A stretch of DNA of 42,609 nt from a virus. The stretch's first letter is position 1. Every line of letters begins with the position of its first letter. Location: the IMG/VR virus record IMGVR_UViG_3300031576_000124, positions 1-42,609 of that record, one strand, 5' to 3'. Below are positions 1-42,609 of the stretch, piece after piece. The notes under the pieces were generated by a model. It did not search any database and was not told the origin of the DNA. It saw only the letters and a list, made by a program, of their open reading frames with translations. Made by a program: the position numbers and the translations under genes.

Positions 1-127
1 GCATTGCGCTGCGCATTGCGCTGCGCATTGCGCTGCGCATTATCTATTGATAGTGCGCGAGTTAGTGATGTTGTGTTTTTAGAGGTTTGAGGTGTTTCGT
101 CTTTAGAAGAAGCCCACCGCTGTGTAG
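1..127. repeat. Left copy of the 127-bp terminal direct repeat (circularisation overlap)
   Basis: Bases 1-127 match bases 42483-42609 exactly. The overlap begins inside a 12-bp tandem repeat and the open reading frame on the minus strand continues across the join. 127 is also a common largest k-mer in de Bruijn assemblers, so the repeat is most simply an assembly overlap of a circular molecule, not a biological terminal repeat. The unit genome is then 42,482 bp. Confidence 0.9.
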
Positions 128-461
128 CTCTAACACGCGCCGCAAGGGTCCTCGCAGAGCTCCCGACGACCCAGGGTTGGGACGTCTTCCAGTCATGCAG
201 GAACCTGCCTCCTGGTGGTCCATCGAGCCATCCGATACGGACGAGTTCGGACGCCAGCCTGCCGACCTCTCCTGGCCATCTCGCGAGCAGTTCCAGGTCC
301 TCGTCGTCCTTCCCCGATAGGTCCCCGGTGGGGGCCTGCGTGGTAGCGAAGTCCCACAGACGGTGGAGGCCCAGGACGCCGTCGACGCCGAGCGCGCGGG
401 CGAGTTTGAGGGTCTTTGGATGGTCTGCCCAGCCGCAGATGACTTCGTACCTGTCTGGCAA
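1..461 (-). CDS. Replisome-organiser-like protein with C-terminal nuclease domain, 5' part (runs off the window end)
   Basis: This is the N-terminal half of a gene cut by the arbitrary contig ends. I chose the TTG at 461 because AGGAGG (471-476) sits 9 bases upstream and the previous gene stops at 488. The frame is open from 461 to base 1. It starts MPDRYEVICGWADHPKT and contains a 'LGLHRLWDFA', 'LVRIGWLD', 'FLHDWKTSQPW' pattern, typical of winged-helix N-terminal domains of phage replication organisers. It then enters a low-complexity stretch and NAQR repeats. Across the join it continues at 42482 in the same frame to a stop at 41711, giving about 410 residues. The role, recruiting host replication proteins to the phage origin, is inferred from the domain pattern. 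Confidence 0.75.
   Translation of the reverse strand, partial: MPDRYEVICGWADHPKTLKLARALGVDGVLGLHRLWDFATTQAPTGDLSGKDDEDLELLARWPGEVGRLASELVRIGWLDGPPGGRFLHDWKTSQPWVVGSSARTLAARVRATQRWASSKDETPQTSKNTTSLTRALSIDNAQRNAQRNAQRN
37..112. other. Candidate replication origin: inverted repeat plus AT-rich stretch
   Basis: Next to the 12-bp repeats lies the inverted repeat GCGCATTATC-tatt-GATAGTGCGC (37-60; one T-G pair in the stem). A markedly AT-rich stretch with a T5 run follows to about 112, in a genome that is otherwise GC-rich. All of this lies inside the replication-organiser gene. Direct repeats, an AT-rich unwinding region and a dyad in an initiator gene are the known design of lambdoid origins; the assignment here is inference. 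Confidence 0.45.
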
Positions 462-487
462 CGTTGAGCGCCTCCTAGGTCACTTCC

Positions 488-784
488 TCAGCTCCTCGGC
501 GGCGCGGCGCGGAATGCGTCGCACTCCGGGCGCAGCCTCGCGATCTCCGCATTCGCGGCGTCGAGTTGCTCGCGCAGTGTAGTATTCGCCTTGTGCAGTG
601 CCTCGATCTCGGCGTTCCGCGCGTGCCAGGCGGCGTAGAATCCATCCAGCCGGTCGCACATGTCGGAGGCGTCCCTATCCCACCTACGAGCAGCGAGGTC
701 ATCGGCGTCGAGAGATTCGGTACAGTTATCGCATGTAAACTCTTGGGTGCGATCTGCGCCACACAGTACGCATTCCAACTTCAT
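488..784 (-). CDS. Small zinc-finger/coiled-coil protein
   Basis: 98 residues. The N-terminus has two Cys pairs, C-V-L-C (5-8) and C-D-N-C (18-21), which would form a zinc ribbon. Residues ~50-90 are a heptad-like helix rich in Ala, Glu and Leu ('EIEALHKANTTLREQLDAANAEIARL'-type pattern), probably a coiled coil. The ATG at 784 overlaps the previous stop as ATGA, which supports this start. The next gene is the TTG-started replication organiser 26 bases downstream. No function is recognised; a dimeric zinc-binding accessory protein is as far as the sequence goes. Confidence 0.7.
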   Translation of the reverse strand: MKLECVLCGADRTQEFTCDNCTESLDADDLAARRWDRDASDMCDRLDGFYAAWHARNAEIEALHKANTTLREQLDAANAEIARLRPECDAFRAAPPRS

Positions 785-909
785 GGCTCACCCTCCGGCA
801 TCGGGACAACGAGGACGCGCTTGCCTACGGCTCCAAACTCCCCGCCAGGTTCGTGCGCCCAGACCTCCCTCGCGTCCAAACCGTCCTCGGTGAACACCTG
901 CCACCCCAC
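781..909 (-). CDS. Very small hypothetical protein
   Basis: About 42 residues if the GTG at 909 is used. That GTG follows GGGGGGAG by 6 bases and begins 14 bases after the stop of the upstream gene. The stop overlaps the next start as ATGA, which argues that the frame is translated. The C-terminal 'KRVLVVP' resembles the 'RRVLVVP' end of the upstream 80-residue protein, so the two may be partial duplicates. An alternative ATG at 999 would overlap the upstream gene by 76 bases and is less likely. Function unknown. Confidence 0.4.
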   Translation of the reverse strand: MGWQVFTEDGLDAREVWAHEPGGEFGAVGKRVLVVPMPEGEP

Positions 910-923
910 CCACGGCTCCCCCC

Positions 924-1166
924 CTACGGCACAACGAGGACGCGGCGCGCTGGATAAAACTTCCCGCGACTCATTGTGCTGTAGCCTTCGTTGACCCACG
1001 CCTCGAAGGGCTCCTCCACCGGCTTCCGGTGCGTGGCCTCGAACACCGCCAGGGTGATGAGGTCGGCCTCGGGCTTCTCCAGGCGCTCTCGCACCTGGGC
1101 GACGAGGGTGTCAAGCTGCTCCTCCGTCGCCCACATGACGACAGGAATCTTGCGCGGCTCGGTCAT
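924..1166 (-). CDS. Small hypothetical protein
   Basis: 80 residues, start chosen at 1166 because it overlaps the previous stop as ATGA. The sequence reads as one compact alpha/beta domain: a strand (IPVVMWATEE), a helix (LDTLVAQVRERL), a strand (LITLAVFEA) and a C-terminal 'FYPARRVLVVP'. There is no recognised family, signal peptide or membrane segment. It sits in the run of coupled small genes at the end of the early operon. Confidence 0.6.
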   Translation of the reverse strand: MTEPRKIPVVMWATEEQLDTLVAQVRERLEKPEADLITLAVFEATHRKPVEEPFEAWVNEGYSTMSRGKFYPARRVLVVP

Positions 1167-1390
1167 AGATTCACCTGCACTACTTCCACCTTCACAGCGC
1201 GGGGCACTCGCCATCCGTGAGGCTCGGCACGAAGATCGGCACGATTACGGATGTACCCATACCTCTGCTCGATGAACTCGCGGGCTTCCCTGCGAGTCCT
1301 GAACAGGCGCGGGTCGTCGTCCCACAGGATAAACCTCTTCCACCCATCTAGGCGGTTGTGGCTGGCCCACCACACAACCCAGAAGCTCAT
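1163..1390 (-). CDS. Small hypothetical protein, Trp/Arg-rich
   Basis: 75 residues starting MSFWVVWWASHNRL. The start at 1390 overlaps the previous stop as ATGA, and its own stop overlaps the next start in the same way. A helix with 'TRREAREFIEQRYGYIRNRADLR' pattern resembles the short early-gene proteins of phages in which an aromatic strand is followed by an 'EAxxFIE' helix. No specific family is recognised. Confidence 0.6.
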   Translation of the reverse strand: MSFWVVWWASHNRLDGWKRFILWDDDPRLFRTRREAREFIEQRYGYIRNRADLRAEPHGWRVPRAVKVEVVQVNL

Positions 1391-1755
1391 GGCTCCACCA
1401 TCTCCCACTCGATCAGCGCGGCGCGGGCGGCGTCGTATACCCCTCCTGACATCACATCGAACGCCTCCCCCGTTTCGTTGCGAATCAACGTCATGTTCAG
1501 GTACAACTCCCGCACCACCTCCCGCGCGCGGTCGCGCTCGGCGAGCAACGGTGTGTTGTACTGCGGCACGGTGTAGTGCTTGACACAGCGGATTCTGAGA
1601 AGCGACTGGACGCCGCGCAAGAAAATCTTTGACTCCTCTAGCGGGATTGTCAGCTCCTTGAACAGGGCGTCGATCATGGCGTCTTCGCCGATCCCCTTGC
1701 AGAGGTGACACTGCCGAGCGCACTCCTTTGCGATCTGTTCTTGCGTCATGTCCAT
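1387..1755 (-). CDS. Hypothetical early protein
   Basis: 122 residues from the ATG at 1755; GAGG lies 5-6 bases upstream. A second ATG at 1749 is also possible. It has a CARQC-H-LCKG segment near residues 13-22 with three cysteines that could bind a metal, then a helical body ending in 'YDAARAALIEWEMVEP'. There are no membrane segments. The stop overlaps the next gene as ATGA. Function unknown. Confidence 0.6.
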   Translation of the reverse strand: MDMTQEQIAKECARQCHLCKGIGEDAMIDALFKELTIPLEESKIFLRGVQSLLRIRCVKHYTVPQYNTPLLAERDRAREVVRELYLNMTLIRNETGEAFDVMSGGVYDAARAALIEWEMVEP

Positions 1756-1757
1756 CT

Positions 1758-2231
1758 CTACCTCAGCGCCCCTTGAGGGGCGGGCGGGCCATACCTTGTA
1801 ACTGTGCGACCGCCGCTGAAGCAGCGTTCGCGTTTCAACACGCCATCCTTGGCAAGCGTCGCGAGAATCCTTCTCGTCCACTTGAGTGGAAACCCCGTTC
1901 TCTTCGCTAGCGCCGCTGGATGGTCCGGGCCTGAAATCACGGCGACGATTAGCGTCACGATTCTCTGTCCTTCACTGAGTAGTTCCATGGTCTCCTCGCA
2001 AAACCGAGAGCGGCGGGCCGGGCAACCTAACATCCCGGTTGACGAAGCAACGATGAAGAAACACGGGCTGTCGAGCTTCGCCTGGAAGGACCGCCGCGCG
2101 TCCAGGTAATCGAGGGCCGCTTTCTGGACTGCCGGGATCTTGGACGGTGTCACGCCTGGCAGTTCGCCTTGCTTGCCCTTGAGATTCCTGGGCTGTGCCT
2201 CTGGGTCCGGATCGACTCGCTTCCTACTCAT
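1758..2231 (-). CDS. Hypothetical protein with C-terminal winged-helix-like segment
   Basis: 157 residues. The ATG at 2231 has AAGGAG 9 bases upstream; the frame is open further upstream into the repeat region, but that part is only the antisense face of the Ala/Trp repeat gene. The N-terminus is basic and hydrophilic and includes 'KIPAVQKAALDYLDARRSFQ', a helix seen in small phage early proteins. The C-terminal ~75 residues ('GQRIVTLIVAVISGPDHPAALAKRTGFPLKWTRRILATLAKDGVL') fit a winged-helix DNA-binding fold. The middle 'SPCFFIVASSTGMLGCPARRS' looks unlike either end, so a joined or frameshifted pair of small genes is possible. Confidence 0.55.
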   Translation of the reverse strand: MSRKRVDPDPEAQPRNLKGKQGELPGVTPSKIPAVQKAALDYLDARRSFQAKLDSPCFFIVASSTGMLGCPARRSRFCEETMELLSEGQRIVTLIVAVISGPDHPAALAKRTGFPLKWTRRILATLAKDGVLKRERCFSGGRTVTRYGPPAPQGALR

Positions 2232-2278
2232 GTTCCGTTTCTCCTTTTGCTTCGGGTCAACACGGGGCGTCAAATCTT

Positions 2279-3049
2279 TCAGGCGATCATGCGATCCAAG
2301 AGCTCGAACGCGGATTTCTGGAGCTCGACAACCGTCGGTTGCAGTTTCGTTTTGGCTGCGTCCCACGCTGTGTCCCACGCTACGGCCCTCGCTGCGTCCC
2401 ACGCTGCGGCCCACGCTGCGGCCCTCGCTGCGTCCCACGCTGCGTCCCACGCTGCGGCCCTCGCTGCGTCCCACGCTGCGGCCCTCGCTGCGGCCCTCGC
2501 TGCGTCCCTCACTGCGGCCCTCGCTGCGGCCCACGCTGCGTCCCACGCTACGGCCCTCGCTGCGGCCCACGCTGTGTCCCACGCTACGGCCCTCGCTGCG
2601 TCCCACGCTGCGGCCGCTTTCGTGCGTGCGCGGTCAATGGGCGCCTGCGCAGCGACGAGCCCTGTAGTGTCAGTGAGCTCATGGAGAGTCCGTAGAAGGG
2701 CTGCCGGCTTCTTGATTCCAGCGAGGTCAAGCCAGGCTGGCGTGTGCACACGGATCATCCAATCCGTCAGCATCCAGCCACGTACCTCGTCCTTGCGGTC
2801 GCCTGCGGTGCCGATAACCCTATGGATGTACGGCTTGAGTTTCTGCCGGCTCTTATCGTCAAGGTCGTCGTTCCACCGACGCAGGAAGGCGCCTAGGACC
2901 GGGCTCACACACGCCGGATGGTCCGAGTGCGACGTGCCGGCCATCCAGGCGACGGCCTCCATGAAGCACACGCCTTGCTCTCGGCTCGTATGGTTCCCCT
3001 TCGTCAGGACAAGCGTATCGAGATTGCAGATGGCCTCTTGCGCCTTCAC
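2279..3049 (-). CDS. Phage protein with conserved N-terminal domain and Ala/Trp/Asp/Arg tandem repeats
   Basis: 256 residues. The first ~130 resemble a widespread phage protein of unknown function: 'CFMEAVAWMAG', 'SDHPACVSPVLGAFLRRWND', a conserved 'VIGTAGD' and a 'DWMIRVHTPAWL' segment. Residues ~143-231 are built of four-residue repeats alternating A-W-D-A and A-R-A-A, encoded by a 12-bp minisatellite, which would form a long amphipathic helix. The last ~25 residues ('VVELQKSAFELLDRMIA') are non-repetitive. The ATG at 3049 overlaps the previous stop. A structural or binding role for the repeat is inference. Confidence 0.75.
   Translation of the reverse strand: MKAQEAICNLDTLVLTKGNHTSREQGVCFMEAVAWMAGTSHSDHPACVSPVLGAFLRRWNDDLDDKSRQKLKPYIHRVIGTAGDRKDEVRGWMLTDWMIRVHTPAWLDLAGIKKPAALLRTLHELTDTTGLVAAQAPIDRARTKAAAAWDAARAVAWDTAWAAARAVAWDAAWAAARAAVRDAARAAARAAAWDAARAAAWDAAWDAARAAAWAAAWDAARAVAWDTAWDAAKTKLQPTVVELQKSAFELLDRMIA
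2355..2618. repeat. 12-bp minisatellite inside a coding region (22 units)
   Basis: Twenty-two tandem units close to GCTGCG(T/G)CCC(A/T)C with substitutions such as GCTACG and GCTGTG. Each unit encodes four residues on the minus strand. Because the unit is a multiple of three, the other frames are also open (Gly-Arg-Ser-Glu/Val, Cys-Gly/Val-Pro-Arg and Ala-Ala-Ser-His types). Those readings have no start signal of their own and are treated as shadows. Confidence 0.9.
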
Positions 3050-3309
3050 GATCCACCTCCCTCAAGCGTGACGGGGTTCGCGACCGGGCTCGGTTGCCGG
3101 CGCTTCCCTCGCGAGAACTCCGCGTGATCTGGACAGGTTACGAAGTGAGAGACGTAGCAGTCCTCCGCGCGAGCGACCCGGATCGTGCCGTCAGGGTCGC
3201 GTCCCACCATGCGGTAGACCTGAGCGCGTGGGTCGAGTGGGTGACGCGTGCCCTTGGAGTCGAGACCCACGAGCATCTCGCGGCCGCAGTTCGGGCCTCG
3301 GCAGTTCAT
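3046..3309 (-). CDS. Small Cys-containing protein (possible zinc ribbon)
   Basis: 87 residues beginning MNCRGPNCGREML. The cysteines at 3 and 8, with 'DCYVSHFVTCPDH' near 50-62, give a CxxxxC...CxxxxxxxC-H pattern compatible with a zinc-binding site. The start overlaps the stop of the SbcC-like gene as ATGA, so it is probably co-translated with it. It may be an accessory to the recombination module, but this rests on position only. Confidence 0.65.
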   Translation of the reverse strand: MNCRGPNCGREMLVGLDSKGTRHPLDPRAQVYRMVGRDPDGTIRVARAEDCYVSHFVTCPDHAEFSRGKRRQPSPVANPVTLEGGGS

Positions 3310-5276
3310 GCCGCTTCCCCTGCTCGCGCCGGCGTCGGGAGCCGCAGCTCGCCGTCCACCAGGTGGAAGAAGCGAGCCTCCGTAATCCCGGCGGCTGGTC
3401 CGTTCCATGTCGCCGCCTTCTCCTCGTAGCTGTCGTCGGTCTGAACTGCCAGCACGAACCACTGACAGCCGCAGGACGCGAGCATCTCCATCACCTGGTG
3501 GTGGGTTTTCGGCTCCAGAGCCTCGAAGTCGTCCACGACGACGACCCCGAGACCGGAGTACTGCGCCGCCGCAATCGCGAATGCCGTCTCGAACCGGATC
3601 CGCTCTGACCGAGAGAGGAGCGAGGCCTCCAGCGTCCGCCCCTTGAGCGTCACGAGCGGGTCGCCTTGTACGTCCAGGACCGGCCGGAGGTCCGCCTTGA
3701 AGCCGAGCGGCTCCAGGAGCGCGTTGACATCTGTGTGGAATTTCGCGAGCCCCCCACGGTTCACCGCCTTGCGTAAACCCGTCGGCCCGAGGTGCTCGAG
3801 CAGCGACGTCAGCGCCTGGTACTCCTGTTCCGCTGCAGACTTGGCCTTCCTGCGGGTCTCCGATTGGATCCGTTCGCCCAGGTACTGCGAGAGCGCGAGG
3901 AGGCGAGCGTTGCCGGTGGAGATCCGCGCGGACAACTCCCCTGCTCGCTTGGCGGCTTCTGGGTCTCCAGGCTGCCCCGCCTCCGCTTCCGCCTTCGCCA
4001 GTGCAGCGCAGGCGTCCTCCCAGTCCTTCCGCGCCTCGATCAGGCTCGCCGTCAGGCGGGCGTGCTCCTGGTACTGCTTGGTGAGCCGCGCCCGCTCGGC
4101 CTCGATCTCCGCCGTCTTGAGATTGTCTCGGATCTCGTGGAGCTTGGCGCGGAGGACGTCGGAGAGCTCCTGCGACTTCTCGAGGTGCTTGGTCTGGTTC
4201 TCCTTGAGTGTCTTGCGTGCCGTGGCGGTGAGCTTCTGGTTGCACAGGACGCAGGAGCCCGCGCCGTCCGGTTGGGAGGCGACGAGCGTCAGGACCTGCT
4301 TCGTCTTGGCGACGTCGGCTTCCGCGGTCGCGAGCTGCGAGGAGAACTTGCTCCGGCGATCCCGGTTGTCCTCGTTCTCCGCCTCTGCGGCAGACAGGTC
4401 CGCGCCGAGCTTGTCGATCGCCGCGCGCATCTCGTCGGCCGGCTGGAAGGCGTCGAGCTGGCCGCGGACGCTCTGGCCTTTGGTCACCGCTCGCTCGACT
4501 GCCTTCCGCTCGAGCTCCAGGCCGCGGACCTTGGGCGCCGCGGCAGTCACCGCTTCGTCCCGTTCGGCCGTGAGCTCCTCCAGCCGCTCCGAGATCTCCG
4601 TGCGCATGACGTCCAGGTCGGCGACGGACAGGACGGACGCGCTCTCTAGGCCGTCAGGAGCGACCGGTTCGGGGACCTCACCAATCGCTTTGATCGTGCG
4701 CCCGAGGTCGGTGCGCTTCTCGAACGCCCGCTTGTGGACCACGTCGAGGCCGGCGGTGTCGAGCTTCCCGTGGTCCTCGCCCAGGAGGTCCTTGACCGCC
4801 TTCCGGATCTCGGCGGGGATCTCAATCTCCGCCTTGGGCGCAAGGTCCAGGATCAAGCGTTGACGCTCCTTCGGAGCCAGCCGGAGTAGCTCGGAGCCGT
4901 AGAGCGAGGCGCGGGCAATCGGCCCACGGATCCGTAACTCGGCCTCGACCAGCGCCTGTTTGTTGGACCTGGGTCCTTCGGCGTCAGTGCGGTCGATTGT
5001 CACCTCGGCGCCGTCAGCGATGGCCTGCAGGCGAAGCTGCCACGGCTGGTCGGGGCGGCCGTCACGCGAGCGCAAGGCGGCGAGGTTCTGCCCGCTCTCG
5101 AACCCCGCGCACGTGCCCGTGAGTGCGAGCGAGAGCGCGTTGCGAAGCATGGACTTCCCAGCTCCGTTGGGCCCGACGATGACGTTGCCGGCGTCGGAGA
5201 AATCGGGCGTGACGAGCTCGCGGAATGGCCCGAGATTCCGGGCGCGGAGGCTGCGGAGGATGACGCGGCGGGTCAT
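3306..5276 (-). CDS. SbcC/Rad50-like AAA ATPase with zinc hook
   Basis: 656 residues. It begins with 'SLRARNLGPFREL', as in SMC/Rad50/SbcC proteins, followed by Walker A GPNGAGKS (35-42). Long charged coiled-coil arms follow, broken near residue ~345 by C-V-L-C, the Rad50-type zinc-hook motif through which two molecules pair. A 'VVVVDDFEALEP' Walker B segment lies near the C-terminus. Known relatives tether DNA ends and gate a nuclease. No SbcD/Mre11-like phosphoesterase is seen nearby; the nuclease partner may be the YqaJ protein at 6707-7705 or a host enzyme. It lacks an obvious 'LSGGQ' and has 'LLSRSERIRFETAFAI' in its place. Coupled to both neighbours by ATGA overlaps. Confidence 0.85.
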   Translation of the reverse strand: MTRRVILRSLRARNLGPFRELVTPDFSDAGNVIVGPNGAGKSMLRNALSLALTGTCAGFESGQNLAALRSRDGRPDQPWQLRLQAIADGAEVTIDRTDAEGPRSNKQALVEAELRIRGPIARASLYGSELLRLAPKERQRLILDLAPKAEIEIPAEIRKAVKDLLGEDHGKLDTAGLDVVHKRAFEKRTDLGRTIKAIGEVPEPVAPDGLESASVLSVADLDVMRTEISERLEELTAERDEAVTAAAPKVRGLELERKAVERAVTKGQSVRGQLDAFQPADEMRAAIDKLGADLSAAEAENEDNRDRRSKFSSQLATAEADVAKTKQVLTLVASQPDGAGSCVLCNQKLTATARKTLKENQTKHLEKSQELSDVLRAKLHEIRDNLKTAEIEAERARLTKQYQEHARLTASLIEARKDWEDACAALAKAEAEAGQPGDPEAAKRAGELSARISTGNARLLALSQYLGERIQSETRRKAKSAAEQEYQALTSLLEHLGPTGLRKAVNRGGLAKFHTDVNALLEPLGFKADLRPVLDVQGDPLVTLKGRTLEASLLSRSERIRFETAFAIAAAQYSGLGVVVVDDFEALEPKTHHQVMEMLASCGCQWFVLAVQTDDSYEEKAATWNGPAAGITEARFFHLVDGELRLPTPARAGEAA

Positions 5277-5524
5277 GGGAGCGCTCCCCCTGGCGCAAAG
5301 CCGGCGAAGCAGCCGTCTTCGATGACAATCTCGTCGCGCTGGCCCTCTGAGTCGTAGTAGAAGAGCCGTCGGCCCGGCGGGAGCCTGAGCTTGAGATCTT
5401 GTACGACGGCCTCCGCATCATTCGTGACGGAGGGATGCTGGTCCCAAGGCCCGATATCCCGGATCACGAGCGGGTCTTTCTGCAGGAAGTCGTCCTCGAC
5501 GATCGCGTAGCGCGCATGTCTCAT
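5273..5524 (-). CDS. Small hypothetical protein of the recombination operon
   Basis: 83 residues, acidic, starting MRHARYAIVEDDFLQ, with beta-rich segments such as 'RRLFYYDSEGQRDEIVIEDG'. It begins 9 bases after the stop of the putative annealing protein, and its stop overlaps the SbcC-like start as ATGA. No known domain is recognised. Position suggests a co-regulated helper of DNA metabolism. Confidence 0.65.
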   Translation of the reverse strand: MRHARYAIVEDDFLQKDPLVIRDIGPWDQHPSVTNDAEAVVQDLKLRLPPGRRLFYYDSEGQRDEIVIEDGCFAGFAPGGALP

Positions 5525-5533
5525 GGTGAGCCC

Positions 5534-6667
5534 TCAGAACCGGCCGAAGCCGGACTGCTTGGCCTTGGCGGCAGCGGGGGGGTCTGGCCACGGTCGCTCG
5601 GGTTCGATCTTGTGAGTTGGCGCCGCACTCTCCGGGCGCGTGGTAGCCGCTGGTTTCGCCAACGGGGCGGCCGCACCCTGCGGGCGCGGGTCGTCGAACG
5701 GCCGCGAGTCCTCCTCAAACTCGGGGATGCGGTCGTCCTTGGCGGGTCCGGACCCCGCCGTCGTCTCGACAGGAACTCCCACTCCGCCACGCTGCGCCTG
5801 CATCCTCGCCGTGAGGTCCTTGAGATCCCTCGTGTCCCCGCGTCCGTCGTGTCCAGGCAACTCGAAGTAGTCCTCGCGTTTCGCCTGGCCGTCCCGGAGC
5901 GCCGCGAAGATTCCCCGCAGGTCCGCCAGCTCTTCCTCCGTGATGAGGTCCAGCGCGTGCGCGAGCTTCGCCTCGATCATCTCTCCAGTCACGCCGACGT
6001 CGCGGAAGGCGGCGACGAGCCGCCGGATGGTCGCCGGCTTGTCCTGTTTGATCTCACCCTTCGCCGCCTTCACGAGCGTCTCCCGCGCGACGCGGAGGGC
6101 GTCCTCGATCACGTCGGGCGGGAGCATCTTGAGGATCGCGTTGCGCTCTGCGACGGCGCCGTTCTTCGCGACGAGCTCGCGGTAGTCCCGTTCGTCTGGA
6201 AGGATCCACACGGTCTGACCGCTCCGCTTCCGTTGAACGAGATTCTTGAACGTGAGCGAGGCGACGACGCGAGCGTTCGTCTCCAGGTCCACGGCCCACC
6301 CTTCGACGGTTGTGCGTTCGTCCGTCGCGTCCGTCACCCTGTAGCCGTACTGGATGTTCCCCCAGCACCGGGCAGACTCGCGGGCGAACTTGACCGAGGG
6401 TCCCTCGACCTGAGTCTGCCCGCGGGGGAAGACGTACCGCACGCCTTCGGCGAACGTCGGGCGCTCGCAGGCGCGAACGATCTTCCCGTAGCAGTCTCCC
6501 TCGTTCCTCGGGTTGCGCATCGCCATGACGTACGCGGCTTGGATCTCGGCCATCTCGCGCCCGGCCATCTGAGCGCCTGCGGTTCGTGCGAGCGCCGTGT
6601 TCTCCGTGTCGGCCTCGACGGCGAAGCCTGCATCACGGGCTCGGTCCTGGGTCTTCTCCTGTGCCAT
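5534..6667 (-). CDS. Putative single-strand annealing/recombination protein
   Basis: 377 residues. The body has the pattern 'MAMRNPRNEGDC...ACERPTFAEG..Y.FPRG...VEGPSVKFARESARCWGNIQYG', then 'DERDYRELVAKNGAVAERNAILKMLPPDVIEDA', known from a phage family usually found beside an exonuclease. The C-terminal ~110 residues are acidic and Pro-rich, a flexible tail ending 'SGFGRF', like the acidic tips of ssDNA-binding proteins. Lying directly downstream of a YqaJ exonuclease, it is probably the annealing partner (RecT/Bet-like role). The start at 6667 has GGAGGAGA upstream. The exact family is not certain. Confidence 0.65.
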   Translation of the reverse strand: MAQEKTQDRARDAGFAVEADTENTALARTAGAQMAGREMAEIQAAYVMAMRNPRNEGDCYGKIVRACERPTFAEGVRYVFPRGQTQVEGPSVKFARESARCWGNIQYGYRVTDATDERTTVEGWAVDLETNARVVASLTFKNLVQRKRSGQTVWILPDERDYRELVAKNGAVAERNAILKMLPPDVIEDALRVARETLVKAAKGEIKQDKPATIRRLVAAFRDVGVTGEMIEAKLAHALDLITEEELADLRGIFAALRDGQAKREDYFELPGHDGRGDTRDLKDLTARMQAQRGGVGVPVETTAGSGPAKDDRIPEFEEDSRPFDDPRPQGAAAPLAKPAATTRPESAAPTHKIEPERPWPDPPAAAKAKQSGFGRF

Positions 6668-6706
6668 CGGGTCGTCTCTCCTCCCGGCGCTCGCTGTCGC
6701 CGGCTG

Positions 6707-7705
6707 TTAGCGCTTCACCGCGCGCATATCCACGTAGCTTGTGGCCGGGACCACGTGCTCTTTCTTGTGCACTACCGCGCGTCGCCAGAAGCCCAGGCCG
6801 TTGGGTAACTTCCCGCGTCCGGCATCTCCTAGTGCCTGCGCAAGCCTCGCCTTCGCTCCGTCCTTGAGCTGCTGGCCCTGCTTCGCCAGCTCGCCGCCCT
6901 TGAGATAGTTCAGGTGCCACTCCGCAGCCTCGGGAGGCAGCTCGATCTCCGCGGCGGTGACGCCAGGAAAGAGGCGCTTGAGGATCCGAGCGTCCAGCGC
7001 GGAGGCCGTCGGCTGGGTCTTGTTCTCGACGTGCTTCCAGAATGCGGCCTCGACCTCGATCAGCTCGCCGACGAAGTCGCGGTCCGATTCGTACTCGAAG
7101 AATTTCGTGTGGAGCACGGGCGCGCCGAAGAACACCGCGACCACCCCCCAGGCGACGCCCACGACCTCCATCTCGTGCTGGAGCTGGACGTTCACATGGA
7201 CCGGGGCGCCGCCCTGCCACTCCTCGTCCTCGAAGCCGGTGGTCTTGATCTGTAAGACGCCACGCCCCTTCGTCGGATGGCCAATGAACGCATCGGTGTG
7301 GCAGCCCATCCATGGGATGCGGTCGTGGAGAATGAAGCCACCGCGTTCGACAACCGCTCCGGTCTCGCGGGCGTACTTCGCGCGCACGTACGGCTCCAAG
7401 GTCTCGCCGAGGATCAGATACTCCTCCTCGCGTTCGTCGGGCTGGACGAGGCCGACCTTCTGCGCCCAGACGTCAACCGGGCCGCGGTACGGACTGACGC
7501 CGCAGACAGCTGGCGCGTCGGAGCCGCCGATGATCTTGCGGCGCTCTACGTGGAAGCGAGCGCGATCGTGCTCGGCAGGCGTCTCGTTGCGACCGATCGC
7601 GGCGCGGACCCGTTCCATCTCTATCTCCCGCAGGTGCTCCTCATCCTTGCGCCGGTAGTACTCGTCGCGTTCCTCTGGCGTCCACTCTCGCTTGGTGGTG
7701 GTCAT
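6707..7705 (-). CDS. YqaJ-family viral recombinase/exonuclease
   Basis: 332 residues. The N-terminal ~50 are charged and helical. The YqaJ nuclease domain follows, with 'IIGGSDAPAVCGVSPY' (58-73), 'LILGETLEPYV' (97-107), the acidic 'HTDAF' (136-140), 'LQIKTT' (151-156) as the catalytic E/Q-x-K strand, and 'QLQHEM' (174-179). These are the lambda-exonuclease-like PD-(D/E)XK motifs; here the usual 'E-x-K' position reads Q-I-K. The family degrades one strand of dsDNA and hands ssDNA to an annealing protein, which fits the next gene. The start overlaps the J-domain gene stop as ATGA. Confidence 0.88.
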   Translation of the reverse strand: MTTTKREWTPEERDEYYRRKDEEHLREIEMERVRAAIGRNETPAEHDRARFHVERRKIIGGSDAPAVCGVSPYRGPVDVWAQKVGLVQPDEREEEYLILGETLEPYVRAKYARETGAVVERGGFILHDRIPWMGCHTDAFIGHPTKGRGVLQIKTTGFEDEEWQGGAPVHVNVQLQHEMEVVGVAWGVVAVFFGAPVLHTKFFEYESDRDFVGELIEVEAAFWKHVENKTQPTASALDARILKRLFPGVTAAEIELPPEAAEWHLNYLKGGELAKQGQQLKDGAKARLAQALGDAGRGKLPNGLGFWRRAVVHKKEHVVPATSYVDMRAVKR

Positions 7706-8325
7706 GGTGCCTCCGCTGAATCAGAGCGCAGCAACCCGAAGGCACGCTCGACGAGCACGAAATCCTCGTGCTGGCCACCCTTGTCCGGGTGAGTCTTGGT
7801 CCGTGCGATTCGCGCGGCCGCAGCAAGCACGTCTCCGTTCTGCTCCAGCAGCACGTGGGTCGGGATCCCACTCCACTTCGCGAGGATTCCTGCGGCGGTG
7901 TCCTTCGTCATCGCGCCATCAGACGGTCCAGGCAGCGCGCGATACCCTCGGTACTGCTCGCCCCGGCGTGCGATCCCGTAACGGTCGACCTTGCGGAGAG
8001 CCTCCAATCCGAGCGCGATCGCGCGGACGTTCGACGTCCAGTCCGTGAAGGCATCGCAGGCGTACTTCAGGGGGCCGTGCTTGGAGTCGAACGAGAGAAT
8101 CACACCCTGATCGGAGGGACGGGCGGACGCCTTGATCCAACCGTCGAGCCTGAGATCCTCGTCACGCACGTTCATCAGCAGGAGGATGTTCTTCGCCCTC
8201 AACACCCCAAGCTCGCGTTCGAGAAGATGGAGCGTTCCGCCCCACGGGGTCGAGAACAACGCGCGGGTTGGCGCTTTGGTTCTCTCCCCCGGCCACTTGT
8301 CGATCGGTCGAACGCGCCAGTCCAT
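7702..8325 (-). CDS. J-domain-like protein
   Basis: 207 residues. The C-terminus holds the signature HPDKGG (179-184) with 'ARIARTKTHPDKGG..EDFVLVERAFGLL', the helix II-loop-helix III part of a DnaJ domain, placed C-terminally as in several phage proteins. Residues 1-~100 ('FDSKHGPLKYACDAFTDWTSNVRAIALGLEALRKVDRYGI') match a phage family in which this region precedes a J-domain. A role in recruiting host DnaK to replication or recombination complexes follows from J-domain knowledge; the client is unknown. Starts as TAAATG after the previous gene and overlaps YqaJ by ATGA. Confidence 0.8.
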   Translation of the reverse strand: MDWRVRPIDKWPGERTKAPTRALFSTPWGGTLHLLERELGVLRAKNILLLMNVRDEDLRLDGWIKASARPSDQGVILSFDSKHGPLKYACDAFTDWTSNVRAIALGLEALRKVDRYGIARRGEQYRGYRALPGPSDGAMTKDTAAGILAKWSGIPTHVLLEQNGDVLAAAARIARTKTHPDKGGQHEDFVLVERAFGLLRSDSAEAP

Positions 8326-8517
8326 TTACGGCACCGGATCCTTGACAGGTGACCCAGCAAAGAACCCGACTTCGGCCGACCATTGCCGCCCCAAGCCCTC
8401 CCCGTTCGCGAGGTCCTGGTCGATATCGCCGGCGCGGCCATTGAGGACCTCGACGACGTCGTCGGTGAGCTTCATGCGGAGGTGCCGCTCGCGGGCCTCG
8501 CGTGTGTTGAGGTTCAC
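8326..8517 (-). CDS. Small hypothetical protein
   Basis: 63 residues from a GTG at 8517 that overlaps the preceding stop as GTGA. The sequence 'MKLTDDVVEVLNGRAGDIDQDLANGEGLG' is acidic and helical. It ends at the TAA that directly abuts the ATG of the J-domain gene. No family is recognised; coupling on both sides is the main support. Confidence 0.6.
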   Translation of the reverse strand: MNLNTREARERHLRMKLTDDVVEVLNGRAGDIDQDLANGEGLGRQWSAEVGFFAGSPVKDPVP

Positions 8518-8759
8518 GCCGGCTCCAGGGTGTCGAGGCAGAGGTCGCAGTACTGGCCGTCGCAGGCGGCGCCGCAGTGCTCGCAGATCTCGTCGCCGAT
8601 GGGTGAGCACCCGCCTTCAGGCACGAGCCACGAGCGTACGGCCTCCACAACGGCGCTGTGGATGTTCGACGCGGTGAGCCCGCTGGTGTCCGGCGGCAAG
8701 CTGTTCACTGCCGCTTCTGCCGCTGCGAATGCGGCACCCTGAACCTGGGCGTAGGTCAT
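8514..8759 (-). CDS. Small zinc-ribbon protein
   Basis: 81 residues. The first ~45 form a helical, Ala-rich segment. The C-terminal part has C-E-H-C-G and C-D-L-C, with an extra Cys pair between, a treble-clef or zinc-ribbon pattern. It overlaps its upstream neighbour as ATGA and its downstream neighbour as GTGA. No catalytic motif is present; it may be a nucleic-acid- or protein-binding accessory. Confidence 0.65.
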   Translation of the reverse strand: MTYAQVQGAAFAAAEAAVNSLPPDTSGLTASNIHSAVVEAVRSWLVPEGGCSPIGDEICEHCGAACDGQYCDLCLDTLEPA

Positions 8760-8974
8760 CGTCTGTTCCTCCGTAGGCCGAACGTGACCGGGGCGACATA
8801 CCTGGTGTCGAGGTAGCCCTCGATTTCCTCGCGGCGGTACAGCACGCGGCGGCCGTCTTTCACACAGCCGATGCGGCCCTCCGCAGTGCGCCGCTCAAGC
8901 GTGCTCCGAGAAATCCTGAGCAGCCTTGCAGCCTCGTCCACGGTGAGGAACCGCGGGGAGAGGTAGGAGGTCAC
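8756..8974 (-). CDS. Excisionase-like MerR-type HTH protein
   Basis: 72 residues from the GTG at 8974, which overlaps the previous stop as GTGA. Residues 9-57 ('FLTVDEAARLLRISRSTLERRTAEGRIGCVKDGRRVLYRREEIEGYL') are a complete helix-turn-helix-17/excisionase domain: a recognition helix after 'LLRIS', and a wing with 'GRRVLYRREEI'. Such proteins bend DNA as recombination directionality factors or act as small regulators. With a tyrosine-recombinase remnant 2 kb away, either role is possible. The C-terminus is basic. Confidence 0.8.
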   Translation of the reverse strand: MTSYLSPRFLTVDEAARLLRISRSTLERRTAEGRIGCVKDGRRVLYRREEIEGYLDTRYVAPVTFGLRRNRR

Positions 8975-9396
8975 TGTCCAGCCGCCGCTTCGTCGTCTTC
9001 GAGCCAGGGGAACGGAAGCGGAATCTGATAGCCGCTCTCTTCCTGGAACCGATGAGCCAGAGCGTTGGCCTTTCGGCACGTACGCTCGCCGATCTTTGCG
9101 GTTTGATCGACCGTGGTCCTGGCCTCATCGAGGCTCATGAGACGAGGCTGGATCCATTCGTGGTGGAGCTTGCCGTCTTCGTCCATCGTGGGGACGTTCT
9201 CCACCACCCGGCGTCCGCTCGTGTTCTTCCACATTCGGAGGACGAGCCGTGCCCGGTCGCGGATCAGCTTCTTGCGGTTCCCGATGAGGCACTTCGAGGA
9301 GATGTTCTTCTCGAGGTAGACGTAGAGGTCCTCGCTCCCGAAGCGGGATTCCATGTTGCCGATCAATTCCTTGATCCGTTCGTCGATTCCGCTCAT
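8971..9396 (-). CDS. Hypothetical protein
   Basis: 141 residues, mixed charge, with 'NRKKLIRDRARLVLRMWKNTSGRRVVENVP' in the middle and the acidic end 'FPWLEDDEAAAGQ'. It starts as ATGA with the ParB-like gene stop and ends as GTGA with the HTH gene, so it belongs to the same operon. No known domain, signal peptide or membrane segment is seen. Confidence 0.6.
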   Translation of the reverse strand: MSGIDERIKELIGNMESRFGSEDLYVYLEKNISSKCLIGNRKKLIRDRARLVLRMWKNTSGRRVVENVPTMDEDGKLHHEWIQPRLMSLDEARTTVDQTAKIGERTCRKANALAHRFQEESGYQIPLPFPWLEDDEAAAGQ

Positions 9397-10154
9397 GCGA
9401 GCTCCTCCGTGATCTTCGACAGCTGCTCGATCAGTCTCTTGATCTGGCCGCGGACGGCGCGCTTACGTTCGGCTGTCCACTTCGCTGCGATGCGGGAGAT
9501 GCCGTGCTTGTTGACGCTGAGCGCGAGCGTCCCGAGGTCTGCGATGAGCCGCGCCCACTTCATACCGGGCTGGCGATCGACTTCCTCTTCTACCGTCGGA
9601 GCCTCGGCCTTCCGGACTTCCCGCACAGCCTTCGAAAGCGTGATCTCGCCGGCCTTCACTCTCACGAAGAGTTCGGGGGCCTTCTCTTCGAGGGCGGACG
9701 CCTGGTCCACGTACGTGTGGGACACGCCCACGGCTGCGGCTGCCGCATCTCTGGCTTCACTTCCGCCACTATTGGCGGGAGTGTTCGCCTTCTTTCCAGG
9801 CGCCGTCTTGCCGTGCTCCCGCTGTCTCTCCTTCGCTTCCTTTTTGAACTCGGGGAGCAGCTCGGCCGCGACCGTGGCCAGTTGCGACGGCGTCAGGTGC
9901 CTCCGTCTCAGGTTCGCGGAGATGACGTAGGCCGTCGCAGACGAGCCGTTGCCCTCCCACTGCACGGACCTCGGCTCGATCCCGAGCTTGTTGCAGGCCC
10001 GCCAGCGGTTGCGGCCGTCGAGGAGAACCTCACCATGGAACACGATCGGCGCTTGCTGGCCGTGGGCCTTGATGTCCTGGACGAACGATTCGAACTCCTC
10101 ACCCTCGAGGAGCGGGAAAGCGCGGGCGGCAGGGTGGACTTTCACCGTACCCAC
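9393..10154 (-). CDS. ParB/Srx-like N-domain protein
   Basis: 253 residues. Residues 1-~105 form a ParB-type N-terminal domain: 'HPAARAFPLLEGEEFESFVQDIKAHGQQAPIVF', then 'LLDGRNRWRA' (44-53) in the position of the CTP-binding G-E-R-R-x-R-A box of ParB. 'LTPSQLATVAAELLPEF' and 'AVGVSHTYVDQASAL' fit the following helical DNA-binding part. The C-terminal ~60 residues are basic and helical. In phages such proteins act in transcription control, partition or as nucleases; no parA is nearby, so partition is unlikely. It overlaps the upstream gene by 13 bases. Confidence 0.8.
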   Translation of the reverse strand: MGTVKVHPAARAFPLLEGEEFESFVQDIKAHGQQAPIVFHGEVLLDGRNRWRACNKLGIEPRSVQWEGNGSSATAYVISANLRRRHLTPSQLATVAAELLPEFKKEAKERQREHGKTAPGKKANTPANSGGSEARDAAAAAVGVSHTYVDQASALEEKAPELFVRVKAGEITLSKAVREVRKAEAPTVEEEVDRQPGMKWARLIADLGTLALSVNKHGISRIAAKWTAERKRAVRGQIKRLIEQLSKITEELA

Positions 10155-10540
10155 CTCCCCGGCGAGATCTCCTGCACGATCACGGTCGACCGACCCGCTG
10201 CCTCTCTGGCAAGCGCCTTCGCGGACGAGTGCGACATGAGGATCCCGGCCACGCGAGCGAGGAACTCAGGGTCAGGGTCGAGATCGCCGAGGATCGTCAG
10301 CGCCGAAATCGGGACGTCGCCGGGCTCCGCGGCCCAGCGGTAGACGGTCGAACGCTTCCGATCGAACCGCCCCGCAACGTCCTCGGCCTTCCGCAAGCGG
10401 AGGATCCGTTCCAGAGAGCCACCGATCTGCTCGGAGAGCGACAGGCGAAAGTCGTCCAAGGGCGACGAGGTCTCGCTGGAATGCGTTGGACGGCCGCTGG
10501 ACTGCCCGGGGATTCCTTTCGCCTGTGTGGGGTGACGCAT
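10142..10540 (-). CDS. HTH regulator (CII-like)
   Basis: 132 residues. The centre reads 'ILRLRKAEDVAGRFDRKRSTVYRWAAEPGDVPISALTILGDLDPDPEFLARVAG', the helix-turn-helix of phage CII/Cox-type regulators in which 'TVYRWA' is the recognition helix. The N-terminal ~35 residues are Ser/Pro-rich and probably disordered. It is the second gene of the early operon, 11 bases after the ribbon-helix-helix-like gene, and may act on the operator cluster at 10721-10833. Its exact target is unknown. Confidence 0.65.
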   Translation of the reverse strand: MRHPTQAKGIPGQSSGRPTHSSETSSPLDDFRLSLSEQIGGSLERILRLRKAEDVAGRFDRKRSTVYRWAAEPGDVPISALTILGDLDPDPEFLARVAGILMSHSSAKALAREAAGRSTVIVQEISPGRWVR

Positions 10541-10551
10541 CGTCGTATGAC

Positions 10552-10734
10552 CTAGGCGACGCGGCGGCGGGAGCGCTTCGAACGGAGATAGCGGCGGATG
10601 AACCGGCGGAGGACGGCGGACGCCCCGCCGTCGGACTTGGCAGCCGCCCGGAATGCGGTTGCGGTTGCCTGGTCTTCCTTGAGGCCGATGAAGCCGGTCT
10701 TGGGGCCGAGTTCTGAAGTGTGGTTTAACTTCAT
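10552..10734 (-). CDS. Small ribbon-helix-helix-like protein, first gene of the early operon
   Basis: 60 residues, strongly basic at the C-terminus ('RRYLRSKRSRRRVA'). 'GFIGLKEDQATATAFRAAAKSDGGASAVLRRFIRRYL' fits a strand followed by two helices, as in Arc/CopG ribbon-helix-helix repressors. The TAGATT -10 box ends 8 bases before the ATG, so transcription would begin at or next to the start codon: a leaderless mRNA. The first codons (ATG AAG TTA AAC C) contain one of the operator-like GTTAAACC sites, which would suit autoregulation. The fold assignment is tentative. Confidence 0.6.
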   Translation of the reverse strand: MKLNHTSELGPKTGFIGLKEDQATATAFRAAAKSDGGASAVLRRFIRRYLRSKRSRRRVA

Positions 10735-10741
10735 GCGGCCT

Positions 10742-10769
10742 AATCTACGCCAGGTTAAACCGCTGTCAA
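10742..10769 (-). promoter_or_regulatory. Early promoter for the leftward operon
   Basis: On the minus strand a perfect -35 TTGACA (10764-10769) is followed after 16 bases by TAGATT (10742-10747; four of six to consensus). An operator-like GGTTTAACC lies wholly within the spacer (10753-10761). The distance from the -10 box to the ATG at 10734 leaves almost no leader. Confidence 0.65.
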
Positions 10770-10795
10770 GGGAAAAGTTTAACCAGTTAAAGTCG

Positions 10796-10824
10796 AGGTT
10801 TAACTAAAGTGTCGCGGCTAGAAT
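10796..10824 (+). promoter_or_regulatory. Possible rightward promoter
   Basis: TAGAAT (10819-10824) is a good -10 box. No convincing -35 lies 16-18 bases upstream: that position is covered by an operator-like AGGTTTAAC. If used, it would transcribe the recombinase remnant and read on into the tRNA-Ser half. Weak evidence. Confidence 0.3.
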
Positions 10825-10834
10825 GGTTTAACCG

Positions 10835-11553
10835 TGGAAGAAAAAAGCGGACGTCTGGAAGGATTCGTCGGGTTCAAAGCGACGGCACTGCGAGCGCCTG
10901 GGCTACATCTCGACGAATCCGGTGCCCCGCCTCGAGCGGCCCCGCCTGGTCCAGCGGACGGTCCGGGAGGGACTCACGGAGCACGAGCTCGCCCGCCTGT
11001 TGAAGGCCGCGTGGGAAGACCCCGACCGCCGGGCTCCCGCCGTTGCCCTGCTCGCTGCCCGAGCTGGCCTCCGGGCGTCGGAGATTGCCCAGCTCCGTGG
11101 GACCGACGTCTACCTCGACCGCGGGTACCTGCGCGTTGAGGTGCGGGGCGAGCGGGCGGACCGCACGAAGACCGGGCAGGCGAGGACCGTTCCGCTGTCG
11201 GATCCGGATCTCAGGTCGGCGCTGGAGGAGCTGCCACGTGGCGGCGCTGGCCCGCTGCTGGGCGTTCGGTCCCGAGACGGAGGCAGGGTCTCCTATCGCG
11301 AGCGTGGCGAATGGCGGGCCTTGCAGGGGCTCCGCAGGTTCATCGCCTGCGTCACAGCTACGCCACGAGGGAGGCGCTTGCGGGGACTCCACTGCCCCTG
11401 CTCCAGCGTCGCCTCGGGCACCGGACGATCCTGACCACGATGCGGTACGTCCACGTCCAGGACCCGAGCGACGCGGCCTCACCACCTCAGACAGCCCACA
11501 GTGGAAGACGGCGAATCGCCCACACTCGTAAAACGCGCGCGGTTCCGAAGTAA
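10835..11553 (+). pseudogene. int: Tyrosine recombinase (integrase) remnant: 5'-truncated and frameshifted
   Basis: The only plus-strand gene. One frame (open from 10835, first GTG at 10922) reads '...GYISTNPVPRLERPR...GLTEHELARLLKAAWEDP', then 'AARAGLRASEIAQLRG' with the first catalytic Arg and 'RTKTGQARTVPLS' with the catalytic Lys, to about 11310. The HRLRHSYAT box, 'LGHRTILTTMRYVH' and the Tyr nucleophile continue in a different frame (11311-11553), so a -1-type shift lies near 11305-11330 with no classic slippery site. The SAM-like core-binding domain is missing and no start codon precedes its last residues. Across two frames all catalytic residues survive. A sequencing error could explain the shift but not the truncation. 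Confidence 0.7.
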
Positions 11554-11774
11554 TTCGGTACGGAGGGATGGCCGAGTGGTTGAAGGCGCCAGTCTTGAAA
11601 ACTGTCAAGGCCGTTTGCGTCACGGTGGCCCAACATGCCTCACAAGACGTCATCTACCGGCGATTCTATAAGTTAGCCGGAGGTCGCCTTTCGTCATGGT
11701 ACGTCACAAGGCGTCAGGATGGTTCACCGCGACCCACCAGGAATCGCCCACCGTAGGGATGGCGGATCGCCCAC
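11514..11774. repeat. Short direct repeats around attP (possible integrase arm sites)
   Basis: ATCGCCCAC occurs at 11515-11523, 11743-11751 and 11766-11774. TCACAAG(A/G)CGTCA occurs at 11640-11652 and 11704-11716, 64 bp apart. Repeats on both sides of an att core are typical of arm-type integrase or accessory-factor sites. The assignment is inference. Confidence 0.4.
11562..11604 (+). other. attP core: 5' half of tRNA-Ser(UGA)
   Basis: The sequence GGAGGGATGGCCGAGTGG...CAGTCTTGAAAACTG is the acceptor strand, D-arm and complete anticodon arm of a bacterial serine tRNA with anticodon TGA (11596-11598). It ends there: the long variable arm, T-arm and 3' acceptor strand are absent. A tRNA half beside a tyrosine recombinase is the standard form of an attachment site. 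It begins 8 bases after the recombinase stop. Integration would rebuild the gene from the phage 5' half and host 3' half. Confidence 0.75.
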
Positions 11775-11942
11775 GCAGTTCGTTGGTTGTGGTCGAAATG
11801 TGATCACCTGGCCAAAGATTTTACATCTGAAGGTTGTATTTGCCCCGGAATCTGTCCCCAGCGTGTGGCCCGCTGGCTCCACCACGGCGCCGCTTACACG
11901 CGAACATTCCAGGCCCGAATGCTCGCGCCAAAACGGCGGGGT
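11605..11942. other. Non-coding attP flank
   Basis: I see no supported gene here. Short plus-strand frames are readings of the tRNA half and its flank. The region holds the short direct repeats described for attP and, at its right end, a hairpin (11900-11926) just past the stop of the leftward late operon. Confidence 0.6.
11900..11926 (-). terminator. Hairpin after the late operon
   Basis: On the minus strand GCGAGCATTC-gggcctg-GAATGTTCGC forms a 10-bp stem with one G-T pair, 17 bases beyond the last late-operon stop codon. No T-tract follows, so it may need a factor, or may simply protect the 3' end of the message. Confidence 0.35.
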
Positions 11943-12266
11943 TCAGATCCTCGTCAGGAAGAGCATGGCGGAGTCGATCAGGACATCCGCGGCCTTCTTC
12001 TCGATCCTGATCACCTTGGCCTCCCCGAGTGCCAGGAGCCCCTTCCGCGCCTCCTCGAGCGTGAAGAGCACGTCCTCCTGGCTTGCCAGACCGACCTTCG
12101 CCTTCTCGAGGGCTTCCGCGACGTTCTGGGCGATCCCATGAGCTGCGGCCTGCTCCTCGGGCGTGCCCTTGAGCAGAGCCTTCAGGGACTCGCCGACGTC
12201 GCCGGTGTCCGTGCCCGGGCCGAAGATCTCGGCGAATCGCGCGAGCGCGTCTTTCAGATTGTCCAT
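11943..12266 (-). CDS. Hypothetical protein, last gene of the late operon
   Basis: 107 residues from the ATG at 12266, which follows AGGTGA with 5-6 bases spacing. The protein is soluble, acidic and almost wholly helical ('LKDALARFAEIFGPG', 'AHGIAQNVAEALEKAKVGLASQEDVLFTLEEARKGLLALGEAKVIRIEKKAADVLIDSAMLFL'). There is no signal peptide. Position beside the lysis genes suggests a lysis or late accessory role, but no family is recognised. Confidence 0.6.
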   Translation of the reverse strand: MDNLKDALARFAEIFGPGTDTGDVGESLKALLKGTPEEQAAAHGIAQNVAEALEKAKVGLASQEDVLFTLEEARKGLLALGEAKVIRIEKKAADVLIDSAMLFLTRI

Positions 12267-12270
12267 GGGG

Positions 12271-12747
12271 TCACCTCTTGTTCGTTTCGTAGACGGCGTA
12301 AGCCTCCACGTTCGCGCGGCAGGCGCTGATCTGGACCCTGGTCTGGGCCTCGGCGTAGCAGTCGCACAACTCTGTGAGGTGGCGGATCGACTTCTCGTCC
12401 CTGGCCTGGCCCTGCTTCGCTTCCTCACGGGCAAGGAACGCGGTGCAGTGCGCGGCCGCAGCTTCCGGCGTCTGGAGGGAGCGGATGTTCTCGACCGTCA
12501 CGGGGTCGAACATCGGGACGCAGCCGCAGATGGCGACGAGAAGGGAGAGTATCAGGGCCGGATAGTGCGCCAGCGCAAGGATGCGGCCCTTCCGGCGCTC
12601 CTGGCCCGAGGGCGAGTCGTCCAGGTTCTTGATGCCGTCGGCGGCCCACCGCTTGGTCTCCTGGTGGTGCTCGGTGAGTTTCTCACTGACGGTAGCCAGC
12701 GGGCCCTCCTGGCTCCAGCCGCAGGTGGCGCAAAGGGCGCGGCTCAT
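12271..12747 (-). CDS. Membrane protein of the lysis region with zinc-ribbon-like start
   Basis: 158 residues. Residues 1-~55 carry C-A-T-C-G-W and charged residues. A hydrophobic segment follows (~60-77, 'HYPALILSLLVAICGC') ending in a lipobox-like I-C-G-C, and the remaining ~80 residues are periplasmic-like with several Cys and a helical 'FLAREEAKQGQARDEKSIRHL'. It resembles an outer-spanin lipoprotein preceded by an extra domain; an internal start giving only the lipoprotein part is possible. Overlaps the holin candidate stop as ATGA. Confidence 0.55.
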   Translation of the reverse strand: MSRALCATCGWSQEGPLATVSEKLTEHHQETKRWAADGIKNLDDSPSGQERRKGRILALAHYPALILSLLVAICGCVPMFDPVTVENIRSLQTPEAAAAHCTAFLAREEAKQGQARDEKSIRHLTELCDCYAEAQTRVQISACRANVEAYAVYETNKR

Positions 12748-12989
12748 GAGCCACCTCCAGCCGTGGAAGTCTTCCCGCCAGTCCCGGTTGCGGAATGCGA
12801 GAACTGGTTCACGAGGGCGCCCAGGCCAGCAATCAGGCCCGTGAGGAGAGCCGGCACGAACGTTCCGATCCAGTCCCCCGTCTGCGAGACCTTCTCCAGC
12901 GCCGGGTTGATGATGCCGATGAAGACGGCACCGAATACGGTGATAGTGCCGATGTAGCCCCAGACCTTCGGGAACGGAGTCAAGTCCAT
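12744..12989 (-). CDS. Holin candidate
   Basis: 81 residues with two hydrophobic segments, ~10-28 ('WGYIGTITVFGAVFIGIINP') and ~42-60 ('GTFVPALLTGLIAGLGALV'), separated by a short polar turn, and a Ser/Gly/Thr-rich polar tail. Size, topology and position right after the endolysin gene fit a class II-type holin. Its own start has GGAGACGAC upstream, and its stop couples to the next gene. Confidence 0.65.
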   Translation of the reverse strand: MDLTPFPKVWGYIGTITVFGAVFIGIINPALEKVSQTGDWIGTFVPALLTGLIAGLGALVNQFSHSATGTGGKTSTAGGGS

Positions 12990-13018
12990 GTCGTCTCCTT
13001 CCGCGCGATTTTCGCGTG

Positions 13019-13468
13019 TTAGACCATGAGCAAGAGAGGATCCACCGGCGCCGGCTGGCGTACCTCGAAGTGCAGGTGCGTCGGGGTCTCGATCGAGATG
13101 TTCCCGGTCCTCCCCACGAGGCCCAAGACTGTGCCTTCCATGATCGAACCCCCTTCGACCACGAACAACTCGGAAAGGTGCGCGTAGCGCGTCTCGATCG
13201 TTCCTGGAAGCGCGAGTGTCACGCGTAGGCCGTATCCCTGGGCCGGGTCGTCAGGGTTCTCCCAGCCAGCCTTGATGACGTGGCCGCTGTGGGTCGCGAA
13301 CACCGGCCAGCCTGGAACGGCCAGGAGGTCGATCCCCTTGTGCTCCTTCGGCTTGCCGTCGGGGCCGATCCTGGTCAGGCCGAACGATCCGACCTTGCCT
13401 GTTGCTCCTCCCTTGCGGATTGGCGTTCCGCCGTGTGGGGAGGCCCGACCGAGGAGCGGATGGATCAC
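13019..13468 (-). CDS. M23-family metallopeptidase endolysin
   Basis: 149 residues from the GTG at 13468, preceded by AGGAGG 5 bases upstream and overlapping the previous stop as GTGA. The LytM/M23 zinc site is complete: H43-KGI-D47, Y-A-H97-L and H131-L-H133-F-E-V. The family hydrolyses peptide cross-links of peptidoglycan, here for host lysis. It has no signal peptide or extra binding domain, so release through the adjacent holin is expected. Virion-associated use is less likely given the neighbours. Confidence 0.88.
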   Translation of the reverse strand: MIHPLLGRASPHGGTPIRKGGATGKVGSFGLTRIGPDGKPKEHKGIDLLAVPGWPVFATHSGHVIKAGWENPDDPAQGYGLRVTLALPGTIETRYAHLSELFVVEGGSIMEGTVLGLVGRTGNISIETPTHLHFEVRQPAPVDPLLLMV

Positions 13469-13704
13469 TCGTACCTCCTGTGCTGGTCGAAGTCGATCCA
13501 CTGTTTGCGTGGCTTCGACGGCATCTTGAGTGTGTGGCTCGTTTTCTTCGGCGGCCTCCATGCGCAGTCCGCGCAGATGGTTCCAGCGGGCGCGGGCTCG
13601 TGGCACAGGCGGCACTCGTGAGTGGTGCCGGGGGCAGGAGTCGAACCTGCCGTGCTCGGGTTATGGGCCCGAGTAGTCCCCACGTTCTCTCCCCGGTCCT
13701 TCAT
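13465..13704 (-). CDS. Small Cys-pair protein overlapping a tRNA-like sequence
   Basis: 79 residues. The ATG at 13704 overlaps the previous stop as ATGA, and the stop overlaps the endolysin GTG as GTGA, which supports translation. C-R-L-C and C-A-D-C (near 31-48) suggest a zinc ribbon. Residues ~3-27 are read through the sense strand of a tRNA-like sequence (13623-13697), so this part of the protein may be incidental. Function unknown. Confidence 0.5.
   Translation of the reverse strand: MKDRGENVGTTRAHNPSTAGSTPAPGTTHECRLCHEPAPAGTICADCAWRPPKKTSHTLKMPSKPRKQWIDFDQHRRYE
13623..13697 (-). tRNA. Degenerate initiator-tRNA-Met-like sequence (CAT)
   Basis: Minus strand. The anticodon arm TCGGG-CCCATAA-CCCGA has the three G-C pairs typical of initiator tRNA and anticodon CAT. 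The T-arm (GCAGG-TTCGACT-CCTGC) is perfect, and CCA is encoded after discriminator A. The acceptor pairs CCGGGG with CCCCGG, and the first pair is A-C, like the mismatch of initiator tRNAs. Against a working tRNA: base 33 is C instead of T, and the D-arm is two bases short with no clear stem. It lies inside a coupled reading frame. Functional tRNA, decayed tRNA and captured fragment are all possible. Confidence 0.55.
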
Positions 13705-13919
13705 CGCTTCATCTCGGCGAGCCTCTCCTTGATCCCTTGGATGCGCTCGCCCTGGAGCGTCTGCTCGTTGGAGAGCGCTTTCGTCTCGGCGCGCACCTCG
13801 AGGAGGGGGTCGTAGAACACGAGCTTCCCGAGGACTCCGACGACCGCGACGAGCGCAACAACGAGCCCCGCAAGCACGGATCGCGGCAGACGCTTGATGA
13901 CATCCTCTACCGGTGGCAC
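13701..13919 (-). CDS. Small membrane-anchored coiled-coil protein (spanin-like)
   Basis: 72 residues from the GTG at 13919, with GGGGAG 6 bases upstream. An ATG at 13949 would add 10 residues and overlap the upstream gene more. One hydrophobic segment ('SVLAGLVVALVAVVGVLGKLVFY') near the N-terminus precedes a charged helix ('VRAETKALSNEQTLQGERIQGIKERLAEMKR'). An N-terminal anchor plus periplasmic coiled coil is the shape of an inner-membrane spanin. Coupled to the next gene by ATGA. Confidence 0.6.
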   Translation of the reverse strand: MPPVEDVIKRLPRSVLAGLVVALVAVVGVLGKLVFYDPLLEVRAETKALSNEQTLQGERIQGIKERLAEMKR

Positions 13920-14152
13920 GTCCAGCTCCCCTTCGGAGAAGGCTCGCACACGTAACCCGCCGCCGCGGTTGCTTCGAGCAGCCGCTTCTTCAACTTGTCG
14001 AGGTCCTTGGGTTCACCGAGCGACTCCTCGATCCCCACGATGAGGGTCGCCGACTCCTGGACGAAGTCGCGGGCTTGCTGGCGTTGCTCCATGGCGTAGA
14101 TCACCGCGGTCGTGAGTAGGACGGCGAGAATCAATCTGCCGATCCTCCTCAT
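13907..14152 (-). CDS. Small membrane or secreted protein
   Basis: 81 residues from the ATG at 14152, chosen for GAAGGGA 6 bases upstream; a GTG at 14179 is an alternative. A short hydrophobic N-terminus ('LILAVLLTTAVIYAM') acts as anchor or signal, followed by a helical charged region and two Cys near the C-terminus. It could be an inner- or outer-spanin component or a secreted lysis accessory. No family is recognised. Confidence 0.55.
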   Translation of the reverse strand: MRRIGRLILAVLLTTAVIYAMEQRQQARDFVQESATLIVGIEESLGEPKDLDKLKKRLLEATAAAGYVCEPSPKGSWTCHR

Positions 14153-14190
14153 CGGAAGTCCCTTCTCGATTGGCGACACGACTCCCCCCT

Positions 14191-14559
14191 CTATGGTTTC
14201 CCGAACCCGTAGCGTTCCAACCGCCGCTTGATCTCGTCGAACTGTTTCTCGTTGCGCGCTTCCATCGCCGTGACCATCGCCGTCAGGTTGTGGACGCCCT
14301 GCTCCACCGCAACGAACCGGTGCGTGATCGGCTCGACGGTCTCCAGGTGTTTCCGTAGCGCGGTCTCGTTCGCCTCCATGCGTTTCTCGAATAGCCTCTC
14401 AAGCGCGTCCTGTCGAGCCTCCACGCTCGCGAGCCGCTGCCTGTCCCCGCCCCACGTCGCTGCGCCGGTGCCGAACAGGACAGCGATACTCAGCAACACG
14501 CCAGCGATGGTGCCGACGGTGGCCCACCGAAGACGTACGCCGTTCCCAGGGCCAGTCAT
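14191..14559 (-). CDS. Membrane-anchored coiled-coil protein
   Basis: 122 residues. One membrane segment near 13-35 ('ATVGTIAGVLLSIAVLFGTGAATW') precedes a long charged helix ('RLASVEARQDALERLFEKRMEANETALRKHLETV...LTAMVTAMEARNEKQFDEIKRRLERYGF') with heptad spacing. This is typical of inner-membrane proteins in phage lysis cassettes. The start joins the previous stop as TAATG. Confidence 0.6.
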   Translation of the reverse strand: MTGPGNGVRLRWATVGTIAGVLLSIAVLFGTGAATWGGDRQRLASVEARQDALERLFEKRMEANETALRKHLETVEPITHRFVAVEQGVHNLTAMVTAMEARNEKQFDEIKRRLERYGFGKP

Positions 14560-15050
14560 TAGTGCACAAACGTCAGCGTCAGGGTCCCGCCAGTTGCGGT
14601 ATCCGTCGCTGTCCCGCTAGACAATCCCACGTAGATCGTTGTCGGCGAGAGCATGAAGCTGTCGGCACCAACCGTGACGGCCTCGAACAGTCCCGCCTGT
14701 AGTTTGCCCGAGGCGAAGTTCTCGTCGAAGATCTGGCCCGTCGTCGGTGTTGCGCTTCCGAATGCTCCACCATCCCAGAGCTGTACCCGAACGGTCCCAC
14801 CGGCATTCGTCGTCCCCTGCACAGCGCCACCGATGACTGGATACACCCCGGACCCAACCGTCGTGGTGACAAGGCCGGTCCCGTTGAGCGTGAACGAGAC
14901 TTGATGCGTCGTGTTGCTGCTGTAGGGTCCGTTCCTCACCGTACTGGTAACGCTCGTGTCGCCTGGGGCGGCGAGCAACAGATAGACCGGGACGGCCAGC
15001 AGCAGCAGCCATCCCGCGACCGCCGCAACGATTCTGAGTCTCGACTTCAT
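14559..15050 (-). CDS. Secreted or membrane-anchored beta-rich protein
   Basis: 163 residues. An N-terminal signal or anchor (basic start, then 'AAVAGWLLLLAVPVYLLLAAPG', cleavage or anchor near 30) is followed by a Thr/Gly/Ser-rich beta domain ('TSVTSTVRNGPYSSNTTHQVSFTLNGTGL', 'VRVQLWDGGAFGS', 'FMLSPTTIYVGLSSGTATDTATGGTLTLTFVH'). It looks like a small jelly-roll or Ig-like fold. The start overlaps the beta-helix gene stop as ATGA. Function unknown; export from the infected cell is implied by the signal. Confidence 0.6.
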   Translation of the reverse strand: MKSRLRIVAAVAGWLLLLAVPVYLLLAAPGDTSVTSTVRNGPYSSNTTHQVSFTLNGTGLVTTTVGSGVYPVIGGAVQGTTNAGGTVRVQLWDGGAFGSATPTTGQIFDENFASGKLQAGLFEAVTVGADSFMLSPTTIYVGLSSGTATDTATGGTLTLTFVH

Positions 15051-17323
15051 CTGTGTCTCCTCTTCCTGCGTCCGAACGCGCTGACCGGAGCGACCGGGTT
15101 ATACGCCTCAAGCCCGATCACTTCGCTACCTGTTTCGTACGCCCCCATGTTGACCGCCGCACCGCCCGAGACGCCGCCGATCCGTCCAGTGCCGAGGCAT
15201 GGCGACCCTGCCTGTAGCGCGTAGTCGCCGACCGGCGGAGGCGAGCCGGACAACGGGCCGACGAACAACGGGTCGGTCGTGATCGAGTTCGCGTCCGGGA
15301 GCGGCGGATCGACCAGTCGCCAGTTCGCAAGCGTGCAGGCAGCGCCAACGCACCCGGTTGCGTAGTTGTTGTTGATCATGAACGCGGCATGCTGTGAGGT
15401 GATTGCTCGAAAGGCATTGTAATTCGAGAGCAAGTCGGCAGGCATCGTACCCACGAGACGAATGTCTCGGAACGTCGCGCTACCGTCCGACGACTTGCGG
15501 ATGATGTTGTTGTAGACGTCGATATCAACTAGGGCATCGGTGTAGCCGACGCCAGCGAATCCCGCCGCGAACGTGTCTGAGGCCTCGTAAATCGTGTTGT
15601 TGTACGCGTCGACGTTGCGGTTCGTGTCAGAGTCGAGGGCGGTAGTGTCGATGTTGACGTTCACGCCAGCATTGCCAGAGTTGTGGATCAGGTTATTCTT
15701 GACGACGTTGTCTCGTACCGCGCAGTTCCAGTCGTCTACTGAGCCGGCTGGAGTGGTGTTGCAACGCGAAGCGGTCGTGAACGCGGTGAAGTTCACACCA
15801 GCCAGCTCGTTCCCGTGAATGTAGTTCAGGTCGTACGTATTGCCGAACCCCGCCTCCTTGTCGTCGATCCCGTTGTCGCATGCGCTGATGTTGTTGTTGT
15901 GGACGCGAGTGCTTCTCACGTCGAAGAACTTCACGCCGCTTCCACGCTGGTCCACCGTACGAACGTTCGAGATGGTGTTGTTCCGGAGGATAACACTCTC
16001 CGATACCTGCACGCGGATCCCGTCGTAGTTGCCTCCGCCGCCAGGACTGTCAGGGTCCTCGCCCTTGTTGATCGTCATGCGCTCGACGATGCAGCCGATA
16101 CAGTCCTCAATCCGTACGTCGCTGCCTGCAGCGAGCGTGAAGCCGTCCCAGGTGATGTAATTCCGCCCGATGACGTAGGCTTCGGCCGCATCCCAATCGT
16201 TCTCCGCGCCGAGTGTCAGGGTCGCCGTGATCGTGGTTGCGGTGTTTGCAGAGATCGTACCTGTGCTGCCGTCGGAGGTGTTGCGGATGCCGTAGCCCAC
16301 GAGCGCGTTGGTCGTGAAGCTCTTCGTGCTGTCCGTGAAGGTCGTTGTGCCTTGCGTGGTCACGGTGCCGGTTGCAAACGAGCTCCCGTTCCCAATCGCT
16401 GGGTTGTTTTCTCCAGCCGGATAGAACGAGTACCAGTCGCCAACCGCCCAATCGCAGACGACCGTACACCCGCCACCAGAAGGAGCGGTGGTGACGAAGG
16501 TGGCGATACCTCCGCTGCTCGCGGTATTCGAGGTCACCGTTGCCGACGATCCAGGGTCGCCGTCGGTCCGATTCCGAATCGTTAGGCCCGCGAACTGATT
16601 CGTCGTGAGCGTGTAACCTGGCGAATCTCCGGAGAACGTAGTGGTGCCGCCTGTGGTGACCTGGCCGAGACGCTGCGGACACGTAGAATCCACGGTCACC
16701 GTGTGACCAGGGAAGCGGCGAAACGCAATCGGCGCGCTCGCCGTACCAGAATTCACTGGAAAGAACGCGGGCGTGATCCCACCAGAATCACAAGCGTTGA
16801 TGCCGAGAGGCTCCGCATACGTCCCGGCCTTCACGTATACCGTGTCGCCCGCGACGACCTCTGTACCCAGCGGAGAGGTCGCACGCTGGAGCGTGAGCCA
16901 CGGTAGCGCAGGGTTGGTCCCGGCGTTCGAGTCGGACGCAGAGCCGTGGCCCTGGTCCACGTAGTAGGTCGTGGCACGAGCGAGGGACGCGACGAGCCAG
17001 AGAGTGCAGGCAATCGCCTTCGCGAGCCTAGGGCGCCGCGTGTCCTTCGGCCTCAGCCCGTACTTCGCGCACTTGTGGTTCATCACGCGCGCAGACACGG
17101 ACAAGACGTCCGCGGCGCGCTGCTGCGGTAGCTGATCCTCTCGAATGAGTCTCGTGAGCCACAGCCGTTCTACCGCGTCGAACACACTTTCGCCTTCCCA
17201 TCGCTCGCGTTCGACGAACGCTGCGAACTCGGCCCAGCGGAGGCCGCCCAGCTCCCGCTCGGTCGTGTGCGTCCCGACGGTCGATGTCGGCTCTGGGCGT
17301 CGTTGATGCGGGCGTTCCGTCAT
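15047..17323 (-). CDS. Fis-like HTH - membrane segment - right-handed beta-helix protein (choice-of-anchor-Q-like)
   Basis: 758 residues, ATG at 17323 overlapping the previous stop as ATGA. Residues ~48-93 ('FDAVERLWLTRLIRE...QRAADVLSVSARVMNHKCAKYGL') match a Fis/NtrC-type C-terminal helix-turn-helix. A basic stretch and a hydrophobic helix (99-116) ending A-R-A follow, usable as a signal peptide or a transmembrane anchor. The rest is a secreted beta-helix: 'YYVDQGHGSASDSNAGT..PWLTLQRA' is the usual entry of pectate-lyase-like proteins, PbH1-type N-x-I-turn repeats fill the middle, and 'DPLFV...GDYALQAGSPCLGTGR..G..VNMGAYE' at the end is the choice-of-anchor-Q pattern. No stop or good ribosome site separates the domains. 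Confidence 0.7.
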   Translation of the reverse strand: MTERPHQRRPEPTSTVGTHTTERELGGLRWAEFAAFVERERWEGESVFDAVERLWLTRLIREDQLPQQRAADVLSVSARVMNHKCAKYGLRPKDTRRPRLAKAIACTLWLVASLARATTYYVDQGHGSASDSNAGTNPALPWLTLQRATSPLGTEVVAGDTVYVKAGTYAEPLGINACDSGGITPAFFPVNSGTASAPIAFRRFPGHTVTVDSTCPQRLGQVTTGGTTTFSGDSPGYTLTTNQFAGLTIRNRTDGDPGSSATVTSNTASSGGIATFVTTAPSGGGCTVVCDWAVGDWYSFYPAGENNPAIGNGSSFATGTVTTQGTTTFTDSTKSFTTNALVGYGIRNTSDGSTGTISANTATTITATLTLGAENDWDAAEAYVIGRNYITWDGFTLAAGSDVRIEDCIGCIVERMTINKGEDPDSPGGGGNYDGIRVQVSESVILRNNTISNVRTVDQRGSGVKFFDVRSTRVHNNNISACDNGIDDKEAGFGNTYDLNYIHGNELAGVNFTAFTTASRCNTTPAGSVDDWNCAVRDNVVKNNLIHNSGNAGVNVNIDTTALDSDTNRNVDAYNNTIYEASDTFAAGFAGVGYTDALVDIDVYNNIIRKSSDGSATFRDIRLVGTMPADLLSNYNAFRAITSQHAAFMINNNYATGCVGAACTLANWRLVDPPLPDANSITTDPLFVGPLSGSPPPVGDYALQAGSPCLGTGRIGGVSGGAAVNMGAYETGSEVIGLEAYNPVAPVSAFGRRKRRHR

Positions 17324-18009
17324 GGCATGGCCACCACGCACGAGGGCGTGTTCCGCGGGTCGCACCACCACCACTCCCCGCGCTGGTATTGGACGGCGTT
17401 GCTCCAACCGACTGAGCAGGTCTCTGCGCCTCGACAGAGCAGGTCGGCGCGCCCGAGGACATCGTACTGGCCGTCGCAGCGGCAGACGCGGAACTCGTAG
17501 ATGTAGACCTTGTTCAGATGCGGAAACGGGCGGGAGTCCCACGGAGGCTCCCACCACGGCGTCGGCGCCCACGCGATGCAGCGGTCCTCATCGTCCGTGC
17601 CGACGCACCCGACCGCCATGCGCTTGCCTTGGTATGTGACCGTCCCCGCGGGACTTGTCCGGCGGACCTCGAAGGCCCAGCGCCGCTCCTCGCCGGAGGG
17701 CACCGGCGCAGAATCGCACGACAACGTCTCATTGCACCCGCACGGCTGGTCTGGTGTGTGCCACATCCCGCACGGGTCGCCGACGATTCCGAAGCCTGGC
17801 GAAACGCTGCACGTCGCCTCGGTCGCCGCCGTCGGCGGCTCGGCCGATTCGTCCCACGGCTCGAGGCCGAGCGCTGCGGAGTCAAAGCGCTCGCCGGACG
17901 TTTGGTTCGCGCGAGATGCGATGAATCCGAGCAGGATGGAGGCAAGACCGCAAAGCACGAACACGACCCAGCGCCAACGACCACCTGGAGCGAGGCCAGG
18001 CCGCGTCAT
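17320..18009 (-). CDS. Cys-rich protein with N-terminal membrane anchor
   Basis: 229 residues. A single hydrophobic segment (~14-31, 'WVVFVLCGLASILLGFIA') is followed by ~195 residues with about 16 cysteines and many Trp and Pro ('CSVSPGFGIVGDPCGMWHTPDQPCGCNETLSC', 'RVCRCDGQYDVLGRADLLCRGAETC', 'WWWCDPRNTPSC'). This implies a disulfide-bonded extracytoplasmic domain. No family is recognised. The start overlaps the preceding gene as ATGA, and the same coupling leads into the HTH/beta-helix gene. Confidence 0.65.
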   Translation of the reverse strand: MTRPGLAPGGRWRWVVFVLCGLASILLGFIASRANQTSGERFDSAALGLEPWDESAEPPTAATEATCSVSPGFGIVGDPCGMWHTPDQPCGCNETLSCDSAPVPSGEERRWAFEVRRTSPAGTVTYQGKRMAVGCVGTDDEDRCIAWAPTPWWEPPWDSRPFPHLNKVYIYEFRVCRCDGQYDVLGRADLLCRGAETCSVGWSNAVQYQRGEWWWCDPRNTPSCVVAMP

Positions 18010-18761
18010 ACTGCCCTGCGAAGCCTGATCTCCGCCCCGAGGATCAGCGCCGCGGCGGCCAGGTCATCGGACGCGTGCGTCGCATCTCGAAAGATCTTCA
18101 GGTTGAGCATCTCGCCCGCAGCGCACCCAGTCACGTCGAGGTTCGTGATCGTCGCCTCATTGAGCGTGCTCGCCGACCCGTTGGCGGCGTCCGTTACGGT
18201 ACTCGGTGTGTTGTAGGTTGGGTCGTTGGCCTCCGTGGCGGCCACGCACGTTGTCGCGACCTGCCACACGACGCTGCCGGTGGTCGCCGTCGTGTACCAC
18301 TGAATCACCACGTCTATCTGGCCGACCCAGGTCGATGGCAACCGCTTCCACAAGTAGGAGTTGTTCGTCGCTGCATCTGCGTAGCTCAACGTGCAGCGCC
18401 ATGAGTTCGTCCCGGCACACGCCGGAGTCGGCGCGCTAGCGGATGGCAACGACCAGATACGAGCGGCGGTGCTGGCGTTGCATGTGCACCCCATCACGTA
18501 GTCTTCATCCAGGGTGGTGTTGGTCCACGTGTTCGTGGCGCTGCACCATTTGGGCGCGGTCTCTGCAGCCGCATCGGTATCATAGAAGCACTCGCCGACG
18601 GCGCACGTCCCCGGTGGCGAGGTCCCGGCCTTGCATGCCTTCGTGGTGTTGGCGCCGCTCGCGTCCCAATTGCCTAGGATCGTGCGGGAGCCGTTGATCG
18701 TGGTTTGAGCTGGAGCGGCCAACGCGAACAGAACCGCTGGGATCAGCAGGAGTCGTCTCAT
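18006..18761 (-). CDS. Secreted Cys-rich protein with a fibre-type module
   Basis: 251 residues from the ATG at 18761 (ATGA overlap with the fibre stop). A clear Sec signal peptide (MRRLLLIPAVLFALAAPA, cut before Gln) is followed by a beta-rich, Cys-containing body. A module 'SPPGTC..GECFYDTD......KWCSATNTWT' (about residues 48-80) also occurs in the 1391-aa fibre as 'SRPGTC...ETYYETD....KVCTAASTW'. The C-terminal part has 'GCAAGEMLNLKIFRDATHASDDLAAAALILGAEIRLR', a jelly-roll-like end. Probably part of the receptor-binding or cell-surface apparatus; unproven. Confidence 0.65.
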   Translation of the reverse strand: MRRLLLIPAVLFALAAPAQTTINGSRTILGNWDASGANTTKACKAGTSPPGTCAVGECFYDTDAAAETAPKWCSATNTWTNTTLDEDYVMGCTCNASTAARIWSLPSASAPTPACAGTNSWRCTLSYADAATNNSYLWKRLPSTWVGQIDVVIQWYTTATTGSVVWQVATTCVAATEANDPTYNTPSTVTDAANGSASTLNEATITNLDVTGCAAGEMLNLKIFRDATHASDDLAAAALILGAEIRLRRAV

Positions 18762-21700
18762 TGGGTTATGCACCTTCCGCTTTGCGCGGCAAAAAACGCC
18801 ACCGTCATGTCCCCCGTGCTCGGCGTCACCGTCACGGTGTTCGGCTCGACCCTGACCGGTGGCGACGATGTGTCGTAGCAAGCGACGCCGAGTTCAGTCG
18901 AGAGGCTTGTCGCGGCACCTGGAATGCTGATCGAAGTCTGGGAGCTGAAGGTCTCGTCGCCGCGAACCGGATTGCTGGACCGTGCAGCGCCGACCACATC
19001 CACGACGCACCGACCGGTCTGAGCGGCCGCGAATGCCACCGTAACGCTGTAGGTTGGTCCTGAACCGACCGTCTCCGTGTCGGCCTCGACCTCCACGTTG
19101 GTCGCATTGAAGCAGTGCGCAGTCAGGTGGTACGACGCGAATGGATGCGCCAAGACCACCGACGTCTGCGAGGTGAACGATTGCGTGTACGATGTCGCTG
19201 CGGTCTCCGATGCCACGGTGATGCTAGCGTTGCTTCCGTCCGACATCCCCTGCACGGTAGTGATCCCACGTGCAGTGATCTGTGCGTCTGGAGAAGAACC
19301 AACGGTGCGCAACGCGTAGGCGCTACCACCGCTCTTCGCGTTCGACGCCTGCAGCTGCGTGCCCCAGATCTGAAGATACGCGGTCGCGGTCGCCGCCGAG
19401 TTGTTGATCGTGACCGATGCAACGCTCGCCGGCGCGCTCGCACCAGTGGACTGCTGCTCCATCAAGACCGAGCCACCAGACACCACGACGTCCCCGTCCT
19501 GGTTGGCGATGCGGTGCCGGATCATCACACCAGCGACCTCATTCGTGGGCGAGTAGTCGATGTTGTAGCGCACGCGGATGGACGGTTCGATCACTCGAAT
19601 CTTCACCGTGTCGAGATCGGAGCCGCCTATCGAGTAGACCAAGAACCCAGCCACTAGGTCCTGGGACGATGCTCCAATGTTTCCGTCCGCCAGCACGTCG
19701 ATCGCATCCGAGACGGATTCGATGTAGCTCCCGGAGACCGGTCCACCTTCAAAGAAGTTCATGCTGACGTGAATGCCGGTACTCTTCCACGCTTGGTACG
19801 TCAGTCCGTCGAGGTACGGCTCCGAGCCAGTGGAATCCACCTGAATCGTGTTGTGGTGAGAGAAGATCTGCCCGTTAGCCTTGACTGTCCACGCGTCGTG
19901 CACCGAGCGAATGATGTTGTTACGGACGATCAGCGTGCGGTTAGGCTGCCCGGTGTTCCCAAACACCTGAAGCCCGTCGTGGTTCCCTTCGATGATGCAA
20001 TTCTCGACGATGACGTCATCCCACTGACCCTCGTCCGCTCCTCCGGTGTTCGCCTGCCCGATAGACAGCGCGGGCTCCGGAGCATCACCACCGGCACCGC
20101 TGGCACCGCTGAGCTGGTTGACAAACCTGAGCCCACGAATCAGCACATGCGAGATCAGCGCCGTCGGAGCAGCTGGGTCGTAGACGTTGAACGTCCCAGG
20201 ATCGCCATCGGACACCACGGCATTCTTAAGGAAGACAGTCGTCTGGGGGTCGAGCCCGATCAACGCGGTGTAGGACTTCTTGAGGAAGAACTCGCCAGTG
20301 TAGACCCCAGGCATAACCAGCACGACGTTCCACGCCGTCTCGGTTCCTGCAGACAGAAGATTCAGTTTGGTCTGTACGACGTCACCTGGCCAGATGACGA
20401 GCGTCGGGCCGTTCCACGTACTAGCCGCTGTGCACACCTTGAACGAACCCGTGTCCGTCTCATAGTAAGTCTCGAACGACGTACACGTGCCCGGTCGGCT
20501 CGCAGCCGTCCCCTGCTTGTGCGGCCTGGCGGCAGAGGCGGTCGTGAAGTCCACGCTTCCAGCAGATCCCACGTCTATATTCGCCGAAGCACTCCACGTC
20601 GTCCCGTTCGAGCGAAGATACGTCGCGTTGGCCCCAGGCGCGATGCTGCTGAACGTCGCGGCATCTCCGCTCGTGACCAGAGCATTCGACGTCCAGAACC
20701 CAGTCCCGGTTCCACCACGGACCGTTGGTAGCGTCCCGCTGGTGAGTTTGCTCGTGCTGAGGTTCGGGATGTCTCCAGCTACAAGCGCCGCCCATACTGG
20801 TGCGAGCGACGCCGACCCCGTGCCGGTCTGAGACAAGAGGTTCTTGGTCGTCGTGACGTTCCCGGCGAGCTTCGAGAGTGAGTTCGTGCCGCCCGAATAC
20901 AAGATGTCTCCAACCTCGTACGTCGTGATCCCTGTCCCGCCGCTTGCGACCTTCCAGGCTGCGGTCGCCGGAGTGACCTCGAAGCAGGCGAGAGCGTCGT
21001 TCCATCGGACAGTCGGGTCCGTCCCGGTGCCTTGGTTGAATGTGAACGGGATGTCGGCGTCGGTGCCATCACCGATGCTGTTCCCTGACATGACATTTCG
21101 CCATGCCGTGTTCTCTCGGACGTAGTGCGTGGTTTGCAGTCCACCGGCCTCGTTATAAAACTCGCTCCCATTTGCCGCCGCCACGGTCGGCGGCGCTACG
21201 CCGCCACTGACTAGGAAACTCGATTGCGCCGATTGCCTCAGATAAACGACGCCCCCTCCAGGAATGGAGAGATCCGAGGTCAAGTGATTCATCGATGTGT
21301 TATCCGTGACCACGATCCGCGCCGCCCCACTCGCTGCCGGGATGTTCACTCCGCCTGCCGCCACGCTTGCACCGTTGAGGATGTTCTCCGAGATGACGAT
21401 CCCTTCACCAAGCGTCCCAGCAGGCGATCCGCTGACGAACACCTTCACATCGCTCCCGTTGGCGTCCGTCGCGTAGACCTGATTGCCGATGATGCTCACC
21501 CGGTCGATCTGTTTGCTCACACCACCAATCGGCGCGGCTTCGACCACGATCCCATTGCGGTTACTGTAGAGCTGGTTTCCGGTGATGTTAACTTCGGACG
21601 CGCCGCCGTAGACTCGGATGCCATCGAATCCATTCTCGCTGACCGTGTTCCCGCTCACGGCGACCTTGGAAGGCGCGGACAGGTTGTAGCGCACCTGGAT

Positions 21701-22933
21701 GCCATCCTGCGTGTTGCCTTGAACGGTGTTTCCGGCGATCGAGAAGTCCGTGCTGTCCTCGGCCTTGATGCCCTGCTCGGTGGAGGCCGTGACCGTGTTC
21801 CCGTTCACGCTCATGCGCGGACCGCGAATCCGAATCCCATCGACAAGGCAATTCCGCACGACGTTCCCGCTGATCGTCGTATCGCTACCCTGAGCGCGGA
21901 TACCGTTTTCCGCCCCGTCCACGGTGTTGCCGGTGATCGTCACATAGCGCGTCCACTCACTCGTGGACTGGTTGCCGCTCGCGAAGATCCCGACGCCGTG
22001 ATTCGACGGCACCTGGTTGACGTTCCGCACGAAGTTGCCCACGACTTCGGCGTGCGAGACGTGAATCCCGATCTCGATACCGTGTCGGTCGGCGCCGTCC
22101 ACCGTACAGCCGATCACCTTGACGTTCGTGTCCGTGCCGCTCGTCCCGTTGTCGATTCGGATGCCATCCTCGCCCGAGTCAACGACGTGGACGTTCTCGA
22201 TGAGGTAGTTCTGGCCGGTCCCTGGCGTGATGTCGATTGCGCTGGTCGTGCTCGCCGCCGTGTCGCCGTCGTGGTCGATGTACAGATTCCTGACACTGAC
22301 GTTGCCGGCGTTGGCGCCATTGACGATCCCCGCGTTCGCCGGCCCAGTCTGGACGAACACGATCTTCGAGCACGGCCCCTCGCCTTCCAGGATCGAGCCA
22401 GCCGAAAGGGTGAGCGTGCTCGTCAGCCGAAACGATCCGCAGGAGAGGTGCGTGGTCGTATCGGCCGCGACGGCGCCAGTCCAGTTCGTCCAAGGATCCC
22501 CGCCCGTCCCGGTGCCCACGGTGGCGTACTCGTGCGCGAACCGGACGCCGTTGATCCGCGCCGCCGCTACTTCCGGCGTCGTGAGCAACCCCGGGCCGAC
22601 CGTCGTGTCGGAACAAAATAGCGTGTCGCCCACCTCATCCCACCGGAGCGCCGAGTCGCTCCCGAGGAGCCCGCTCTTGTGCAGGATGATCTCTCCCTGG
22701 TTCCCGGGAGCAGTGACGAGTCCCGCCCCTCCAGTGCCACCGGAGCACGTCCACCTCGGCTGCAACTGTCCAGTGCACCGGCAGACCTCTCCAGAGCCGC
22801 AGACGACCCGGACCTGGTTCGTCACGGTACACGTTTGCCCCTGGACGACCGACGGGACGCATGCGCCGCTCTGAGCCAGCAGGGCGGAGCCCGTAAGGGC
22901 AAAGACCACGAGCGCGAGGGCGAGTCGTCTCAT
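18758..22933 (-). CDS. Giant beta-helix tail fibre/spike-like protein with signal peptide
   Basis: 1391 residues. It begins with a Sec-type signal (MRRLALALVVFALTG, cut near ALLA before Gln), odd for a virion protein. A first right-handed beta-helix (~115-570) has many PbH1 turns ('ITGNTVDGAENGIRAQG', 'ISGNVVRNCLVDGIRI'). A phage-fibre linker (~640-790, 'GGTGITTYEVGDILYSGG', 'GGTGTGFW') follows, then the PGTC...CTAASTW module, a second beta-helix (~870-1150), and two tandem C-terminal repeats of ~65 residues ('FTSQTSVVL...AAAQTGRCVV' and 'FSSQTSISI...AAQSGRCIT'). Likely receptor binding or surface-polysaccharide depolymerisation; catalytic residues are not evident. Confidence 0.75.
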   Translation of the reverse strand: MRRLALALVVFALTGSALLAQSGACVPSVVQGQTCTVTNQVRVVCGSGEVCRCTGQLQPRWTCSGGTGGAGLVTAPGNQGEIILHKSGLLGSDSALRWDEVGDTLFCSDTTVGPGLLTTPEVAAARINGVRFAHEYATVGTGTGGDPWTNWTGAVAADTTTHLSCGSFRLTSTLTLSAGSILEGEGPCSKIVFVQTGPANAGIVNGANAGNVSVRNLYIDHDGDTAASTTSAIDITPGTGQNYLIENVHVVDSGEDGIRIDNGTSGTDTNVKVIGCTVDGADRHGIEIGIHVSHAEVVGNFVRNVNQVPSNHGVGIFASGNQSTSEWTRYVTITGNTVDGAENGIRAQGSDTTISGNVVRNCLVDGIRIRGPRMSVNGNTVTASTEQGIKAEDSTDFSIAGNTVQGNTQDGIQVRYNLSAPSKVAVSGNTVSENGFDGIRVYGGASEVNITGNQLYSNRNGIVVEAAPIGGVSKQIDRVSIIGNQVYATDANGSDVKVFVSGSPAGTLGEGIVISENILNGASVAAGGVNIPAASGAARIVVTDNTSMNHLTSDLSIPGGGVVYLRQSAQSSFLVSGGVAPPTVAAANGSEFYNEAGGLQTTHYVRENTAWRNVMSGNSIGDGTDADIPFTFNQGTGTDPTVRWNDALACFEVTPATAAWKVASGGTGITTYEVGDILYSGGTNSLSKLAGNVTTTKNLLSQTGTGSASLAPVWAALVAGDIPNLSTSKLTSGTLPTVRGGTGTGFWTSNALVTSGDAATFSSIAPGANATYLRSNGTTWSASANIDVGSAGSVDFTTASAARPHKQGTAASRPGTCTSFETYYETDTGSFKVCTAASTWNGPTLVIWPGDVVQTKLNLLSAGTETAWNVVLVMPGVYTGEFFLKKSYTALIGLDPQTTVFLKNAVVSDGDPGTFNVYDPAAPTALISHVLIRGLRFVNQLSGASGAGGDAPEPALSIGQANTGGADEGQWDDVIVENCIIEGNHDGLQVFGNTGQPNRTLIVRNNIIRSVHDAWTVKANGQIFSHHNTIQVDSTGSEPYLDGLTYQAWKSTGIHVSMNFFEGGPVSGSYIESVSDAIDVLADGNIGASSQDLVAGFLVYSIGGSDLDTVKIRVIEPSIRVRYNIDYSPTNEVAGVMIRHRIANQDGDVVVSGGSVLMEQQSTGASAPASVASVTINNSAATATAYLQIWGTQLQASNAKSGGSAYALRTVGSSPDAQITARGITTVQGMSDGSNASITVASETAATSYTQSFTSQTSVVLAHPFASYHLTAHCFNATNVEVEADTETVGSGPTYSVTVAFAAAQTGRCVVDVVGAARSSNPVRGDETFSSQTSISIPGAATSLSTELGVACYDTSSPPVRVEPNTVTVTPSTGDMTVAFFAAQSGRCITQ

Positions 22934-22935
22934 CG

Positions 22936-23835
22936 TCAGCTCGTCGGCAGTGGGAACGTGTTGAGGTCCTGCGGGAATGCCCCACAGCGGGAGAAATCCA
23001 CCCAGGCATTCCTCTGCGATGCGGTCGAGGCCCGGAAGATCATCCCGACTGCGAGCTGGGAGTTGACCGTCTTCCCCGGGAAGTTGTGGCCGAGCGATGC
23101 ACGATGACTCGCGACAACCGTGCCGTTGACCTTGAGGATCGACTCCTTCTCTCCGTCAGGTGCCAGTGTCGCATCGGCGTAGTTCTCGATCATCAACGTC
23201 CGCCAGTTCGTCCCGAATCCGCCATACGTGATGTTGTCGGTGACGGTCTCGGAGCCACCCTCGGCGGTCTGGAACTTGATCGTCCCCGCGTTCGTCCCCT
23301 TCCCGATCTTCGCGTAGTGCCCCGCGGTCCCGGGCACGAGGCCGATCGACCAGGACGTCCAGTCCGCGTAGGCTTCAATCGACACGCGGAGCGCGACGCG
23401 CCAGGAGCGGAGGAGCATGTTGCAGAGATCCGCGCTGAGGATCCCGGTATCGGCAGTGCTGACCGGGATCTGGAAGGACGCGATGTCCTGCGTGGCTGGA
23501 ACCCGGACCATGATCGTCCCGGTCGGCTCCACGAGGATCCAGCGGTTCTTGTTGAGCTCGATCCACCCGTTCACCACGTTCCGGATCCACAACCCGGAAT
23601 CCGTCTCGAAGAAGTGGTCGGTCGCGCCGTGTACATTCCACTCGCTCGGGCCAACAGGAGCGGAGTTGACGCCATCGTGATTGTGGTTCACCTCGAGGGT
23701 GTAGTCCCGGCCGAGCGCCTCCTCAAGGTGGATATCGTTGTCCCGAAGGTTCGTGTGCAGCAGCTCGTTCGGCGGAGAATCGGCGTCGATCCTCGAATCC
23801 GAGATCACCGTGAACTGCTTCGATGGTGCTGGCAC
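22936..23835 (-). CDS. Tail-associated protein with jelly-roll-like C-terminal domain
   Basis: 299 residues. The N-terminal part ('SDSRIDADSPPNELLHTNLRDNDIHLEEALG') is the start seen in phage proteins placed after the hub, and is followed by 'NHNHDGVNSAPV', a fibre-collar-like motif. The C-terminal ~150 residues ('WRVALRVSIEAYADWTSWSIGLVPGTAG', 'LMIENYADATLAPDGEKESILKVNGTVVASH') look like a lectin-like beta sandwich. It probably links the hub with the fibre. No signal peptide. It ends 2 bases before the fibre start. Confidence 0.65.
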   Translation of the reverse strand: MPAPSKQFTVISDSRIDADSPPNELLHTNLRDNDIHLEEALGRDYTLEVNHNHDGVNSAPVGPSEWNVHGATDHFFETDSGLWIRNVVNGWIELNKNRWILVEPTGTIMVRVPATQDIASFQIPVSTADTGILSADLCNMLLRSWRVALRVSIEAYADWTSWSIGLVPGTAGHYAKIGKGTNAGTIKFQTAEGGSETVTDNITYGGFGTNWRTLMIENYADATLAPDGEKESILKVNGTVVASHRASLGHNFPGKTVNSQLAVGMIFRASTASQRNAWVDFSRCGAFPQDLNTFPLPTS

Positions 23836-23846
23836 GTCTCAGTCCC

Positions 23847-25295
23847 TCAGAGAATCGCGTACCCCTCTTCCGTTCCAGCATTGACCCGGTTGTCGGACGT
23901 CCGCCCGATCGCGTAATACCTGTCCTTCTGCGCCTGTGTCCATGTTGGATAGTCACCGAGCGAATTCGGCGGGATGAACCCGTACCTGAGAAATGCAACC
24001 TCGACGAGCGTCACCGAGAGCAGCCCCGCGGAGTACTTTGGCGTGATCTCGACGACTCGCATGAGCTTGTTCGTGATGCCCCGCGTCCCGGTCTTCACGT
24101 CGAGCACGTTCCGCAGCGTCACCTTCGCCACGTCGCCGACCTCGAGGTTCCGCTTGGTAAACGGGCAGCTGACCACAATCTCCACCGGCGGCTTCCGCCT
24201 CCACCGCAGGAGCGTGTGCGTCAGGACGGAGGCGATCGCCGTTCCGTTCAGGTCCTCCCGGATCCCTTCACTCGTCAGATCCAGCAGACGGACCGCACCG
24301 GTGGCCGCCTGGTCGGCCGTGTCCTCGGCGACCACCTCATCCGGCAGCAGCGGATTGTCACCGTAGACCCTCGAGGACGGATCCCAATTGAAGCGGATTC
24401 GGACGCGGTTCACGTGAAGATCCGGACGCCGGCGCCAGCTGTCGACGCGGACCACATCGTCGTCCGTCAGCGTCGGGACCACAGCGCCGGCGACGGAGGG
24501 CTCCCAAGGGTAGAGCCCGATGCGGCCGTAGCCGTCGATCACGGCTGGCCCGATGAGCTGGAAGAAGTTCTTCGCGACCCAGCCGGAGCACGATTCGTCC
24601 TTGGTCCACTTGAATCGCATGCGGACGTCCACGAACCATGTGTCGCGGATGTCCTTGAGCTGGGCCACCGCGACGTCGGTCGCCCGATCCAGTCCCGCGC
24701 CGATCGGCGTCCCCGTGATCGCCGTCAGAGGGAAGTCGGTGTCGCTGAGCGAGAAGACGTTCAGCAGCACCGCCCCTAGGACGTTGATCGGATTCCCCTC
24801 GATGATCACCGGGCTGTCGTCCGTCGCCCCGGTCATGATCGGCACATCGAGGCCGCGCTTCACATCCTCGGCCGTGAGGCGGAATCCCGTGTGATCCTTG
24901 AGCCCGACGATGTCCGTGATCCGCCCACGGAAGACGCGCGGGTAGTCGTTGCCGATGATGTTCCGGTAGCCCGCATACACGTCGAGCCGACGGTTCGCGA
25001 GGGTCGCCAGCGGAGCTCCGGAGGCCTCTGTCGCGACGAGCTGAAAGATCCGGCCATCCGTGTTCAGAACGTCGACCGTCACTGATCCAACCGTGACGTC
25101 GCCGCTTGCGAGGTCGACTCTCTGGCCTCGGCCCTCCATCGCAGAGATTGCAACCCGCTCCACCCAGGGCTTCGCGCTCTTCACCGGACCGGTCGAGAAG
25201 GCATCCGTCCCGAGGCCCTCAATCTGTGCGACGTAGATGGGCGCCTGGATCTGTTGGGCAATCGCCGCCGTCCAGTTCGGATTTGGCTCGAACAT
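23847..25295 (-). CDS. Tail hub / baseplate protein
   Basis: 482 residues from the ATG at 25295, which joins the previous stop as TAATG. Features: 'APIYVAQIEGLG', 'GSVTVDVLNTDGRIFQLVA', 'YAGYRNIIGNDYPRVFRGRITDIV', a mid segment with 'VNRVRIRFNWDP', and 'LEVGDVAKVTLRNVL...RVVEITPKYSAGLLSVTLVEV'. This arrangement fits the central hub proteins (gp27/Dit-hub type) of long-tailed phages. Order after tape measure and a distal-tail-like gene agrees. The C-terminus ('YPTWTQAQKDRYYAIG') is also common in this family. Confidence 0.75.
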   Translation of the reverse strand: MFEPNPNWTAAIAQQIQAPIYVAQIEGLGTDAFSTGPVKSAKPWVERVAISAMEGRGQRVDLASGDVTVGSVTVDVLNTDGRIFQLVATEASGAPLATLANRRLDVYAGYRNIIGNDYPRVFRGRITDIVGLKDHTGFRLTAEDVKRGLDVPIMTGATDDSPVIIEGNPINVLGAVLLNVFSLSDTDFPLTAITGTPIGAGLDRATDVAVAQLKDIRDTWFVDVRMRFKWTKDESCSGWVAKNFFQLIGPAVIDGYGRIGLYPWEPSVAGAVVPTLTDDDVVRVDSWRRRPDLHVNRVRIRFNWDPSSRVYGDNPLLPDEVVAEDTADQAATGAVRLLDLTSEGIREDLNGTAIASVLTHTLLRWRRKPPVEIVVSCPFTKRNLEVGDVAKVTLRNVLDVKTGTRGITNKLMRVVEITPKYSAGLLSVTLVEVAFLRYGFIPPNSLGDYPTWTQAQKDRYYAIGRTSDNRVNAGTEEGYAIL

Positions 25296-25936
25296 TATGG
25301 CGACACCACCGTTTCGAGTGTTCCCTTGAAGGCCCAGCCAGGCCCATCGCTGGCCTTCTGCTCCTTGAACGGCGCCTTCGTCTCCATGAGCACGCACTGC
25401 GGGAAATACTCGACGTGGCGCATCACGCTCCCCACGCGGAATACGAAGCCGATCTGCCGCGCTAGGTTGACGTGCGTGGGATCAGGGATGCTGAGGATCG
25501 TAGCGACAGCCGTCAGCCAGTCGTCGTCGGGGTCGATGAAGATGACCTGTTGACCGGCAAGGAAAGTCGTGCTCGGGACGGAGATCGACGTCGCGTTGTG
25601 CGTCGTCTCGACCGTCGTCAGAGCGGACGCCTGGAGCGCGGAGTCGAACGTGACGGCGAAGATTCCTCCGGCCATCGCGTGAGAGGACCACGCCCATGCC
25701 TGCTCGAAGAACTCTGCTTCGTTCTCCCGCTCGAACGGTCCGAACTCGATCTCCATCGTGGCATAGGCACTGTGGACGACCGACACGGGCCGGCGCCCCA
25801 TGCTGATCGCCAAGGCGCGGTCGACGGCTTGCTGCCGCTCGAACATCGTCCAGCCGAGCTTCACGGAATCGAAGTCAACAGTCTTGAGCGCGGCCGGCGC
25901 CCGGCTGTGGAAGTAGGAGAACTGAGGGTAACCCAC
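25295..25936 (-). CDS. Distal-tail-like minor tail protein
   Basis: 213 residues beginning MGYPQFSYFHSRAPAALKTVDF. It contains 'MEIEFGPFERENEAEFFEQAWAWSSHAMAGGIFAVTFDS' and a beta-rich 'STTFLAGQQVIFIDPDDDWLTAVATILS'. It lies between tape measure and hub, where Dit or related proteins are encoded. There is no sequence motif that fixes the family, so the call depends on position and size. Confidence 0.6.
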   Translation of the reverse strand: MGYPQFSYFHSRAPAALKTVDFDSVKLGWTMFERQQAVDRALAISMGRRPVSVVHSAYATMEIEFGPFERENEAEFFEQAWAWSSHAMAGGIFAVTFDSALQASALTTVETTHNATSISVPSTTFLAGQQVIFIDPDDDWLTAVATILSIPDPTHVNLARQIGFVFRVGSVMRHVEYFPQCVLMETKAPFKEQKASDGPGWAFKGTLETVVSP

Positions 25937-25939
25937 GGC

Positions 25940-28900
25940 CTACCGCCTCGCCCAGGGCGACGCCACGTCGGTCGCATAGAGGAGGAGCGAGCCGCGCCGG
26001 ACGCGGGCGTTGACCTTGTCGATCATCCCCTCGAAGTCCCCGTCCACGTTGACCTCGACCGTGATCTCCGGGGCCAAGCCCTCGAGGACCGACTTCATCG
26101 TCTCCGCGTCGAAATCTTTGGCCGCGTTGCGGATTGCCCCAGGCGGGGGCGCCCCCGAGGCGAGGAGGGTTGCGACGGCTGCGCCCCCGCCGAGACGTTC
26201 CGCTGCGAGGAAGTACCCTCCGCCCTGCGCGAAGCCGCCCGCAGCCGCCTCGATTCCGCGGCCGCCTTGGTCGCCTCGCAGGAACTCGAGAAAGCCTGGC
26301 GTGAGCCCGAAGCCTCCCGGTCCGGTGATCGACGTCACGCCGGCATCGCGTGCGCGAGCCATGAGTGCGCGCGCCTCGGGGGGCGGGAGCACGAGCTCCT
26401 CAGGGCGGAGACCGAAACGCTTCCCACCGGGCGTCACAGCCAGGACGGTGTCCGTTCCGGAATCGCGCCCCGGGACGATTCCGCCCTCGGCCAGGCCGCC
26501 GACTGCCCCGAGCCCGGCGCCGAGGCCAGCGCCTATGGCTCCCGCCCCCGCGGATCCGGCGGTGGCTGCGGCGAGGGCTGCTGCCGCGGCGGCCGGGGCG
26601 AGAAACGGACCCACGACCGGAATGGCAGCGATCGAGGCGAAAACGTTCGCATAGACGGCGGCCAGGGATCCGGCGAGTTGGGCCGCGTGTGCCTTCGCGA
26701 TCGATGGCACCGCGAGCCTGTTCGCGGCCACTCGCGCCACAGCCTGCCTCACGAGCAGCGCGATCGCCTCTGCCGCAAGTCCGCGCAGGAGTCTCTGTCC
26801 GGCTTCCGCCACCGAGGCTTGGCCCGTGAGAACGGCCCCAGCGAGGTTAGCGAACTGATCCGTGGCGCCGGTGACGAAGTCGGCCCACTGAGTCCCGATG
26901 TTCTGGACGGCGGTCCGGAAGTGCTCTTCGACCCCGAGACTGAACTGCTCCCAGGGAGCCAGATCCGGAACGGCGGCCAGCAGCGTGGCGTACTTCTCGC
27001 GGATGGCGGCGATCTGCTCGAGCGTGCCGGTCTCGATCGCTAACCGCGCCTCGGCAGTGACGCCGGCGGCGTTGATCTCCTCGCGGGCGATCTCCTGTAA
27101 CTGTGCGATCTCTCGGTCCCGCCGGTCGTTCAGCTCTGCGATCCGTGCCGCGCTGAGTTCCGCTTCGGTCCCTTGCCCGATCGACAGGCGGGCCTCCGCG
27201 ATCTCGGTCGCCGTCTGCAGGGCTCCACTCTTGAGGTCGGCTTCGAATTGGGCCGCACGTTTCGCGGCGTCCTCGAGACCCTGGTCGAACCGCGGGAACT
27301 GCGCGCCCCCGAAGTCGATCCCTTCGAAGAGCTTCGCGAGCTGGTCATGCGTCAGGCCAGCCTGGAGCGCGATCTGGACGAGCTGGTCCGTGGCGATTGC
27401 GAGGGCGCCCCTGTCGGTTCCAGGGAGACTCTCCAGCGTGAGCGCAGATTCAAGGGCCGCGCGGAGGTCGGCCGCTTTCTTTTCGAGGTCGCCAAATGGA
27501 TCCGCTCCGACCTTGCGCAGCTCCACGTCGAACGTGATGAGTCGGCGGGCCTGTTCGTCGAGCCCTAGCTCTTTCCGTAGGTCGGCGAGCTTCTTGCCGG
27601 CGTCCGTGGTCGCCGCTACCTCGATGTTGACCCGGATGCCCTGCTTCTCCAGTTTGGTGATCTGCTCGATGATCTCGTCGAGTACTACCCGTGCGCGCTC
27701 CGGAGGAATGAGGCCCTTTTCGGACTCCTCGCCGACCCGCCGGTATGCCTTCTCAAGCCGTCCCGCCTCGGCCCGCAGGTCCGCGAGGGGCTTGATGTCC
27801 AGGTCTTTGAGGATGTCGTCGAAGCTCTCGGCAATCGCTGGTCCAGCTTTCTGGGATACCGTCCGGAGCTCGTCGATCCCCGCCTTGGCCAGTTTGACGC
27901 GCTCGCCGAACACGGCGGTCTTCTTCGCCGCCTTCTCCCAGATCGCGGTGAACTGCTCCGGGTTGTCCCGCTGGAGGCGCAACACGACTTGGATGTCATC
28001 CCGGAGTTGCGCGAGCTGGGCGCGGGCTTCCGTCGTATTGGCGGCAATACCGATCTTGACCTTCGCAGTCGGGAAGAATTCAAACCGCTGAATCGACTCG
28101 CGCGCGTCTTCGAGCAGCTTCGTGTCGACGCCGAGACGTATGCCCTTCTTCTCCAAGACGCTCACGGCGCGGTCGACTAGCTCCACATCGCCCTTTAGGA
28201 CTTTGAACGCATCGGAGGCGTCCGGGAGGGCGTTGCGCGCCTTGTCGATGAACTTCTGGATCCGATTGTCGAGGCCAGTGACCTGGAGGATCGCCCGGGT
28301 GAGCTCGTAGCTCAGTACCCCGACGCCGGCGGCGATGCCAACGAGCGCGACCTTCTGAGCCTTGCTGGCCAGCGACCAGGCATCTGTCACGGAGAGGGTC
28401 TTGAAGATGTCCCCTGTGAGTTTCGTAATCTCCTTGTCGGCCGTCGTAGCGTACGCGGTCAGATCCAGAAGCCCAGAGGCACCCCTCTTCGCGGCGCCGT
28501 AGAGCTTTGCTCCGATGTTGAGGGCGAGGACTCCAACGCCGATATTGACCGCGCTACTGACGGCATCGACGCGAGCTAGGTCCTTGGCGAACTCTTGGCT
28601 CGTCCGCGAGGCGCCTGCGGTGCTTTTGGCCAGGCCGGCCGCGGACACGGACGCACCGTCAAGCTCAGCCCTGGTGTCGCCGACCCGCTTCCGGAGATCC
28701 TCGAGGGCCTTCGACCATGCTGGCGTATCCGAGACGAAAGCACGCAGATCGTCGAAGCTGAAGTCGGCCTCTCCGACGTCCTTTGCGAAGGCGAGAACGG
28801 CGCCGGAGAGACCACCAACGACCTCGGTAGCCGTGATCCCTACGTCGACAAGCGCCAGAATCCCAGAGGCGAGATCTCGGATGATCGGCTCGAAGTCGGC

Positions 28901-29647
28901 TCCCTCGACTCCTTTGGTGAGGTCTGCAATCCCCTCCCCGATCGCCGCCATGATCTTCTGCACGGCCGGCGATTGGATGATCGAGAGCCCTAAGGTCTCT
29001 TGGAGTTCTCCCCAAGCGACGGTCAACAACCGAGTCTGCCCCTCGAATGTCTTGGCCTGAGCGACCGCTTGGCCACCGAATTTCGAAGCGATCAGGTCGA
29101 TTGCCGCGGCGAGGCGTTCCGACTTCGGGACGTTCTCGTCGAGCCGAATCCCGACCTGTTGGAGACCGCGGAGGTTTCCGGCCGCGGCCTTCGCGAGCGC
29201 CTGGAACGCGCCCTCGACGTTGCCGGTCATCGTCCCGAGGTCGAGCGCCGCCTTCGTCGCACGTTCGAGGCCCTGCCCGCTCAGACCACCGATCGAGATG
29301 AGAAGCGCCTGGCCGCTCAGAATCAGGTCGTCTTCGATCCCGGTGAGGCCCTGGAGGCGCTGGGCCATCTCGACGATCGGCGGCAGCGCGTCCTTGACCG
29401 CGACTCCACGGTTCCTGAGCGCCTGCGCGACTGCCGCCTCGGCCTTCTCCTGCTCTGCCGCTGCCTTGATCGATTGCTCGACTCCCCTGCGAAGGTGTTG
29501 ACCAAGCGAAACGAGTCCGAGAACGGATGCGACTCCGCTCACCGCCAGCAGCGGAGACTTCAGCCCCTCGATCGTGCGGCTGAGACCGCGGATCGCTTGG
29601 CTGGCCTCGTCCTTGGCCTTCAGGATGACTGCGATCTCTTTCGCCAT
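25940..29647 (-). CDS. Tape measure protein
   Basis: 1235 residues, the second-longest gene, directly after the frameshifted chaperone (TAAATG). It is largely helical with Ala, Leu, Arg and Glu, with long coiled-coil stretches, a TMP-type N-terminal part ('LTGIEDDLILSGQALLISIGG...TKAALDLGTMTGNVEGAFQALAKAAAGNLRGLQQVGI') and hydrophobic segments near 1040-1100 ('PVVGPFLAPAAAAAALAAATAGS'), expected to enter the host membrane. By the usual rule of about 1.5 angstrom per residue, a tail near 185 nm would follow. No muralytic domain is evident. Confidence 0.92.
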   Translation of the reverse strand: MAKEIAVILKAKDEASQAIRGLSRTIEGLKSPLLAVSGVASVLGLVSLGQHLRRGVEQSIKAAAEQEKAEAAVAQALRNRGVAVKDALPPIVEMAQRLQGLTGIEDDLILSGQALLISIGGLSGQGLERATKAALDLGTMTGNVEGAFQALAKAAAGNLRGLQQVGIRLDENVPKSERLAAAIDLIASKFGGQAVAQAKTFEGQTRLLTVAWGELQETLGLSIIQSPAVQKIMAAIGEGIADLTKGVEGADFEPIIRDLASGILALVDVGITATEVVGGLSGAVLAFAKDVGEADFSFDDLRAFVSDTPAWSKALEDLRKRVGDTRAELDGASVSAAGLAKSTAGASRTSQEFAKDLARVDAVSSAVNIGVGVLALNIGAKLYGAAKRGASGLLDLTAYATTADKEITKLTGDIFKTLSVTDAWSLASKAQKVALVGIAAGVGVLSYELTRAILQVTGLDNRIQKFIDKARNALPDASDAFKVLKGDVELVDRAVSVLEKKGIRLGVDTKLLEDARESIQRFEFFPTAKVKIGIAANTTEARAQLAQLRDDIQVVLRLQRDNPEQFTAIWEKAAKKTAVFGERVKLAKAGIDELRTVSQKAGPAIAESFDDILKDLDIKPLADLRAEAGRLEKAYRRVGEESEKGLIPPERARVVLDEIIEQITKLEKQGIRVNIEVAATTDAGKKLADLRKELGLDEQARRLITFDVELRKVGADPFGDLEKKAADLRAALESALTLESLPGTDRGALAIATDQLVQIALQAGLTHDQLAKLFEGIDFGGAQFPRFDQGLEDAAKRAAQFEADLKSGALQTATEIAEARLSIGQGTEAELSAARIAELNDRRDREIAQLQEIAREEINAAGVTAEARLAIETGTLEQIAAIREKYATLLAAVPDLAPWEQFSLGVEEHFRTAVQNIGTQWADFVTGATDQFANLAGAVLTGQASVAEAGQRLLRGLAAEAIALLVRQAVARVAANRLAVPSIAKAHAAQLAGSLAAVYANVFASIAAIPVVGPFLAPAAAAAALAAATAGSAGAGAIGAGLGAGLGAVGGLAEGGIVPGRDSGTDTVLAVTPGGKRFGLRPEELVLPPPEARALMARARDAGVTSITGPGGFGLTPGFLEFLRGDQGGRGIEAAAGGFAQGGGYFLAAERLGGGAAVATLLASGAPPPGAIRNAAKDFDAETMKSVLEGLAPEITVEVNVDGDFEGMIDKVNARVRRGSLLLYATDVASPWARR

Positions 29648-30213
29648 TTACCGCCTACGATTCCGTTCCGCCTGGTCCCGCAATTCCTTTTCCTTTGCGG
29701 TTCCCGCCTTGAACACCTCGACGATCAGGAGCAGCCGCTGCCTCGCCGTCAGTTCGTCGGCGAAGAAGCTTGTGGGGTCGATTCCGTACTTGGTTCCGAC
29801 GGCATGGAGGAGGACGAGGGCGTCCCTGTTCCGGACAAAGGGCTGAGCTGGTCGGCTTCCTCCCTGCTCTGGTCGACGGCGCTGAATGCCGCGATGAGGG
29901 CGTCGAAGTCGATCTTGGACAGCGTGTCGAAGTGCCGCCGTCCCTTTTCCACCGGAGTCTTCCTGGTGAACTTCGGCCGGATGCTACAGATCGCGAGCTT
30001 CTCGGCCACGAAGACTGCATCCCGCGCGGCATCGCCGAGCGTCCGCACGACCGCGGTCTCCTGCCCGTCTTCGGTGGCCTCCACGAAATCCGAGAACGGG
30101 CGTGAGGCAAGAGCCGGAACGCCCCCCACGGCCTCGATGTCTGTGAGTGGACCTGGTCGCCGGAACTCGACGACCAGGCCGGAAGGCAACGTGACTTTCT
30201 TCGTGTCGGACAT
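29648..30213 (-). CDS. Tail assembly chaperone, -1 frameshift fusion (gpGT-like)
   Basis: After a -1 slip at CCCTTTG the ribosome enters a frame encoding 62 more residues ('VRNRDALVLLHAVGTKYGIDPTSFFADELTARQRLLLIVEVFKAGTAKEKEL...') and stops at 29648-29650, directly before the tape measure ATG. The fusion is about 188 residues: 126 from the zero frame plus 62. The T-like part has no start codon of its own and a helical composition expected for the region that contacts the tail tube. The same organisation is known from lambda G/GT and most long-tailed phages. Confidence 0.88.
29749..30213 (-). CDS. Tail assembly chaperone, zero-frame product (gpG-like)
   Basis: 154 residues: 'KKVTLPSGLVVEFRRPGPLTDIEAVGGVPAL' at the N-terminus and 'FVAEKLAICSIRPKF' in the body, like tail chaperones that coat the tape measure during assembly. 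The last 28 residues, after the slippery site, become Ser/Thr/Pro-rich and look like a throw-away end. AGGAG lies upstream of the ATG at 30213. Position between tail tube and tape measure is diagnostic. Confidence 0.85.
   Translation of the reverse strand: MSDTKKVTLPSGLVVEFRRPGPLTDIEAVGGVPALASRPFSDFVEATEDGQETAVVRTLGDAARDAVFVAEKLAICSIRPKFTRKTPVEKGRRHFDTLSKIDFDALIAAFSAVDQSREEADQLSPLSGTGTPSSSSMPSEPSTESTPQASSPTN
29836..29842 (-). promoter_or_regulatory. Programmed -1 ribosomal frameshift site
   Basis: On the minus strand C-CCT-TTG in the zero frame is a classic X-XXY-YYZ heptamer: the Pro and Leu tRNAs can re-pair on CCC and TTT. The -1 frame is open downstream to 29648 while the zero frame stops at 29749. 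A stimulatory structure was not evaluated. Confidence 0.85.
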
Positions 30214-30258
30214 GCGCTCTCCTCTCGCAGGTCCCTCTCGGGAATCTGGGGAACACGA

Positions 30259-31215
30259 CTACGGCGTGTCGTCGTTGTTGAACATCTCGATTCTGCAGCT
30301 CTCGTCTGCATCCGAGCTGAAGTACGCCTTCGCCACGAACGGCACGGTCGCCAAGTCGTAGCCCTGTAGGACCGGGGTATCGCCCTGGATGACCGCGACG
30401 GGCGCGGTGAATCGCAGTTCCTCCGTGACAGCGGTCTTGACGGCCTTCATCACGATCTGCCCGGTGGTCGTTCCGTTGAAGCTCGAGTACCAGTCCGCGA
30501 ACGCCTCGAACAGCACGTGGGCCGTGAACTGCACCTCGATGACATCGCTTCGTCGAGGCTCACGGGCGAGCCCCGCAGCCCGCATCGTCCGCGTGCGGCT
30601 CACCGGGTTCTTGATCTCCACTTCGAGGGACTGCGCGGGCATCTCCGCACCGCCGGCCCAGGTGATGAAACACTGGTTGGGGATGAGCGGGGAGAACGTC
30701 GCTGGCGTCAACGTCGTCTCGGTCGCATCGTTCACGAAGGACTTGAAGACGAGCCCGAGGTCGTACGTGGCCACATCGTCCAGCGGGATGGACAGCTTGA
30801 GGCTCTCGATCTTGCCACCACTCCACCGCCAGACGAGGTTCTCTTCGAGAACTTCCTCCGCCGTCAGGCCCATGCCGAAACGATCCGCCGTGCCGATCCC
30901 GGTCGTGGCCGGGAATCTGTGCGTCCGGGGATCGGCGGCACCCGTAGTCGTGACCGAGCCGATCAGATGCTTGAACAGAAAGCCCTGACCCTGGTAGCTC
31001 GCGGCGAGTTGACACGGCCCTTCGCCGACGTAGCCGCCGTAGACGGTCCCGAGCGCGCTCTTGCTCCGGATCGTCTTGATGTCCTTGAAGAAATGGTTGG
31101 GCTTGACGTTCCAGCTGATGACCTCAAGCGCCCGCGTGACGGCCACACTGGTCCCCCAGGTGGTTTCCTCACCGAGACTGACCTGTCGCATTTGCGAATC
31201 ACCCGAGGCGCCCAC
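30259..31215 (-). CDS. Major tail (tube) protein
   Basis: 318 residues from a GTG at 31215; an ATG at 31191 would give 310 residues but has no ribosome site. The beginning 'RQVSLGEETTWGTSVAVTRALEVISWNVKP', the 'GEGPCQLAASYQGQGFLFKHLIG' segment and the C-terminal beta-rich domain are typical of tube proteins of the phage tail-tube group. It lies between the tail terminator and the chaperone. The large size suggests an added Ig-like or surface domain, though none is distinct. Confidence 0.8.
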   Translation of the reverse strand: MGASGDSQMRQVSLGEETTWGTSVAVTRALEVISWNVKPNHFFKDIKTIRSKSALGTVYGGYVGEGPCQLAASYQGQGFLFKHLIGSVTTTGAADPRTHRFPATTGIGTADRFGMGLTAEEVLEENLVWRWSGGKIESLKLSIPLDDVATYDLGLVFKSFVNDATETTLTPATFSPLIPNQCFITWAGGAEMPAQSLEVEIKNPVSRTRTMRAAGLAREPRRSDVIEVQFTAHVLFEAFADWYSSFNGTTTGQIVMKAVKTAVTEELRFTAPVAVIQGDTPVLQGYDLATVPFVAKAYFSSDADESCRIEMFNNDDTP

Positions 31216-31246
31216 TCCCTCTTGCCCGTGATGTTGCTGGGGGCCG

Positions 31247-31268
31247 GCCGGATGGGCATCCGGCTTTT
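31247..31268 (+). terminator. Hairpin followed by T4 on the plus strand
   Basis: GCCGGAT-gggc-ATCCGGC followed by TTTT reads as a short intrinsic terminator in the rightward direction, opposite to all genes here. It could stop antisense transcription, or act only as an RNA hairpin in the leftward message ahead of the tail tube gene. The T-tract is short. Confidence 0.35.
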
Positions 31269-31310
31269 CGGGTGGCCTGCCCTATCCCCCAAACGTTCGC
31301 GTTTACGTCG

Positions 31311-31736
31311 TCACGCTTGTCCTCGCAATCGCACGTACTCCACCTTTACCTCGAGGAGCCATCGCCGCTCACCGCGGCCGGCGGCTTCCTCGGTCTCGAA
31401 CGGCTCGAAGTTGATGCAGAGCACGTCGGTGATCTCGACAGAAGAGATCCCCAGGAAGTTCCCGCTACCGTCCTTCACTTCGAGTTTGTTCATTACCGCG
31501 GCGCCCAGATCGAGCATCCCGACTTGAGTAGTGTTCGCCACGAGCCAGACGCCGAAGAGCGCGTACTCCTTGACGTGAGTGCGCGCGGTGAACGGATCGC
31601 TCGCCTTCGCCCCTGGGACCGACTGCGCCGCAGGCAGGTCCTTCGGGCTTGTCTCCAGCCCGGTGACGCCAGCGATCCCGGGAGTCGCGAACAGGAAGGC
31701 GTTGAGCGCATCGAGGATCTCGCGTTGCTTGCTCAT
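31311..31736 (-). CDS. Tail terminator/completion protein
   Basis: 141 residues, 'MSKQREILDALNAFLFATPGIAGVTG' at the start and 'WLLEVKVEYVRLRG' at the end, the alpha/beta shape of tail terminator proteins. It follows the gp10-like gene (ATGA overlap) and precedes the tail tube gene, the canonical place. A 95-base gap with a hairpin separates it from the tube gene. Confidence 0.7.
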   Translation of the reverse strand: MSKQREILDALNAFLFATPGIAGVTGLETSPKDLPAAQSVPGAKASDPFTARTHVKEYALFGVWLVANTTQVGMLDLGAAVMNKLEVKDGSGNFLGISSVEITDVLCINFEPFETEEAAGRGERRWLLEVKVEYVRLRGQA

Positions 31737-32161
31737 GAAAACACCGCGTACGAGTTACCAAGGATCGACAGCACGGCGGGCTCGACCTTGCGTGCCGTGG
31801 GATCCAGCGTCTGACGCTGCGGGAGCCGCCCAGGCAAGCCTGTCTCATGGAACCGGCCGTAGAAGCCACGCGGCCCGAAATCGATCCTCGCCATAACGTC
31901 GAGTTGCGTGCGACGCACCCGGAGCCGTACGCCGCGAAACAGAGGCCCGGCCTTGTACCCACGGGCGCGCCGGCGCTGGCCCTCCGGCGTGTTCGACCGC
32001 AAGACGGATCCGCCGCGGAGAAGCGAGGCTTCCTCAGCTTTCACGAGCCTCCCGGCTTGCCGCATGAGCTTGGCCTGCTCCGCCTTGAACGCGCGCAGCT
32101 CCCGGTTTCGCGTCGCCGCGTACGAGTCGATCCCGACGCCGTAGATGAGAAACCGACTCAT
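31733..32161 (-). CDS. HK97 gp10-like neck/tail-completion protein
   Basis: 142 residues, basic. The N-terminal half is helical ('RNRELRAFKAEQAKLMRQAGRLVKAEEASLL'). The C-terminal half has 'VMARIDFGPRGFYGRFHETGLPGRLPQRQTLDP', matching the 'FY-x-x-FxExG' signature of gp10/virion-morphogenesis proteins. It overlaps both neighbours by 4 bases and belongs to the head-tail joining set. Confidence 0.75.
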   Translation of the reverse strand: MSRFLIYGVGIDSYAATRNRELRAFKAEQAKLMRQAGRLVKAEEASLLRGGSVLRSNTPEGQRRRARGYKAGPLFRGVRLRVRRTQLDVMARIDFGPRGFYGRFHETGLPGRLPQRQTLDPTARKVEPAVLSILGNSYAVFS

Positions 32162-33060
32162 GCCGCGACCGACCTTTCCATTTCGAGGACCTCACGGGCG
32201 TGCGGAGGCACGTCGTCCCACTTGAGCCCGCGGACTTGGCCTTCGCCGAGCTGCTCGTCGGTGACGTGGTAGAGGCCCTTCTGGGACTTGAACGTCTTCA
32301 CCGCGACGATCTCGATCGCCGCTCGCTCGACATGGGCCGGGATGACGGAGAAGCCCGCGGTGTACTGCACGCGAACGCTTCCATCGCCGTAGTAACCAAC
32401 GAACGGCCAGGCTCCGCCGATGCGGCGCAGGATGCCAGCCTTGGCGTTGAACGTGTAATCCTCTGTCGCGTCAAGTACGGTCGTGGCATCCCACACGCGC
32501 GGGAGGAACGGCGAGACGTGGACCGCGGCGATCGCCGCGATCGGGTACCGGTCGAGGTTGATCGTCTGCGCGTTCCACCCACGCGCGCTGTGGAATTCCT
32601 CAAGGACCTCCTGCGTGTACTTCTTCCCGCAGAAGGAATGGACGTACTCCGTCACCGCCGGCAGGAGGGCGTCGATGAGCGGGTGATCCTTCGTCCCGAG
32701 CTGAGGAAACGCCGCCAGGACGTTCGCGCGGGTCGTCAGGTAGGGTCCGCTCCCTGAGGCGTACCCGCTCTCCACCTGGTCCTGGAATTCATCCGGAGCA
32801 ACCACGTGGGTCGCATGGGAGATCTCCAGGATGTAGAGCGTGACATCGGCCGTCGGGGTGTAGTAGATCCAGTATTTGCCAGGGAGCGTGGCAGCGCTGA
32901 TCTCGCTCGCCGTGAGGACTTCGGAGGCCGCGACGAGCGTGTTCCCGCTCTGGCGCCGCAGCACGAGCGCGAAGTTCGCCTGGATGAGCCCGGTAACTGG
33001 AGCCCCGGCAGTCGTCTTCACGTCGAAGCTGTGTCGGACTTCTTGGTTGAGCTGCGCCAT
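32158..33060 (-). CDS. Head-tail connector (gp6-like) with an N-terminal beta domain
   Basis: 300 residues, longer than plain gp6 adaptors. Residues ~108-300 are the connector: 'LTTRANVLAAFPQLGTKDHPLIDALLPAVTEYVHSFCGKKY' and 'AGFSVIPAHVERAAIEIVAVKTFKSQKG' are typical of the helical gp6/YqbG fold. Residues 1-~100 ('HSFDVKTTAGAPVTGLIQANFALVLRRQSGNT...YWIYYTPTADVTLYILEISH') form a separate beta-sandwich, perhaps exposed at the neck. An unusual fusion but a clear frame. Confidence 0.75.
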   Translation of the reverse strand: MAQLNQEVRHSFDVKTTAGAPVTGLIQANFALVLRRQSGNTLVAASEVLTASEISAATLPGKYWIYYTPTADVTLYILEISHATHVVAPDEFQDQVESGYASGSGPYLTTRANVLAAFPQLGTKDHPLIDALLPAVTEYVHSFCGKKYTQEVLEEFHSARGWNAQTINLDRYPIAAIAAVHVSPFLPRVWDATTVLDATEDYTFNAKAGILRRIGGAWPFVGYYGDGSVRVQYTAGFSVIPAHVERAAIEIVAVKTFKSQKGLYHVTDEQLGEGQVRGLKWDDVPPHAREVLEMERSVAA

Positions 33061-33079
33061 CCGCTTTCCATGTCAGCGG

Positions 33080-33130
33080 GGAGGCCCGACCTCCCGTCTC
33101 GCCCCTGACGATTCAGGCGACCGGGCCTCC
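33080..33130. other. Intergenic inverted repeat
   Basis: GGAGGCCCG (33080-33088) and CGGGCCTCC (33122-33130) form a perfect 9-bp stem around a 33-base loop that itself can pair as CCTGA-cgat-TCAGG. It lies in the 125-base gap between the accessory head protein and the connector. It may affect leftward mRNA stability; there is no T-tract. Confidence 0.45.
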
Positions 33131-33185
33131 CTGGATTCCGCACGGAGCGTCGGCCTCGCGAGCCTCAGCCCCATGCGGCGCTGGA

Positions 33186-33662
33186 TCAGTCGACGATCGC
33201 GCTCGGCGGCGTCACCTGCCGATAACGCGGGCCTGCGAGCAAGAACTGCACGGCCGTGATGTTCGCGGCGTTGGACGCTCCGGTGCTGATCCGGAGGCAG
33301 TCGAATCCGCCGTTCACATCGAGCGCCGCCGCGTCGACCTGGAAGATCACGATCTTCCGTGCCACGCCGGCATCGGTGGTGTAGGTGGCCGCTGCGGTCC
33401 TTGCGACGAGCGCATCGCTGGTTGCACAGTCGAGATCCGACCAAATGGGTACGGCCGGGATTGCTTTGTTGCCGGTGCCGGCGACCGCGGTGCACTGCTC
33501 CGGCGTGAGCAGGACGGTCGCGGCGTTGCCCTGGTTGATGTGAACGATGATGAAACAGCGGGTGTAGTCCTTGAGCGAGATGACATCGCTCGTCCGGCCC
33601 GCCGCATCGGCCGCGGGGCCGAGCCCCTCGACCAGCTTCGCTCCTTCGACGAGATGGAACAT
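33186..33662 (-). CDS. Conserved head accessory protein
   Basis: 158 residues from the ATG at 33662 with AGGAG 8 bases upstream. 'VEGAKLVEGLGPAADAAGRTSDVISLKDYTRCFIIVHINQGNAATVLLT...GTGNKAIPAVPIW' and 'KIVIFQVDAAALD...FDCLRISTGASNAANITAVQFLLAGPRYRQVTPPSA' are hallmarks of a protein regularly found just after HK97-type capsid genes. It is beta-rich and could decorate the capsid or support the neck; the role is not established. Confidence 0.7.
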   Translation of the reverse strand: MFHLVEGAKLVEGLGPAADAAGRTSDVISLKDYTRCFIIVHINQGNAATVLLTPEQCTAVAGTGNKAIPAVPIWSDLDCATSDALVARTAAATYTTDAGVARKIVIFQVDAAALDVNGGFDCLRISTGASNAANITAVQFLLAGPRYRQVTPPSAIVD

Positions 33663-33703
33663 CGGAGTCTCCTGTCGGCATCGGCGCCTGGCCGCGGCCG
33701 GGG

Positions 33704-35056
33704 TTACGCTCTCGTGTCGAGCTTCACGAATGCGGATGTGGTCGTGGTTCCCTTGTAGGGGGTGAGCGCCGCGGCCATCCACGTCTGGCCATCGACCGCG
33801 AACATGAACCGGAACGCCGTCTGCGCCGATTCGAACTTGACGTGGATCGACATGGCTTCCTTGATCCCGCCGGCCCGCAGGCCGGACAGGTATCCGGACA
33901 TGTCGGCCAGGATCACGTCGCCCGTGGTCCCGAGTGTCGCGCAGAACTCGACCGGGACGACCGGCCGCCCTTTGAGGGTGTTGTTGTCGGGGTTGTAGAG
34001 CCTCGAGTACCCGCCGCCGACGTTCTCGGTCCCGGCGACGTTCTGCACGACGAATACCATCTCGTCGAGCTGCGGCTGCACGTCGTTGTTGATGAGCCAC
34101 ACGGCGGAACCGCGGAACGCCGGATGCAGGCGGTTCCACATTTTCGTCACGTTCCGGTTGTTGAACGTCACCGCGGCCTGGCCCGTCTCCTTCGCGACGG
34201 AGATCATGCAGCCACTCGACATGATCCCCTTCGGCTGTCCTGCGCCGGTGCCGTTGACGATCGCATCGCCGACGAGGAAGCTGATCTCGTCTGCGGCGGC
34301 CTTCGATACCCACCGATCGAGCGCGACGGCGTTGTTCGCCATGAGCTTGTCGGTGAGGTAGCAGAGGACTGCGAGCTCCTGGGGCTCGACCTTCACCTGC
34401 CGCAGCTTCGGCTTGCTCGCCGTGATGGTGTCCGCCTCGTTGATCCAGTAGCCCTGGACCCCGCCATACCGCGAGCCGGTCGCCCGCGAGGTCTCGGCAT
34501 TCGCGAGGAACGTGATGGATTCCCCGCTGACCGGATAGCTGTCCGTCATCCCGAGGAGGTTGTTCTGCCCCTGGTTCATCCTGTCCCAGATCGAGGCGGA
34601 GAACTCGGGGAGGACTGCGAACCCGCCCTCCGACGGAATGGCCTGGGACATCCCGCTGGCCGCGGCGAGTCGCCGGAGGGCGTCCTCGCGGGCGCGAAGA
34701 TCCGCGCCTGGCATCCCGCCGCTCACCATGGCTACGGCCTGACACTGGTGACCCAATGTCGGGAACGGCCGCTCGTCGCTCGTGATCTGCGGCCTGTCCA
34801 CGGAGGGTGCCTGGCCGGCGAGCGTCGGCGGAACGGGCTCGCGGTTCGCCGTGAGCGATTCGACCACGCCCCGGCGGTGCTCCTCCTCGGTGATCTCCAC
34901 CGCCAGGTGGTCCTTCTCGGCCTTCAGGGCCTCGAGCTTCTTCAGCTCCTCGTCGTTGATCTCCCGGCCCTCCGCCTTCGCCGCGGCGAGAATCGCATCC
35001 GCTTCCGCCGGGATCTCGGAGTGGAAGCGCTGCCGCATTTTCTTCAGGTCCTTCAT
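33704..35056 (-). CDS. Major capsid protein, HK97 fold
   Basis: 450 residues from the ATG at 35056, with AAGGAG 7 bases upstream. An in-frame start further up would read through the terminator-like hairpin and is rejected. Residues 1-~70 are a charged coiled coil ('LKKMRQRFHSEIPAEADAILAAAKAEGREINDEELKKLEALKAEK'), the delta/scaffold domain expected to be cut off by the S49 protease. The shell domain follows, with 'VLPEFSASIWDRM', 'DEISFLVGDAIVNGTGAGQPKGI' and 'GRPVVPVEF', all typical of phage capsid family proteins. Confidence 0.93.
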   Translation of the reverse strand: MKDLKKMRQRFHSEIPAEADAILAAAKAEGREINDEELKKLEALKAEKDHLAVEITEEEHRRGVVESLTANREPVPPTLAGQAPSVDRPQITSDERPFPTLGHQCQAVAMVSGGMPGADLRAREDALRRLAAASGMSQAIPSEGGFAVLPEFSASIWDRMNQGQNNLLGMTDSYPVSGESITFLANAETSRATGSRYGGVQGYWINEADTITASKPKLRQVKVEPQELAVLCYLTDKLMANNAVALDRWVSKAAADEISFLVGDAIVNGTGAGQPKGIMSSGCMISVAKETGQAAVTFNNRNVTKMWNRLHPAFRGSAVWLINNDVQPQLDEMVFVVQNVAGTENVGGGYSRLYNPDNNTLKGRPVVPVEFCATLGTTGDVILADMSGYLSGLRAGGIKEAMSIHVKFESAQTAFRFMFAVDGQTWMAAALTPYKGTTTTSAFVKLDTRA

Positions 35057-35116
35057 GTCGCTTCTCCTTGCGGCCAGCGGCGCCTTGCCGGGCCGGGCTG
35101 GTTTCACTGCATTGCC

Positions 35117-35172
35117 GAAAACGAAAAGGCCCAACCCCCGCGCCCCCTGTACAGGGGAAGGGGCTGGGCCTT
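35117..35172 (-). terminator. Intrinsic terminator/attenuator before the capsid gene
   Basis: On the minus strand the arms AAGGCCCA (35172-35165) and TGGGCCTT (35133-35126), with an inner CCCCTGTACAGGGG stem (35144-35157), are followed by TTCGTTTTC. This is a strong rho-independent terminator shape placed between protease stop and capsid start. Partial termination or a 5'-end-stabilising role in capsid mRNA would both fit. Confidence 0.65.
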
Positions 35173-35185
35173 CAGTTCCTCCCGA

Positions 35186-36109
35186 CTACTCGAGCGGATC
35201 GCGAGTCCCGTCCGAGCACACCGTTCTGACTCCCATCGCCGCGACCAGGGCCCGCGCCGTATTCGTGCGCCCTCTCGCGTTCTGCAGCCGTTGGATCGTC
35301 TCCTCGAGCGTCGCGACGCGATCGGCCATTCCGAGTTTGACGGCCTCCTTCGCGCCGACGATGAACCCCTGGCCGAATCCCTCGCGCACGTCCTTCGACG
35401 TCACCCCACGACCCTTGGCCACGGCTCCGACGAAGCTGGCATACGTCTGGTCGATCCTGCCCTGGAGGAGCTCCTGTGCCTCCTCGGAGAGCGGCTCGAA
35501 ACGGTTTCCGGCCGTCTTGAACTTCCCGGCGTAGATCACCGTGTTCTTGACGCCCATCGCCTCCCAGGCGCCCGACTCGTCCTGGTGGACCATCCAGACA
35601 CCGATCGAACCGACTTCCCCGCTGGGGCTCACCACGATCTCGGAAGCAGCGGCCGCGATCCAGTACGCGGCGCTCGCGGCCATCGTGTTCGAGACCGCGA
35701 CGATCGTCTTCGTCTTCCGGGCCGCATACACCTCCGCGGCGAACTCCTCGACGCCATCGACGAACCCGCCCGGGGAATCGATCTCGAGCACAACGGCGGA
35801 GATCGTGTCGTCGGCAACGAGCGCGCGGAGGTCCTTGACGACCACCTGGAGGCTTGTGCCACCCGAGAAGTCGCTCAGCATGTTCGCGCGGTTCGAGATC
35901 AGGCCGATAATCGGGAGCACGGCGACGGCTCCGGTCCGCTGGCTCACAGACCGTGCAGCGGCACGCCGGGGCTCGTCGTCAAACGCTCGGATGCCCGCGG
36001 CGTGAGCGTCCAGAAAGGCGAGGATCTCGTCGAGCTTCTCCGGGCGCATCGCCCAGGGGATCTCCTGCAACGCACGGTAGACACGGGCCGTCCAGATCTT
36101 CGGCTTCAT
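35186..36109 (-). CDS. S49-family capsid maturation protease
   Basis: 307 residues from the ATG at 36109 (GGGAGG 7 bases upstream). SppA/ClpP-like core: 'AVVLEIDSPGGFVDG' (106-120), 'AVSNTMAASAAYWIAAAASEIVVSPSGEVGSIGV' with nucleophile candidate Ser146, and 'NTVIYAGKFKTAG' offering the catalytic Lys (196 or 198). Known relatives process the capsid delta domain and portal during head maturation. The C-terminal helical part ('VATLEETIQRLQNARGRTNTARAL') may serve as scaffold. Located between portal and capsid as expected. Confidence 0.9.
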   Translation of the reverse strand: MKPKIWTARVYRALQEIPWAMRPEKLDEILAFLDAHAAGIRAFDDEPRRAAARSVSQRTGAVAVLPIIGLISNRANMLSDFSGGTSLQVVVKDLRALVADDTISAVVLEIDSPGGFVDGVEEFAAEVYAARKTKTIVAVSNTMAASAAYWIAAAASEIVVSPSGEVGSIGVWMVHQDESGAWEAMGVKNTVIYAGKFKTAGNRFEPLSEEAQELLQGRIDQTYASFVGAVAKGRGVTSKDVREGFGQGFIVGAKEAVKLGMADRVATLEETIQRLQNARGRTNTARALVAAMGVRTVCSDGTRDPLE

Positions 36110-36110
36110 C

Positions 36111-36422
36111 TCAGTGCCTCCCGCCGCCGAATCGCATCCCGCCTGGCAGCACGAGCGGCCTGATCTGCCTTTGGATCTCGGGGTGCTGCGCGACGCAGTA
36201 CTTGCACATGTAGCCTGCGATGAGCTGTTCCCCTGCGGGATTCTTCGAGAGCAGTTGCACGATCGACTCGTGGCCGATGAAGAACAGTCCGCCGCAACCC
36301 TGGCAAGGCTGCACGAGGGCCGCGTTGAACGTCGAGACCACGAGGGGCTGCACGAGCTTGACCGGCGCCTCCACGGCCTGCTCGGTACCACCGTTCGTCG
36401 GTTCCGTCGATGGATCGTTCAT
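36111..36422 (-). CDS. Small zinc-binding-type protein in the head operon
   Basis: 103 residues. C-Q-G-C (near 40-43) and C-K-Y-C (near 73-76) give two Cys pairs suited to one zinc ion. The N-terminal 25 residues are polar and disordered-like, and the C-terminus is Gly/Arg-rich ('GGMRFGGGRH'). It stops one base before the protease start. Function is unknown; small proteins at this place may help assembly. Confidence 0.65.
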   Translation of the reverse strand: MNDPSTEPTNGGTEQAVEAPVKLVQPLVVSTFNAALVQPCQGCGGLFFIGHESIVQLLSKNPAGEQLIAGYMCKYCVAQHPEIQRQIRPLVLPGGMRFGGGRH

Positions 36423-36429
36423 GCTGGCC

Positions 36430-36663
36430 TCACTCGACGCAGACGTTGAAACGCGGAACGAAGACCGGCAGGCTCTCGCCCTGCGGAACGGCCGCCCACT
36501 CGGAGCTTTCGCAGACGAGCGTCACGTGCGGCTCCGCCGCCTCTGGGCCGAAGGCCCTGACGACTGTCACGTCATCGGGCGTCATGGAATTGCACGGGCA
36601 CGCGTCACCACGGAGGAAACGGGCGAGGAGTTCCGGCGCTATGTGGATAGCTCGCTGACCCAT
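36430..36663 (-). CDS. Small hypothetical protein in the head operon
   Basis: 77 residues, 'MGQRAIHIAPELLARFLRGDACPCNSMTPDDVTVVRAF...PHVTLVCESSEWAAVPQGESLPVFVP'. The start at 36663 lies one base beyond the portal TAA, with GGAGG in the portal 3' end as ribosome site. The fold looks like a small alpha/beta domain with 'CPC' near residue 21. No family is known to me. Confidence 0.6.
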   Translation of the reverse strand: MGQRAIHIAPELLARFLRGDACPCNSMTPDDVTVVRAFGPEAAEPHVTLVCESSEWAAVPQGESLPVFVPRFNVCVE

Positions 36664-36664
36664 G

Positions 36665-37945
36665 TTATGCCACCGCCTCCTCGACGCGCGCCGCGATGAC
36701 CGCGCTGGCGCCGTTCCCAGGGACAACCCGTTCGGCCTGGGGAGCCGGCTCGTCAGCGAACCGGAAGTTCGCCGGCATCCAGAAGCGGTCACCCTGGCCA
36801 TCTTCACGGGCGTTTCGGTTCTCGCGCTCCCGGGCCTCGTTCGGCGAAATCTGCCCGCTTTCGATCGCCATCTTGTTCCCCTCCATGCGGGTCTTGTAGT
36901 CCGCCCGGAGGAGCCCGTCGATGTTGTGCTCGACGTAGTAGATCTCCGGAACGTCGATCAAGTCGCGGGCGATCGTGGTCTCCCACATCTCGTACCAGTC
37001 GAGTAGGGACATACCGAGGAGCTGGATGAACACCTGCTCGACCCCCGTCCCCCACGATGTCTGCTTCTCGGCTTGCCCGAGGAAGTGTGGGTGGATCCCG
37101 TAGTACCTACCTATGTCCTCCACCTGGGCACCGAGCAGCTCGAGCGTCTGCGCGTCGCGGTTGCTCATGGTGAGCTTCTCGATCTTGAGCCCACCCTCAC
37201 CGATAAACACCCCGCCGGAGTTGAACGGGCCGCGGTGCGCTTCCTTGAGCGACGCCTTCACCCGCTCGCGCGTTGCGGGCTCCAGAACCTTCTCGGAGGT
37301 GAGCGCGATCCCGGGCTCGCAGCCGTTACCGAACAGGCTCGCACGCTGGGTTTCCGCAGCGACGAACACACCGATGGACTGCCGCGCCTCCTCGATCCTG
37401 GAGATCCCAACGACGCCGTCCTCGGTCCGATCCCGCAGGTGGAACACGCGGCCCTGGTCGAACGTCTTGGTCCCGCCCCAGCGATCCTGGACGTGGTAGA
37501 CGATCGAGAGGTCCCGGCGCTGCTCGACCCTCACATAGTCCGGATGCCACGGGATGAGCTGGTCGACACTGCCGCGCGAGCCCGGGACCTTCTCGGCGTA
37601 GGCGTTGCCTCGGAGAACGACGTGGGAGGTCATCATCCGCCGGAACTCGAACGCCGTCTGCCACCGGTTCGGCATGTAGTTCAGGACGTCCCAGAGTGGG
37701 TGCGAGCGGGCCATCTCCCGGCCGCCGTCTGACTGCCTCCGATACACCGGCAGCGGCACCTTCGCGCAAGACCCGGAGATGATCCGGTTGCAAGCGTTCA
37801 CGCTCGACGCCCGCATCGCGCTCGTCGGGGTAATCGGGACGCCCGCCTGGGTCATCGCACGCGCGGTAGCCGGCCCGTACCAGAAGTCGTCATGCGGCGG
37901 GGGCGCGGCCATGACGCGACCGATGAACCGATCCGCGAATCCCAT
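36665..37945 (-). CDS. Portal protein, HK97 type
   Basis: 426 residues from the ATG at 37945, which shares a base with the previous stop (TGATG). 'SAMRASSVNACNRIISGSCAKVPLPVYRR', 'HPLWDVLNYMPNRWQTAFEFRRMMTSHVVLRGNAYAE', 'LIPWHPDYVRV', 'VFHLRDRTEDGVVGISRIEEARQSIG' and 'EDIGRYYGIHPHFLGQ' are the standard sequence of the family. It forms the dodecameric DNA channel at one capsid vertex. The C-terminus ('GQISPNEARERENRNARED') is also typical. Confidence 0.93.
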   Translation of the reverse strand: MGFADRFIGRVMAAPPPHDDFWYGPATARAMTQAGVPITPTSAMRASSVNACNRIISGSCAKVPLPVYRRQSDGGREMARSHPLWDVLNYMPNRWQTAFEFRRMMTSHVVLRGNAYAEKVPGSRGSVDQLIPWHPDYVRVEQRRDLSIVYHVQDRWGGTKTFDQGRVFHLRDRTEDGVVGISRIEEARQSIGVFVAAETQRASLFGNGCEPGIALTSEKVLEPATRERVKASLKEAHRGPFNSGGVFIGEGGLKIEKLTMSNRDAQTLELLGAQVEDIGRYYGIHPHFLGQAEKQTSWGTGVEQVFIQLLGMSLLDWYEMWETTIARDLIDVPEIYYVEHNIDGLLRADYKTRMEGNKMAIESGQISPNEARERENRNAREDGQGDRFWMPANFRFADEPAPQAERVVPGNGASAVIAARVEEAVA

Positions 37946-38172
37946 CACAGACCCCAACGGAGGCGTGCGAGCAGCCCCAGGAAGCAGAACACGCCGAAGG
38001 CAATCAGGCCGGCGCGGACATCGAAGAGCGCCACGCCGGCGGTGATGGATGCGACGCCAACGACGATCAGCGAAGTCTCCAAGGACGGTGATGCGCTCTT
38101 CACGAGGTTCCGCCGACCAGGCCACCAGGCCAGGAACCACGCCCACGCCTGATGCGTCTCTGGCCTACCCAA
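37945..38172 (-). CDS. Small membrane protein between terminase and portal
   Basis: 75 residues. After ~25 residues with several Trp come two hydrophobic helices ('TSLIVVGVASITAGVALFDV' and 'AGLIAFGVFCFLGLLARL'). The gene overlaps the terminase 3' end by 8 bases and the portal start by one, so translation coupling is likely. Small two-helix proteins at this place occur in some phages; function unknown. Confidence 0.65.
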   Translation of the reverse strand: MGRPETHQAWAWFLAWWPGRRNLVKSASPSLETSLIVVGVASITAGVALFDVRAGLIAFGVFCFLGLLARLRWGL

Positions 38173-39940
38173 CGGACGCCACCCACGCGGTCGGTGCCTG
38201 ATTCTGCCCTGCCCGCGCTCGAGAGAGAGCCATGAGCATTGCCACGATCCCGTCGATCCGACGCGTCCGCTCCGACTTGTCCGGCTTGATGTTCTCTGCC
38301 GGGTCGATCTTCGCCGCGACGTTCGAGAACTGCCACCGGAGCACCGGGTGGCCGCTGTGGAGGATCAGCGGCGCCGGCGCCCCCCCTGGGCTCGTGTGGC
38401 AGATCAAAGTCTCTGCGTCCTTCATCGCCGGCGACATGGACTTGTACCCCTGGCCGAAGCGCACGGCCTCAAGGCCGATCTGCTCGCAGCGATTCGTGAG
38501 GTACATCGACGCCCAGAGGTCGAACACGACCTCGCGGATCTGGTACCGCTCCTGGCACTCGAGGATCCGGGCCCAGATCGCGTCGTAGTCGGCGGTCTCC
38601 CCAGGAGTCGCCGTCACGAGGCCATCCCGAACCCACGCCTCGAGGTGCTCGCGTTCCTTCGGCCCGCGGATCTCGTGGTCGGAGATCGTCTCCAGCGGGA
38701 CGAAGATCCACGGCCACACGGCGTACTTCCCATCGTCCAGCGGCCACACGCCGACCACAGCCGTAGTGTCGCGCGTCGACGCCAGATCGACGCCGAGGTA
38801 GCACGGGCGCCCTCGCATGGCCTCCGGGTTCACCGTGCCCGCGCACAGGTCCCACTTCTCGACGGGGAGCCATGCGGTATCGCCCGAGGTCCAGAAGTTC
38901 ACCCGCTTCCGGAGGAACTCGTTCCGCCGCGCGGAATTCTGCTCGGCCTTCTTCGCCTGGGCTCGGAGGTCGTGGAGGAATACGCTCACGCCAAGGTTCG
39001 GATTCGCCTTCGGCCACACGCGTTCGTCGAACGGGTCGTCGCTCTCGTCGAGCTGGCAGATGAACGCGAAGAGGGTGTCGTCCTCGTACACGCCGTGGAG
39101 GACCTTGATCGCATCGTCCTCGACCTGGCCGCAGACTCCGCTGCGGTCCTTGCCGGCCGTCGTGATCCCGAGGCGCAGGGGCTCGCGGCGAGCGCCCATC
39201 CCGGAGCCAAGGACGTCCCACACGCCGCCCGTCGGGTGCGCGTGCAGCTCGTCGACGACCACGCAGTACGGGCCGAGGCCGTCGAGAGTGTCCGAGTCGG
39301 CCGAGACCGCGCGGAAGAAGCTGTCGGTCTCGGACAGCGCGATGTTGTATCGGCCGCCGGCGGTAGGCTTCCTCGGGAGGTCGAGGCGCTTCCGGAGCTC
39401 GGGGGACTTCCGCGCCATCCAGTAGCCGGCCCGCCAGCAAATCGCCGCCTGGTCCTTCGTCGTCGCAGCCGAGTAGATTTCCGCGCCGGCCTCGAGCACC
39501 GGCCGCTTCGTTCGTGGATTCTGCGACGCCCCGCCGGTCAGCAGCATCACGAGCGCGATCGCCGCCGCGAGTTCGCTCTTCCCCTGTTTTCGAGCCATCG
39601 TCACGTACGCATCCCGCACGGCACGGATCCACCGGCCATCGATACACCGCTCCCACCCGAAGATCGAAGCGACAACGAACGCCTGCCAACCCTCGAGGAG
39701 AAACGGCTTCCCAGATCGCTCTCCCTTGGAGAATCGCAGGTTATGCTCGATCCACCAGCACGCGCGCAGCCCGCGATGCCGGTTGAACCGGAGACCTCGA
39801 GCGGGGCCATCGCGCAGAAGCCTCCCGTGCCGCTCGACCGCGAGACGTTCGTAGCGGCCGCAGATGCGCGACCCATCGAGGGTGGACGACATATAGGCGT
39901 CGAGAACACGCTCAAGCTCCTGCGGTGCCCGTGGGCTCAT
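38165..39940 (-). CDS. terL: Terminase large subunit
   Basis: 591 residues. ATPase domain: 'AYVTMARKQGKSELAA' with Walker A (115-123) and 'CVVVDELHAH' with Walker B (226-234). Nuclease domain: 'YLGVDLASTRDTTAVVGVW' (Asp385) and a C-terminal 'RRIDGIVAMLMAL' with another acidic residue. This is the Terminase_1/HK97-type motor that packages and cuts concatemeric DNA. The start at 39940 overlaps the small subunit gene by 29 bases. Confidence 0.95.
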   Translation of the reverse strand: MSPRAPQELERVLDAYMSSTLDGSRICGRYERLAVERHGRLLRDGPARGLRFNRHRGLRACWWIEHNLRFSKGERSGKPFLLEGWQAFVVASIFGWERCIDGRWIRAVRDAYVTMARKQGKSELAAAIALVMLLTGGASQNPRTKRPVLEAGAEIYSAATTKDQAAICWRAGYWMARKSPELRKRLDLPRKPTAGGRYNIALSETDSFFRAVSADSDTLDGLGPYCVVVDELHAHPTGGVWDVLGSGMGARREPLRLGITTAGKDRSGVCGQVEDDAIKVLHGVYEDDTLFAFICQLDESDDPFDERVWPKANPNLGVSVFLHDLRAQAKKAEQNSARRNEFLRKRVNFWTSGDTAWLPVEKWDLCAGTVNPEAMRGRPCYLGVDLASTRDTTAVVGVWPLDDGKYAVWPWIFVPLETISDHEIRGPKEREHLEAWVRDGLVTATPGETADYDAIWARILECQERYQIREVVFDLWASMYLTNRCEQIGLEAVRFGQGYKSMSPAMKDAETLICHTSPGGAPAPLILHSGHPVLRWQFSNVAAKIDPAENIKPDKSERTRRIDGIVAMLMALSRARAGQNQAPTAWVASVG

Positions 39941-40565
39941 CGTCCAGCTCGGGGGGATAGTCGCCGACGATCTGGTGCTCGCCGGACGCTCGGATCTCGC
40001 CAGTCGACCGCAGTCGAGCGAGCGCCGCCGGGGTCATCCCGAACTCGCCGGCGAAGTCCCGCAGCCGCCGCGCCGCAGCGTTCGCGGTGATGACCGCGGG
40101 GTTCCGGATCCATGTGCCGTCCTTGCCGGGAACGTCCCGCCCGGAATGCCCGACGATCCGGCGGGCGATCACGACCGCGGACGCATGGGCCTCGACGGCT
40201 TCTTGCGGGCCAGCGGGCGCTGGAGCGGCGAGGATTCGACGCGCCTCACGGAGCTCGAACGCGATCGCCCGCTCAGCGTCGGAGAGCTCGCCGACGGCCT
40301 GGGCGTACCCCGCGAGGACGTCGCGATCGAGCCTCGAGATGTCGCCACGCTGGCGGAGGCCGCGAGCTACCCGTCGGAAGACCGCCTTCGCGTTCCGCGC
40401 GAGGTACGCCGGCGGCGAGAGCGCGATGGCTACCCGGTTCGCACGTGTCTCCTGTTTCGCCTGCTCGCGGTTGCCATGGCGGTCAGGACGGAACGTCCCC
40501 CCGACGAGGTGTATGTGACGGGGCTTGCGGTTGTGGCCGCCCGAGCGGCCCTTCTTACCGGCCAT
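39912..40565 (-). CDS. terS: Terminase small subunit, P27 family
   Basis: 217 residues. Basic Gly-rich start ('GKKGRSGGHNRKPRHIHLVGGTFRPDRHG'), 'PPAYLARNAKAVFRRVARGLRQRGDISRLDRDVLAGYAQAVGELSDAE' and 'NPAVITANAAARRLRDFAGEFGMTPAALARL' are the full P27-family pattern. It recognises phage DNA for packaging and guides the large subunit. The central Ala/Pro-rich 'RRILAAPAPAGPQ' is an insert relative to short members. Confidence 0.9.
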   Translation of the reverse strand: MAGKKGRSGGHNRKPRHIHLVGGTFRPDRHGNREQAKQETRANRVAIALSPPAYLARNAKAVFRRVARGLRQRGDISRLDRDVLAGYAQAVGELSDAERAIAFELREARRILAAPAPAGPQEAVEAHASAVVIARRIVGHSGRDVPGKDGTWIRNPAVITANAAARRLRDFAGEFGMTPAALARLRSTGEIRASGEHQIVGDYPPELDDEPTGTAGA

Positions 40566-40669
40566 CTACAGGGCCCCCCAAGGCGTCAATTTGCCGCCGG
40601 GGTGTGCGCGGTGGGGCTGCACCGGTCTCCATGGGATCTCCCGAACTTTCGATCCCCCCCCGCCTCGAC

Positions 40670-41014
40670 TCAGCGTGGCACGCGTTCATCCACCTGCTTC
40701 TCCGCGTTGTGACACGACGCGCAGAGCCGCTGCAGGTTCGGCCTCGCATCGGTCCCGCCTGCTCGCTTCGGCGTGATGTGGTCGACGTGATCGCTCGAGG
40801 ATCCGGCGCGTCGACAGCGACGGCACCACAGCTCCTCGGCGAGGACCTGAGCGCGTAATCCGCGCCAGTGTGCGCCATACCCACGAGCCGCCGCAGTCCC
40901 CCGTTCCGCATCGAATCGCTTCTGTTCGGCCGAGGCGTGCGGCGGACAGAACCGTTCGCGCGTGAGGCTCGCGCAGCCTGGTGAATTGCATGGGTGCGGG
41001 GGCCTAGTTGGCAT
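40670..41014 (-). CDS. HNH endonuclease
   Basis: 114 residues. C-R-R-C (64-67) and C-A-S-C-H (98-102) hold the structural zinc; 'DHVDHITPKRAGG' (75-87) carries the H-x-D/H metal-site residues, with Asn93 and His102 completing the HNH motif. Two extra cysteines near the N-terminus ('NSPGCAS...RFCPPH') may bind zinc. HNH proteins next to the terminase take part in cos cleavage and packaging in HK97-like phages, so cohesive-end packaging is likely. Confidence 0.9.
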   Translation of the reverse strand: MPTRPPHPCNSPGCASLTRERFCPPHASAEQKRFDAERGTAAARGYGAHWRGLRAQVLAEELWCRRCRRAGSSSDHVDHITPKRAGGTDARPNLQRLCASCHNAEKQVDERVPR

Positions 41015-41048
41015 TCGCTTTCCACGCCAACAGGAATAGCACGGGTTT

Positions 41049-41285
41049 TCAGGGAGCCTCGGGAACCTGTTTCACGCGTGAAACAGAATGGGACGCGATT
41101 CTGCGGGCCAGACGGAGCCTTCGCAGGCCCACGAGAAGGGACCTCTCGAACGCCTTCCGCTCCTGCTCCGTGCAATGCGAAACCAAGCGCCAGACGGCGA
41201 TTCTGCAGGGGTAGCAGGCTCGACTTCGAGGGCCAGACTCCCTGGTTCGACAGCACACGCAGAGACGGCGGTGGACGGAGCTCAT
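41049..41285 (-). CDS. Small Cys-rich protein
   Basis: 78 residues. C-V-C-C (near 9-12) and C-Y-P-C (near 24-27) give a compact zinc-knuckle pattern, followed by a basic helical tail ('ERSLLVGLRRLRLARRIASHSVSRVK'). It begins 9 bases after the nuclease-fold gene and ends 34 bases before the HNH gene. It may bind nucleic acid; no family is recognised. Confidence 0.6.
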   Translation of the reverse strand: MSSVHRRLCVCCRTRESGPRSRACYPCRIAVWRLVSHCTEQERKAFERSLLVGLRRLRLARRIASHSVSRVKQVPEAP

Positions 41286-41294
41286 CCGGAATTT

Positions 41295-41714
41295 TCACGC
41301 GAGGGGCTTGACAAGATCCGCGGGTTGGTGTTCAGCCGAGAGTTCCAGGAAACAGATCAGCCCCGCGTGAGCGTGGGCTCGAGTCCGCCTCAGCGCCCAG
41401 AGCTTGCGCTTCCCACGCTCGCCACGCAGGGCCCAGGACCAGACTTCGAATCGCCTCGACGCACACGCCAGGAGCTTCCCGAGTCGCGGCTCTGCAAGGC
41501 ACTTGTGCGCGTGAGCAGCGAGAGTCGACGCGGGGCAGGCCTGCACGTACAGCGTGTGGTCCGCGGCGATCGCCTCGATGTCGGCGAGGCCGAACAGGTC
41601 TTGCCGAATCCCGTGGGGCCCGGCGTACTTGAGAAACCGCTCGACGACCTGTGCCTCGTAGCCGAGTTCACGCAGGACCTGCAGCGAGCGTGCGGTTGGG
41701 CTCGTGCTGCTCAC
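41295..41714 (-). CDS. Phage nuclease-fold-like protein
   Basis: 139 residues from the GTG at 41714, which overlaps the previous stop as GTGA. 'SLQVLRELGYEAQVVERFLKYAGPHGIRQDLFGLADIEAIAADHTLYVQACPASTLAAHAHKCL...FEVWSWAL' matches a phage family with a restriction-endonuclease-like core: Asp in 'RQDLFG', and a strand 'LYVQA' where Gln replaces the usual Glu. The variant site leaves open whether it cuts DNA or only binds it. It follows a second nuclease-fold domain encoded by the preceding gene. Confidence 0.65.
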   Translation of the reverse strand: MSSTSPTARSLQVLRELGYEAQVVERFLKYAGPHGIRQDLFGLADIEAIAADHTLYVQACPASTLAAHAHKCLAEPRLGKLLACASRRFEVWSWALRGERGKRKLWALRRTRAHAHAGLICFLELSAEHQPADLVKPLA

Positions 41715-42609
41715 TTGGCCGGCTCCGGCTCGAGCTTCGGCTGACGGGCGGTCGGTGGCGTACCGCCCCGCAAGTAGTCGAGCCAACCCTCGGCGCGCCA
41801 GTGGTCCTCGGTGCGAGCGAGGCAGTCCTCGAGGTCGAGGCCGAGGGCTCTGTAGGAGTCGGCGAGTTCGGTGCGTCGTAGGACGGCCCGGGTCTGACGG
41901 TCGAGACCATCGTTCCCCGAGTTCATGGTCGACCGGTCCCAGAGGCGGTTCAGGTCCGGGGCGACGTCGGTTCTGGTGGTTCTCAGATCTCGCTGCGGAG
42001 GCCGAAGTGGCTGTGGTGCGGCGAGGCAAAGCACGAGCGTCCCATCGATCATGCGGTCGTTGCCGTTACGTCTGAGCACGACAGCGCGATCCCCATCGAA
42101 CGTCTTGAGCTTCATCAACGACTTCACACGTGGCTCTAGATAGTCCAGCTCAATCGCGATTCTGTGTGGAGCCGTCACGACGAGATCAATGCGTCCAGAC
42201 TTCCCATCGCCGCGGTCCGGAACTTCGAACTCTCGTTCAACCGACCAGCCAAGGGCCAGGAGCTGACGCTCGACGGACTTATGCATCTCCGTGGAATCTC
42301 CGAATGGTCCTGGGAGACGGCGGACCACCCTCCGGAGATCTTCCAGTCCCGGAGAGAGGGTTCCGCGGGGTTGCCTTTCCCCGTGCGCGCTGACGGGCGA
42401 AAGTGCGACTGACGTGGTTTCCTCGCGCGCGCGAGGGGTTCTCCCTCCCGTACTCCCGACCTCCCGGAGAGCATTGCGCTGCGCATTGCGCTGCGCATTG
42501 CGCTGCGCATTGCGCTGCGCATTATCTATTGATAGTGCGCGAGTTAGTGATGTTGTGTTTTTAGAGGTTTGAGGTGTTTCGTCTTTAGAAGAAGCCCACC
42601 GCTGTGTAG
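41711..42609 (-). CDS. Replisome-organiser/nuclease-fold fusion, 3' part
   Basis: Continuation of the gene that starts at 461; bases 42483-42609 duplicate 1-127. After four NAQR units the frame runs through a Pro/Gly/Arg-rich linker. From MHKSVERQLLALGW (codon at 42286) it enters a domain with 'GRIDLVV' and 'IAIELD', spaced like the acidic motifs of PD-(D/E)XK restriction-endonuclease-fold domains, then 'PRVKSLMKL'. The last ~70 residues are charged and unrecognised. Starts at 42328 (GTG) or 42286 (ATG, weak Shine-Dalgarno) are possible for a separate shorter protein, but the frame is open through the whole upstream region, and I favour one fusion protein. The stop overlaps the next gene as GTGA. 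Confidence 0.7.
   Translation of the reverse strand, partial: TQRWASSKDETPQTSKNTTSLTRALSIDNAQRNAQRNAQRNAQRNALREVGSTGGRTPRAREETTSVALSPVSAHGERQPRGTLSPGLEDLRRVVRRLPGPFGDSTEMHKSVERQLLALGWSVEREFEVPDRGDGKSGRIDLVVTAPHRIAIELDYLEPRVKSLMKLKTFDGDRAVVLRRNGNDRMIDGTLVLCLAAPQPLRPPQRDLRTTRTDVAPDLNRLWDRSTMNSGNDGLDRQTRAVLRRTELADSYRALGLDLEDCLARTEDHWRAEGWLDYLRGGTPPTARQPKLEPEPAK
42471..42523. repeat. 12-bp coding tandem repeat (NAQR array), candidate iterons
   Basis: Four perfect copies of GCATTGCGCTGC (42471-42518) plus GCATT. Three of the copies recur at 1-36 through the terminal overlap. On the minus strand each unit encodes Asn-Ala-Gln-Arg in the replication-gene frame, so changes in copy number keep the frame. 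The array lies beside an AT-rich stretch and an inverted repeat inside a replication gene, an arrangement like the iterons within lambda gene O. Confidence 0.85.
42483..42609. repeat. Right copy of the 127-bp terminal direct repeat
   Basis: Exact duplicate of bases 1-127. One copy should be dropped when the sequence is circularised. The tandem repeat at the join could be collapsed, so the true number of 12-bp units is uncertain. Confidence 0.9.

Follow-up and report, generated by a model that had tools for sequence, protein, structure and literature searches.

Phage replication initiators are usually described as proteins that bind DNA and recruit a helicase. Lambda O and the Phage_rep_O family (PF04492) combine a DNA-binding N-terminus with a C-terminal tail, and iterons and an AT-rich tract are located within the gene itself. 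To our knowledge lambda O is without a nuclease-fold domain. The gene analyzed here has the same anatomy, with an N-terminus that is presumed to bind DNA. It is encoded by a virus from IMG/VR (record IMGVR_UViG_3300031576_000124), whose complete sequence of 42,609 nt we refer to as the window; the virus is circular and infects bacteria. Unlike in lambda O and Phage_rep_O, the N-terminus of the window protein belongs to the phrog_9474/2509 family, the iterons are 12 bp long, and on the strand of the gene the AT-rich tract precedes them on the 5′ side. A PF04492 domain was not found in the window protein by Pfam search, and it is present in the relatives L001 and L133. Origins inside initiator genes and PD-(D/E)XK folds are each known. 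Searches of the open-licence literature did not turn up the two combined in a recurrent module of phage initiators, which is apparently undescribed, nor any account of O-type initiators of phages with a nuclease domain. The reading that we favor, and hold to be rather probable, is that the gene encodes an initiator with its origin inside the gene, joined to an optional PD-(D/E)XK-fold accessory module that would act at the opened origin or early fork.

A candidate origin inside the initiator gene

Using PHROG profiles, residues 12-164 of the protein matched phrog_9474 ("replication initiation protein", 9e-15). The N-terminus also matched phrog_2509 (6e-3), a family that is matched at 3e-33 by L121, a relative in which the same domains are fused. 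Judged by these profile matches, the N-terminal part (residues ~1-112, positions 126-461, minus strand), which is presumed to bind DNA, belongs to phage replication-initiation families. Neither part of the initiator reached the cut-off of any Pfam or NCBIfam family in the profile search. For the N-terminal domain there was no Pfam match, searches against PDB sequences returned chance matches only, and the AlphaFold2 (AF2) model was poor, with a pLDDT of 43. The winged helix that the earlier note proposed is thus a putative one for residues 1-110, presumed from membership in PHROG families. The C-terminal tail (residues 303-410, positions 41714-42037, minus strand) gave no family match in the profile search; relatives have an O-like or primosomal C-terminus at this position.

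The genes around the initiator are an ordinary tailed-phage set, including those for the small and large terminase, portal, an S49-type protease, major head protein and tape measure. On the other side of the initiator gene lie genes for an SbcC-like protein, a YqaJ/RecE-type exonuclease and a ParB-like protein. No helicase was recognised adjoining the initiator gene in this phage. The phage also contains a tRNA-Met(CAT) gene (positions 13623-13697, minus strand). The contig that carries the loci L118 and L284 (IMGVR_UViG_3300009176_000022) encodes a ParB-like protein that is 47% identical to the product of positions 9393-10154 of the window, and no match to the large terminase of the window was found on that contig.

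The earlier note described a tandem repeat, NAQR, and took it to be a linker. The repeat itself stands: NAQR is present four times and is encoded by 4.4 copies of the 12-bp unit GCATTGCGCTGC, which are 100% identical according to TRF, and this unit does not occur anywhere else in the whole genome. The first part of the array is located at positions 1-41 (minus strand), and a further unit lies beyond the circle join at positions 42471-42482 (minus strand); the array that TRF reports at 42471-42523 takes in the duplicated terminal repeat. The units are better read as origin iterons beside an AT-rich tract than as a linker only. This tract, a candidate unwinding element, is located in the gene at positions 38-112 (minus strand, codons ~117-141) and has an AT content of 62.7%, compared with a mean of 35% (sd 5.3). 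On the whole circle no 75-bp stretch has a higher AT content, and one at 10773 has the same. High AT content by itself does not set the tract apart, because other AT-rich spots exist in the genome, at 10709-10847 and near 11780. The first of these is mostly located in a gap between frames of at least 80 aa and is possibly a control region.

Codon usage in the tract departs from that of the gene. A third position G or C is found in 7 of the 29 codons 113-141, versus 277 of the other 382 codons of the initiator gene (p=3e-7, which is optimistic because the codon segment was picked after the AT peak had been seen). Such an AT bias at third codon positions is as expected if the DNA, and not the protein, is under selection. 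We rejected selection on the linker at the protein level only, as its codons end in A or T, contrary to the bias of the gene. The NAQR "linker" is probably, as judged from its anatomy, the replication origin itself, located inside the initiator gene as in lambda O. In this reading the gene encodes the replication initiator of the phage, and the middle of the gene is its origin: the N-terminal domain would bind the 12-bp iterons within the gene and the adjoining AT-rich tract would open, as in lambda O.

Repeats at the equivalent place were also found in other genes in which the domains are fused. In 10 of 20 such genes the linker repeats ahead of the nuclease-fold domain exceeded those in codon shuffles (p<=0.03). 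Linker periods of 12 bp were found in L284, which has about six 12-bp units at the same place, and in L279, and the linker of L121 contains a CGTAACGCGTGACGTAA repeat. In L121 this iteron-like repeat is also present within the N-terminal coding region (L121:9926-9954), 300 bp before the linker array. The window contains a second 12-bp tandem array at positions 2355-2615, with ~22 copies that are 84% alike; it encodes a repeat rich in alanine and tryptophan (AAWDAARA...) and lies in a frame of 256 aa (positions 2279-3049, minus strand).

The nuclease-fold domain

Residues ~200-302 of the protein (positions 42038-42346, minus strand) form a separate domain, delimited by a profile match, alignment, AF2 and Foldseek. 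Residues 218-294 matched phrog_1347 ("unknown function") at 1e-14, the only family matched. The profile of phrog_1347 describes the same domain of 100-120 aa and spans stand-alone proteins (Fels-1 STM0899) as well as O-like fusions (L152). The family is not labelled as a nuclease fold, and the initiator type and the tail are different in the window. An AF2 model, for which the domain was aligned with 26 relatives, had a pLDDT of 89.6 and a pTM of 0.82, and confidently predicts an alpha/beta structure (H-H-E-E-E-H-E) containing the alpha-beta-beta-beta-alpha-beta core of the PD-(D/E)XK superfamily. The top matches of the model in a Foldseek search of the PDB were Bax1, SPO1766 (3dnx), McrC, DdmD, the R2 nuclease domain and EndoMS (probability 0.92-0.99 for the top five), which we take to share the PD-(D/E)XK fold; BglII and archaeal Hjc appeared further down the list. 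No PDB match of the domain had an E-value below 1e-3, and the assignment is therefore one to a superfamily and not a close match. At this level the model indicates that the C-terminal domain has a PD-(D/E)XK-type fold.

The domain shares its fold and a D...E-x-D core with REase_MTES_1575 (PF18741), Bax1, SPO1766, EndoMS and archaeal Hjc. Its scores against PF18741, however, were 12.6-14.3 bits, far below the curated cut-off of 38.2. Unlike the PD-(D/E)XK nucleases compared, it has a conserved PRxKSxxKL motif and lacks the E-x-K lysine. The conserved residues are D253, E265, D267, R272, S275, K278 and L279. The D and E of the classical motif are conserved, and its lysine is an aspartate (E-x-D); judged by the alignment, K278 may substitute for it. 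The E of E-x-D is altered in L136 (V) and L221 (Q), possibly inactive copies, and the L279 gene stops early within the domain. The median dN/dS of the domain was 0.105 (129 non-independent pairs), and the domain is under purifying selection.

A nuclease activity of the domain and its role are putative; catalysis is plausible, and uncertain because E-x-D replaces the usual E-x-K. Relatives with a PD-(D/E)XK fold that have no cutting activity are known, and the domain might be one of these, a catalytically dead fold that only binds DNA or protein, for instance by holding single strands or docking the helicase. The unusual E-x-D and the loss of its E in two copies would fit such a protein. An active site, instead, would fit the low dN/dS and the conservation of the equivalents of D253, E265, D267 and K278: among 27 divergent members, almost all that cover these positions have kept each of them. 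We consider a dead fold possible but clearly the less probable explanation.

Fused and stand-alone forms of the domain

Relatives were collected with degenerate DNA patterns for conserved motifs in IMG/VR and GTDB genomes, and by a search of a phage collection; neither the whole window protein nor a two-sequence alignment of the domain retrieved a relative when used as query against IMG/VR. Besides the window, the domain is fused behind the linker of initiators in ~25 other records, some of them near-duplicates. These initiators are of at least six types: Phage_rep_O (PF04492; L001, L131, L133, L142, L151, L155 and L175), Lin1244_N (PF14297; L159), PHROG types 9773/6493/428 (L152 and L136, the latter with a Phg_2220_C tail), 16167/12556/2149/1408 (L150 and L135), 3926 (L156) and 2509/9474 (L121 and the window). 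The N-termini of L221 and L290 were counted to no initiator type. In L121, L150, L152 and L159 the domain is followed by a tail that matches an O-like or primosomal C-terminus. The earlier note had proposed an initiator with a nuclease fold of its own. This agrees with the initiator-family N-terminus, with the PD-(D/E)XK-type model and with the fusion of the domain to other initiator types, and homologues do not always encode the two domains as separate genes.

The domain also exists as a stand-alone gene of ~120 aa directly upstream of a DEAD/H-type helicase gene, as in Fels-1 and KPP5665-2, in ~30 records in all; in annotated loci of this form a primase gene comes next after the helicase. 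Immediately downstream there is a helicase-like gene in almost every stand-alone case and in many of the fused ones. The helicase that often follows fused copies looks DnaB-like from its start and its Walker A motif, and the one in L001 carries the annotation DNA helicase. No direct repeats were found around the three stand-alone copies examined. Together, these sequence comparisons indicate that the domain is a recurrent module that was exchanged among many families of initiators and is also a separate gene upstream of phage helicases. Matches to the domain at 40-46% identity were also obtained in 51 Xanthomonas plasmid records (conjugative plasmids).

Initiators exist without the domain, as two natural pairs of near-identical genes differ by its presence, and the nuclease-fold domain is thus optional. 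The N-terminal region and the iteron DNA of L284 and L287 are nearly identical, and only L284 has the domain; the second pair consists of Providencia phage PSTCR7lys and L004/L011/L015. Of the 91 frames of Phage_rep_O type that the fetched loci contain, 11 have the domain and 80 lack it, a sample that is biased by the fetching and does not give a frequency.

By its observed position the module follows the origin segment and separates the DNA-binding part from the tail. It would thereby stand between the binding of the origin and the recruitment of the helicase, and probably has an accessory function beside the helicase once the origin has opened or at the early fork, where it would cut, nick or grip branched or unwound DNA.

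The domain could also be a selfish or competitive nuclease that spreads between phage origins. The DNA-binding part of the initiator would aim it at related origins that are free of the insert, and repair would copy the insert in (domain homing), or competitors would be excluded by cutting. Consistent with this, distribution of the domain is patchy, and the near-identical genes with and without it have the insert just behind iterons that are common to both alleles. Phage initiators joined to HNH domains (phrog_5718; L130) likewise combine an initiator N-terminus with a nuclease domain at the place of the linker, although HNH is an unrelated fold; phrog_5718, labelled HNH endonuclease, has the same initiator N-terminus as L135 and L150, and in L130 an HNH nuclease is found in the same linker. 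On the other hand, the insertion boundaries vary and show no single fixed sequence, and the stand-alone form, which has no DNA-binding part, stays upstream of a helicase in ~30 records, which points to a role in replication. We regard spread by homing or competition as improbable. The constant helicase neighborhood, even of the stand-alone form without a DNA-binding partner, speaks for a role at the fork or the opened origin rather than for homing alone. The L130 protein (L130:1566-3269) is of initiator type, and its linker contains the PD-(D/E)XK-fold domain together with an HNH nuclease (PF01844, 9e-10); this extra HNH indicates that nuclease domains enter the initiator linker more than once.

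Because the module is found in initiators of six types or more, and in Salmonella Fels-1 as a gene of its own, phage origins may commonly involve a step that has been overlooked. An accessory function at the origin would give phrog_1347 a testable role, and the near-identical initiator pairs with and without the domain are ready comparisons.

The reading frame across the circle join

The initiator gene is split by the ends of the record. Positions 1-127 and 42483-42609 are identical and constitute the two copies of a terminal direct repeat, so that the record closes to a circle of 42,482 bp. On the minus strand the frame runs from 461 to 1 (residues 1-153 and part of codon 154) and continues in the same frame over the join from 42482 to 41711, with the stop codon at 41711-41713. 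Its 1233 nt correspond to 410 codons plus stop, in agreement with the ~410 residues given in the earlier note. The TTG start codon (459-461) and the Shine-Dalgarno sequence AGGAGG 9 nt ahead of it (471-476, minus strand) were likewise found as described.

An overlap of 127, a usual k-mer length of assemblers, and the position of the join within a tandem repeat might suggest that two halves were joined artificially, the contig being non-circular or the two parts being separate genes, but we consider this highly improbable and rejected an assembly artefact, because the array of 53 bp is shorter than the 127-bp overlap, either half, read in the same frame, matches homologues that are replication proteins, and the initiator and nuclease-fold parts occupy one unbroken frame in L121, L156, L284, L290 and other homologues, which makes the join credible.

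The TTG at 459-461 is the only in-frame ATG, GTG or TTG before codon 206, and an in-frame stop is located just upstream of it. A gene caller that accepts only ATG or GTG would therefore recover at most the C-terminal 205 aa (from the GTG at 42328), which confirms the mis-calling predicted from the first reading. Also as predicted, the list of open reading frames contains a false frame of 115 aa reading MRSAMRSAMRSAMRSA (MRSAMRSA...) at positions 42175-42522 (minus strand); it is a shadow of the repeat and not a gene.
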